Positions 1 through 43,469 of a stretch of DNA of 43,469 nucleotides are shown here, piece after piece. How positions within the stretch are numbered: position 1 is the first letter of the stretch; each line of letters starts with the position of its first letter. This DNA is from Thermoplasmata archaeon (GTDB lineage: Archaea; Thermoplasmatota; Thermoplasmata; Lutacidiplasmatales; UBA184), in assembly GCA_030041075.1 (NCBI GenBank), contig JASHOP010000008.1:1-43469 (forward strand). Reading direction: 5' to 3'. Under the pieces are notes generated by a model. That model had not been told where the DNA came from. It worked only from the letters and a program-made list of their open reading frames with translations, and searched no databases. The translations under genes were made by a program, and so were the position numbers.

Positions 1-24
1 CGGCCGGGCCCGGATCGGGCGCGC

Positions 25-597
25 TCAGCCACGGCGGGAGGTCCGCCGGGACGGGTGCGCCAGGAAGCGGCCCGCCTTGCGCAACGCACGGGCGCGGTGC
101 GAGATGCGGTTCTTCGCCTCGGCGGGGGCTTCCGCAAAGGTCCGTTCCCACCCCTCCGGCACGAAGATCGGGTCGTAACCGAACCCGTTCCGGCCCCGCG
201 GTCGGGGCGCGATCGTCCCGCGAACCTCTCCGACGAACGTCCAGCGGCGATCGTTCCGTCCGAGCGCGGCGACCGTGCGAAAGTACGCCCGGCGGTCGCG
301 GTGGCGCAGCAGCTCGAGGACCGGTCCGAACCCCCACGTCGTGAGGAAGTGGGCCGAGTAGACGCCGGGGAACCCGTTCAGCGAAGGGATGAACAGACCC
401 GAGTCCTCGACCAGGACGTACCCCGCGAGCCCCCGGACCCCGTCGATCTTCGCCCGCGCGACCTCCGCGAGGCTGTCGGCCTGGGGCTCGGGGAGCGACC
501 GACGGCGCCAGGCGAGCTCGACGCCGTACGGTCGCAGGACGGCCCGGGCCTCGCGGAACTTACCGGGGTTCGAGGTCACGAACGTGACGTCGGTCAC
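25..597 (-). CDS. rdgB: XTP/dITP diphosphatase (RdgB/HAM1 family)
   Basis: Predicted to hydrolyse non-canonical purine triphosphates (ITP, dITP, XTP) to monophosphates, cleaning the cytosolic nucleotide pool. The 190-residue product opens with the family signature FVTSNPGKFREA (residues 6-17), has VEDSGLFI (63-70) for metal and base binding, the NGFPGVYSA segment (74-82) and the late NGFGYDPIFVPEG motif (137-149) followed by KNRISHRARA. Length fits the family. The start chosen is a GTG at 597, because the first beta strand follows directly; the open frame runs far upstream but that part is antisense to nothing recognisable. It begins 8 nt after the nitroreductase stop, so the two are probably co-transcribed. 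Identification is firm; exact substrate preference is inferred from the family. Confidence 0.93.
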   Translation of the reverse strand: MTDVTFVTSNPGKFREARAVLRPYGVELAWRRRSLPEPQADSLAEVARAKIDGVRGLAGYVLVEDSGLFIPSLNGFPGVYSAHFLTTWGFGPVLELLRHRDRRAYFRTVAALGRNDRRWTFVGEVRGTIAPRPRGRNGFGYDPIFVPEGWERTFAEAPAEAKNRISHRARALRKAGRFLAHPSRRTSRRG

Positions 598-605
598 GCC
601 GGCCC

Positions 606-1145
606 TCACCAGGGGTAGCTGTCGTACGCGATGACCTCGTCCGGGCTCTTGCGGTCGGCCTCCCCGCGGCCGGTCGAGGAGCCGTTCGCTTCCGACGGGT
701 AGCCGATCGGGATCACCGCGATCGGGTGGACCCCCTCGGGGACGTGCAGCACGTCCCGGACCTTCTCCTCGTGGAACTCGATGATCCAGCTGGTCCCCAG
801 GCCCTCGGCGGTGGCGGCGAGCTGAAGGTGATCGACCGCGACCGCGACGTCCAGCGGGTAGGCGGAGATGTACGTCCCGATCGTGATCGGGATGTCCTCC
901 TCGACGGCGAACGCGACGATCACCGCCGGCGCCTCCGCGATCAGTTTGCCGCGGTTCGACGCCTGGGCGAGGAGACGCCGTTGCTCGTCGTCCCGGACGA
1001 CGACGAAGCGCCACGGCTGGAAGTTGCGCTGGCTCGGGGCGAGCCGAGCCGCGGCGAGGATCGCCTTCAGCTTCTCCGGGGGAACCGGTCGGGAGCTGAA
1101 GGCGAGACATGGTCGGTACGACCGTATGGCGTCGAGAACGTCCAT
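606..1145 (-). CDS. nitroreductase family FMN flavoprotein
   Basis: A 179-residue nitroreductase-fold protein that should bind FMN and reduce nitro compounds, quinones or a related electron acceptor in the cytoplasm with NAD(P)H. Visible family features are the N-terminal MDVLDAIRSYRP helix, LAAARLAPSQRNFQPWRFVVV (the flavin-phosphate and ribityl contact region), a central LAATAEGLGTSWI segment and the late IPIGYP motif. An in-frame TTG lies 3 codons upstream, but the ATG at 1145 matches usual family starts. A TATA-like element sits about 98 nt upstream, implying a leader of about 70 nt. It precedes the RdgB gene by 8 nt. Physiological substrate cannot be read from the sequence. Confidence 0.9.
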   Translation of the reverse strand: MDVLDAIRSYRPCLAFSSRPVPPEKLKAILAAARLAPSQRNFQPWRFVVVRDDEQRRLLAQASNRGKLIAEAPAVIVAFAVEEDIPITIGTYISAYPLDVAVAVDHLQLAATAEGLGTSWIIEFHEEKVRDVLHVPEGVHPIAVIPIGYPSEANGSSTGRGEADRKSPDEVIAYDSYPW

Positions 1146-1237
1146 GACGACCAAAGCGATGCGGACGTGAGGGCCGTGGGGGGCTTACCCCTCCGCCGTG
1201 AGGCGACGCATCCGAGGTTCCGAGGGACGTCCTCGCT

Positions 1238-1249
1238 AAAAGCATTTAT
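1238..1249 (-). promoter_or_regulatory. TATA-like promoter element for the nitroreductase-rdgB pair
   Basis: Reading on the minus strand the sequence is ATAAATGCTTTT, an isolated AT-rich patch in very GC-rich surroundings. It would place transcription start near 1212 and leave a leader of about 70 nt before the ATG at 1145. The rest of the 305-nt gap between this gene and the thermopsin-like gene holds only GC-rich short inverted repeats. Confidence 0.45.
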
Positions 1250-1450
1250 GGCGAGATCCGGGGTCTCCCGAGACGGCGGCCGATCGCGGGGACGGTCCCG
1301 CCCCGCGTCCCCGGTGCGCCGGTGGCCCGCCGAGGGTCCCCCGGTGGCCGGCGGAGCCGGCCGGCGTGCGACAAGGCGAGGCCCGGGCCGACCGGGCATG
1401 GCCCCGGCTCCTCGACCGAGGTCCCGGTCGCGCTCGCCGGTACGAGCTAC

Positions 1451-4400
1451 CTAGGCGACGCGCGCCGCCTCCGGCGGCCCGGCGGCCGAGGGCGGCAGAG
1501 CCTCCGGCAGGTGGCGGTGCGACGGCACGGGCGTGAACGTGACCGTCACGGTGATCGGGGCCCCCAACTCGGTCACCCTGCCCGACGCCGGGCTGCGCGT
1601 GTAGCCCGCGACCGACTTCACGCTGAACGCCTGCGTTCCGTTCGTCAGGTAGAGGACGATCGCGCTCGCGTTCGACGTCACGGTCTCGCCTTCCGCGCTC
1701 ACGGTCCAGTTGGTGACGCCGGTGAGCCCGATCTCGTTGAACTGCACCGGGTAGGCGTAGCGGACCTGGAAGGCGACGCTCTTCGTGGCGACGACCGCCT
1801 CGCCGCTCGACTGGACGGACCAGGTCTTCCCGACCTTCTCGAGGGTGGTCACGCCGCCGAACGACTGGATCGAGTAGGCGTACGTCGACGGGGTCAGGTT
1901 CTTGAGCGACAGGGTCGGGGACGAGCCGCAGACCGACCTCAACGCGATCGTCACGCACCAGAGCGTGCCGGACCCGAGGCCCACCTCGCGGAACGAGAGC
2001 GAGTACGTCGCGCCCCGCACGAACTCGACCGTGGGACCGCTCGTGCCGGTCACCGAGATCTCGCCCTGGGGCCCGGGACCGCTCCCGTCCCGGACGAGCT
2101 CGACGCGGTAGCCCGCGGGCCCGATCCCGAGGTACGGCCAGTCGCCCACCGGTACGAGGAAGGTGAGCGCGGACCCCGTCGCCCGCCTCGACCCGAGGGT
2201 CGAATTCTCGGTCAGGCCCAGGAACGTCACGCTCCAGGTCTTGCCTTTCGCGGGGAGGCCGCTCTCCGAGAACGTCACGTTGTACATCCCCGGGCCGATC
2301 GCGAGCGGGAAGTAGTCTTCCACGCCGTTCGAGATCACGTACGGGCTCGGCAGGAGGTGCCAGTCGGCCCAGTAGTTGCCGACGCCGGGACCGTCGGAGC
2401 TGTTGAAGTAGTTGCCGGCCACGCTGTAGGCCTGGATCGTCGCCGGGTCGTAGACGAGGGTCGAGCCGTCGTTGCCCAGGAAATCGTTGTCGTAGACGTA
2501 GTTGCTGGTTCCACCCAGGATGAGTACCGCGGGTCCCGTCGACCCGACGAACACACCGAACGTGACGACCGTCCAGTTCGTGTAGCCGAGGATCGGCAGC
2601 GCGAGGGAGTCGTTGAAGGCGGTGAACGCCGTGATGTTGGTGTACGTCGCGTCGTAGACAAGGACGTCGTAGACCGAGTCGTTGGCGGTCACGCCGGTGA
2701 GGTCGGCCCCGAACGTCCCGTCCAGCGTGACCGCGGCGTAGGCGCCCGCGGCGGTGACGCCGTCGATCACCGTGTCGTTCGAGAACGTGATGTTCGCGCC
2801 CAGCGATCCGCCCGTGGCGACCAGGTCCTCCACCGTGAGGTGGACCGTTCCGGGCACGTCGTAGTACCCGAACGCCGAGCCGAGACCGATGTCGAAGCCC
2901 GTCTCGACGCCCACGCTGCCGTCCAGCACGTTCAGTCCCACGAACGAGTCGTTCGTGCTGCTGTACGCCTCGACGCCGAGGCCGGCGACCACGGTGATAT
3001 CGTCGCCGGTGGTGCCGTTGGAGTTGATGTCCGAGATACCGTAGGCGTCCTCCGCGACCAGGTCCTCGACCTCGGTGCCGTTCGAGGCGCCGATCCACAC
3101 GCCGTTCGAGCCGGTCTCGGAGAGCGTGGAGACCACGGTGGCGCCCTGGTCCTCCCAGAGGACGACCTCGCCGCCCTGGGTGAACACCCCCGGTCCGATC
3201 ACGTTCACGCCGTAGAGCGTCTGGTTGGTCACCACGTCGTCCACGCCCCCGAACAGGTTGATCTGCGAGGTGTAGTCGGGAAGGCTCGGCGTGATCGCGG
3301 GCGCCGGATAGAGGGTCGACGTCTCCCCCGGCGGGTACGGCGCGCCGTCGGCAAAATAGAAGTTCCCGAGCGGAGAGTCGCTCCCCTGCACGGTGTCGTT
3401 GACGTAGATCGGCACCGTTACCGACTGCGCCATCACCAGCTCGAACGACGGGTAGGCGTAGTCGTTCAGGTGGTCGAACGACGCGTTGATGTTCACGGTC
3501 AGGTCGTTGAAGAGGTACGGAGGCGCGAGCTGCTGGGTGAGGTTGTAGGCGAGCTCCGCGGCCTGCGCGTTCCCGAACATGTAGAGCGGCGCGTTCAGGT
3601 TCCCCGGGTCCGGAGCGAGGGTGAGCCGGTAGTCCTGGGTGCTCCCCGATATCTCCGTCCCGTTGGCCTCCTTCGAGCCCGCGGCGAACGCCTGGACGTA
3701 GTAGTGCGACGTCCACGGCGCGCCGAGCGGAGGCAGGAACGTGTCGAACGAGCCGTTGTCGGTCGTGGGAAGCCAGCTCATGTTGTCCGCGGCCGCGCGG
3801 GCGGCGAACGGATCGGTCACGGGCGGCGTGTTGCTGACGAACACGAACCCGTAGGCGGGGGTGATCGACCCCGAGATCTGGATGTCGCCGGAAGCGACCG
3901 AGGCGGACGGGATCGCGTGCCAGAGACCGTAGAGCATCGAGGGACCCTGGTGGACCACGAGGGTCTCGTTCGGCTCCCAGTAATCCGCGATGCCCGTGGA
4001 CGTCTCGCCCGTATCGCCCCCGAAGTTGTACGCCGACGGAACGGAGACGAACGGTCCGCCGGGCGAGTTCGCGTACTCGAGGTTGACGGTCCCGTCGAGC
4101 GAACGGAACACGGCGTTGTCGCCCTCGATGTCGCCGACGAGGTCCAGCTCGGCATCCCGGAGCAAGCCCCCGGGCGAAGGGGCGAACCCGTCCACCGAGA
4201 AGCCGGGGGTCGTGGCCGGGGCCACGGCCGGCGCGCCCGGGTTATTGAAGACGATGACGTCGCTGACCCCCGAGTAGACCTGGTCGATCCCCGACTCGTT
4301 GATCGAGTACCCGTAGGTGAGGACGTCCTCGTTCTGCGCGTTCACGCTCAGGTTGTTGTAGAGCTGGATCGTGACCGGGTACGCCGCCGGGCTCACCGGG

Positions 4401-5284
4401 ATGTTCGGTCCCACGCACTGGAACACGCCCCCGTACACGGCGAGGATCTCGTCCACGCCCGCGGTGCCGTTGTTGCACCCGGATACGATCGTCCCGGGAG
4501 GGATGTAGTCGGGCACCGCCCCGGGAAGGTTCACCGCTCCCGGCGTGACGTTGTAGGTCAGATTGAACGTGTCGGAGACGAAGTGGATGGTGGTGTCGTT
4601 CCAGTTGACGACGTTCTGGGTCCAGAAGAATCCCTGGTCCGAATCGGGGAAGGTGACGTTGGTGGCCACGGTGTTCAACTGGATCCCGAACTCGTACTCG
4701 TTCCCGACGTCGCCGAGGGCCGTGGCGTTCGGCACGATGACGCTCGTCGAGCCGGGGTCCGTCGCGTTGGGCGGAGAGTAGAACGTGACCTGGCCGAGGA
4801 AGTCGGTGGCGTTGTACGCGTAGGTGTGCGCGCCGAGACCGTAGTCGGCGAGCCCCAGCGGGGCCGGCTGGGCATCGTACGTCAACTGGACCGACCCATC
4901 CCGGGTGGTCGCCGGGTGCTGGAGAAGGCCGAGGTTCGGGAGAGAAGCCAACGGCTTGAGCGAGGAGTCCGGGTGCTCGAGGGCTTGGACCCAGGGGGCC
5001 TCGTTCATCGGAGACGGAATCGCCGAGGCGAGCGCGGACGGGCCGGTCGATCCGGTGTTCGGCGACGGGTCGTGGATCGCGAGCGGCCCGGCCGCAGCCG
5101 ATAGCGTCTCGCCCGGGGCCACGGTCGCGCCGGGCGACGCAGCGTCCGTCGCCGAAAGCGCGGGGGCCCCGACGAGCCCGCTCGTCAGGACCCCCATCAA
5201 TCCGACCACCGCCATCGCCGCGATCGCCACCACGACGGCTCTCGCCATCCCGTGCCACCCCGCGCGCGAGCCACGGCGTCGCAT
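1451..5284 (-). CDS. secreted thermopsin-family protease with beta-helix and ESGLP-type repeats
   Basis: A 1277-residue secreted or surface protein. Residues 1-45 form a signal sequence: a basic start, then a hydrophobic helix around 15-40. Residues about 130-460 resemble thermopsin (peptidase family A5): LADYGLGAHTYAYNATDFLG near 146-164 and FGGDTGETSTG near 421-431 are characteristic. Residues about 660-995 look like a right-handed beta-helix of the NosD/CASH type, ending in a GNYW...YFPL pattern. Three repeats of about 80 residues follow (from about 1003, 1095 and 1180), each with an F.E.GL....W.V core. N-glycosylation sequons (N-x-S/T) are abundant, fitting an exported archaeal protein. 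No C-terminal membrane anchor is seen. The ATG at 5284 is chosen because the signal peptide starts there. Thermopsins are acid proteases active at high temperature; activity here is inferred. Confidence 0.85.
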   Translation of the reverse strand: MRRRGSRAGWHGMARAVVVAIAAMAVVGLMGVLTSGLVGAPALSATDAASPGATVAPGETLSAAAGPLAIHDPSPNTGSTGPSALASAIPSPMNEAPWVQALEHPDSSLKPLASLPNLGLLQHPATTRDGSVQLTYDAQPAPLGLADYGLGAHTYAYNATDFLGQVTFYSPPNATDPGSTSVIVPNATALGDVGNEYEFGIQLNTVATNVTFPDSDQGFFWTQNVVNWNDTTIHFVSDTFNLTYNVTPGAVNLPGAVPDYIPPGTIVSGCNNGTAGVDEILAVYGGVFQCVGPNIPVSPAAYPVTIQLYNNLSVNAQNEDVLTYGYSINESGIDQVYSGVSDVIVFNNPGAPAVAPATTPGFSVDGFAPSPGGLLRDAELDLVGDIEGDNAVFRSLDGTVNLEYANSPGGPFVSVPSAYNFGGDTGETSTGIADYWEPNETLVVHQGPSMLYGLWHAIPSASVASGDIQISGSITPAYGFVFVSNTPPVTDPFAARAAADNMSWLPTTDNGSFDTFLPPLGAPWTSHYYVQAFAAGSKEANGTEISGSTQDYRLTLAPDPGNLNAPLYMFGNAQAAELAYNLTQQLAPPYLFNDLTVNINASFDHLNDYAYPSFELVMAQSVTVPIYVNDTVQGSDSPLGNFYFADGAPYPPGETSTLYPAPAITPSLPDYTSQINLFGGVDDVVTNQTLYGVNVIGPGVFTQGGEVVLWEDQGATVVSTLSETGSNGVWIGASNGTEVEDLVAEDAYGISDINSNGTTGDDITVVAGLGVEAYSSTNDSFVGLNVLDGSVGVETGFDIGLGSAFGYYDVPGTVHLTVEDLVATGGSLGANITFSNDTVIDGVTAAGAYAAVTLDGTFGADLTGVTANDSVYDVLVYDATYTNITAFTAFNDSLALPILGYTNWTVVTFGVFVGSTGPAVLILGGTSNYVYDNDFLGNDGSTLVYDPATIQAYSVAGNYFNSSDGPGVGNYWADWHLLPSPYVISNGVEDYFPLAIGPGMYNVTFSESGLPAKGKTWSVTFLGLTENSTLGSRRATGSALTFLVPVGDWPYLGIGPAGYRVELVRDGSGPGPQGEISVTGTSGPTVEFVRGATYSLSFREVGLGSGTLWCVTIALRSVCGSSPTLSLKNLTPSTYAYSIQSFGGVTTLEKVGKTWSVQSSGEAVVATKSVAFQVRYAYPVQFNEIGLTGVTNWTVSAEGETVTSNASAIVLYLTNGTQAFSVKSVAGYTRSPASGRVTELGAPITVTVTFTPVPSHRHLPEALPPSAAGPPEAARVA

Positions 5285-5415
5285 CGGATTAACCTGAGGG
5301 TCATGGTCGGGTCGGGGCGAGCTCGAGGGTAGGGCCGAGCCGGGTCGGAACCGGGTCCGGAACGCGGGCGGCCCGGGTCGATGCCGAGCGATCGGTCGCC
5401 CCCTCCCGTCCGGCT

Positions 5416-5438
5416 CGGCTCCCGGTACCAGGGAGCCG
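5416..5438. promoter_or_regulatory. 8-bp inverted repeat between divergent genes
   Basis: CGGCTCCC and GGGAGCCG form a perfect inverted repeat with a 7-nt spacer, within the 335-nt gap between the divergently transcribed thermopsin-like and DUF1801 genes. It could be an operator or chance in GC-rich DNA. No TATA element for the thermopsin-like gene is obvious in this gap. Confidence 0.2.
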
Positions 5439-5590
5439 TATCGGAAGTGCTGGACCCCACTCCGGGACCCCCGGCCCGCCCGGGCCACCTCGTTGCGCAG
5501 GGCCGCCGCCGTGGGCCGTTCGCTCCGACCGGCAAGGGACCGGAGGGGCTCCACGCGAAGTCGTCGCCGTCGCGAGCCGTCCCATCCCCG

Positions 5591-5596
5591 ATATAT
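5591..5596 (+). promoter_or_regulatory. TATA box of the DUF1801 gene
   Basis: ATATAT centred 26 nt before the ATG at 5620. This spacing puts the transcription start at or next to the start codon, so the mRNA is probably leaderless. Confidence 0.6.
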
Positions 5597-5619
5597 CCCG
5601 ACCGCTCTGCTACTCGTTC

Positions 5620-6072
5620 ATGGGCGGGCCGTCTCCCTCCGTCCTCATCGACCGCCTGATCGCCGGCCTCGGGGACTGGCGGGGCGAACGGATCGCTCAG
5701 ATCCGCCGCGTGATGCGGACCGCGGATCCCGAGCTGGTCGAGGAGTGGAAGTGGATGGGGACGCCCACCTGGTCCCATGACGGGGTGGTGGCGATCGCGA
5801 ACCCGCACCAAGGCAAGGTGAAGGTGACGTTCGCCCACGGCGCTCACCTCCCCGACCCCCGGAGGCTGTTCAACGCCGGGCTGGACGGGAACGAGTGGCG
5901 CGCCCTCGACCTATTCGAGGGAGATGCGGTGGACGAGGAGGCCCTGAGGGAGATGATCCGGGCGGCCGTGAGCTTCAACCGTTCCCGGCTCGCCAGCAAG
6001 TCTCCGCGAAGTCGGGGGCCGAGGACCCCTCGGAGTTCGAGCTCCCGCCGAACCCGCCGAAGGTCCGTCTGA
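5620..6072 (+). CDS. DUF1801 (YdhG-like) domain protein
   Basis: A 150-residue protein whose first ~125 residues match the DUF1801/YdhG fold: an N-terminal helix pair, the EEWKWMGTPTWSHDGVVAIANPHQ strand-turn region (about 41-64), KVKVTFAHGAHLPDP, and a closing helix with LREMIRAAVSFNRSR. Family members include a Bacillus protein proposed as an intracellular iron chaperone, but most are uncharacterised, so no function is assigned. The last ~23 residues are a Ser/Arg-rich basic tail not typical of the family; this may be a genuine nucleic-acid-binding tail or the result of a lost stop. The ATG lies 26 nt after a TATA box. The gene stands alone, divergent from the thermopsin-like gene. Confidence 0.8.
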   Translation: MGGPSPSVLIDRLIAGLGDWRGERIAQIRRVMRTADPELVEEWKWMGTPTWSHDGVVAIANPHQGKVKVTFAHGAHLPDPRRLFNAGLDGNEWRALDLFEGDAVDEEALREMIRAAVSFNRSRLASKSPRSRGPRTPRSSSSRRTRRRSV

Positions 6073-6137
6073 ACTCGCCGGAAGGTACCGGAGCCGGCAG
6101 GATACGATGAGCCGTTGGCGCCGCGGCTCCCGTCCCG

Positions 6138-6221
6138 GCGGCTCTGTCCTTAAAACGGGTGGCGGCCCGCGAGCGGGCCGCCACACTCGGTCTCGGGTGG
6201 TGGGACCCCGCTGCGGGAGAC
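6138..6221 (+). repeat. hairpin repeat, copy 1
   Basis: First of two related ~85-nt elements (second at 7617-7705). Both contain CTGTCCT.AAAACGGGTGGCGG, a perfect 11-bp hairpin with loop CGAG, then TCGG.. TCGGGTGGTG and a second small GACCCCG..CGGG hairpin. Here the main stem is 6159-6169 paired with 6174-6184. It lies 66 nt downstream of the DUF1801 stop on the same strand. The remainder of the 518-nt gap 6073-6590 holds no gene I can support. Confidence 0.75.
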
Positions 6222-6590
6222 GGTCTCCGTGGACCAGACTCCGCCCTTCGGGGAACCGCGCCCGGGTGTGGACCATCGGGACCGTTTTCGTGCGCCTCTC
6301 GCGGGTGACGTCGGTTCGCGGAGCGTCCGGACGTCCGAAACGCCGGGTCTTCCGGCCCGCGTTCCCGTCGCCGCGCGTGATGCCGCTACCGGCGCTCCGC
6401 GTCGATCCTCGGTCCGAGCCGCCCCGACCCCCTCCCCGGATCGACCCTCGGCTGAGGGTTCTCGTCTGTCGGGATCCCTCGGAGTCGCGGGGTCGGTAAG
6501 CGGTCGGGGGAACCGGGCGACCCGTGGGTAGGAGACGTTACGGTTCCCGAGCCTCTCTCCCGCGCCCACCACCGGAGCGGGGGCGACACC

Positions 6591-6767
6591 GTGCAGTACA
6601 GCCCTAACCTCGCGCGCGCAACGTACGGGGGGATCCTTGCCGTGATCGTGGCGCTGATCCTGCTCGCGAGCCGAGGGTACCTCTATCTCGGACTCTTCTT
6701 CCTCGTCTTCGGTGCGAGCCTCACGGCGACAGGCATGATCGGAGCCTCTCGACGCGGCAGGAAGTGA
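6591..6767 (+). CDS. small two-helix membrane protein (58 aa)
   Basis: An unrecognised small protein. From the GTG at 6591 the frame encodes a short polar start (VQYSPNLARATY), a first hydrophobic helix (about residues 13-27, GGILAVIVALILLAS), a tight RGYLY turn, a second hydrophobic helix (about 31-50) and a basic RRGRK tail that should sit in the cytoplasm. The pattern of two membrane helices with a positive end is unlikely by chance in DNA of this base composition. It stands between hairpin repeat copy 1 and the DUF5519 gene, whose start follows 86 nt later. No ribosome binding site or TATA box is clear, so the start is uncertain. Confidence 0.55.
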   Translation: MQYSPNLARATYGGILAVIVALILLASRGYLYLGLFFLVFGASLTATGMIGASRRGRK

Positions 6768-6853
6768 GGGACTCCGTCGGGTCCGGCTCGGGAAGGTCCG
6801 GGTACCGTTTTCCCCCGGTCCGGCGGTGGGGATCGGAGGGGAGAATCGGGGCG

Positions 6854-7183
6854 ATGGATTTCGCCCGTGCCATGTCGGTCCGAGCGGAGCTGGAGAAACG
6901 GCTCGAGGGCATCTCCCGGCTCACCCGCCGCAAGTCGAGATTCGGGGAGTCGCAGTCCTACTTCCTGGCCGACCGCGAGATCGCCCACTTCCATGGAGAC
7001 CAAGGGCTGGATCTCCGCCTGACGAGGGAACGGATCCGTGAGCTCAAGGCCGATGGAACGCTCGACTCGCGGGTGCGGACTCGAGGAGCTTCCGCCGAGT
7101 GGGCGACCGTGCGAGTCTCCGTGTAGGGCGACCTCGCGCTGGCCCTCCAGCTCGTCGAAGAGGCGATCCGCGCCAACTCGTGA
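6854..7183 (+). pseudogene. DUF5519 (luciferase-family) gene interrupted by one in-frame TAG
   Basis: From the ATG at 6854 the frame encodes 90 residues of a DUF5519-like protein: MDFARAMSVRAELEKRLEG, then SRFGESQSYFLADREIAHFHG and the DLRLTRERIRELKADG helix, ending ASAEWATVRVSV before a TAG at 7124-7126. After the TAG the same frame continues GDLALALQLVEEAIRANS to a TGA at 7181-7183. That is the amphipathic C-terminal helix normally found after the family's tryptophan/phenylalanine strand. So one base change appears to have split an otherwise intact gene of 109 codons. It is either a nonsense-mutated pseudogene, a truncated but working protein, or a read-through product. DUF5519 has no established biochemical role. 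Confidence 0.65.
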
Positions 7184-7267
7184 CGAGCGGAGTCCTCCTG
7201 CCTCGACCCCCGGCGATCCGCCCCGGCCGGACAGGTCAGGTCCTCGGAGACCGACGTCCCGGGTCGA

Positions 7268-7275
7268 TCTTATCC
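7268..7275 (+). promoter_or_regulatory. TATA-like element of the YciI-like gene
   Basis: TCTTATCC centred about 27 nt before the ATG at 7299. Spacing fits leaderless transcription; the sequence is a weak TATA match. Confidence 0.35.
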
Positions 7276-7298
7276 ATGGTACAAGGTAGTTCGGTCGA

Positions 7299-7601
7299 AT
7301 GACGCTCTTCGTCGTGATCAGCCGGCAGGGCCCCGGTTGGGCTCCCGGACAGGGCCTGCGAGAGCAACCGGGCTGGGACGAGCACGCTCGCTTCATGGAC
7401 GCGCTGGAGGCCGAGAAGGTGGTCGTCCTCGGGGGCCCGCTCGGAAACTCCCCGGGAGTTCACCAGGCGATGCTCGTGGTCAACGTTCCGGACGAGGAGA
7501 CCCTCCGCCACCGACTGGCGGCGGACCCCTGGATGCGGACCGGAGTGCTCAGAATCGCTCAGGTCCACCCATGGGAGCTCCTCCTGGGGAAGGTCGCCTA
7601 G
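7299..7601 (+). CDS. YciI-like (YCII) domain protein
   Basis: A 100-residue dimeric alpha/beta-barrel protein of the YCII type. It shows the opening strand MTLFVVISRQGPGW, the DEHARFMDALEAEKVVVLGGPLG segment (about 27-49; the family usually has a catalytic-site His and Asp here), then MLVVNVPDEETLRHRLAADPWMRTGVLRIAQVHPWELLL, where the ..ADPW...G.. element is highly characteristic. Family members act in degradation or chlorinated-aromatic pathways or are of unknown role, so no substrate is proposed. The gene is followed 16 nt later by hairpin repeat copy 2. Confidence 0.82.
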   Translation: MTLFVVISRQGPGWAPGQGLREQPGWDEHARFMDALEAEKVVVLGGPLGNSPGVHQAMLVVNVPDEETLRHRLAADPWMRTGVLRIAQVHPWELLLGKVA

Positions 7602-7616
7602 GTCCCGGACGCCGAG

Positions 7617-7705
7617 GGGCGGTTCTGTCCTGAAAACGGGTGGCGGCCGGCGAGCCGGCCGCCACGTTCGGTTTCGGGTGGTGAGGAGACCCCGGCGGGG
7701 AACGC
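7617..7705 (+). repeat. hairpin repeat, copy 2
   Basis: Second copy of the element at 6138-6221. Main stem 7640-7650 pairs with 7655-7665, loop CGAG. Relative to copy 1 the stem differs at one base pair, C:G in copy 1 and G:C here, a compensatory change that keeps pairing perfect. It begins 16 nt after the YciI-like stop, on the same strand, matching the downstream position of copy 1. Confidence 0.75.
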
Positions 7706-7771
7706 CCTTCGCGGAACGACGTGGGTCCTTCTGAGGGACGCGCTCGCGTGGAGTCTGGGAGCCGGTTCTGA

Positions 7772-8053
7772 TCAATCCACGTCGAAAACGCGGAAGCTGA
7801 ACGTGCCTTCCACCATCCGCTCGGGGTGGTGTTCCGCGATCACGGTCCTGGTGGCCTTCGCCGCCTCGTAGAACGCCTCCTCCGAGGCGAAGAGGGACAA
7901 CGAGACCTGGGCTCTCGTGGCTCGCTCGCGAAGCACCCAGGCCCCCACGCAGCCGGGCTGCCGACGCAACGCCCGGGCGTGGTCGAGGGCCGCTTGAGCG
8001 AGCGCCTCCTCGCTTCCCTCCTTGGCCGTACTCAGCGCCATGCCGCCGAACAT
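7772..8053 (-). CDS. antibiotic-biosynthesis-monooxygenase-like (ABM/dimeric barrel) protein
   Basis: A 93-residue protein with the small ferredoxin-like barrel pattern of ABM-type proteins: a helix EEALAQAALDHARALRRQPGCVGAWVLRE, strand QVSLSLFASEEAFYEAAKATR, and a final strand GTFSFRVFDVD. ABM proteins include monooxygenases and many uncharacterised stress-linked small proteins; no active-site residue allows a choice here. The ATG at 8053 is used; a second ATG four codons on is also possible. The gene is flanked by hairpin repeat copy 2 and by the left end of the insertion sequence, so it sits in a mobile-element-rich pocket. Confidence 0.6.
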   Translation of the reverse strand: MFGGMALSTAKEGSEEALAQAALDHARALRRQPGCVGAWVLRERATRAQVSLSLFASEEAFYEAAKATRTVIAEHHPERMVEGTFSFRVFDVD

Positions 8054-8163
8054 CCCGGAGCCTCCGTCGACGCAACGGATCGGCCGTAAAGACGTTCACG
8101 GCTCCGAAGCTCGAGAGATGACCTCACCAGTCGGTCGCACACCCAGGGCTCCTCGAAGCCCCC

Positions 8164-9486
8164 GTTTCGGACAGGACGCCTACCGTGCTGACCGGTGGCG
8201 TTCCTCCGAGGGTGAAGGGAGGCTAGCGGACGACGAGTTCGATCTCGACCCGGCCGGAAGGGACTCGCTCCGAAGAGCGCTTCACGACCTCCCTCCACCG
8301 GAACGGACCGAGTGCGGGCAGGTCAGCGGCTTCCCCGGGCGTCCCGGCGACCGCCGTGTGCGGCCGCACGAGGTTGTAGTGCACTCGCCAACCTTCCATC
8401 AGCAGACCCGGCCCCCGCTTTCCGTGAAGGCCCCGCATGACCTTGAGCCGCTCCTTCTCGGTCCCGTGGAGCCTCTCGACGAGGTTGTTCGACTTCTTCG
8501 CTCGGATCGACGGCACGCGGGAGTGCGGGTTGACGACCTCGCCTCCGCTCCGGAACGCTAGCTCGCGACCTATCGCGCTCCGGTAGGCAGGGAGCCCGTC
8601 CGTCAGCACGGTCATCGGCCGGTCCGGGGTCGCCGCCTTGGCCCGTCGGATCACCACGCCGGCATCTCGCGTACGCCTCAACCGAGTCACATGCGTGGCG
8701 AGCAGGAACCGAGTCTGCGCGTCCAGGACGTTCCACGCCCAACGCGGGTTCCCGTCGCTCTTCACCGCCGTCTCGTCGATGTGCCACCGCTCGCCGGTAC
8801 GGGCTCCGAGCGAGTCCATCCATCGAGCGGCCCGGGGGGCGAACTTCGCGACCCATGCGTAGATGGTCGTCGGAGCCACTCGAGTTCCGTACGCTTGCCG
8901 GAGGTGGTCGGAGACCTTTCTCAGCGAGAGGCCCCGGAAGAACAGGTCCAGCGCCAACGCGACCGTGGTAGGGTCGTATCGGAGCCGAACCAACCCTCCG
9001 CGCTCGGTGAATCTCGCGCCGCAGCGCTTGCAAAGGTAACGCTTCACCGCGCCCTGCCGGTTGTGACGTCGCCCGAAGTGGATCACCTGCACCGACCCGC
9101 ATCGCTCGCAGCGGGGAAGAGGCAGCGAGCGACCGACGCGCTCCATCAGCCCTTCTCGATAGAGGACCGCGAGGATGTGGATGCATGGACGACGCGTCGC
9201 ACGGTGGAACGCGCACGAACAGGACCAGCGGTCCCTGTGGACCGAGATCGCGTACTTCCACCCCGGGCGGCTTTGGGAGGCGACTTCGAAGCGGGTCGGC
9301 GACACCGAGCGAATCTGGTCTCCGCGGGCCACGATCGCGAGCGCCGGTGTACGCTCGTCGTCCCAAGGTGCGAGGAGGTCCGCGGAGGAGATGGGGTCCA
9401 CGGTCGAGCGGACGACCTACTCGCCCGAGCTACTTTCCATACCGATGGAAGCTGAACGATGGGGCGAAAGCCTCGTGTCAGACAAC
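8164..9486 (-). mobile_element. insertion sequence with SWIM/zinc-ribbon DDE transposase
   Basis: A single-gene element of about 1.3 kb. Candidate imperfect terminal inverted repeats are GTTTCGGACAGGACGC at 8164 (reading inward on plus) and GTTGTCTGACACGAGGC ending at 9486 (reading inward on minus), which agree at 13 of 16 positions if one base is skipped. No target-site duplication is visible at these ends, so the boundaries are tentative. It separates the small-gene pocket from the smc promoter region. Confidence 0.55.
8223..9401 (-). CDS. DDE transposase with N-terminal SWIM and zinc-ribbon domains
   Basis: A 392-residue transposase. An N-terminal SWIM-type zinc motif (C61, C63, C73, H75; CxC...CxH) is followed by a zinc ribbon (C98, C101, C124, C127), a helix-turn-helix-like stretch (SLRKVSDHLRQAYGTRVAPTTIYAWV, about 159-184), and an RNase H-like core with apparent catalytic D209 (WHIDETAVK), D268 (LTDGLPAY) and E309 (NNLVERLHG). 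The core is closest in style to IS6/IS240-type DDE domains. The start is a GTG at 9401. The frame is intact and all presumed catalytic residues are present, so the element may still be active. The SWIM fusion is unusual for this type. Confidence 0.88.
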   Translation of the reverse strand: MDPISSADLLAPWDDERTPALAIVARGDQIRSVSPTRFEVASQSRPGWKYAISVHRDRWSCSCAFHRATRRPCIHILAVLYREGLMERVGRSLPLPRCERCGSVQVIHFGRRHNRQGAVKRYLCKRCGARFTERGGLVRLRYDPTTVALALDLFFRGLSLRKVSDHLRQAYGTRVAPTTIYAWVAKFAPRAARWMDSLGARTGERWHIDETAVKSDGNPRWAWNVLDAQTRFLLATHVTRLRRTRDAGVVIRRAKAATPDRPMTVLTDGLPAYRSAIGRELAFRSGGEVVNPHSRVPSIRAKKSNNLVERLHGTEKERLKVMRGLHGKRGPGLLMEGWRVHYNLVRPHTAVAGTPGEAADLPALGPFRWREVVKRSSERVPSGRVEIELVVR

Positions 9487-9638
9487 TTGCCGGACTCGAT
9501 TGTCCCACCATCAGCCGGAGGGGCGCCAGGATGTCGGGAGATCGACCGTCCGTCCGTTTGTCGGACACTCCCGATACGCATTGGAACCTGCTCCCGCCAC
9601 GGAATCTCTCTCGAGAGCGCTAGGCGACCACCCGCAAA

Positions 9639-9699
9639 CTGAACAGTCGGATTTCGAGACCCCTCCACCACCCGATTCTGAACAGTTCCGATACGAGAC
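9639..9699 (+). repeat. imperfect direct repeat upstream of the smc promoter
   Basis: CTGAACAGT followed by a divergent middle and CGAGAC occurs at 9639-9660 and again at 9678-9699 (16 of 22 positions equal, period 39 nt). The second copy ends 5 nt before the TATA element of smc, so it could be an activator or repressor site. The remaining 9487-9638 stretch has no gene I can support. Confidence 0.35.
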
Positions 9700-9703
9700 A
9701 ACG

Positions 9704-9711
9704 GTTAAATA
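9704..9711 (+). promoter_or_regulatory. TATA box of the smc-scpAB operon
   Basis: TTAAATAT, the strongest TATA match in the gap before smc. It predicts a transcription start near 9733-9736 and hence a leader of about 75 nt, unlike the leaderless arrangement elsewhere in the window. Confidence 0.6.
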
Positions 9712-9738
9712 TGGCGGACAGGGCTCGGGACGCGCTGC

Positions 9739-9766
9739 TGACAATCGTCCGACAAATGGATTGTCA
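9739..9766 (+). promoter_or_regulatory. perfect 8-bp inverted repeat in the smc leader
   Basis: TGACAATC and GATTGTCA flank a 12-nt spacer just after the predicted transcription start and 45 nt before the smc ATG. It may act as an operator or as an RNA hairpin in the leader. The spacer itself carries GTCCGACAAA (9747-9756), the exact reverse complement of bases 9557-9566. Confidence 0.45.
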
Positions 9767-9810
9767 TCGGCGACGTATCCGGTGGGGCGAGGGACGCTGG
9801 AAGGTTCCGG

Positions 9811-12800
9811 ATGTACCTGAAACGGATCAAGCTGCGCAACTTCAAGTCGTTCGCCGGCTCGACGGAGATCCCGTTCCATCCGGGATTCACCGGCGTGGCC
9901 GGGCCGAACGGGATGGGCAAGTCGAACATCTCGGACGCGATCCTGTTCGTGCTGGGCCCGACGAGCTCGAAGGCGCTTAGGGCCGACCGGCTCACGCACC
10001 TGTTCTTCAACGGCGGCTCGTCGAAGAAGGCGGCGACCGAATGCGAGGTATCGCTCGTCTTCGACAACTCGGACCGGCTCCTGCCGTCCGAGTCGGCCGA
10101 TGTCGAGGTGACGCGCTACGTCAAGCTGGCCCCGAGCGATCCGGACGGCTACTACTCCTACTTCTACGTCAACGGCCGGCGGTCGACGCAGACGGAGATC
10201 GACTCCCTGCTCGCCCACGCTCGCCTCTCCGGGGACGGCTACAACCTCGTCCAGCAGGGCGATGTGAACAAGGTCGTGACGATGGGCGCCGTCCCGCGCC
10301 GGGGGCTGGTCGAGCGGCTCGCGGGGATCAGCCAGTACGACGAGGAGCTCGAGCGGGCGACCGCGAAGCGGGCCGACCTCGACCAGAACCTCGACCGGAT
10401 CCGGACGCTCCTCTCGGACATCAAGGGTCGGCTCGCCTCGCTCGAGGGCCAGCGGCTCCAGGCGATCCAGCATAAGCAGCTCCTCGACGACAAGCGGCGC
10501 TCCGAGGCCCGGCTCGCCCGGGCCGGGCACCGGCTCGCGGAGCAGGAGCTCGCCACTTGCCGCTCCCAGGTCGAGCGCGTGCGGACCGAGATCCAGGGGC
10601 TCGACACCAAGCGGGCCGAGCTCGCTGCCCGGCAGGAGGAGCTCACGGCGGAGGTCGACCGGCTGGAGCGCGAGATCGCCGAGGCCGGCGGCGAGTCCGC
10701 CGTCCGGTTCAAGCAGGAGCTGGACGAGAAGAAGCTCGCCCGGGCCCGCGCCGAGCAGAACCTGGAGAACCTCCGCGAGTCGCTCGCCACCGCCACGAAG
10801 GAGACGGACGAGCTCGCGAAGGCGCTCTCCGCGGAGGAGGCGCAGCGCGCCCGGCTGACCGCCCAGGAGACCGAGCTGGCGGCCCGGGTCGCCACGCTCG
10901 AGAAGAAGGTCCAGGAACAGACACGGGAGGTCCAGCGGGCCACCGCGCCCGCGGGGAGCTCGCCGGACGGCCTCGCGTCCGCCCGCAAGCAGCAGCTCGA
11001 GCTCGCGCGCCAGGAGGAGGCCAAGCAGAAGGCCTGGCAGGCGGCGGTCACCGCCCGGGAGACCGCGAGCGCCGCGGTCCAGGCGGCCGAGCGGACCCAG
11101 GCCCAGGCGGAGGAGGACCTCGGCGAGCGGGAGGTCGAGGTCAAGGATCTCGAGCTTCGCACGAAGGACGCGCCCGGAGGCCGCGCCTCGGGAACGGCGT
11201 CCACCGGCGACCTCCAGAAGGAGCTGTTCTCGCTCAAGACGAAGGAGGAGACGCTCGGCCGGGAAGGGGTGCGGCTCGGAAAGGAGGTGGAGGAGCTCCA
11301 CCACCGGTACCTGGCCCTCGACGCGCGGCTCAAGGCCCGGACGGAGGGAGGGGCCCGTCCCAACGCCCTCGCGGCCGTCGATTTCCTCCTCTCGCAGCGC
11401 AACCTCGGGAAGATCGCCGGGATCCGCGGGACGGTCGAGGAGCTCGCCGAATTCGATCCGAAGTACAAGACCTCGCTCCAGGTTGCCGGCGGGAGCCGGT
11501 TCCAGGCGCTGGTGGTGGAGACCGACCAGGTCGCCGAGGAGTGCATCAAGCTCCTGCGTGAGGAGCGACGCGGGCGGGCGACGTTCCTGCCGCTCAACCG
11601 GATGCTCGGGGGCCGACCGCACGGGAAGGCGCTCGTCGCCGCCAAGGCGTCGGGAGCCGCCGGGTTCGCGCTCGACCTCGTGAAGTTCGACGAAGCGCTC
11701 CAGCCGGCGTTCTGGTACGTCTTCGGCGAGACGGTCGTGATGGACGACCTCGCGCACGCCCGGGCCCAGATGGGCGGCGTGCGCCTCGTCACGCTCGCGG
11801 GAGACCTGATCGAGGCGACGGGTGCGATCTCGGGTGGCTATCTCGACCCGGGAGGCCAGGGCCGGGGCGCCGACAGCGCCACCGAGCTGAAGCGGCTCGG
11901 GGAGGAGCTTCGCCAGAAGAATGCCGCGCTCGAGGCTGCCCGCACCGAACTCGCCCGGGTCACCGAACGGATCCGGACCGTCGCCGAGGAGCTTTCGACC
12001 CGCTCGATCCAGGATCGGGCGCACCAGGCCACGCGGGAGACGGTCGAGAAGGACCTCGCCGCGGCCCGCGAGCGGCTCCGCGCCGCCCGCGAGCGGATCG
12101 CCCGGACGGCCGGCGAGCGGAAGACCGCCGAGGCGGCAGCCCGCTCGGCCCAGAAGTCCGTGGACGAGCTCGCCCGGTCCCTCGCCGATGTGCGGAGCGC
12201 GATCCAGGGCGCGCAGGAGTCGTACCTTGCCCAGCTGCCCCGGGCCCTCTCGGCCCGGCTCAAGTCGCTGCAGGAGGAGAGCCAGAAGACCCAGGAGGAC
12301 CGGGTCCACGCCAACGGCGAGCTCCAGTCGGTCCGGGCCTCGCTCGCCGCCCTCGGCTCGCAGCTCGAGAAGCACCGCACGGAGCTCGAGGCGGCCCGCG
12401 CGGGCCTCGTCGCGAAGAAGAAGGAGATCGCCGCGGTCCAGAAGACCGCCCGCGACGCCGAAGAGGCGCTCCAAGGACTGAAGTCGGTCGAGGCCCGCCA
12501 GACCGAGGCGGCGCGCGCCCAGACGGAGAAGAAGCGCGCCCTCGAGCAGAGCCGGCTCTCGGTCGCGGGCGAGCTCGCGAAGGTGCAGGCGAACCTCGAG
12601 TCCCGCCAGGCGATGCTGACCCAGGAGGAGACCCGCGTCGCGGTCGCCGAGGCGAAGTTCCACGAGCTCGAGGAGGCGCTCCGCCAGTTCCCCGAGCCGG
12701 AGCCGAACGAGAAGCCGATGTCGCTCGAGGAACTGAAGCGCGCGATCGCGACCCTCGACCAGCAGCTCGCCTCGATGGGCGATGTCAACCAGCGCGCCGT

Positions 12801-13437
12801 CGAGGAGTACGACGCGGAGAAGACCCGATGCGACGAGTTCACGACCGAGGTCCAGCGCCTCGGGAGCGAGAAGGACGAGCTGGTCGGGCTCGTCGGCGAG
12901 ATCGAGAAGAAGAAGCGGGAGAGGATCACGGAGGTCGTCGCCCGGGTCAACACGAACTTCCACGACATCTACGGCGAGCTCTCGGCCGGCGGCGAGGGCG
13001 AGATCGCGCTCGAGAACCCGGACGACCCGCTCGCCGGCGGCCTCCTCATCAAGGCGCGGCCGGTCGGCAAGACGGTCGCCCGGCTGGAGCAGCTCTCGGG
13101 CGGCGAGAAGTCGCTGGCGAGCCTCGCGTTCATCTTCTCGCTCCAGCGCTACGACCCGAGCCCGCTCTACGTGTTCGACGAGGTCGACATGTCGCTCGAC
13201 GGCCTCAACGCGGAGTACGTCGGCCGCCTGCTCCGGCGCAACGCCGAGCGCGCCCAGTTCGTCGTGATCTCGCTGCGCAAGGTGACCTTGAAGTTCGCCC
13301 ACCAGCTCTACGGGGTCACGATGCGGGGCGATGGATGCTCCCGCGTCGTCGGGATCCGCCTCGACGAGATCCAGGACGTCGAGAGCCGCGACAGCGCGCG
13401 GGCCCCGGAGGGTCCCTCGCCGGTGGAGGCGCGATGA
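9811..13437 (+). CDS. smc: chromosome segregation ATPase SMC
   Basis: The 1208-residue core of the archaeal condensin, which loops and compacts chromosomal DNA together with the kleisin ScpA and ScpB encoded next. The head N-half has Walker A GPNGMGKS (31-38) and the Q-loop region. Long heptad-rich coiled coils (roughly 170-500 and 690-1030) flank a hinge domain (about 515-680) that ends in the conserved GAISGGY. The C-half has the signature LSGGEKSLASL (from 1095), Walker B LYVFDEVD (about 1119-1126) with the catalytic Glu, and D-loop SLDGLNAE. The Walker A variable position is Met instead of the usual Ser. Its stop overlaps the scpA start (ATGA), indicating translational coupling. A GGAAGG sequence about 10 nt upstream may serve as ribosome binding site. 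Confidence 0.97.
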   Translation: MYLKRIKLRNFKSFAGSTEIPFHPGFTGVAGPNGMGKSNISDAILFVLGPTSSKALRADRLTHLFFNGGSSKKAATECEVSLVFDNSDRLLPSESADVEVTRYVKLAPSDPDGYYSYFYVNGRRSTQTEIDSLLAHARLSGDGYNLVQQGDVNKVVTMGAVPRRGLVERLAGISQYDEELERATAKRADLDQNLDRIRTLLSDIKGRLASLEGQRLQAIQHKQLLDDKRRSEARLARAGHRLAEQELATCRSQVERVRTEIQGLDTKRAELAARQEELTAEVDRLEREIAEAGGESAVRFKQELDEKKLARARAEQNLENLRESLATATKETDELAKALSAEEAQRARLTAQETELAARVATLEKKVQEQTREVQRATAPAGSSPDGLASARKQQLELARQEEAKQKAWQAAVTARETASAAVQAAERTQAQAEEDLGEREVEVKDLELRTKDAPGGRASGTASTGDLQKELFSLKTKEETLGREGVRLGKEVEELHHRYLALDARLKARTEGGARPNALAAVDFLLSQRNLGKIAGIRGTVEELAEFDPKYKTSLQVAGGSRFQALVVETDQVAEECIKLLREERRGRATFLPLNRMLGGRPHGKALVAAKASGAAGFALDLVKFDEALQPAFWYVFGETVVMDDLAHARAQMGGVRLVTLAGDLIEATGAISGGYLDPGGQGRGADSATELKRLGEELRQKNAALEAARTELARVTERIRTVAEELSTRSIQDRAHQATRETVEKDLAAARERLRAARERIARTAGERKTAEAAARSAQKSVDELARSLADVRSAIQGAQESYLAQLPRALSARLKSLQEESQKTQEDRVHANGELQSVRASLAALGSQLEKHRTELEAARAGLVAKKKEIAAVQKTARDAEEALQGLKSVEARQTEAARAQTEKKRALEQSRLSVAGELAKVQANLESRQAMLTQEETRVAVAEAKFHELEEALRQFPEPEPNEKPMSLEELKRAIATLDQQLASMGDVNQRAVEEYDAEKTRCDEFTTEVQRLGSEKDELVGLVGEIEKKKRERITEVVARVNTNFHDIYGELSAGGEGEIALENPDDPLAGGLLIKARPVGKTVARLEQLSGGEKSLASLAFIFSLQRYDPSPLYVFDEVDMSLDGLNAEYVGRLLRRNAERAQFVVISLRKVTLKFAHQLYGVTMRGDGCSRVVGIRLDEIQDVESRDSARAPEGPSPVEAR

Positions 13438-14390
13438 CGCTCGACGCGACCGAGCTGCCGTCGGTCGAGGAGCGGCCGTCCGTCCCCCGCGAGACGGCGG
13501 AGAAGGTCCTGCGCTACCTCGTCTTCCACCGTTCGCTCCTCGGCGAGAGCGAGGACGGCTCCGCGCTCCTCGAGCGGTATCTCACCCTCGTGGAGAACCT
13601 CAAGGACGGCCTCCACGTCGTCATCCCCGATCCGTACCAGAAGGCGACGGCGCTCCTGTTCGAATTGGTGATGGAGGAGGAGTTCGACCCGTGGGAGATC
13701 GACCTCGTGAAGTTCACGCAGAGCTACCTCGACCGGGTCCGGGCGGACGGGGCCCTCAACTTCGGGATCGCCGGCCGCCTCGTCTACATGGCCTGGAGCA
13801 TCCTCTATCTCCAGTCGGAGGCGGTCCTCAAGGTCCGCACGGCGGCCGACGGGACCGCGGAGGTCGCGGCCGACCCCGGCGACGTCCCGGACGACGGCTA
13901 CCTCCCGCTACTTACGAGCCCCGAGTCGGTCGACGTCACGACCGCGGTCCTCGGGACCGCCGATCCGCCGCCCCTCATCGGCATGGTCCGCCACCCCGAG
14001 TCCCGGCCGGTCTCGTTGCTCGAACTGGTCCGGGCGTTCGGCGAGGCGGAGGCGGGGGCCCGGCGCGCGATCCAGATCCAGGAGCTGCGCGAGCGGCTCC
14101 GCGAGGAGCAGCGGGCCCCGCCCGAGGTCCTCGTGCACGGCGACATCCCCGAGCTCGACCTCGTCGACACCTGGGAGGAGGCCCGACGCCACCCGGTCGG
14201 CGAGCCGTTCCCGTTCCTCGATCTGTGGAACCCTCTCTCGGGCCGGGACCGCCTGGTCGCGATCTTCCTCGCGGCCCTGTTCCTCGCCCGCGAGCGCTCG
14301 ATCGAGCTGCGCCAAGACGAGCTAGGGGTATCGCCCGTGCTCGTCGTGCGGACGGCCGAGGCCCGGGCCGCGGTCGCCCCGGAGGCCTGA
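13434..14390 (+). CDS. scpA: segregation and condensation protein ScpA (kleisin)
   Basis: The 318-residue kleisin that bridges SMC heads. Typical features are the N-terminal helical domain that contacts the SMC neck (ALLERYLTLVENLKDG; EEEFDPWEIDLVKFTQSYLDRVR near 81-103; AGRLVYMAWSILYLQSEAVL), a variable charged middle with EELREEQR-type helix, and a C-terminal winged helix (DRLVAIFLAALFLARERSIELRQDE) that binds the other SMC head. The start overlaps the smc stop by 4 nt. It is longer than many bacterial ScpA proteins because of the middle segment. It acts in the SMC-ScpAB ring in the nucleoid. Confidence 0.93.
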   Translation: MTLDATELPSVEERPSVPRETAEKVLRYLVFHRSLLGESEDGSALLERYLTLVENLKDGLHVVIPDPYQKATALLFELVMEEEFDPWEIDLVKFTQSYLDRVRADGALNFGIAGRLVYMAWSILYLQSEAVLKVRTAADGTAEVAADPGDVPDDGYLPLLTSPESVDVTTAVLGTADPPPLIGMVRHPESRPVSLLELVRAFGEAEAGARRAIQIQELRERLREEQRAPPEVLVHGDIPELDLVDTWEEARRHPVGEPFPFLDLWNPLSGRDRLVAIFLAALFLARERSIELRQDELGVSPVLVVRTAEARAAVAPEA

Positions 14391-14393
14391 CCG

Positions 14394-15035
14394 ATGCCGT
14401 CGAAGCTCGACGACCTCGTGCTCCGGGTCGAGGCGATCCTGTTCGCCGCCGGAAAGCCCCTCTCGGTGAAGGAGCTCTCGGCCGCGCTCGAGATCGACGA
14501 CCACCGGCCCGTCCAGCGGGCCGTCCGGACCCTCGAGGAGACGTACGCCCACCGCCAGTCTGCACTGGAGGTGCGCCGGGTCGGCGACCGCTACGCGCTC
14601 CAGCTCGAGGAGCGCTACGTCCCGGGCGTGCACGCAGTGACGCCGGTCGAGATGGCCCCCCGCACGCTGAAGGCGCTCACGCTCGTCGCCTACCACCAGC
14701 CGATCCTGCAGAGCGTCCTCGTCCGAATGCTCGGCGAGGTCACCTACGAGGAGGTCCAGCACCTGCGTGCGCTGGGCCTCGTCCGCACCGAGCCGAAGGG
14801 CTCGACGCTCGAGCTCACGACCACCCGTCGCTTCGCGGAGTACTTCGGCATCCCATCGGGCCGCACCGAGGAGATCCGGCGCTTCCTCGAGCAGAAGCTG
14901 GGCGTCGCGGCGCCGGCGGCCCCGGCAGGAGCATCTCCGCCACCCGCCCCGGACGGATCCGGAGATGGCGAAGGGGCCGCTCCGGCCACGAAACCCGAGG
15001 CGCCGGCACCGGCGGTCGCACCCCCGCCCGCGTAG
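14394..15035 (+). CDS. scpB: segregation and condensation protein ScpB
   Basis: A 213-residue tandem winged-helix protein that binds the middle of ScpA and regulates SMC head engagement. The first winged helix spans about residues 1-75 (LVLRVEAILFAAGKPLSVKELSAALEID), the second about 80-165 (TPVEMAPRTLKALTLVAYHQPILQSVLVRMLG, then LVRTEPKGSTLELTTTRRFAEYFGI). A low-complexity Ala/Pro-rich tail of about 45 residues follows and is probably disordered. It starts 3 nt after the scpA stop, completing the operon smc-scpA-scpB. Confidence 0.93.
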   Translation: MPSKLDDLVLRVEAILFAAGKPLSVKELSAALEIDDHRPVQRAVRTLEETYAHRQSALEVRRVGDRYALQLEERYVPGVHAVTPVEMAPRTLKALTLVAYHQPILQSVLVRMLGEVTYEEVQHLRALGLVRTEPKGSTLELTTTRRFAEYFGIPSGRTEEIRRFLEQKLGVAAPAAPAGASPPPAPDGSGDGEGAAPATKPEAPAPAVAPPPA

Positions 15036-15112
15036 AGCCCCCGGCGAGCGGGAAGGCCACGCCCCGAGTATCCGTCGGGTCGTCGACGGAAGCGCCGCGA
15101 CGTTCAGGGCAA

Positions 15113-15120
15113 CCGTTTAG
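15113..15120 (+). promoter_or_regulatory. TATA-like element of the HIT gene
   Basis: CCGTTTAG centred about 27 nt before the ATG at 15145, fitting leaderless transcription and separating this group from scpB. Confidence 0.45.
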
Positions 15121-15144
15121 TCCGCTCGCCCCTCCTCGGCCGCG

Positions 15145-15570
15145 ATGGGCGATGCGGCGGCGCCCGAACGCGGGAAGTGCATCTTCTGCGATATCGCCGC
15201 GCACGCCGCCCCCGCGTACGTCGTCTACGAGGATGACTCCACGATGGCGTTCCTCGACCTGTTCCCGTTCACCCGGGGTCACACGCTGGTGATCCCCCGA
15301 CGCCACGGCGCTCGGCTGACGGACATCCCGTTCGAGGACCAGACCCGCCTCGTGCGGACGCTGGACGAGATCTGCCGGCGGGCGGAGCGGTTGACCTCCG
15401 ACTACAACGTAGCCCTCAACGCCGGGCCGCACGCCGGCCAGATCGTGTTCCACGTCCACTTCCACGTCATCCCGCGCTACGGAGGGACGAACCCGTTCCA
15501 CGCCTCCACCCGCACGCGCTTGGCCGAGGGCGATGCGCGGGAGCTCGCGCGGGAGCTCTCGCGCCCGTAG
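15145..15570 (+). CDS. HIT family nucleotide hydrolase
   Basis: A 141-residue histidine-triad protein. It begins with the zinc-linked CIFCDI motif (12-17), continues with AFLDLFPFTRGHTLVIPRRHG and ends in the catalytic triad AGQIVFHVHFHVIPRY, where the HxHxH histidines perform nucleotidyl transfer/hydrolysis on purine nucleoside phosphoramidates or dinucleoside polyphosphates. Both the N-terminal cysteines and the late triad are intact and the length is normal. It is followed 5 nt later by MEMO, suggesting one transcript. Precise substrate cannot be told from sequence. Confidence 0.93.
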   Translation: MGDAAAPERGKCIFCDIAAHAAPAYVVYEDDSTMAFLDLFPFTRGHTLVIPRRHGARLTDIPFEDQTRLVRTLDEICRRAERLTSDYNVALNAGPHAGQIVFHVHFHVIPRYGGTNPFHASTRTRLAEGDARELARELSRP

Positions 15571-15575
15571 ACGGG

Positions 15576-16439
15576 ATGGCGACGGGTCCGCGCCCGCCCG
15601 CGGTGGCCGGGCAGTTCTATCCGGCCGACGCCGCCGACCTCGCCCGGGCAATCGAGGCGTGCTTCACCGACGCCCGCGGCCCGGGCGAGCTCCCCGTCCG
15701 GCACCGCTCGACCGAGCGGCGGATCGCCGCCGCGATCGTTCCGCATGCCGGCTACCTGTACTCCGGCGCCATCGCGGCGCACGTCTACGCCCGCGTCGCG
15801 GCGGAGCGACCCCCGCGGGCGGTGCTGATCCTCGGCGTGGATCACCACGGGCTGAGCCGGGGAGCTTCGCTCTCCGCCCGGCCCTGGCTCACGCCGATCG
15901 GCCCGACCGCCGTCGACCCCGGCCTCGTCCGGGCCCTCGCGAGCCCTCCGGTCGCGGTCGACGAGGCCGCCCACGCGCGGGAGCATTCGATCGAGGTCCA
16001 GCTGCCGTTCCTCGAGTACGTGGTTCCCCAGCCGCGGTTCGTCGCCCTCGAGGTCGGCTTCGGCCCGTTCGAGTTCCTCGAGCGCGTCGCCGGGGTCGTT
16101 CGCCGGGCCGTCGCCGGCGACGACCTCCTCCTCCTCGCCTCGACCGACCTCTCCCACTACGTCGCGCCGTCGACCGCGGAGCGTCTCGACCGGCTCGCGA
16201 TCGACGCGATCCTGGACGCGGACGCACGTCGTCTCTACGACACGGTCGCCGAGCACGAGATCTCGATGTGCGGGATCGCGCCGACGACCGTGCTGCTCGC
16301 CGCGCTGGCGGGCGAGTCGCTGGTCCCGAAGCTCCTTCGGTGGGGGCATTCGGGCGAGGTGGAGCCGTCGGCCCGGGTGGTCGGCTACGCGGCGATCACC
16401 CTCGAGCGCGCGGTGGATTCCCAACGTCGGGTTAAATAG
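15576..16439 (+). CDS. MEMO family protein
   Basis: A 287-residue MEMO/AmmeMemoRadiSam-system B type protein, related in fold to class III extradiol dioxygenases. Motifs include AVAGQFYPADAADL at the start, IVPHAGYLYSGAIAAHVY (about 49-66), LGVDHHG, AHAREHSIEVQLPFLEYV, ASTDLSHY and MCGIAPTTVLLAAL; the histidines are those that line the metal-like pocket. Its role in archaea is not settled: redox or radical-SAM-linked functions have been proposed for relatives. The last codons and stop coincide with the TATA element of the next gene. Confidence 0.93.
   Translation: MATGPRPPAVAGQFYPADAADLARAIEACFTDARGPGELPVRHRSTERRIAAAIVPHAGYLYSGAIAAHVYARVAAERPPRAVLILGVDHHGLSRGASLSARPWLTPIGPTAVDPGLVRALASPPVAVDEAAHAREHSIEVQLPFLEYVVPQPRFVALEVGFGPFEFLERVAGVVRRAVAGDDLLLLASTDLSHYVAPSTAERLDRLAIDAILDADARRLYDTVAEHEISMCGIAPTTVLLAALAGESLVPKLLRWGHSGEVEPSARVVGYAAITLERAVDSQRRVK
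16432..16438 (+). promoter_or_regulatory. TATA box of the dCTP deaminase gene, inside the MEMO 3' end
   Basis: TTAAATA is formed by the final Val-Lys codons and stop of the MEMO gene and is centred about 32 nt before the ATG at 16467. The promoter is therefore embedded in the upstream coding sequence. Confidence 0.5.
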
Positions 16440-16466
16440 CGCGCTCGGCTCGGCGGGCCCGCGCCG

Positions 16467-17021
16467 ATGATTCTCTCGGACCGGGCGATCCTCGCCGCGA
16501 TGACGGACGGAAGGATCGTGGTGCGCCCGTTCCGTCCGGACTGCCTCGGGACGAACTCGTACGACGTGCACCTCGGCCCCTACCTGATGGTCTACCGCGA
16601 CGGAGCGCTCGACGCCCGCCGGGCGAATCCGGTCCGCGAGTTCCGGATCCCACCGGACGGCTTCGTCCTCGTCCCCGGCCAGCTCTATCTCGGGGTCACG
16701 GCGGAGTACACCGAGACCCACGGCTACGTGCCGTTCCTCGAGGGGAAGTCGAGCGTCGGACGGCTCGGCATCGACATCCACTCCACGGCCGGCAAGGGCG
16801 ACGAAGGGTTCTGCAACCACTGGACGCTCGAGATGAGCGTGAAGCTACCCGTGCGGATCTACGCGGGGATGCCGGTCGGCCAACTGATCTACTTCGAGAT
16901 CTCGGGCCCGGTCGGGAAGAGCTACTCGGCCAAGCGCTCCGCGAAGTACCGACGCGTCTCTCCCCATCCGATCCCGTCGAGGATGCAGCTCAACTTCGCC
17001 CCGCGCCCCCGCCGCCGCTGA
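16467..17021 (+). CDS. dcd: dCTP deaminase
   Basis: A 184-residue trimeric enzyme that deaminates dCTP to dUTP (or, in bifunctional archaeal forms, on to dUMP) for thymidylate synthesis. It has the family start MILSDRAIL, the NSYDVHLGP strand, and EGKSSVGRLGI with the serine and arginine that bind triphosphate (compare S111/R115 of E. coli Dcd), followed by the catalytic glutamate in WTLEM. The segment STAGKGDEGFCNHWTLE is slightly divergent from the common AG..D.G..G..TLE. A Lys/Arg-rich C-terminal tail follows the KYRR segment. Whether it is mono- or bifunctional is not decidable here. Confidence 0.92.
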   Translation: MILSDRAILAAMTDGRIVVRPFRPDCLGTNSYDVHLGPYLMVYRDGALDARRANPVREFRIPPDGFVLVPGQLYLGVTAEYTETHGYVPFLEGKSSVGRLGIDIHSTAGKGDEGFCNHWTLEMSVKLPVRIYAGMPVGQLIYFEISGPVGKSYSAKRSAKYRRVSPHPIPSRMQLNFAPRPRRR

Positions 17022-17028
17022 GGGCGGA

Positions 17029-17673
17029 ATGCCCATGGCCCGGAAGGCGAACGGGGATCCGCGGCGGGTGCCGACGCTCCATCCCCCGTTCCGGACCCGC
17101 CGGCTGGAGCTCCGCTGGCCGTCGGCCCGGCTCAACGAGCAGGTCGTCCGCCTCCTCAACGATCCGGTCGTGACGCGGTGGACCCTGCGCATCCCGAGCC
17201 CGTACACCGCCCGGGACGCGGCCGAGTTCGTCCGACGGGCCCGCGCCCACCGTCGGAGCGGCCGCATCCTGTCGTTCCAGATCGTCCGCCGCCGGGACGG
17301 GGCGCTTCTGGGAGGCGCCGGGATCCACGGGATCGACCGTTCGAACGGGATCGGGGAGATCGGCTACCTGATCGGGCGCCCGTATCGGGGTAGGGGGTAC
17401 GCGACCGAGGCGGTCGGCGCGCTCGTGCGCGTCGCGTTCGGCCCCCTCGGGCTTCACCGGGTCGAAGCGCGCGTCTTTCCCGGGAACTCGCGGTCCGAGC
17501 GCGTCCTGCGAAAGCAGGGATTCCGCCGCGAGGGACGCCTCCGGGAACCCGTGCGCAAGGGCGGACGGTCGGTCGACGTGATCGTCTACGGCCGGCTCCG
17601 TTCCGACCGGGCGCCGGTCCGGCGAAGGCGTTCCGCGTCGGCGGGGCCCGGGTCGGCCGCCCGGACAAGGTAG
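17029..17673 (+). CDS. GNAT acetyltransferase, RimJ/RimL type
   Basis: A 214-residue N-acetyltransferase. The N-terminal TRRLELRWPSARLNEQVVRLLND element and the acetyl-CoA motif EIGYLIGRPYRGRGYATEAVGALVRVAF (about 109-136, with RGRGYA as the pyrophosphate loop) are typical of the RimJ/RimL group that acetylates protein N-termini; NSRSERVLRKQGFRREG is motif B. It starts 7 nt after dcd; an ATG two codons later is equally possible. The Arg/Ser/Ala-rich last ~25 residues overlap the 3' end of LeuRS on the other strand by 88 nt. The substrate is unknown. Confidence 0.88.
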   Translation: MPMARKANGDPRRVPTLHPPFRTRRLELRWPSARLNEQVVRLLNDPVVTRWTLRIPSPYTARDAAEFVRRARAHRRSGRILSFQIVRRRDGALLGGAGIHGIDRSNGIGEIGYLIGRPYRGRGYATEAVGALVRVAFGPLGLHRVEARVFPGNSRSERVLRKQGFRREGRLREPVRKGGRSVDVIVYGRLRSDRAPVRRRRSASAGPGSAARTR

Positions 17674-20531
17674 AACGCGGGACGACCGGGACGGGCCCGC
17701 TCCCTTCGCCCGAGGGGATCGTGGGGGCCGGATTCGCTCTCGGGGTAGACCGCGACCGAGCGGAACCCGAACCGTCGGACGAGGTACCCCTCGGCCGAGC
17801 GGAGGGCCTCCCCCTCGCTCACGGCCGAAGCCGGGGGCTCGGACCGGACGAGCGGGGCGACACGCTCGACGTAGCGCGGGATCTCCGCGCGGCTCGCCGA
17901 GAGCTCCGCGTGCTCGCGCGCCCGCTCCATCACCGAGCGCACGGAGGGGACCTCGCCCCGATCGGCGGACTCGCGCAGCCACCGCTCGACCGTCGTCTTC
18001 CACGGCGCGGCGACGTAGAACGCCACCGCGTCGGGCGGCGGCTCGCCGCGCTCGATCGACGGGGCGAGGACCGCCCGCAAGTCGTCCTCGACGCGCGCGA
18101 GGAACTCCTCCCGCGACTCCGCTTCCGGCGAGGACGGGAAGTCGTCCTCGGCGGGAAACGGGGCCACGGCGACGAGGCCGGGGAACCGCCCCTCGCCCAG
18201 CTCCTCGGCGAGGTGGGGCGCGACCGGCGCGAGGAGCCGGATCCAGGCCGCTACCAGGCGATCGGTCGCGCCGCCGGGAGCGCCGCCGCGGGCGTAGTAG
18301 CGCCGCAGGAGGGCGGGGATCTCCACGCTCGCGGCCTGGGACGCGGAGCGAAGGTCCGCGGCGAGGTACGCCGTGCGGACCCGCCCGACGAGCCGGTGCA
18401 TGACCGAGTCGAGCCACCGGTCGAGCTCGGGGGGTCCCGCGCCGTCGCCCGTCGCCCCGCGCGCGAGACGCTCGACCTCGCGGAGCCGGTCGGCCGAGGC
18501 GCGGACGGCGTCCGAGTCCCACGCGAGGTCCTGGGAGGCGGAGGCGGCCGAGCAGTAGTACAGGCGCAGCGCGTCCGCCCCCCACTCGTCGATCGCCGCG
18601 TCGACCGACGGGACCCGACCTCCCTTCGCCCCGATCTCCTTCTTCGAGAGCTTGTCCCCCGACGCGCCGGTGATCCAGGCGTGCACGAAGATCCCCCGGG
18701 GCTGGAGCTCGGGCGGGAGGAGGCGCGCGTGGGTGTAGAGGAAGACGGGGAAGTGCACCCGCTTGTGCTCCTTTCCGCCGACGTTGAGATCGAGCGGGTA
18801 CCAGTAGAGGAACTCGTCGCGGACCTCGTCGAGGACCGCGCGCTCGACGCTCGGCTCCCCCGGACCCCGTCCGAGGAAGACGTAGTCGAAGAACGCGTCG
18901 GTGAGCTGGACGGGCGTGAGGCGCCCCGCGGTCACGAAGCGCCGGACGACGAAGTACGCCATGTAGAACGTCGAGTCGGCGATCGGCTCGATCGTCCACG
19001 CGGGATCGAGCGGGAACGGCGAGCCGAGCCAGCGGCCGTGCCGGGCGCACGGACGGTCGCCGAACCAGTCGAAGATCCCCTCGAGCTCCTGGGCGTAGTC
19101 GGCCGGCCACGTCGTCAGGCCCTCCGCGAGCCGGCGGGTCTCCGCCTTCCACGCGGGATCGCCGTAATGGAGGAACCACTGGTCGGGGACCCTGCGGATC
19201 ACCACCGAGTGCCCGTTGCGGCAGACCACGGGCTTCGAGAACTCCCGGAGCGGGAAGCTCGAGCCCGCCGCCACCAGCTCCGCGGCGACCTGGTCCCGCG
19301 CGTCGCGCACCAGGATCCCCTCGAGCTCGGGGATCGACATCCGTCCCCGGACGTACTCGAGACGGTACAGCCGTTCGGTCGCCGCGTCGACCTTCCCGCG
19401 CTCGCCGAGGCCCTTCGCGCCCACCGCCCGGAGCGCCCGCTCGGCCGGAGTTCCGTGACCGTGGAGCAGCTCGATCTCCGAGCTGGCGAGCGCGGATCCT
19501 GCCGGGATCTCGATGAGGACCCTCGGGGAGCCGATCCTCGACCGCAGGCGGTCGGGAAGCTCCGCGAGCGCCGCGGCGTCGGCCGGCGCGTGGGCCGGGA
19601 CGCTCATCACGACCCCCGTGCCGACGTGGGGATCGACGAGCGCGCTCTCCACCACCGGCACGCGGTCCTCGCGCCGCGGTACCTTCGCGTCGAGGCCGAC
19701 CACCTCCGACGCCGGGACGGTGTGGCCGACGCGACCCCCGTGCTGCTCGACGAGACGCTCGGCCGCGGCCGGGGCGACCAGGTACGACCGCTCGCCGTGA
19801 TGCCAGACGGCCAGCGTACCGCCGACCGCGACCCAGACGTTCGTCACCCCGTAGACCGTCTCCGGTCGCAGTGTGGCCGCGAGGAGGATCCTTCCGTCGT
19901 CGAGCGCGAACGGAACGGTCGAGTACGTCACGACCTCCGCATCGCCCCCCGACGCGAGGTCGGTCTCCGCCGCGTCGACGGCGACGGGTCCGCAGACCGG
20001 GCAGACGGACGCGAAGTGCGTGCCCTGGACCAGGGCGCCGCGCTCGTGGAGGGTGCGGAACTGCCACCGGACGAATGCCCGGTAGTCGTCGTCGATCGTT
20101 GTCAGGTACGACGTGGGATCGATGAGGACGCCGATCGACGCGAGCACGGGCGGATACGTCGACCCCAGGAAGCGGGCCGCCGCCTCGGGGTCCTCGAGGC
20201 GGGCCCAGTCGCTCGGGGGCACGCGCGCCTCCTCGAGCGATCGGAGCGTCGTCGGGTCGCGGTCGCGGATCTTCTGGGACCAGGCGACGGCCGGCAGGCC
20301 CGACGCGTGCACGCCGAACGGAAAGAACACCTGCTCGCCGAGCATCCGGTGGAACCGGTGGAGGGCGTCGGCGAACGCGTAGCCCCTCAGGTGCCCGACG
20401 TGGAGGAAGCCGCTCGTTCCGGGGTAGGCGTTCAGCGCGTAGAACTTTCGCTTTCCGGCCCGGCGCTCCCCGGTCGCGAGACCCGCGCGGAGCCACGCCT
20501 GTTGCCAGTGCGCCGCGCGACCCCGGTCCAT
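17586..20531 (-). CDS. leuS: leucyl-tRNA synthetase (archaeal/eukaryotic type)
   Basis: A 981-residue class I synthetase that charges tRNA-Leu. It shows the HIGH-equivalent HVGH at 44-47, a CP1 editing domain with TLRPETVYGVTN (220-231) and the editing aspartate near D318 in PAHAPAD, QWFLHYGDPAWK of the core, and the KMSKS-equivalent KLSKK at 627-631 followed by KEIGAKGG and WGADALRLY. The KMSKS loop departs from the usual sequence and carries extra residues before the conserved Asp-Ala helix. The chosen ATG at 20531 is 27 nt from a TATA element, so the mRNA is probably leaderless. The 3' end overlaps the convergent GNAT gene. Confidence 0.93.
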   Translation of the reverse strand: MDRGRAAHWQQAWLRAGLATGERRAGKRKFYALNAYPGTSGFLHVGHLRGYAFADALHRFHRMLGEQVFFPFGVHASGLPAVAWSQKIRDRDPTTLRSLEEARVPPSDWARLEDPEAAARFLGSTYPPVLASIGVLIDPTSYLTTIDDDYRAFVRWQFRTLHERGALVQGTHFASVCPVCGPVAVDAAETDLASGGDAEVVTYSTVPFALDDGRILLAATLRPETVYGVTNVWVAVGGTLAVWHHGERSYLVAPAAAERLVEQHGGRVGHTVPASEVVGLDAKVPRREDRVPVVESALVDPHVGTGVVMSVPAHAPADAAALAELPDRLRSRIGSPRVLIEIPAGSALASSEIELLHGHGTPAERALRAVGAKGLGERGKVDAATERLYRLEYVRGRMSIPELEGILVRDARDQVAAELVAAGSSFPLREFSKPVVCRNGHSVVIRRVPDQWFLHYGDPAWKAETRRLAEGLTTWPADYAQELEGIFDWFGDRPCARHGRWLGSPFPLDPAWTIEPIADSTFYMAYFVVRRFVTAGRLTPVQLTDAFFDYVFLGRGPGEPSVERAVLDEVRDEFLYWYPLDLNVGGKEHKRVHFPVFLYTHARLLPPELQPRGIFVHAWITGASGDKLSKKEIGAKGGRVPSVDAAIDEWGADALRLYYCSAASASQDLAWDSDAVRASADRLREVERLARGATGDGAGPPELDRWLDSVMHRLVGRVRTAYLAADLRSASQAASVEIPALLRRYYARGGAPGGATDRLVAAWIRLLAPVAPHLAEELGEGRFPGLVAVAPFPAEDDFPSSPEAESREEFLARVEDDLRAVLAPSIERGEPPPDAVAFYVAAPWKTTVERWLRESADRGEVPSVRSVMERAREHAELSASRAEIPRYVERVAPLVRSEPPASAVSEGEALRSAEGYLVRRFGFRSVAVYPESESGPHDPLGRRERARPGRPAFYLVRAADPGPADAERLRRTGARSERSRP

Positions 20532-20554
20532 CGGGCGCCTTCGAGAGGCGGGCC

Positions 20555-20563
20555 GTATTTGAG
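20555..20563 (-). promoter_or_regulatory. TATA box of leuS
   Basis: CTCAAATAC on the minus strand, centred 27 nt before the leuS ATG. The 164-nt divergent gap also holds a separate promoter for queE on the other strand. Confidence 0.5.
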
Positions 20564-20664
20564 CGGTCGCGCGGACGCCGCTCCGCACCACGAGGAGGCG
20601 GAGGCGGACGACGCCGGACCGTCGACGACTTCCCGCCGTCGGTGCCCCGGCGGGGCGCGAAGCG

Positions 20665-20671
20665 CCTATAG
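20665..20671 (+). promoter_or_regulatory. TATA-like element of queE
   Basis: CCTATAG centred about 28 nt before the GTG start at 20696; the spacing supports that GTG and a leaderless message. Confidence 0.45.
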
Positions 20672-20695
20672 CCCGCCGTCCCGGTATCGACGGCC

Positions 20696-21325
20696 GTGCG
20701 GATCATCGAGGTGTTCCACTCGGTCCAGGGCGAGGGGCCGTTCACCGGACTCCGCACCTCGTTCGTGCGGACCGCGCGATGCAACCTCCGATGCTCGTGG
20801 TGCGACACGACCTACTCGTTCGGCCCTGGCCGGGAGCGCTCGATCGCGTCCCTGCTCGCGGAGATCGCCCGGCACCGCACGCGGAACGTTTGCCTGACGG
20901 GAGGCGAGCCGCTCCTGCAGAGAGAGTCGCTCGCCCTCGTCCAACGGCTCTCGGACCGGGGGCTCACGACGGTCATCGAGACGGGAGGCTCGCTCGACGT
21001 CGCGCCGTTCCTCGGGGTCCCCCGAGTCGTGCTCAGCGTGGACGTAAAATGCCCGTCGTCGAAGATGGAGGGGAGGAATCGCTGGTCGAACCTTCCGCGG
21101 CTCCGGGCGAGGGACGCGATCAAGTTCGTCATCGCCGACCGCCGCGACTACCTCTACGCGAGGCGGGTGCTCCGAAAGTACGGGGGCGGGGCTACCGTCG
21201 TCTTCCAGCCGGTGTGGGGAACCGACGCCGGCAGGCTCGCCGACTGGGTCCTCCGCGACCGTCTCGACGTGCGGGTGATGGTCCAGGAACACAAGGTCCT
21301 GTGGGGCGACGTTCCCGGGCGCTAG
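20696..21325 (+). CDS. queE: 7-carboxy-7-deazaguanine synthase QueE
   Basis: A 209-residue radical-SAM enzyme that converts 6-carboxytetrahydropterin to 7-carboxy-7-deazaguanine, leading to archaeosine in archaeal tRNA. The HSVQGEGPFTGLRTSFVR start and the [4Fe-4S] motif CNLRCSWC (C29, C33, C36, a CX3CX2C spacing) are diagnostic. CLTGGEPLLQ gives the GGE motif for SAM binding, and VIETGGS and SVDVKCPSS are further family segments. It begins with GTG 28 nt after a TATA element. It is compact for the family but looks complete. Confidence 0.94.
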   Translation: MRIIEVFHSVQGEGPFTGLRTSFVRTARCNLRCSWCDTTYSFGPGRERSIASLLAEIARHRTRNVCLTGGEPLLQRESLALVQRLSDRGLTTVIETGGSLDVAPFLGVPRVVLSVDVKCPSSKMEGRNRWSNLPRLRARDAIKFVIADRRDYLYARRVLRKYGGGATVVFQPVWGTDAGRLADWVLRDRLDVRVMVQEHKVLWGDVPGR

Positions 21326-21378
21326 TCCGTCGCCCGCCAGCGTAAAGAGGCCGGGTCCCTCGTTTCCCCTCTCGGGAC

Positions 21379-22488
21379 ATGGCGGAGAGCTTGGCCGGGG
21401 TGCCCACCCCCCGGGCGGCGGCCGACTCGCCGTTCGGGAAGGCGAAGGGGATGGTCTTCCCGAGGACGGTGCTCGTGGGCCACGGCGTGATCGAGGAGAT
21501 CGCGACGACCTGCCGTCAGTTCGACTTCCCCACCCGGGGGGCGGTGATCACGGGGCCCCTGACGGCCGAGCTCGCGGGGAACCGGGCGAGTGAGATCCTG
21601 AACTCGGACGGCTTCAGGGTCTCCACGATCGTGGCCCACGAGGCGACGGTCGCGGAGGTCGACCGCGTGGCCGGCGAGGTGCGTTCCGCCGAGGCCCGCT
21701 TCCTCGTCGGGGCGGGGGGCGGGAGCAAGATCGACATCACGAAGGTCGTCGCGGCGCGCCTCCGCATCCCGTTCCTCAGCCTGCCGACGTCCGCCGCGCA
21801 CGATGGGATCTCGTCCCCCCGGGCGTCGCTCCACGGCGCCGAGAGCGTGACCAGCCTCGCCGCGGCGGTCCCGATCGGCGTCATCGCCGACACCGCGGTC
21901 CTGGTCCAGGCCCCGTTCCGGCTGCTCGCCTCGGGGTGCGCCGATGTGATCTCGAACGTCACCGCAATCCTCGACTGGCGCCTCGCCGTGCGGCTCCGGA
22001 GCGAGGAGTACTCGAGCACCGCCGCGACGTTGAGCGAGTACGCCGCCCAGGAGGTGATCGACCACGCGAGCTCGATCAAGTCGAACCTCGAGGAGTCGGT
22101 CTGGATCGCGATCCGGCCGATCCTCGTCGCCGGGATCTCGATGAGCGTCGCCGGCTCGTCCCGGCCCTGCTCGGGATCGGAGCACCTGTTCAGCCACGCC
22201 CTCGACCGGACCGCCGAGCACCCGAGCCTGCACGGGGAGCAGTGCGGCGTCGGGGCGGTGATGATGATGTACCTCCACGGCGGGGACTGGCGGCGCCTCA
22301 AGAACGCGCTCGTGACGATCGGAGCCCCGACGACCGCGCGCGAGCTCGGGGTCACGAAGGAGGAGGTCGTCCGGGCGCTCGTGATGGCACAATCGATCCG
22401 GCCTGACCGCTACACGATCCTGGGCGACGGGGGGCTTCCGCGCGACGCGGCGGAGCGGCTCGCGTCCGTCACGGGGGTCATCGACTGA
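21379..22488 (+). CDS. egsA: glycerol-1-phosphate dehydrogenase
   Basis: A 369-residue enzyme that reduces dihydroxyacetone phosphate to sn-glycerol-1-phosphate, the backbone of archaeal ether lipids; a hallmark of archaea. The dinucleotide motif GAGGGSKIDITK is at 111-122, SLPTSAAHDGISSPRAS at 134-150, and the zinc site is given by the Asp in SGCADVISN and the histidines of SGSEHLFSHALD and LHGEQCGVG. A weak TATA-like CGTAAAGA lies about 33 nt upstream. The UPF0179 gene follows after one base, so the two are co-transcribed. Confidence 0.96.
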   Translation: MAESLAGVPTPRAAADSPFGKAKGMVFPRTVLVGHGVIEEIATTCRQFDFPTRGAVITGPLTAELAGNRASEILNSDGFRVSTIVAHEATVAEVDRVAGEVRSAEARFLVGAGGGSKIDITKVVAARLRIPFLSLPTSAAHDGISSPRASLHGAESVTSLAAAVPIGVIADTAVLVQAPFRLLASGCADVISNVTAILDWRLAVRLRSEEYSSTAATLSEYAAQEVIDHASSIKSNLEESVWIAIRPILVAGISMSVAGSSRPCSGSEHLFSHALDRTAEHPSLHGEQCGVGAVMMMYLHGGDWRRLKNALVTIGAPTTARELGVTKEEVVRALVMAQSIRPDRYTILGDGGLPRDAAERLASVTGVID

Positions 22489-22489
22489 G

Positions 22490-22918
22490 ATGCCCGAGAT
22501 CACGCTCCTCGGGATCGCCGAGGCCCGCGAGGGGTTCGAGTTCGTCTACCAGGGCGGCGCGCCGGTCTGCCGCACCTGCCCGTTCCGGCACGCGTGCCTG
22601 ACGCTCGACCCGGGCCGGCGCTACGCGGTGACGAAGGTACGGGATGTCACCCATCCGTGCGCGCTCCAGGAGACGGACGCCCACGTGGTCGAGGTGAAGC
22701 CGGTCGCCCGCTCCCTGGTCGTCGAGGCGCGCAGCGGGATCGTCGGGAGCCAGGTCGACGTGGGGCGCTACCCGTGCCGGCGACTGGACTGCCCGAACTG
22801 GCGGATCTGCGCCGGCCCCGACGTCCCCGCGAAGCAGCGGTTCCGCATCGAGCGCATCGATCCGGAGCCGGCGGAGTGTCGGATCGGCCGGACGCTGAAG
22901 CGGGTCGACGCGGTCTGA
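22490..22918 (+). CDS. UPF0179 family cysteine-rich protein
   Basis: A 142-residue archaeal protein of unknown function. Two similar cysteine clusters are present, CRTCPFRHAC in the N-half and CRRLDCPNWRIC in the C-half, suggesting a duplicated zinc or iron-sulphur site; VGRYPCRRLDCPNW and GRRYAVTKVRD are family-typical. It starts one base after the egsA stop, so it is coupled to lipid-backbone synthesis at least in expression; whether it is functionally linked is unknown. The 218 nt that follow, up to the convergent toroid protein, hold no gene I can support. Confidence 0.88.
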   Translation: MPEITLLGIAEAREGFEFVYQGGAPVCRTCPFRHACLTLDPGRRYAVTKVRDVTHPCALQETDAHVVEVKPVARSLVVEARSGIVGSQVDVGRYPCRRLDCPNWRICAGPDVPAKQRFRIERIDPEPAECRIGRTLKRVDAV

Positions 22919-23136
22919 GCCGGGCGCCCGAGCTTCCCGCGCGCGCCGACGTCGCGGTCGGGGACGATCCGCTCCCCGATGCGGAACGCCGCGCCCGCTC
23001 CGCGTCACGGGCCCGGACCGGAGCGGCCGACCGCGCACCGGTCCCGGAGCCGGGCTCCCCGTCCGCGGTCGCGTTGCCCGTGCGACGCGCCTCGCGGGAG
23101 GACCCCTGCGCGGCGCATCCGAGGTCGGCCGGACGG

Positions 23137-24135
23137 TCAGACCATGCCCGCCCGCGACAGGACGCTGAGCGCCTCCACCGTCGCCCAGCGGCTCGGCTCG
23201 CCCGGCGGCTCGAGGCGCAACGGCCAAACGGGTCCTTCGTCGAACACGTACCCCCCGTGCCGTGGATCGAGGTCCGGGTGGTCCGCATCGATGGCCCACG
23301 TCCCGTCCCGTCGACGCTTACGGAGGAGCCATCGAAGCGCGGGCCGAAGCCGAGGATCCGACGCATACCCGAGACGGGTCAGGATCCCCAGCCCGACGAG
23401 CAGGTCGTAGTAGTAGTGAGTCGGGTAGTGGATCCGGAACCACGGAGGGTAGCGGACCCTGCCTTCGTTCATCAACCGACGGCTGAGGTAGAACTCCGCC
23501 CCGCGCTCGATCGATCCGCGGACCGAATCGTCGCGACGGTCCTCGGGGACTTCGGCCAGGCCGGCCAGTCCCTCCCAGCAATCCAACGACCCGGTTCGTG
23601 AGGACCAGCAGTACCAGCCCCCGTCCGCCTTTTGGGTCCGAACGATCCAGGCAATGGACCGGCGGACGACGCGATGGTCGAGGTATCCGTACCGGATCAA
23701 GGTCCGGACCGCGTTTCCGATGAGGCAGATCTCGGAGCCGGGTCCTCCGAGAAGGTCCGAGCCGCGCTCGGTCCAGCGGCGCATGATCAGTTCGGAGGTG
23801 CGCCGGATCCGGGGATCGGTGCGCGTCATGCCGAGATCGGCCAAGAGGAGGAAGCGCCAGTACGTCGAGATGTACTTGGGCCGGTAGAGTTCCGGGTCCG
23901 AGGAACCCGGGGTGGCCCAACGCCCGTCCGGGAACTGGAGGTCGAGAATCCCCGCCGCCCAGCCGGTGCGACCGATCGCCTTCCGGGCGGCGCGTACCCG
24001 AGGGTCGTGGGCGGGTCGGCGGTCCACCTCGGTCCAGAACCGCCAGCGGACGGACGGGTCCGACGCTCTTCCCGTGAGCCATCTCCGGGTCTGGCGGGAC
24101 ACCGGCATGGTCGGACGAAATGCCGGCGCGGCCAT
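23137..24135 (-). CDS. alpha/alpha-toroid protein (prenyltransferase/terpene-cyclase fold)
   Basis: A 332-residue all-helical protein with QW-like repeats of the terpenoid cyclase/prenyltransferase superfamily: LQFPDGRWATPG (about 70), TQKADGGWYCW (about 160) and KRRRDGTWAID (about 275), each a Gly-Trp turn between helices, plus ISTYWRFLLLADLG and PTHYYYDLLVGLGIL. The DxDD acid motif of squalene-hopene cyclases is not visible, nor is the zinc-binding set of protein prenyltransferase beta subunits. It could be a sugar- or terpenoid-binding toroid rather than a cyclase. ATG 24135 is chosen; ATG 24108 is an alternative. No TATA element is clear. Confidence 0.6.
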   Translation of the reverse strand: MAAPAFRPTMPVSRQTRRWLTGRASDPSVRWRFWTEVDRRPAHDPRVRAARKAIGRTGWAAGILDLQFPDGRWATPGSSDPELYRPKYISTYWRFLLLADLGMTRTDPRIRRTSELIMRRWTERGSDLLGGPGSEICLIGNAVRTLIRYGYLDHRVVRRSIAWIVRTQKADGGWYCWSSRTGSLDCWEGLAGLAEVPEDRRDDSVRGSIERGAEFYLSRRLMNEGRVRYPPWFRIHYPTHYYYDLLVGLGILTRLGYASDPRLRPALRWLLRKRRRDGTWAIDADHPDLDPRHGGYVFDEGPVWPLRLEPPGEPSRWATVEALSVLSRAGMV

Positions 24136-24693
24136 TAGTCCTGGGGCGGGGCCGGGTCCCGCGCGGGGTCTGTGAAACCGGCCCAGGGGCGGGTCCCCGG
24201 ACGGGGGGCGAACTTTGGAGGACGCTCGAAGGACTCGCGTGCGTCTCCCCATCGTACCGCCACGGCGAGAGGCCCGCCGGCCCGGGGAGCGAGGGTCGCA
24301 CCGTAGAGGCCGTGACCTCCCCGGAGCGGGACGGGGAAACGGTGGACGGCGCTGGCGAGACGGGAGCCGGGACGGTCGCGCTCTGCGTTCGAAGCCCTGA
24401 TCCCGGACCCGCCGGCGCGACGCATCCCCACCGGTGGCGACTCGGGACCCCAAGCACGAGGATCTCCCTCAAGCCGGGATGTCCCGGTGGGGATCGGATC
24501 GAGAAGCGTCAAGTTCGCCGCCCGGCCCGGAGCCATCGCAGCGGTCCGAGTCGACGCCGGGCGCAAGCGGACCTTGCCGTAGATCATGGCCGGTCCGGCA
24601 GTACCGGGTCCGTCGCCGCGCCGCTCCTTCGGATGCGGTCTCCCTCCTCCCAGCAAGGCCTTGAGGCCCCCGCCTCTGGGTCCACCCCAATGC
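24136..24693. other. 558-nt non-coding stretch
   Basis: Between the start of the toroid protein gene (minus) and the tRNA-Pro gene (plus). I see no open frame with coding character, no P4-like RNase P motif and no recognisable SRP RNA. It must hold the promoters of both flanking genes, but no AT-rich element stands out. Confidence 0.4.
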
Positions 24694-24801
24694 GGGGCTG
24701 TGGGGTAGCTACGGACGTGAGGACGCACCTCCGCCCGCACTACTGGTCCATCCTTCGGGCTTTGGGAGCCCGGGACCCCGATTCAAATTCGGGCAGCCCC
24801 A
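24694..24801 (+). tRNA. tRNA-Pro(UGG) with an apparent 33-nt D-loop intron
   Basis: Acceptor arms GGGGCTG (24694-24700) and CAGCCCC (24794-24800) pair fully, discriminator A at 24801, no encoded CCA. The anticodon arm is CGGGC-TTTGGGA-GCCCG with anticodon TGG. The T arm is CCCGA-TTCAAAT-TCGGG. Between GGGGTAGCT and the GG of the D loop there are 33 extra bases. Best splice model: cuts after 24711 and after 24744, with a 4-bp helix GGAC (24713-24716) to GTCC (24746-24749) flanked by 3-nt bulges TAC and CTG, i.e. a bulge-helix-bulge core; the outer and inner helices are imperfect. Removing 24712-24744 leaves a normal 75-nt tRNA with G18G19 restored. Confidence 0.85.
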
Positions 24802-24838
24802 TTCCAGCGGAGTCCGCGGCCGCTCCGCAGTCGTCGGG

Positions 24839-25690
24839 GTGACGGACCCGAGGGCGATGGGAGGCAACGACGCCGCCGGACCGGGACCGGCCACCGGGCC
24901 GTCCGAGAGGAGGGACGCCCTCGGCTCGGGTCTTCTTTTCTGCGACAACTGCGGCGCGGAGACGCCGCACCGGCTCCTCCGCGTGAAGCCCACCTCCGGC
25001 CCCTCGCCGACCAACGTGGCGGGAACGGCCCGGTGTCGGGTGTGCCGGTGGACCCATCCGTTCACCTCGACCCGGGAGACCCCGGTCGAGGTCGCGATGA
25101 TCGTCTCGGATCGGGGAAGGTCGGATCGCCGACGCGTTGCGCTGCCGGGACGCCGGGTCGTACGGATCGGGGAGACGGTGACCGAGGCCACGGTCCCGCT
25201 GCGGATCACCCGGATCGAGGTGAGCTCCGGGCGGTCGGCTGCGTCGTCCCCGGTTTCCGAGGTCCGGGCGCTCTGGGCGATCCGGGCCGACGAGACGCTC
25301 GTTCCGATATCGGTCGTGGACGGCGCGCGAACCTCCTCGCGTCTCCTCCGGGTCCCCCCGTCGGCGCGGCTGGAGATCGGCGCCACCCTCACCCTCGACG
25401 GCGATCGTGTCGTGATCGTCGGCCTCCGCGCCCGGGGTCGGACCTGGCGGGTCGTCGGAGATGGGTTCGCGGCGGAGGAGGTCCGGCGGGCCTACGGACG
25501 GCGGATGCTGAGGCCCCCCGCCGGAAGAAGGGACTGGAGGACCGACCGGGGGACCCCGGTGTCGCGCACGAGCTCGACCTCCGCGGCGGCCCGGTCCCGC
25601 TCCGCGCCGGGCGTGAGGAGGAACGCCACCTTCCCCCGCGCGGCGACCGCGCCGGGCGGCGCGGTGACCCACCGCTCTACGCCCTCGTAG
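24839..25690 (+). CDS. HVO_0476-type zinc-finger protein
   Basis: The N-half has a zinc ribbon: CDNCGAETPHRLL and, about 30 residues on, CRVCRWTHPF, as in the archaeal HVO_0476 family. Beta-rich repeats follow (VALPGRRVVRIGETVT; ITRIEV; ALWAIRADETLVPISVVDG; RTWRVVGDGF) and the usual family end AEEVRRAYGRR lies near residue 222. Beyond that the frame stays open for about 60 Arg/Ser/Thr-rich residues that overlap the 3' end of the NFACT gene for 199 nt. That extension is probably the shadow of NFACT or a lost stop. Start may be GTG 24839 or ATG 24857. Function unknown; a nucleic-acid role is plausible. It starts 37 nt after tRNA-Pro. Confidence 0.72.
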   Translation: MTDPRAMGGNDAAGPGPATGPSERRDALGSGLLFCDNCGAETPHRLLRVKPTSGPSPTNVAGTARCRVCRWTHPFTSTRETPVEVAMIVSDRGRSDRRRVALPGRRVVRIGETVTEATVPLRITRIEVSSGRSAASSPVSEVRALWAIRADETLVPISVVDGARTSSRLLRVPPSARLEIGATLTLDGDRVVIVGLRARGRTWRVVGDGFAAEEVRRAYGRRMLRPPAGRRDWRTDRGTPVSRTSSTSAAARSRSAPGVRRNATFPRAATAPGGAVTHRSTPS

Positions 25691-27384
25691 ACGACCGGGC
25701 CGAGCGCCAGCTCGAGCGGCAGGTCGCGCACGAAGTGCTTCGCGCCCCGGATGACGAACGCGCCGCGGGCCACGAACTCCCCCGAGACCGCGGACTTCGA
25801 CACCTGATCGGGCGTGGCCCAGAACGCGGAGGCGGACGCCAGGCCGGCCCGCCACGCCTTCGAGAAGGCGACCGCCCATTGGGCCGCCTCGCGGAGCGTC
25901 ACCTCCGTCACGGCCGCGGGCGGCGCGGGACGCTTGACCACGACGCTTGCCGCGCCCTGCAGGTCCGCGTGGACGTACAGATCGCCGTCCTTGAGGTTGC
26001 GTCGAACGAGCGCGTCGTTCGAGGCCGCGTCGCGCCCGGCGACGACGATCGCCCCCTCCGAGCTCACGAACCATCGATGACGCTCGAACCAGCGCCGTCT
26101 CGCCTCCGGGCGGGCGGGGGACCGTCGTGCGGGGGAGACCACCGTCCTCGGCTCCGCGAGTCGGCGCTCGGTCTCCTCGAGCGCCGCGGCCGCGCCGTCG
26201 AGCTTCTCCGCGAGCCGCTTCGACTCCTCGAAGAGGAGCTGGGCGCTCTTCCGTGCGGTCGGCTCGACGGCGATCGCCACCGGCCGCCCCCCGAGGTCGA
26301 CCACGACGCTTCGCGGCCGAGGGTCGGCCGACGCCGCGGTCGCGAGGGCGGACTCGACTTCCGCGTAGTGCGCGAGCACGGCCTCCGCGTCCTCTCGCCG
26401 GTCCCGGACCCCCCGCTCGAGCTCCTCGACCGCCGCGCGCTGGCGCTCGACGAGACGGGCCAGCTGCCGTTGCGCTTCGAGGGCCGCGGACTCCGCCGGG
26501 TCCGAGACCGACGGAACGACCGTCCGGAAGTACTCCGCGGCCGCTTCCGAGAACGTGGGACGCTCGACCTCCTCCGCGCCCGCGACCCCGAGCCACCGGT
26601 GCGAGCGATACGGGGTCGCGTCCAGGAGGACGTCCCCGCGGCGAACCAGGTATCCCCGGGGTCGGTCCCCCACCTCCGCGGCGAGCGCGGCCAGGACCGC
26701 GTTGAGACGCGGGGAGACCTCCGCAGCCGACGACGGCGCGGGCTCGCTCCCGCGGAGGCCGCCGCGGGCGATCACCTCCTCCGCGACCGGCCCGCCGAGA
26801 CCGAGGCGGGCCGCGAGCGTGCTCGCGAGGTCGGTTCTCGAGCGCTCGAGTTCAACGAGGATCCCGGCCGGACCGATCGTCCACGGATCGGCTCGCGAGG
26901 GCGGCCGCGAGTACGGTGCGCCCGCGCGGACGTCGCGGTGAGCCCATCGCCGCGGCCGCAAGGCGACCAGGATCCGATCGTCGCGGGCGAGGATGAGGTT
27001 CCCAGCGCCGAACAGCTCGAGCGCGAGGACGAGCCGTCCGGCCCCGGCCGCGTGGGCGAACTCGAGTTCCAGGTACCGCTCGGCCCCCGGCTCGGCGACG
27101 CCCGAAAGGACCGCGCCGGTGAGGATCCGCCGGATCTCCCGGGCGACGGGCGAGAGCTCGTCGGCGTGGAGCTCGCCGGGGGGAACGAGGGCCGCGTAGC
27201 GGCCCGGGACCAGTACCAGCTCGTGCCGTCCCGTGCCGCTGCCTCGGAGAACGAGCGACCAGCCCCCCTCGGCCCGATCGAACGCCTTGTCGAGGCGGAC
27301 GCGTCCGAGCGATCGCAGCTCGTGGACGAGCGCGAGGGTGTCGAGGGCGGTGAATCGGTCCTTCGGGGCGGGGTCGGACGGCAT
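25492..27384 (-). CDS. rqcH: NFACT family ribosome-quality-control protein (RqcH/Rqc2 homologue)
   Basis: A 630-residue archaeal NFACT protein. In other organisms relatives bind obstructed 50S subunits with peptidyl-tRNA and recruit tRNA to add C-terminal tails that mark stalled chains for degradation. The NFACT-N domain covers about 1-230 (FTALDTLALVHELRSLGRVRLDKAFD, ELFGAGNLILARDDRIL), a coiled coil lies at about 290-410 and the NFACT-R domain at about 430-560 (RWFERHRWFVSSEGAIVVAGRDAASND; LYVHADLQGAASVVVK). It shares a symmetric TATA element at 27428-27433 with the divergent acyl-CoA dehydrogenase, giving a leader of about 20 nt. Confidence 0.93.
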   Translation of the reverse strand: MPSDPAPKDRFTALDTLALVHELRSLGRVRLDKAFDRAEGGWSLVLRGSGTGRHELVLVPGRYAALVPPGELHADELSPVAREIRRILTGAVLSGVAEPGAERYLELEFAHAAGAGRLVLALELFGAGNLILARDDRILVALRPRRWAHRDVRAGAPYSRPPSRADPWTIGPAGILVELERSRTDLASTLAARLGLGGPVAEEVIARGGLRGSEPAPSSAAEVSPRLNAVLAALAAEVGDRPRGYLVRRGDVLLDATPYRSHRWLGVAGAEEVERPTFSEAAAEYFRTVVPSVSDPAESAALEAQRQLARLVERQRAAVEELERGVRDRREDAEAVLAHYAEVESALATAASADPRPRSVVVDLGGRPVAIAVEPTARKSAQLLFEESKRLAEKLDGAAAALEETERRLAEPRTVVSPARRSPARPEARRRWFERHRWFVSSEGAIVVAGRDAASNDALVRRNLKDGDLYVHADLQGAASVVVKRPAPPAAVTEVTLREAAQWAVAFSKAWRAGLASASAFWATPDQVSKSAVSGEFVARGAFVIRGAKHFVRDLPLELALGPVVYEGVERWVTAPPGAVAARGKVAFLLTPGAERDRAAAEVELVRDTGVPRSVLQSLLPAGGLSIRRP

Positions 27385-27427
27385 CGGGTCGGGGCGGCGT
27401 TCCGGACGGCGCGACCCGACGCCACGG

Positions 27428-27433
27428 CTTAAG
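27428..27433. promoter_or_regulatory. shared symmetric TATA element, NFACT / acyl-CoA dehydrogenase
   Basis: CTTAAG is the only AT-rich patch in the 71-nt divergent gap. It lies 25 nt before the plus-strand GTG (27456; leaderless) and 46 nt before the minus-strand ATG (27384). Being palindromic it can be read by TBP in both directions. Confidence 0.45.
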
Positions 27434-27455
27434 GGTTCGGCGCGGTGGGCCCACC

Positions 27456-28592
27456 GTGGCTCCGGAACCTCCGGACACCGTCCAAGCCAAGCGACGGCGC
27501 ACCGCCGAGTTCGTCGACCGGGTCGTGGTTCCCGCCGCCGGCTCGATCGATCGGGAGGACCGCATCCCCGCGGCGATCGTTCGGGAGCTCGCCGACGAAC
27601 GGTACTTCGGACTCGGGATCCCGACGGAATGGGGCGGGACCGGCGAGACCGCGCGCGCGACGGTCGCGGTGCTCGAGGAGCTCGCGCGAGGGAGCGCCGC
27701 GATCGCGGTGCTGGTCGCGGTCCACGCGTCGGTCTGCGCGATACCGATCGTCGACTGGGGGACCGACCTCCAGAAGGAGCAGTACCTGCGATCGCTCGCC
27801 CGCGGCGAGCGCCTGGGTGGATTCGGCCTGACCGAGCCCGGAACGGGCTCGGATGCCGCGGGGTTGCGGACGCGGTATGCGCGGGAGTCGGACGGGTTCG
27901 TGCTCCGCGGCGCGAAGATGTTCATCTCGAACGCCGTGAGCGCCGGGGTCGTCCTCGTGTTTGCGACCCGGGACCCGGCGCTCGGGCATCGCGGCATCTC
28001 GGCGTTCCTGGTCCCGGCGGGGACCCCCGGCTTCTCGGTCGCCCAGCGGCTCGACAAGCTGGGGCTGCGGGGTAGCGAGACGACCGAGCTGGTCCTGGAC
28101 GGAGTCCGGCTCGGCCCGGACGCCCTCCTCGGACCGGAAGGCGACGGCCTCAAGGTCGCGTTCCGGGGACTGGCCGGCGGGAGGGTCGGGATCGCCGCAT
28201 GCGCGCTCGGGGTGGCCCAGGCCGCGTTCGACGCGATGCGGGAGAACGTGCGCCGCGCCGACGCGAACTGGAAGCGGTCGCTGCTCGCCCGCGCCTACGC
28301 CGACCTCCTAGGCGCCCGGGCCCTCGTGGAGCGGGCGGCCGGGCGCAAGGACCGAGGCCTGGCGTACGCCGCCGATGCCTCGGTGGCGAAGCTCGTCGCG
28401 TCGCGCGCGGCGTTCTCGATCGCCAACGCGGGCGTCGACGTGGCGGGCGAGGACGGCACGCGGGCGGGGGCCGCCGCGGAGCGTCTCCTCCGGGATGCCC
28501 GGGTCTTCCCGCTGGTCGAGGGGACGACGGAGATCCAGGAGCTCATCCTCGCGCGCAGCCTGCTCGGTTCCGGGAACGAACCAACCGTCTAG
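27456..28592 (+). CDS. acyl-CoA dehydrogenase
   Basis: A 378-residue flavoprotein that oxidises acyl-CoA to trans-2-enoyl-CoA, passing electrons to an ETF-like carrier. It has the N-terminal helical domain (VRELADERYFGLGIPTEWGGTG), the FAD/substrate strand GGFGLTEPGTGSDAAGLRT (about 121-139), KMFISNA, the LDKLGLRGSETTELVLDGVRLG beta domain and the C-terminal helical domain. The catalytic base is present as E355 in PLVEGTTEIQE, the usual position for short/medium-chain enzymes. No other beta-oxidation gene is in the window, so the pathway is not fixed. GTG start is supported by promoter spacing. Confidence 0.93.
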   Translation: MAPEPPDTVQAKRRRTAEFVDRVVVPAAGSIDREDRIPAAIVRELADERYFGLGIPTEWGGTGETARATVAVLEELARGSAAIAVLVAVHASVCAIPIVDWGTDLQKEQYLRSLARGERLGGFGLTEPGTGSDAAGLRTRYARESDGFVLRGAKMFISNAVSAGVVLVFATRDPALGHRGISAFLVPAGTPGFSVAQRLDKLGLRGSETTELVLDGVRLGPDALLGPEGDGLKVAFRGLAGGRVGIAACALGVAQAAFDAMRENVRRADANWKRSLLARAYADLLGARALVERAAGRKDRGLAYAADASVAKLVASRAAFSIANAGVDVAGEDGTRAGAAAERLLRDARVFPLVEGTTEIQELILARSLLGSGNEPTV

Positions 28593-28617
28593 TAGGTACG
28601 GGAACTCGTCCGGACCG

Positions 28618-30912
28618 ATGCCGTCCCGGTCGTCCGGTCGCCCGCGGCGCCCCGCCGCGTTGCCGGAACCGGCGGAGCCCGTCCCGCTCGAGGCGACCGC
28701 TCTCGACCCCGCGGTCCGCGCGATCCTCGCGAACGACGGGATCTCCCGGCTCTACCCCCCCCAGGCGACCGCGCTCGGACCCGTCCTCGCCGGGGAGAGC
28801 GTCGTCCTCGCCTGCCCGACGGCGAGCGGGAAGTCGCTGGTCGCCTACCTGGCGCTCCTCCGGGCGGCGCGCGCCGGCCGTACCGCCCTCTACCTCGTCC
28901 CGCTGCGCGCGCTCGCCTCGGAGAAGGCCGAGGAGCTCGAGCGGTTCTCGGAGCTCGGCCTCAAGGTCGGGATCTCGATCGGCGACTTCGACCTTCCCGC
29001 GGAGCGGCTCGAGAAGCTCGACGCCCTGGTCGCGACCAGCGAGAAGGCCGACGGCCTGCTCCGGCGACGCTCCCCGTGGCTCGACCGGCTCGGCGTCGTG
29101 GTCGCGGACGAGGTCCATCTCCTGCGCGACCCCGAGCGGGGCCCGACCCTCGAGGTCAGCCTGACCCGGCTCCGCCGGTCCTACCCCGGGCTCCAGGTCG
29201 TCGCGCTCTCCGCCACCGTCGGCAACTCGGAGGAGCTCGCGGCGTGGCTCGGGGCGCGCCACATCGCGAGCTCGTTCCGTCCGGTCCCGCTCAAGCTCGG
29301 GGTCTACCACGACGGCACGATCACGTTCACCGACCTCTCGACCCGGGCGATCCCGCCCCCGGGCGACCCGGTCCCGAGGCTGGTCCGTACGGTCATCGAG
29401 GAGGGGGGCCAGGCGCTCGTCTTCGTCAACACGCGCCGGGCGAGCGAGCAGGTCGCCCGCTCGCTGACCGGCACGGTCCACCGGCTGCTCGGCGACGACG
29501 AGCGGGCGCGGGCCCGGGCCGCCGCCCAGGAGCTCGCGGTGATCTCGGAGGAGGACACCGAGGGGGTCCGTCGCCTGGGCGGGCTCCTCCCCTACGGCGT
29601 CGCGTTCCACAACGCGTCGCTCACGAACTCGGAGCGACGGATCGTCGAGCGGGCGTTCCGGGACCGCGCGCTCAAGGTTCTGGTCGCGACCCCGACGCTG
29701 GCGGCGGGTATCAACCTGCCCGCGCGCCGGGTGATCGTCCGGGACACGAGCCGCTACGACGACCGGATCGGGATGCAGGCTCCGATCTCCGCGCTCGAGG
29801 TGCACCAGATGCTCGGCCGGGCCGGCCGCCCGAGGTTCGATCCCGTCGGGGAGGCGCTGCTGCTCGCCCGCGGCCCGGAGGAGGAGGAGGAGCTCCTCGA
29901 CGGGTACCTCGCCGCGGGACCCGAACCGATCGTGAGCCGCCTCGCGTCGGAGCCGGCGCTTCGGATGCACGTCCTCGCGCTGGTCGCGAGCGGGGCCGTA
30001 TCGACCGACGCCGACCTCAAGGCGTTCTTCGCGGCGACGTTCTACGGCCATACCCTCCCCCTCCCGGACCTCGCCGCGAACATCGCGACCGTGCGGGCGT
30101 TCCTCGAGGCGAACGACCTCCTGGTCCGGGGCTCTCCGCTCCGGGCGACGCGCTTCGGTGAGCTGACGAGCCAACTGTACCTCGACCCGCTGAGCGCCCT
30201 CGTCCTGCGGGAGGTCCTCGAGAAGGCGCCGATCGGTGTGGCGGAGTTCCCGCTCCTCGCCGCCGTCGCGGCGACCCCGGACCTGCCTCCCCTCTTCCTC
30301 CGGCGCGGGGAGGAGGCCGACATGCGGTCGCGGCTCGCGACGGAGGCGGAGGAGCTCCTGGTGAAGCCCGAGACGCCGCCGCTCGACCTCGACGTCGAAT
30401 CGTTCCTCGCGACCCTCAAGACGGCCTCGGTGCTGGAGGCGTGGATCGCGGAGACCCCGATCGTCGAGATCACCGAGCGGTTCGGGATCGGAGCGGGGGA
30501 CCTGCGCACCAAGGTCGAGGACGCCGACTGGCTCCTGTTCGCGACCGGGCGGCTGGCGACCGCGTTCCAGCGTCGCGTCGCTCGTCCGGTCGACGACCTG
30601 TCGCTCCGGGTGCGCTACGGGGTGAAGGAGGAGCTGCTCGACCTCGTGCGCCTTCGCGGCATCGGCCGGGCCCGGGCGCGCCGGCTCTACCGGGCCGGGT
30701 TCGCCGACCGAGAGTCGCTCCGCGCCGCTCCCCTCGAGCGGATCGAGCGGGCGCTCGGGTCGAGCCGACTCGCCGAGATGGTCGCGTCCCAGCTCATCCG
30801 GAAGGACGCCACGGGCCCCCGGCCGGAGCCGACGGCGCCTCCGTCAGACCCGCCGCCAACGGGTCGGACCCGCCGCCGGCTCGAGGAGTTCCACTCCGAT
30901 ACGGGGCCGTGA
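28618..30912 (+). CDS. hel308: DNA helicase Hel308 (superfamily 2)
   Basis: A 764-residue 3'-5' DNA helicase that unwinds lagging strands at stalled replication forks. Q-motif LYPPQA at 45-50, Walker A TASGKS at 68-73, DEVH box at 164-167, SAT at 198-200, LVFVNTRRASEQVA (motif IV), VLVATPTLAAGINLPARRVIVRD (motif V) and HQMLGRAGRPRFD (motif VI). The winged-helix, ratchet and C-terminal helix-hairpin-helix (VRLRGIGRARARRLYRAGF) domains follow. Start at ATG 28618, 25 nt after the acyl-CoA dehydrogenase stop. The last 119 nt overlap the convergent Orc1/Cdc6-like gene. A charged disordered tail replaces the usual end. Confidence 0.95.
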   Translation: MPSRSSGRPRRPAALPEPAEPVPLEATALDPAVRAILANDGISRLYPPQATALGPVLAGESVVLACPTASGKSLVAYLALLRAARAGRTALYLVPLRALASEKAEELERFSELGLKVGISIGDFDLPAERLEKLDALVATSEKADGLLRRRSPWLDRLGVVVADEVHLLRDPERGPTLEVSLTRLRRSYPGLQVVALSATVGNSEELAAWLGARHIASSFRPVPLKLGVYHDGTITFTDLSTRAIPPPGDPVPRLVRTVIEEGGQALVFVNTRRASEQVARSLTGTVHRLLGDDERARARAAAQELAVISEEDTEGVRRLGGLLPYGVAFHNASLTNSERRIVERAFRDRALKVLVATPTLAAGINLPARRVIVRDTSRYDDRIGMQAPISALEVHQMLGRAGRPRFDPVGEALLLARGPEEEEELLDGYLAAGPEPIVSRLASEPALRMHVLALVASGAVSTDADLKAFFAATFYGHTLPLPDLAANIATVRAFLEANDLLVRGSPLRATRFGELTSQLYLDPLSALVLREVLEKAPIGVAEFPLLAAVAATPDLPPLFLRRGEEADMRSRLATEAEELLVKPETPPLDLDVESFLATLKTASVLEAWIAETPIVEITERFGIGAGDLRTKVEDADWLLFATGRLATAFQRRVARPVDDLSLRVRYGVKEELLDLVRLRGIGRARARRLYRAGFADRESLRAAPLERIERALGSSRLAEMVASQLIRKDATGPRPEPTAPPSDPPPTGRTRRRLEEFHSDTGP

Positions 30913-31987
30913 CCCACTCGTCGATCGGGGTCAGCACCCGAACGATCGAGCGGGTCCCGCCGACGCCGCCGGTCCGGATCTCCCGCCGGACGTACCCCGC
31001 CCGCTCGAGCCGGACGATGCGCCGCCAGAGCGTCGTCGTCGGGAGGGGGCGAATTCCCTCGCCGCGGGCGAGCTCCGCCTCGAGGCGCTTCACCTCGCCG
31101 AGAGGCGCGGCGACCCCTCCGCTCGCGGTGCCGATCGCACGGACGATCCGCGGCTCGACCGCGACCCCCTCGAGGGGGCGGAGCGGGCCCGGGAGTCCCA
31201 ACGGGGAGCGCGGATGGCCCACCAGCTCGCGACGCAGGACGTCCACAGCCCGTCGCGCCCCGCCGCCGTCCGCAACCGCTCGCTCGACGACCGCGGCGAC
31301 CAGGGACGTCGGGGGCGCTCGTCCGAGCGCTCGCTCCGCGCGATCGCGGACGATCGCCCGGAGGTAGGAGCCGGGGTACGGCCCGAGCTCCACGAACGGC
31401 CGGACCGCCATGCTCGTCTCGACCTCGGCGACCGCGGTCGAGAGACCTTCGCACGAGCCGGCGAGGATCGTCCAGAGCGGGGGCAGACCGGACTCGCCCT
31501 CCGGGAGGAAACGATCCGGGCTCGCGAACGCCCGAAGGATCGGCGCGAGGTCGGGTCCCCCGACGTCCACGTCGTCGAGTACGACCACCGTCGGGCGTCG
31601 ATCCCGTCGCAGGCGCCGCAGCACGCCCGCGATCACCTCGGCCGCCGGGAACCCGCGACCGTCGAACCCTTCGTCGAACCGCCTCAGGAGCGACGTCGCC
31701 ACGCCGTGCGTGCCCCGCTGGACCGCGGTCCGGACCGTCAGGACCCGCGGTGGAGGATCGGCGGACGCCTGGCGCAACCGGTCGACTACCTCGCGGGCGG
31801 CCCGGCGGGCCACCGTGGAGGTCCCGCTGCCCGAGGCTCCCGCGACAGCGACGACCCACGGTGGCGGAGCGCGGGGCATCGGGGCGTCGAGCCGCAGGAC
31901 GACCTCGTTCAGCTCTCGCTCCCGGCCCAGAGCGAGAGGAGGGAGCCAATCGTTTGCGAGCACCTCGGGGTTCGCCATCGCGAGCAT
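30794..31987 (-). CDS. Orc1/Cdc6-like AAA+ protein lacking the Walker A lysine
   Basis: A 397-residue protein laid out like archaeal Orc1/Cdc6: N-terminal GRERELNEVVLRL motif (21-33), AAA+ domain, then a winged helix (LGEVKRLEAELARGEGIRPLPTTTLWRRIVRLERAGYVRRE). The P-loop reads GASGSGTS (50-57), so the invariant lysine is Thr; Walker B VVVLDDVD (134-141) is kept. SLLRRFDEGFDGRGFPAAEVIAGVLRRL matches the Cdc6 helical region. It may bind origins or other DNA without normal ATP turnover, or be a regulator. ATG 31987 is chosen because a TATA box lies 24 nt upstream; a GTG 16 codons earlier is less likely. The 3' end overlaps hel308 by 119 nt. Confidence 0.78.
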   Translation of the reverse strand: MLAMANPEVLANDWLPPLALGRERELNEVVLRLDAPMPRAPPPWVVAVAGASGSGTSTVARRAAREVVDRLRQASADPPPRVLTVRTAVQRGTHGVATSLLRRFDEGFDGRGFPAAEVIAGVLRRLRRDRRPTVVVLDDVDVGGPDLAPILRAFASPDRFLPEGESGLPPLWTILAGSCEGLSTAVAEVETSMAVRPFVELGPYPGSYLRAIVRDRAERALGRAPPTSLVAAVVERAVADGGGARRAVDVLRRELVGHPRSPLGLPGPLRPLEGVAVEPRIVRAIGTASGGVAAPLGEVKRLEAELARGEGIRPLPTTTLWRRIVRLERAGYVRREIRTGGVGGTRSIVRVLTPIDEWVTAPYRSGTPRAGGGSDPLAAGLTEAPSAPAGGPWRPSG

Positions 31988-32007
31988 CGGCGTAGTATAT
32001 CTGCGGT

Positions 32008-32014
32008 GTATAAG
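32008..32014 (-). promoter_or_regulatory. TATA box of the Orc1/Cdc6-like gene
   Basis: CTTATAC on the minus strand, 24 nt before ATG 31987, inside a short AT-rich patch (about 31990-32030) that also has a second TATAT at 31996-32000. No long repeated origin-recognition box was seen near it. Confidence 0.5.
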
Positions 32015-32129
32015 AATACTGTTTACCTGATCCACATCGGATGGAACCTGCCCGTGGCGCGCCGAGCCCCGCGGTCCGGGGGCGGGCTCCTTGCCCTCCG
32101 ATACGGGTCGAGCCGTCTCGGCCGCCCGC

Positions 32130-32136
32130 TTAAATT
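32130..32136 (+). promoter_or_regulatory. TATA box of the isocitrate dehydrogenase gene
   Basis: TTAAATT centred 37 nt before the GTG at 32170, leaving a leader of about 10 nt with GGGAG just upstream of the start. Confidence 0.5.
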
Positions 32137-32169
32137 CGGCGGCGTCTCGGGGCGCGCGAGGGGAGCTCG

Positions 32170-33279
32170 GTGGGGTATCGCGTCACGCTGATCCCGGGGG
32201 ACGGCATCGGCCCCGAGGTCACCGCGGCCGCGCGTCGCGTCGCGGAAGCGACCGGCGTCTCGATCGAGTGGGAAGTCGTCGAGGCGGGCGAGGTGGCGAT
32301 CCGGGCGCACGGGACCCCGCTGCCGGAGCCCGTCCTCGACTCGATCCGGCGGAACCGGGTCGCGCTCAAGGGACCGATCACGACCCCGATCGGTGGAGGA
32401 TTCCGTTCGGTGAACGTCGCCCTCCGCCAGCAACTCGACCTGTATGCGTCGGTACGGCCCGCGCGCGCCATCGCCGGCGAGGGGACCCGGTTCCCGGAGA
32501 CCAACCTGGTGGTGGTCCGGGAGGCGACCGAGGGCCTCTACTCCGGCGTCGAGCACTGGGTCGACCGGGACCATACCGCGGCCGAGACCGTGAACGTCGT
32601 GACCCGCAAGGCGTCCGACCGGATCGTCCGGTTCGCCTTCGAGCTCGCGCGCCGCGAGCACCGCCACCGCGTGACGGCCGTCCACAAGGCGAACATCATG
32701 AAGACGACGGGCGCGCTGTTCCAGGCGGCGTTCCGCGCCATGGCCCCGGCCTACCCGGACCTCGCGTCCGACGAGCGCCTGATCGACAACATGTGCATGC
32801 AGCTCGTCAAGAAGCCGTCGGAGTACGACGTGATCGTCACGACGAACCTGTTCGGCGACATCCTCTCCGACCTGTGCGCGGGGCTCGCGGGCGGCCTCGG
32901 GGTCGCGCCCGGGGCGCTCTACGGAGACGGCATCGCCGCCTTCGAACCGGTCCACGGCTCGGCGCCGAAGTACGCCGGCCAGGACCGGGCGGACCCGGTC
33001 GCCGAGATCCTGTGCGTCGAGCTGCTCCTGCGCCACCTCGGGGAGAAGGAGGCCGCGGACCGGGTCTTCCGGGCGGTGTGGGAGACGATCGCCGAGAAGA
33101 AGGTCGTGACGTACGACCTCGCGCTGCCGGGGTACACCCAGCGTCCCGTCCCGGCCTCCTCCTGCTCCGCGATGGCTCAAGAGATCGCCCGCAAGGTGCC
33201 CGAGGTCGACCTCGACGCACCGCTTCCCCGCCCCCCCGCCGCCGTCGCGGCGCCGGGCGACCCCCAGCTCGAGGCCTGA
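32170..33279 (+). CDS. icd: isocitrate dehydrogenase (probably NADP-dependent)
   Basis: A 369-residue beta-decarboxylating dehydrogenase: isocitrate + NAD(P)+ to 2-oxoglutarate, CO2 and NAD(P)[13 protein letters not shown] opens the protein. The substrate loop [18 protein letters not shown] (80-97) has the Ser/Asn pair typical of isocitrate rather than isopropylmalate enzymes (S113/N115 of E. coli). KANIMK carries the catalytic Lys, and [15 protein letters not shown] the metal Asp residues. [10 protein letters not shown] places Lys267-Tyr268 at the positions that select NADP in bacterial enzymes. A ~20-residue Pro/Ala tail is unusual. Cofactor choice is inference. Confidence 0.9.
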
Positions 33280-33285
33280 GCGCGA

Positions 33286-33696
33286 CTACTCGCCGATCAC
33301 CTTGACGACGACCCGCTTCGGACGGCGGCCGTCGAACTCGCCGTAGAAGACCTGCTCCCACGGTCCGAGGTCGAGGTCCCCCGCGGTCACCGGCAGGACC
33401 ACCTGGAGGCCGAGGAGGAGGTTCTTGAGATGGGCGTCGCCGTTGGTCTCGCCGGTCCGGTGATGCTCGTACTCCCCCGGCGGCGCGAGACGGTCCGCCC
33501 ACGCCTCGATGTCCCGGTGCAGCCCCGGCTCGTTGTCGTTCACGAAGACGGCCGACGTGATGTGCATCGACGAGACCAGCACCAGGCCCTCGTTCACCCC
33601 GCTCTGCCGCACGACCGCCCGCACCCGGTCGGTGATGTTCACCAACTCGCGCGCCCGGGCGGTGCGCATCACGAGGTACTCGGTCCGGCTCGCCAA
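33286..33696 (-). CDS. YjbQ/UPF0047 family protein
   Basis: A 136-residue beta-sandwich protein found in all domains. The conserved core is intact: [25 protein letters not shown], then [18 protein letters not shown] with the histidines grouped in the pocket, and [25 protein letters not shown] at the end. Members have been linked to weak thiamine-phosphate synthase activity, but the native role is unresolved. A TTG at 33696 is taken as start: it restores the first strand (RTEYLVM), gives normal family length and lies 28 nt from the shared TATA element; ATG 33669 would lose that strand. Confidence 0.87.
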
Positions 33697-33720
33697 CCCC
33701 CGCCGGAGTCCCGCGGGTAG

Positions 33721-33727
33721 TTTTAAG
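33721..33727. promoter_or_regulatory. shared symmetric TATA element, YjbQ / membrane protein
   Basis: TTTTAAG (CTTAAAA on the other strand) is the only AT-rich patch between the divergent starts at 33696 (TTG, minus) and 33753 (GTG, plus). Each start is 28-29 nt away, so both transcripts would be leaderless. Confidence 0.5.
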
Positions 33728-33752
33728 TCTGCGAGGGGCCGGTTCTCCGAAA

Positions 33753-34328
33753 GTGGTCGGCGCCTCCGATCCCCGGCCGGTCCGCATCGTCCGGTCCGGG
33801 CCGGGACGCGCGCGAGCCGCCCGACTCCCGCCCTCGGCTGCCGACGCGGCGACGGCCGGCGGCGGGACTCGCCCCGCCCGGCGCGAGAACCGGGGCGGGA
33901 CGCGACGCGTCCAGCGTCTCGCGCTGCTGTTCGTCGTGGGGGTCGCGGTTCTGTTCGCGACGCTCGCCCAGTACGCCAGCACGCTGCCCGCCGGAAGGGG
34001 CCCGGGCACCGGGCAGGCGGTCGAGGCATTCGCGGGCCTCGGCCTCGCGGTCGCGGCGGGCGGGGTCGTCCTCACGCTGGCCTCGGCCCCGCGGGCCGTG
34101 GAGTTCGGGCCGGGCGCCGTCGTCGTGGTCGGACGCTTCGGACGGCGGCACCGGTTCCCCCCGCGCGAGGACCTCTCGGTCCGGTTGCTCCGGCGCTATC
34201 CCGCCGGATTCCTCTCCGACTCGGAGGTCGACGCGGTCGAGCTCATGGGCGGCGCCGGGAAGGCGACGTTCTACCTCGAGCGCGGGATCCTCGATCCGAC
34301 CGAGGCGCGGTCCGACCGGTCGACCTGA
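33753..34328 (+). CDS. two-TM membrane protein with C-terminal beta-rich domain
   Basis: Not recognised. The 191-residue product has an Arg/Ala/Pro-rich cytoplasmic start (about 1-52), a first membrane helix ([22 protein letters not shown], about 53-74), a short outside loop with Gly/Pro, a second helix ([23 protein letters not shown], about 88-110) and a soluble end with strands [20 protein letters not shown] and [17 protein letters not shown]. The tail resembles small PH-like or bacterial-PH domains that follow two membrane helices, but this is only a fold impression. The GTG start is placed by its 29-nt distance from the shared TATA element. Confidence 0.6.
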
Positions 34329-34337
34329 CCGGTCCCC

Positions 34338-34712
34338 TCACTCGAGGACGTCCTCGAGCTCGCTCGCCACGAGCGTGAGCAACTGATCGAGCGAGCGGTT
34401 CTTGAGCTCCGTGATCCGGCCGGCGTCCGTCTCGAGCCGGGCAAGGAACTCGTCCCCGTCGCGGACGAACGACAGCGAAAGGACGTGCCGTCGGCCGCCC
34501 GGAAGCGGGAGCTCGAGCTCGGAGACCTTCACCGACGGGGACGCCGCGGGCTTCGGAGGAGCGGCCGCGGGCTTGCCGGCCGGCTTACCGGACGGCTTCG
34601 CGGCCTTCTTGGCCGGGGCCTTCGAGGGGTGGCGCGGCGGCGGGCGGCGGGCGGCGGAGGGCTTCTTGGGAGGAGGTCGAGAACGGCGGGCCGGTCGGCG
34701 AGACGAAGCCAT
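34338..34712 (-). CDS. basic Lys/Pro/Ala-rich tailed protein
   Basis: A 124-residue protein of unknown family. Residues 1-60 are a disordered, strongly basic tail rich in K, R, P and A (SSRRPARRSRPPPKK; KAPAKKAAKPSGKPAGK), like linker-histone or chromatin-protein tails. Residues 61-124 form a compact part: VKVSELELPLPGG, RHVLSLSFVRDGDEFLARLETD and a final acidic helix NRSLDQLLTLVASELEDVLE. The DNA-binding idea rests only on composition. The ATG lies 29 nt from a good TATA box (leaderless). It ends 10 nt from the convergent membrane-protein gene. Confidence 0.7.
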   Translation of the reverse strand: MASSRRPARRSRPPPKKPSAARRPPPRHPSKAPAKKAAKPSGKPAGKPAAAPPKPAASPSVKVSELELPLPGGRRHVLSLSFVRDGDEFLARLETDAGRITELKNRSLDQLLTLVASELEDVLE

Positions 34713-34736
34713 TGAGTCGGGCGCACCAAGCCCTCC

Positions 34737-34745
34737 TATTTATGC
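34737..34745 (-). promoter_or_regulatory. TATA box of the basic tailed protein gene
   Basis: GCATAAATA on the minus strand, centred 29 nt before ATG 34712. Confidence 0.6.
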
Positions 34746-34797
34746 GTATGGTAAGCGCGTGTCTCGAGGAGAGGCCGGAGCCGCTCCGGAGGCACCG

Positions 34798-34803
34798 ATT
34801 TAC
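34798..34803 (+). promoter_or_regulatory. TATA-like element of the GT-C-like gene
   Basis: ATTTAC centred 29 nt before ATG 34830; this divergent pair has two separate elements, unlike the shared ones elsewhere. Confidence 0.4.
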
Positions 34804-34829
34804 GGGGAGCGACCCCTCGGCACGGGCGG

Positions 34830-36665
34830 ATGGACCGTACCGATCCCGGCGCCCCGATCGCGGCGCCGTCCGGTGACTCCCCGCTCCGGCTCGAGACGCT
34901 GCTGTTCCTTGGGGGACTATCGCTCCTCCTCGTCTCCCTGGCTCTCGAGCCGTACCTGTCCTACGCGGTGTTCGGGTCGGACTCGGGCGAGTACTATCGG
35001 CTGACGGCGGACCTCGTCGCGACGGGCTTCATCCCGCACGGGTCGGCGTACGCGGGCTGGGGGAGCGCCTACCCGGACTTCCCCGGGATCTTCCTCCTCG
35101 GGGGTGGCGCGGCGGAGGCGCTCCACCTGAGCGTATTCTCGGGCCTCACCGTCGTGATCCCGGTCGTGGCGGTGCTCTCGGTCGTCCCGCTCTTCCTCCT
35201 GTTCCGGCGGCTCTACCCGAACGACGCGGTGGCGGTCCTCGCGGCGGCGATCTCCTCGGTCGCGATGCCTCGCCTCTTCTCGATCGCGCACCCCGCCCCC
35301 CTGGCGGTCGGGGACTTCTTGTGCGTCGCGAGCCTCTGGATGTTCGTCGAGAGCCGGACCGACCGACGATGGTTCGTCCCGCTCGCGCTGACCGGGGGCG
35401 CCCTCATCGTCACCCACCACCTCTCCTCGTACTTCTTCGCCATCAGCGCGCTGGGCGGGGTCGTCTTCCTCGAGCTCTGGCGCCCGGGGCTCTGGAGCCG
35501 CCGGTTCCCGACCCGCGAGTTCGTCTTCCTCGGGGGGTTCGTCACCGCAACGTTCCTCTTCTGGTTCTACGGCACCTACGAGTTCGTCTCGAAGGTCCTC
35601 CTGCCGGGGTTCGGGGGGAGCGCCTACGTAGGGTTCGCGGCCCTCGAGGTCGTGGGCCTCGCGATCATCGCGGGATCGGCGGCCCTCGTCCGATGGCGTC
35701 GCCGCCGCTTCCGCCGCCGCCGCGGCTGGGTCCGGCTGCCGACCGATCGCAGCGCGCTGCGGGACGCGATCGCGATCGCGATCGGCGTGGGCGCCGGGGT
35801 CTCGCTGCTGCTGGTCGTCCCGATCCCGGGCACGACGCAGACGACCAGTCCCGCCGCGCTCCTCTGGTTCGCGCCCGTCCTCGGGCTGGGGATCTTCGGC
35901 GCGGGGAGCCGGCGCGCGCTCTCCCCCGCCCGGCTCGGGCCGTTCGGCCTGACCTGGCTGGGCGCGCTGGGTCTCTCCACGGTGGCGATGCTCGGCCTCG
36001 CCACGTTGGGGACGTCGTTCCCGCAATACTCGGTCGCCGTCGGCTTTGCGAACACGCTCTCCCCGGCGCGCCACGTCGAGTACCTGTTCCTTCCGCTCGG
36101 GCTTCTCATGGCGGTCGGGATGGCGCGGGCCGTCGGTCGGGCCGGCGATCGGTGGGGACGACGGGCCGCCGTCGCCGGGGCGCTCGCCGTGGTCGTGATC
36201 GTGGCCGCGAACGCCGCGATCGTCTACCCTCCCCAGTCCGACTTCGGCGGCTTCGAGGAGGGGCTCACCCGGGGGGACGCGGCGCTGTGGATGTGGGTCG
36301 GGATCGGGATCCCCGCGAACCAGACCGTCGCCACCGACCACCGGTTGAGCTCGATGATCTTCGGGTTCGACGGCAACCCCGCGACGTGGGTCACGACCCC
36401 CGACCTGTTCGTCGGCTCGAACTGGTCGGCGGCGTACGGCGAGCTCGTGAGCAGCGGGGTCCCCAACCCGGCCGAGCCCCGCCCGATCGATTTCGTCGCG
36501 GTCGATGCGGTGATGTACTCGGGCGTCGCCCTCAACCCGTCGGACCTCGCGCTCCCGCTCAGCCATGCCGCGATCATCTGGTTCGAGTCGATCCCGTTCG
36601 TTCCCGTGTACGAGAACGGTCGCGAGGTCGTCTACCTCGTCGACTCCACGACGCTGCGTCCGTAG
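34830..36665 (+). CDS. polytopic membrane protein, GT-C glycosyltransferase-like
   Basis: A 611-residue integral membrane protein with about eleven hydrophobic helices. After the first helix (LETLLFLGGLSLLLVSLALEP, about 22-42) an extracytoplasmic loop carries the acidic motif SDSGEYYRLTADLV, as in GT-C transferases where an Asp/Glu pair binds metal and lipid-linked sugar. Helices include GLTVVIPVVAVLSVVPLFLLF, AIAIGVGAGVSLLLVVPIP and AVAGALAVVVIVAANAAIVY, and a soluble C-terminal domain of about 130 residues follows. It is probably involved in S-layer or surface glycosylation, but a specific family cannot be assigned. It overlaps mptE by 34 nt at the 3' end. Confidence 0.65.
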   Translation: MDRTDPGAPIAAPSGDSPLRLETLLFLGGLSLLLVSLALEPYLSYAVFGSDSGEYYRLTADLVATGFIPHGSAYAGWGSAYPDFPGIFLLGGGAAEALHLSVFSGLTVVIPVVAVLSVVPLFLLFRRLYPNDAVAVLAAAISSVAMPRLFSIAHPAPLAVGDFLCVASLWMFVESRTDRRWFVPLALTGGALIVTHHLSSYFFAISALGGVVFLELWRPGLWSRRFPTREFVFLGGFVTATFLFWFYGTYEFVSKVLLPGFGGSAYVGFAALEVVGLAIIAGSAALVRWRRRRFRRRRGWVRLPTDRSALRDAIAIAIGVGAGVSLLLVVPIPGTTQTTSPAALLWFAPVLGLGIFGAGSRRALSPARLGPFGLTWLGALGLSTVAMLGLATLGTSFPQYSVAVGFANTLSPARHVEYLFLPLGLLMAVGMARAVGRAGDRWGRRAAVAGALAVVVIVAANAAIVYPPQSDFGGFEEGLTRGDAALWMWVGIGIPANQTVATDHRLSSMIFGFDGNPATWVTTPDLFVGSNWSAAYGELVSSGVPNPAEPRPIDFVAVDAVMYSGVALNPSDLALPLSHAAIIWFESIPFVPVYENGREVVYLVDSTTLRP

Positions 36666-37372
36666 GGTACCTGCGAGCCGTCGCGGTTCCACCGGATCAC
36701 CGGCACGCGACCCCCGACCGCGAGCTCCTCGAGAAGCCGGCGGGCCCAGGCGAGCTTGGCGAGCTTGGGCGTCGGGGACGGCTTCGGGGCCCGCTCGACC
36801 GTCTCGAAGTCGAACCCCCACAGGAGGATCCGGCTCGCTCCGAGCTCCTCGGCGAGGTACGCGGCGCGGTCGCCGTCGGTGAACCCGCCGACGTCGATCA
36901 GGCCGGGCCGCGGCGGCCCGGCCCACGAGCCGGCGAGCTCTCCGGGAAACTCGGGGACCCATCGCTCGAGCGCCGGAATGTTGTCGCCGTGGGCGTGCAC
37001 GACGACCAGGCTCCCGCGCTGGTTCGCGGTGAGCTCCGAGGGTACCGGTCCGTCCAGGTCGGTGACGATGACCGACGGCACGAACCCGCCCGCGAGACAC
37101 CGCTCCGTCGCCCCGTCGGCGGCGACGAGCGTGGGGCGATCGGTCGCCGGCGCGAGGCGCCACACCGGCGGCGGCCCGGCGTCCGGCGCGAGGCCGACCA
37201 CGATCACGGTGCGACCGGCGAGCCGGGCGCCGAGCCGGCGCAGCGGGTCGGCGAGATCGGCCGGCTTAAGGAGGCGCTCGAGCGTCGCGGCCGCGAGCTC
37301 CTCGTTCGCGAACGGGAAGCCGAACTCCGAGCGGATCGCCTCGTAGCGCGGCGCCCAGAGGTCGTAGCGCAC
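36632..37372 (-). CDS. mptE: 6-hydroxymethylpterin diphosphokinase MptE-like (DUF115)
   Basis: A 246-residue protein of the archaeal MptE type, which adds pyrophosphate to 6-hydroxymethyl-7,8-dihydropterin on the way to methanopterin/folate-type C1 carriers. The DUF115 core is clear: VIVVGLAPDAGPPP, LVAADGATERCLAGGFVPSVIVTDLDG (about 82-108), VVVHAHGDNIPAL and DVGGFTDGDRAAYLAEELGAS with ILLWGFDFE. The N-terminal RYDLWAPRYEAIRSEFGFPFANEE is typical. The start is GTG 37372, 42 nt from a symmetric TATA element shared with ftsZ. Activity itself is inferred from the family. Confidence 0.9.
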   Translation of the reverse strand: MRYDLWAPRYEAIRSEFGFPFANEELAAATLERLLKPADLADPLRRLGARLAGRTVIVVGLAPDAGPPPVWRLAPATDRPTLVAADGATERCLAGGFVPSVIVTDLDGPVPSELTANQRGSLVVVHAHGDNIPALERWVPEFPGELAGSWAGPPRPGLIDVGGFTDGDRAAYLAEELGASRILLWGFDFETVERAPKPSPTPKLAKLAWARRLLEELAVGGRVPVIRWNRDGSQVPYGRSVVESTR

Positions 37373-37411
37373 GACTTTCTCCGCCGAGACGGTGAGGTTT
37401 GCGCCAACCCT

Positions 37412-37417
37412 TTATAA
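37412..37417. promoter_or_regulatory. shared symmetric TATA element, mptE / ftsZ
   Basis: TTATAA, a perfect palindrome, lies 42 nt from the GTG of mptE (minus) and 41 nt from the ATG of ftsZ (plus). It is the only AT-rich element in the gap; both leaders would be about 15 nt, and a GAGG sequence at about 37440 precedes the ftsZ start. Confidence 0.6.
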
Positions 37418-37455
37418 TGACGCCGGTGCTGCGCGTCCCGAGGAAACCTCTCGTG

Positions 37456-38577
37456 ATGAGGCCGCTCGCTCAGGAGATTCTCGCCCACCTGCCGGGCGAG
37501 GGCAAGAAGGGCCCGCCGGCGCCCCCGCCGCCGACGAACGACGACGCGGAGCTCGAGGCGGTCCTCGCGTCGCTCAAGACGAACATCAAGGTGGTCGGCT
37601 GCGGCGGCGGAGGGTGCAACACGATCAACCGGCTCACCGAGGAGGGCCTTTCCGGGGCCGAGATGATCGCGTGCAACACCGACGCCCAACACCTCCTCAC
37701 GATCCATGCGCCCCGGAAGATCCTCCTCGGGCGGCGGCTCACCCGCGGGCTCGGGGCCGGCGCGCTCCCCCAGGTCGGGGAGCAGGCGGCGAAGGAGGCC
37801 GAGGACGAGCTCAAGAAATCGCTCGCGAACTCGGACATGGTGTTCATCACGCTCGGTCTCGGGGGCGGCACCGGAACTGGCTCGGCGCCGGTGGTCGCGG
37901 CGTGCGCGAAGGACGCGGGCGGGGCGGCCCCGCTGACGATCGCCGTCTGCACGCTGCCGTTCGCCTCGGAGGGGCTCGTCCGCCAGGAGAACGCCGGCTG
38001 GGGCCTCGAGCGCCTGCGCGAGGTCATCGACACCGTGATCACGATCCCGAACGACCGGCTGCTCGAGCTCGTCCCCCGCCTCCCGATCCAGACGGCGTTC
38101 AAGGTCGCCGACTCGGTCCTCGCGCGCGCGATCCGGGGGATCACCGAGATCATCACGCGACCCGGGCTCGTCAACCTCGACTTCAACGACCTGAGGACGA
38201 TCATGAAGGGCGGCGGCGTCGCGCTGATCGGCATCGGGGAGTCGGAGAGCGAGAACCGGGCCGAGGACGCCGTCCTCGAGGCGATCAACTCGCCGCTCCT
38301 CCACGTCGACATCTCGGGCGCCACCGGAGCGCTCATCAACGTCACCGGGGGGCCGGACATGACGGTCGCCGAGGCCCAGAAGGCCGCGGAGGTCGTCCAG
38401 AAGACCGTAAGTCCTACCGCCCGCATCATCTGGGGCGCGGCGGTCGACCCGACGATGCAGAGCACGATCCGGGTGATGCTCGTCGTCACCGGGGTCAAGT
38501 CGCCGCAGATCTACGCCGGCGGGACGGGTCGGCCGTCTCCCCGGCGGGCCGGGCCCGAGCTCGACGTGGTCCACTGA
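37456..38577 (+). CDS. ftsZ: cell division GTPase FtsZ
   Basis: A 373-residue tubulin homologue that assembles the mid-cell division ring. [15 protein letters not shown] (46-60) is the N-terminal nucleotide loop and the tubulin signature GGGTGTG is at 136-142. The synergy loop [15 protein letters not shown] is intact, so it should hydrolyse GTP. A ~40-residue N-terminal extension (Pro-rich) precedes the core, as in many archaeal FtsZ. ATG 37456 is chosen over ones at 37399 and 37417, since the TATA element lies at 37412-37417. It heads the ftsZ-secE-spt5-rpl11 cluster that is conserved among Euryarchaeota. Confidence 0.96.
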
Positions 38578-38588
38578 GGTACGGTTCG

Positions 38589-38834
38589 ATGGCGTTCCTC
38601 GACCGCGCGCGCCACATCCAGGACGAGGTCGACGCGCGCCTGCACGGCTTCGGCCACGGCAAGTACGGTCGCATCCTCCGCATGGCCCGCCGGCCGACCT
38701 CCGACGAGTACGTCAAGGTCCTCGGGGTCACGTGGCTCGGCGCGGTCCTGATCGGGATCACCGGCTTCGCGATCTACATCTTCTTCACCGAGGCGGGCCC
38801 GTGGTTCTGGTCGAACGTGCTGGCGCACCTCTGA
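38589..38834 (+). CDS. secE: preprotein translocase subunit SecE (Sec61 gamma)
   Basis: An 81-residue single-pass membrane protein that clamps the SecY channel. It has an amphipathic N-terminal helix (FLDRARHIQDEVDARLHG), the conserved RMARRPTSDEYVKV hinge and one membrane helix (VTWLGAVLIGITGFAIYIFF, about 48-67). The short length is normal. It starts 11 nt after ftsZ and is followed 20 nt later by spt5, the usual archaeal order. Confidence 0.95.
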   Translation: MAFLDRARHIQDEVDARLHGFGHGKYGRILRMARRPTSDEYVKVLGVTWLGAVLIGITGFAIYIFFTEAGPWFWSNVLAHL

Positions 38835-38854
38835 GAGACGGTCGGTCGGGGACC

Positions 38855-39850
38855 ATGGACGGGGAAGGGAACGACGAAGGCATCGGCCTGCTCTCGGGCG
38901 CGCCGCCCGAGCCGGCCCCGAGAAGGGCCGCCGGCGCTTCCCCCGCCGTCGCGGTTCCCGTCGCGCCGGCCCCCGCCCCGGTCGCGAAGGCCGTCTCCGC
39001 CCGGCTCCTCGCGCTCCAGGCGGCCGACGACGCGACCCGCGAGGTCACCGCCGGTACGGTCACGACGCTCTCCGCGGTGCTCACCAGCCGGTCGCCCGAG
39101 CCGGTCGACGCGACCCTCTCGGTCGAGGTCGGGTACCGGTCGACCTATCCCGGCGAGGGGGCCGAGTGGCCCGTGAGCTGGTCGCCCCCCGGGAGGCGGG
39201 GCCGGGTCGAGCTGTTCCCCCGCAAGGAGCGCCTCGACCTCCACGTCGGGCCGAACGCGGGCCTCCCGCTCTCGTTCGAGATCACGGCGCCGGTCGGGGT
39301 GCGCTACGGCGACCGCGTCGAAGTGCGGCTCGAGATCGAGTCGCCCGACGCCGGGGCGAACCCGAAGCTCACGCTGGCGTGCGTCGCCCGCCAGGCGGTC
39401 CTCGCGATCAAGACGTCGCGCGGCTACGAGCGGGAGGTCGCCGACACGCTGCTCGCCCGGACGGAGGAGAAGCCGGACGTCGTCTTCTCCCTCCTCGTCC
39501 CGTCGGCGATCCGCGGGTACGTCTTCGCGGAGGGGATGAGCTTCGAGGGGGTCCGCGAGATGCTGAAGGGGATCCGCAAGGCGCGCGGGCTGGTCGAGGG
39601 CGAGACGACCCTCAAGGAGGTCGAGCCGCTCCTCGTCCCGAAGATCACGGTCGAAGGATTCGTCGAGGGAGCGATCGTCGAGCTCATCTCGGGGCCGTTC
39701 AAGGGGGAGAAGGCCCGCGTGAAGAAGATCGACCAGGCGAAGGAGGAGATCACGGTGGAGCTCATCGAGGCGGTCGTGCCAATCCCGGTCACCGTGCGCG
39801 GCGACCACGTCCGGATGCTCGAGAAGGGAGGCGGCAAGGGTGGCGGATGA
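38855..39850 (+). CDS. spt5: transcription elongation factor Spt5 with N-terminal extension
   Basis: The C-half is archaeal Spt5: an NGN domain (about 182-262, LAIKTSRGYEREVADTLLAR, LLVPSAIRGYVFAEG) which binds the RNA polymerase clamp with Spt4, then a KOW domain (about 266-322, VEGFVEGAIVELISGPFKGEKARVKKID). Ordinary archaeal Spt5 has only about 150 residues; this one has 331. Residues 1-50 are an Ala/Pro-rich linker and about 55-178 a beta-sandwich-like domain (TVTTLSAVLTSRSPEPVDATLSVEV; DRVEVRLEIESP). The extension is in the same continuous frame. Start ATG 38855. The rpl11 start overlaps the stop by 11 nt. Confidence 0.93.
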   Translation: MDGEGNDEGIGLLSGAPPEPAPRRAAGASPAVAVPVAPAPAPVAKAVSARLLALQAADDATREVTAGTVTTLSAVLTSRSPEPVDATLSVEVGYRSTYPGEGAEWPVSWSPPGRRGRVELFPRKERLDLHVGPNAGLPLSFEITAPVGVRYGDRVEVRLEIESPDAGANPKLTLACVARQAVLAIKTSRGYEREVADTLLARTEEKPDVVFSLLVPSAIRGYVFAEGMSFEGVREMLKGIRKARGLVEGETTLKEVEPLLVPKITVEGFVEGAIVELISGPFKGEKARVKKIDQAKEEITVELIEAVVPIPVTVRGDHVRMLEKGGGKGGG

Positions 39851-40307
39851 GGTGAGCCTCCTCGTCGAGGGCGGCAAGGCGTCGGCCGGACCCCCGCTCG
39901 GGCCCGCGCTGGGTCCCCTCGGGGTCAACGTCGGCCAGGTCGTGGCGAAGATCAACGAGGAGACGAAGCAGTTCGCCGGCATGCGCGTCCCGGTCGTGGT
40001 GCGGGTCGACGCCGCGACCCGCGCGTTCACCCTGACGGTCGGCCGGCCGCCGGTCGCCGCGCTCCTCTTGAAGGAGGCCGGCAAGGAGAAGGGGTCCGGC
40101 AAGGCGAAGACCGAGACGATCGGGGACGTGAAGCTCGACGCGGTGCGCCGGATCGCCGAGGCGAAGGGGGACGACCTGTTCGGGCGGACGATCGAGGAGC
40201 GGATGAACCAGGTGATCGGCACGTGCGTCTCGCTCGGCCTCACGGTCGGCGGCGAGGACCCGCGCGCCGTCCTCCGGGCCCGGGTGGCCGCGCGGGGCGT
40301 GCGATGA
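39840..40307 (+). CDS. rpl11: ribosomal protein L11
   Basis: A 155-residue large-subunit protein of the GTPase-associated centre. GGKASAGPPLGPALGPLGVNVGQVVAKINEET (12-43) is the L11 signature; the C-terminal rRNA-binding domain has IGDVKLDAVRRIAEAK and ERMNQVIGTCVSLGLTV. It starts at a GTG inside the end of spt5 (11-nt overlap). Length is normal for archaea. Confidence 0.97.
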   Translation: MADEVSLLVEGGKASAGPPLGPALGPLGVNVGQVVAKINEETKQFAGMRVPVVVRVDAATRAFTLTVGRPPVAALLLKEAGKEKGSGKAKTETIGDVKLDAVRRIAEAKGDDLFGRTIEERMNQVIGTCVSLGLTVGGEDPRAVLRARVAARGVR

Positions 40308-40603
40308 TGGGACCGCCCGGCGGCCCGGCGCCCGACCTGTCGAACGCCGAGATCGTCGACTACACGGTCGTCGAGGGCGACGGCCGGGTGCGCCTCAAGC
40401 TCAAGGACGGCTCGGTCGTCGAGGTCCGCCTCGAGATCATGAACGTGCTCCGCGCCGGCAACGACCCGACGACGGGGCTGCCCACGTACGTCGTCCAGTC
40501 GGCGCCCCTGATCCGTCTGGTCGAGGCCGGCAAGGAGCTGCGGAAGCCTCCCCTGCGCCCCGGGTCCGGGCGCGACGCGAAGGCCCTTCCCGGATTCGGC
40601 TGA
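40304..40603 (+). CDS. small conserved-looking protein downstream of L11 (99 aa)
   Basis: Unrecognised. The 99-residue product starts at an ATG that overlaps the L11 stop (ATGA), so it is translationally coupled to the ribosomal operon. It has a Gly/Pro-rich start, a compact beta core (NAEIVDYTVVEGDGRVRLKLKDGSVVEVRLEIMNVLRAGNDPTTGLPTYVVQSAPLIRLVEAG) and a Lys/Arg/Pro tail. The core resembles short SH3-like or RNA-binding folds, but I cannot name a family. It ends the ftsZ-secE-spt5-rpl11 group; archaeal L1 normally follows L11, but it does not here. Confidence 0.75.
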   Translation: MMGPPGGPAPDLSNAEIVDYTVVEGDGRVRLKLKDGSVVEVRLEIMNVLRAGNDPTTGLPTYVVQSAPLIRLVEAGKELRKPPLRPGSGRDAKALPGFG

Positions 40604-40618
40604 TCCGGGCGAGGGGTT

Positions 40619-40648
40619 CCCCGGGGGCCGTCCGACGGCCGGCCGGGG
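40619..40648. terminator. hairpin between convergent genes
   Basis: CCCCGG (40619-40624) pairs with CCGGGG (40643-40648), enclosing GGCCGT/ACGGCC (40626-40631 with 40635-40640) around a 3-nt loop. It lies between the ends of the orf99 and hsp20 genes. There is no U tract, so termination is only a possibility. Confidence 0.3.
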
Positions 40649-40665
40649 AGCGGGGGCCCGAACCG

Positions 40666-41154
40666 TTACGGGACCGGGACCTTGACCTCGGCGGGCGAGG
40701 GCGTCGGCCGCTCCTTCGGGAGCTCTAGCTCGAGGATGCCGTTCTCAACGCGGGCCTTCGCCTCCGAGCCGACGACCGGTTCCGGCAGCTCGAACGAGCG
40801 CCGGTAGCCGGCGTAGGTCCGTTCCCGGTGGACGTAGGCGGAGCCGTTCTCCTCGGTCGCCTTCGCGCTCTCGCCGCGGATCTCGACGGACGAGCCGCGC
40901 ACCCGGATGTCGAGGTTCTCCTTCGGGATCCCGGGGACCTCCGCGACGATCCGGTACGCCTTGCCCGTATCGGTGACGTCGGTGCGGGCCGGGTGCAGGT
41001 ATCCGCTCCCGGACGACTCGACGGAGGCGTACGGCACGCCGAACGGCGCGAAGCCGTACGCGTCGAAGAACTGCGCCCGGAGCGAGTCCAGCGCCCGGTC
41101 GAAGTCGGCGGACAGGTCGGCGGTGATCTCGGTCCTCTGGATTTCCTTCGTCAT
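40666..41154 (-). CDS. hsp20: Hsp20/alpha-crystallin small heat-shock protein
   Basis: A 162-residue ATP-independent chaperone that holds unfolded proteins. The alpha-crystallin domain (about 60-155) has ARTDVTDTGKAYRIVAEVPGIPKENLDIRVRGSSVEIRGE, RTYAGYRRSFELPEPV and the closing ARVENGILELELPKE with the A-x-x-x-n-G-x-L box, followed by a VKVPVP tail with an I/V-x-I/V-type motif for oligomerisation. ATG 41154 is preferred over an upstream TTG at 41166, since GGAGTGG lies about 8 nt before it. A strong TATA box and an inverted repeat precede it, consistent with heat regulation. Confidence 0.95.
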   Translation of the reverse strand: MTKEIQRTEITADLSADFDRALDSLRAQFFDAYGFAPFGVPYASVESSGSGYLHPARTDVTDTGKAYRIVAEVPGIPKENLDIRVRGSSVEIRGESAKATEENGSAYVHRERTYAGYRRSFELPEPVVGSEAKARVENGILELELPKERPTPSPAEVKVPVP

Positions 41155-41181
41155 CTTCCACTCCAAGGTCTGACAAAAATA

Positions 41182-41205
41182 GTAAGTTTACAGTTGTATA
41201 TAAAG
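41182..41205 (-). promoter_or_regulatory. hsp20 promoter with candidate operator
   Basis: CTTTATATAC (41196-41205, minus strand) is a strong TATA box; start of transcription is expected near 41172-41176. Between the two is GTAAACTTAC (41182-41191, minus), an inverted repeat GTAA..TTAC, positioned to block polymerase as archaeal heat-shock repressors of the Phr type do. The whole 41160-41215 stretch is AT-rich. The 153 nt up to the end of the YVTN gene hold nothing else I can support. Confidence 0.55.
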
Positions 41206-41358
41206 TAGATTATCCCGAGTCGGACCCCGTCGCGTCGGGAGGGGGTTCGCTTCGGAGTCCGGCTCGGGCCGCACGGTCGCGGCGCCGGGGGCTACGGCGC
41301 GGCGGAACCCGTCGTAGGTCGAGGAGCCACGAAGGCTGGATATCGAGGCGCCGGCCCG

Positions 41359-43469
41359 TCACGGCCCCGCAGAACGCGGAGGCTCTTCCGGCCCCTTCGA
41401 TCCGGTGGAACGCGGAGGCTCCTCCGGACCTTTCGACCCCATGCTCCCCTGCGGCTCCCCCGGTGCGCCGCCCTTCCCCTTCCGCACGGTCAGGACCACC
41501 GCGGCCGCGGCGACGGCCACCGCCGCCACGCTCAGCCCCAGGAGCGCCCAGTCCTGGCCGCTCGAAAAGCCGGTCGGAGCCGCCGGGGCTCCGGAGACGA
41601 CGAGCGCGAGCGTCGGCGAGGTCACCGACATCCCGTTCGAGTCGACGAGAGAGACCGATACGCTGTAGGTCCCCGCCGCGGTCGGGGAGCAGGTCACCTG
41701 GGTCGCGTTCGTGGACGTACAGCCGGGAGGAAGGCCCGACCACGCGTACGTGGACCCGAGGCCCGTCCCGTTCGTCGCCGTGACCGAGAGCACGGTCGTG
41801 TCGCCCACGCCCAGCGTGGACGGAGTCGCGTCCGGCACGGAGAGAGTCGGGTCGCTCGACACGGTGTAGGCGACGGTCGCCGAGGCCGACGTCAGCTGGT
41901 CGGAGTCGGTCACGTTGACGCTCACGATCCCCCCGACGATCGGCGCCCGGGGAGCGCAACTCAGCGTGTTCGAGGTGGAAGGGGCGCACCCCAGTTGGAC
42001 CGGAGAGCTCCACGAGTAGTCCGGGTAGTCCCCGGTGCCACCGCCCGGGACCGTGGAGAAGAGGACGACCTGGCCCACATCCGCGGCGGCGCGGGTCGGC
42101 ACGGGATCGGCGGTCGTGGGGATCGCGACCACCATCACCGTGGCGGACGCCCAGACGCTCTCTCCGTCCGTGTTGGCCAGGGTGAGGGTCACGGCGTAGG
42201 TACCGGGGGTCGTTCCCACGCACGTGAGGTTCGCGTTCGACGCGTTCGGAGACAACGGCAGGGCGGCGCTGCAGCTGAGGCCGGAGGCAGGAGAGACGTC
42301 CACCGTCTCCCCGGCCAGACCCGGGGCACCGTACGGCAACGCGGATGTGAGGAGAAGGATCTGCCCGACGTCGATCTCCGAGGAGAGAGTCACGAGCTCG
42401 CTCAGCGGCGTGGTGAGCACGCTCACGGTGTTCGGACCCTCGTTGGCCACATACAGGTCCCCGTTCCCGTCGTCGTACCCCACGCCCAACGGACCGTCGC
42501 CGACCGGGATCGTCGCCACCACCGCCGTCCCGGAGATCATGCTCACGCTGTTCGAAAGGGAGTCCGTCACGTAGACGTCTCCGTCCCCGTCGTCGTACCC
42601 CACGCCCAACGGATAGCGGCCGACCCCGACCGTCGCGACCACCGTCGCCCCGGAGATCACGCTCACGTTGTCCGAACCTTCGTTCGCCACGTAGACGTCC
42701 CCGTTCGCGCGGTCATACCCCACGCCGTAGGGATCGGCGCCGACTCCGACCGTCGCCACCACCGTCGTCCCGGAGATCACGCTCACGTTGTCCGAACCTT
42801 CGTTCGTCACGTAGATGTCCCCGTTCCCACTGTCGTATCCCACACCAAACGGAGCGGTGCCGACCCCGATCGTCGCGACCACCGTCGTCCCGGAGATCAC
42901 GCTCACGTTGTTCGAAGCGGAGTTCGCCACGTAGACGTCCCCATCCCCGACGTCGTACGCCACGCCCCAGGGAAACGTGCCGACCGCGACCGTGGCCACG
43001 ACCGTCGTCCCAGAGACCACGCTCACGTTGTCCGAAACCTCGTTCGCGACGTAGACGTCCCCGTCCACGTCGTCGTACCCCACTCCCACGGGAGCGTTGC
43101 CGACCCCGACCGTCGCCACCACCGTCGTCCCGGAGATCACGCTCACGTTGTCCGAACCGTCGTCCGTCACGTAGACGTCCCCGTTACCGGGGTCATACCC
43201 CACGCCCGCGGGAACGGTGCCCACCGCGATCGTCGCCAGCACGGACGTCCGGGATGGTGCGGGCGTCACAATCTCCCCACCGAGGGGGCCCGCACCCAGT
43301 TCCGTTCCGATCACGCTCACGCTGTTGGAGCCCTGGTTCGACACGTAGAGGTCCCCGTTCCCGCTGTCGTACGCCACGCCATACGGATAGGCGCCGACCC
43401 CGATCGTCGCCACCACGGTCGTAGCGGAGATCACGCTCACGTCGCTTGAGCCGTAGTTGGCCACGTAGA
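41359..43469 (-). CDS. surface YVTN beta-propeller protein (5' end outside window)
   Basis: The C-terminal 703 residues of a secreted protein; the 5' end is beyond the window, since the frame stays open with repeat sequence to the edge. At least eight 40-residue repeats (VSVISGTTVVATVGVG..P.GVGYD..NGDVYVAN) form YVTN-type propeller blades; the second visible one has a 17-residue insert. From about residue 350 come three Ig-like or PKD-like beta domains with paired cysteines (LSCSAALPL...NLTCVG; LGCAPS..LSCAPR; GCTST..VTCSP), then a membrane helix (DWALLGLSVAAVAVAAAAVVLTV) and a KGKGG cytoplasmic tail with two copies of SKGPEEPPRS. It should be anchored in the membrane facing outside. Confidence 0.88.
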   Translation of the reverse strand, partial: YVANYGSSDVSVISATTVVATIGVGAYPYGVAYDSGNGDLYVSNQGSNSVSVIGTELGAGPLGGEIVTPAPSRTSVLATIAVGTVPAGVGYDPGNGDVYVTDDGSDNVSVISGTTVVATVGVGNAPVGVGYDDVDGDVYVANEVSDNVSVVSGTTVVATVAVGTFPWGVAYDVGDGDVYVANSASNNVSVISGTTVVATIGVGTAPFGVGYDSGNGDIYVTNEGSDNVSVISGTTVVATVGVGADPYGVGYDRANGDVYVANEGSDNVSVISGATVVATVGVGRYPLGVGYDDGDGDVYVTDSLSNSVSMISGTAVVATIPVGDGPLGVGYDDGNGDLYVANEGPNTVSVLTTPLSELVTLSSEIDVGQILLLTSALPYGAPGLAGETVDVSPASGLSCSAALPLSPNASNANLTCVGTTPGTYAVTLTLANTDGESVWASATVMVVAIPTTADPVPTRAAADVGQVVLFSTVPGGGTGDYPDYSWSSPVQLGCAPSTSNTLSCAPRAPIVGGIVSVNVTDSDQLTSASATVAYTVSSDPTLSVPDATPSTLGVGDTTVLSVTATNGTGLGSTYAWSGLPPGCTSTNATQVTCSPTAAGTYSVSVSLVDSNGMSVTSPTLALVVSGAPAAPTGFSSGQDWALLGLSVAAVAVAAAAVVLTVRKGKGGAPGEPQGSMGSKGPEEPPRSTGSKGPEEPPRSAGP
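42420..43460 (-). repeat. 120-bp in-frame tandem repeats of the YVTN gene
   Basis: Units repeat every 120 bp (for example from 42481, 42601, 42721, 42841, 42961, 43081 and 43201), with one unit extended by 51 bp near 43243-43300. Neighbouring units share long identical stretches such as the ones encoding NVSVISGTTVVAT, suggesting recent duplication or gene conversion. This is a coding repeat, not a CRISPR array. Confidence 0.85.

Follow-up and report, generated by a model that had tools for sequence, protein, structure and literature searches.

The window analysed here, the whole stretch of 43,469 nt, is part of contig G000:C79 from a 1.6 Mb genome (107 contigs, 89% complete) of a genus that NCBI places in the Lutacidiplasmatales, Thermoplasmatota. 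On its forward strand, which carries all features of the locus described below, positions 24694–24801 hold a tRNA-Pro(UGG) gene, identified by direct reading and by ARAGORN after removal of an insert, that measures 108 nt unspliced and 75 nt spliced. The acceptor, D, anticodon and T arms can be read directly and are intact; the D loop contains 33 extra nucleotides. The 5′ exon (24694–24710) ends in …GTAGCT at tRNA position 17, the insert (ACGGACGTGAGGACGCACCTCCGCCCGCACTAC) covers 24711–24743 and the 3′ exon (24744–24801) starts TGGTCCATCC, with G18 and G19 at 24745–24746. The insert thus lies in the D loop between bases 17 and 17a/18—a position other than 37/38, with the anticodon arm unbroken—and its 33-nt length can be read from the sequence with a joint that is ambiguous by 1 nt.

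Neither ARAGORN nor Rfam returned a tRNA from the unspliced gene (24694–24801), and Rfam gave no tRNA match anywhere in the window, even at a loose threshold. Deletion of 24711–24743 led ARAGORN to report a normal 75-nt tRNA-Pro(TGG), confirming the description in an earlier note of a tRNA-Pro(UGG) gene with a 33-nt D-loop insertion. That note had named a second intact tRNA-Pro(UGG) gene as the finding that would speak against it; a genome-wide search with the anticodon-arm pattern found none, the pattern occurring just once. The remaining proline tRNAs of the genome, CGG (L020) and GGG (L245), are both intronless. From these sequence searches, we regard the tRNA-Pro(UGG) gene as essential and its insert as conserved. 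Apparent second tRNA-Pro(UGG) genes in some relatives were rejected, the extra matches to TACGGGCTTTGGGA being to the 16S rRNA gene.

An open reading frame that ends …CRIGR.LKRVDAV lies immediately before the tRNA-Pro gene in many relatives. In the window, the reading frame with this ending (22490–22918) lies 1.8 kb upstream of the tRNA-Pro gene, and a 438-aa minus-strand reading frame (23137–24453) is situated between the two.

Conservation and covariation of the insert

Across related genomes of the window's order, 67 distinct tRNA-Pro(UGG) sequences, all from Thermoplasmata, carry the insert at the identical site. The GTDB r220 genome collection, scanned for this exon pattern only, yielded 63 named contigs, which are Thermoplasmata MAGs; the insert is present on 62 of them, the 63rd carrying an intronless gene with a chance match upstream. 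No match was labelled as coming from outside Thermoplasmata, save for vague titles ('bacterium isolate clean3188', 'Euryarchaeota archaeon'); among the matches was Candidatus Lutacidiplasma silvani AcS3-62, which shares an identical stretch with G365, from the genus to which the window belongs. Such recurrence is far beyond chance.

Within the insert, positions 24712–24737 are predicted to form a hairpin (helix h′) with a CGG/CCG closure, as judged from the minimum-energy fold and from covariation over 68 sequences (one chance match included), in which the arms were anchored on both exon borders so that no alignment was needed. Hairpin pairs 1–6 were paired in 67, 68, 66, 60, 55 and 46 of the 68 sequences, respectively, and pairs 2 to 6 exceeded every one of 500 shuffles. 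Pair 4, for which all four Watson–Crick types are present, was paired in 60 sequences against a shuffle mean of 37.1 (maximum 46) and pair 5 in 55 against 34.8 (maximum 45), although these counts treat related sequences as cells and do not amount to strict probabilities. Given the number of pair types, there is little doubt that the covariation is real.

Splice motif and joint

In the bulge-helix-bulge (BHB) motif, the 5′ exon supplies the 5′ strand of the central helix, and anticodon bases pair with the intron (PMC4090602). The endonuclease cleaves between bulge nucleotides 2 and 3, and in a solved complex the first bulge nucleotide is an A gripped by two side chains (PMC12397907). In the tRNA-Pro gene, the 5′ strand of the central helix would be GUAG (24705–24708, bases 12–15), which pairs perfectly with CUAC in the Pro genes of genera g5/g6 and near-perfectly in tRNA-Arg(GCG). 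It is followed by a first bulge, CU/A (24709–24711), that is 3 nt long in all relatives and contains the predicted 5′ splice site at 24710/24711. The 3′ strand in this register is CACU (24738–24741), which is degenerate, and the second bulge, AC/U (24742–24744), contains the predicted 3′ splice site at 24743/24744.

Pairing in the central helix of this register reaches 4/4 in the Pro genes of g5/g6 and in tRNA-Arg(GCG) and 3/4 in 58 of the 67 relatives and falls to 2/4 in the window's own gene; tRNA-Arg(GCG) of the same genome has a clean BHB. The 3′ side of the Pro motif is not a strict BHB, the GG after the second bulge being unpaired. In g5/g6, the gene reads GTAG-TTT-hairpin-CTAC-AAT-GG, with a strict 4-bp helix and two 3-nt bulges, and cuts at TT/T and AA/T give AGTT/TGGTCC, the exact sequence of the intronless gene in g2. 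Most genomes of the window's genus have C-T-C-T-A-N-T as the 7-mer that precedes GG, and cuts at CT/A and AN/T give AGCT/TGGTCC, the outgroup sequence. Positions 1, 5 and 7 of this 7-mer (24738 C, 24742 A and 24744 T) are invariant in all 67 Pro introns; the T is equally invariant in 21 Arg introns, and the first nucleotide of the second bulge is an A in 21/21 Arg introns and 19/23 T-loop introns. We take the register that cuts at 24710/24711 and 24743/24744 as the productive one and infer from these comparisons that the central helix has decayed in the window's Pro gene.

The earlier note had proposed a different helix, between GGAC (24713–24716) and GTCC (24746–24749). Those letters exist, but they do not make a splice motif: the topology is inverted, because the 5′ strand of a BHB central helix comes from the 5′ exon and the 5′ strand of the proposed helix from the intron. 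Nor can such a helix covary, because its exon side never varies; its intron bases are partnered by the opposite arm of the hairpin, in which compensatory changes are clear. The note had also offered two joints, and it is 24710 to 24744 that agrees best with the data. Its first option, an intron with 24711 joined to 24745 to give AGCTA/GGTCC, leaves the product length unchanged and is accepted by ARAGORN, but seems improbable: the invariant T 24744 would then belong to the intron and the variable 24711 (A or T) to the exon, the outgroups carry T rather than A at that place and the motifs of g5/g6 and Arg would not be cut between bulge nucleotides 2 and 3.

A shifted register, in which 24705–24708 pairs with CUAC at 24740–24743 and UGG forms the bulge, has a full 4/4 pairs, corresponds to the minimum-energy fold and persists in 55 of the 67 sequences, although splicing in the preferred register has no need of it. 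Were this a productive bulge-helix-loop, of a type that homodimeric enzymes can cut according to a study of the Ferroplasma enzyme (PMC8707768), cleavage 1–2 nt away would leave the D loop one base shorter or with only one G. We consider this slightly less probable still, as the bulge rule would put the cut inside G18-G19 and lose one of two near-universal bases, the invariance of 24738, 24742 and 24744 would go unexplained and the g5/g6 genes form this register poorly (1–2 of 4 pairs). In the Arg introns, position 6 of the 7-mer, the counterpart of the competing-pairing base, is unbiased.

We consider it very improbable that this gene copy has decayed or goes unexpressed, or that a functional tRNA retains the insert as an extended D arm: the fold does offer a stable extension of the D stem, but this is the sole Pro(UGG) gene found, its exons are near-identical over 67 genes while the insert covaries and is variable both in sequence and in length (33 to 42 nt within the captured stretch), and the inserts in 14 further tRNA genes of this genome follow the splice rule as well.

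Other tRNA introns in the genome

The tRNA inventory, compiled by pattern, CM and own-script searches of genome stretches and possibly incomplete, comprises about 40 genes. It includes at least 15 introns outside 37/38—12 in the T loop and three in the D loop—and two at 37/38, in the anticodon loops of Trp and Leu(UAA) only. The T-loop introns lie at 59/60 and interrupt the genes for Asn, Gly(UCC), Arg(UCU), Arg(UCG), Glu(CUC), Lys(UUU), His, Gln(CUG), Ser(GGA), Ser(CGA), Ser(GCU) and Asp; they are 25–38 nt long and have a near-canonical BHB (loci L007, L016, L024, L027, L353, L357, L358, L359, L361, L362, L363 and L364). The D-loop introns are those of Pro(UGG), Arg(GCG) (L025) and initiator Met (L242). 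In a complete genome of the window's genus (G004), the T-loop introns number 11, the D-loop introns are again these three and four introns lie in the anticodon loop.

With the T-loop introns of the two genomes pooled, 78 of 92 central-helix cells were paired in the model register; sliding the register by 1 to 4 nt gave no more than 63 of 92. These introns are nearer to canonical BHB geometry, the T stem abutting the central helix directly, whereas in Pro and Arg the D-loop intron motif has a relaxed 3′ side. The same splice rule is obeyed by the T-loop intron of tRNA-His (acceptor GCCGGGA), and the initiator Met intron has a CAGG/CCUG central helix with bulges AAA and AAA. In all family genera examined, tRNA-Arg(GCG) reads GTAG-CTA-hairpin-CT[AG]C-ANT-GG at the position of the Pro intron, with one CTAT variant.

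ARAGORN assigned the right isotype to the spliced sequences of all resolved cases; the exception is Lys(UUU), which has a second insert. In that gene (L363), a further D-arm insert (GGTAG ACCGGCC…CGACACAG AGC) sits beside the T-loop intron. No BHB reading was found for this D-arm insert, and T-loop splicing alone leaves the tRNA unrestored.

Distribution across the lineage

The Pro intron was found throughout the window's genus, g1, and, within the same family, in g3, g156, g5 (G458) and g6. It is absent from the sister genus g2, from family f3 of the order and from other Thermoplasmatota in a small outgroup sample; the intronless genes read AGTTTGGTCC or AGCTTGGTCC, and the outgroups have GTAGCTTGGTCC at the joint, which is the spliced sequence. 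The Arg(GCG) intron occurs in 7/7 family genera sampled, and the initiator Met intron in g1, g3 and g156, with none in g2, g4, g5, g6, f2 or f3. The T-loop intron of tRNA-Asn is also present in g2 and g6, with none in the Asn genes read in family f20 of the same class. This distribution of the Arg, initiator Met, Pro and Asn introns points to stepwise gain within the family. The Arg(GCG) intron would then be older, as well as cleaner, than the Pro intron, which was probably copied from it.

Splicing endonuclease

One reading frame of the genome (L028, 354 aa) has two tRNA_int_endo (PF01974) domains and there is no second subunit gene, indicating an α′2-type enzyme; most of the 96 genomes with a PF01974 match likewise have two, and in nearly all such genomes one reading frame carries both domains. 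Profile matches of the protein are to the endonucleases of Methanopyrus (5X89, the best), Archaeoglobus and M. jannaschii, and a fold search with the structure model (pLDDT 82, unreliable at residues 79–118) retrieved the same set. The catalytic residues Tyr292, His300 and Lys331 and the bulge-binding Arg324 are invariant in 20 proteins from the order.

At the site of the Crenarchaea-specific loop (CSL; the YGS…LS turn), the protein has no insert, and the CSL/ASL loop, to which broad specificity is attributed, is absent: it reads YGSRIGDRLELS there against YGSEKGDLVTLS in the wild-type A. fulgidus enzyme, and the loop-bearing chimera 3P1Y has 16 extra residues. No gap occurs at this site across the 20 order proteins, and the model shows a tight turn.

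Residues 79–118 of L028, modelled with low confidence, contain a conserved PRGG..HKTPSRYW stretch that is specific to the lineage and absent from the A. fulgidus enzyme. This stretch alone does not explain the gain of introns, because it is also present in sister families.

Discussion

Conservation of the insert, covariation in its hairpin and the intronless genes of relatives support the suggestion of the earlier note that this is a BHB-type D-loop intron, unusual for Thermoplasmatota; very probably, the insert is a real non-canonical archaeal tRNA intron of BHB type. In pre-tRNA-Pro(UGG), GUAG (bases 12–15) and the 3′ part of the insert would form a loose pairing, flanked by the CUA and ACU bulges with the hairpin between them. 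A single-gene α′2-type endonuclease would cut between nucleotides 2 and 3 of each bulge, at 24710/24711 and 24743/24744, and a tRNA ligase would join the exons into GTAGCTTGGTCC, restoring the D loop of intronless relatives. As to origin, the intron would have been copied from tRNA-Arg(GCG) by recombination between the two tRNA genes, with decay of the central helix afterwards; copying from Arg to Pro is the simplest origin because GTGGGGTAGCT and the intron position are common to both. The account as a whole—an intron, cut at these two sites, copied from Arg(GCG) and followed by helix decay—has a high probability in our judgement.

Genes with T-loop introns are missed or given wrong ends by common tRNA finders, and in these genomes ordinary annotation tools overlook or miscall many tRNA genes, in this case the sole tRNA-Pro(UGG). 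The description of the Lutacidiplasmatales, an order first known from soils, reports a tRNAscan-SE run and leaves introns unmentioned; some of the introns described here may already appear in tRNAscan-SE results for these genomes. A search of the open-access literature found no earlier report of such introns in Thermoplasmatota.

Reviews associate non-canonical introns with heteromeric or loop-bearing endonucleases (PMC4090602, PMC4033280), and in euryarchaea with α4 or α2 enzymes introns are said to occur at the canonical position only (PMC4090602); in dissent, homodimeric enzymes are stated to be capable of cutting bulge-helix-loop motifs (PMC8707768). A large and well-sampled lineage of Thermoplasmatota here breaks the review pattern of canonical-only introns with α4/α2 enzymes. 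The earlier note saw in the intron a hint of a broad-specificity splicing endonuclease. One reading, to which we give even odds, is that this Lutacidiplasmatales family gained many D- and T-loop introns with relaxed motifs and has an α′2 enzyme that is broad without loop inserts, and so forms an exception to the rule of CSL/ASL co-evolution. Alternatively, the enzyme may merely meet near-canonical motifs at new positions; most of the T-loop motifs are near-strict, but the window's Pro motif is not. With datable gains (Arg before Pro and initiator Met), intronless sisters and one enzyme gene, the family provides a test of what lets introns spread.

Introns of the D and T loops are a known kind, found mainly in Crenarchaeota and Thaumarchaeota. 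In Crenarchaeota (Thermoproteales such as Pyrobaculum) and Thaumarchaeota, they are likewise short with BHB boundaries, and the intron load is comparable, P. aerophilum having 21 in 46 tRNAs (PMC3218864). Those lineages, however, have heterotetrameric endonucleases, with the CSL in Crenarchaeota, whereas the genome described here has one α′2-type gene without the loop. Korarchaeum cryptofilum, in a 2014 review the sole α2 archaeon with non-canonical introns (PMC4033280), shares the combination of a single-gene enzyme and such introns, but the specific loop is reported in its enzyme and there is none at that site in ours.

The best match by both sequence and fold is the (αβ)2 endonuclease of Methanopyrus kandleri (PDB 5X89), a hyperthermophilic methanogen in which the enzyme is encoded by two separate genes, 5X89 being an artificial fusion. 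Its specificity has been called 'constrained broad' (PMC6379350), and M. kandleri figures in the short list of euryarchaea with multiple-intron tRNAs. The α′2 enzymes of A. fulgidus and T. acidophilum, considered narrow (PMC6379350), are also fused two-domain proteins that keep the Tyr/His/Lys and Arg residues and have no loop insert; the two-domain endonuclease of the window's genome is about 50 residues longer than either.
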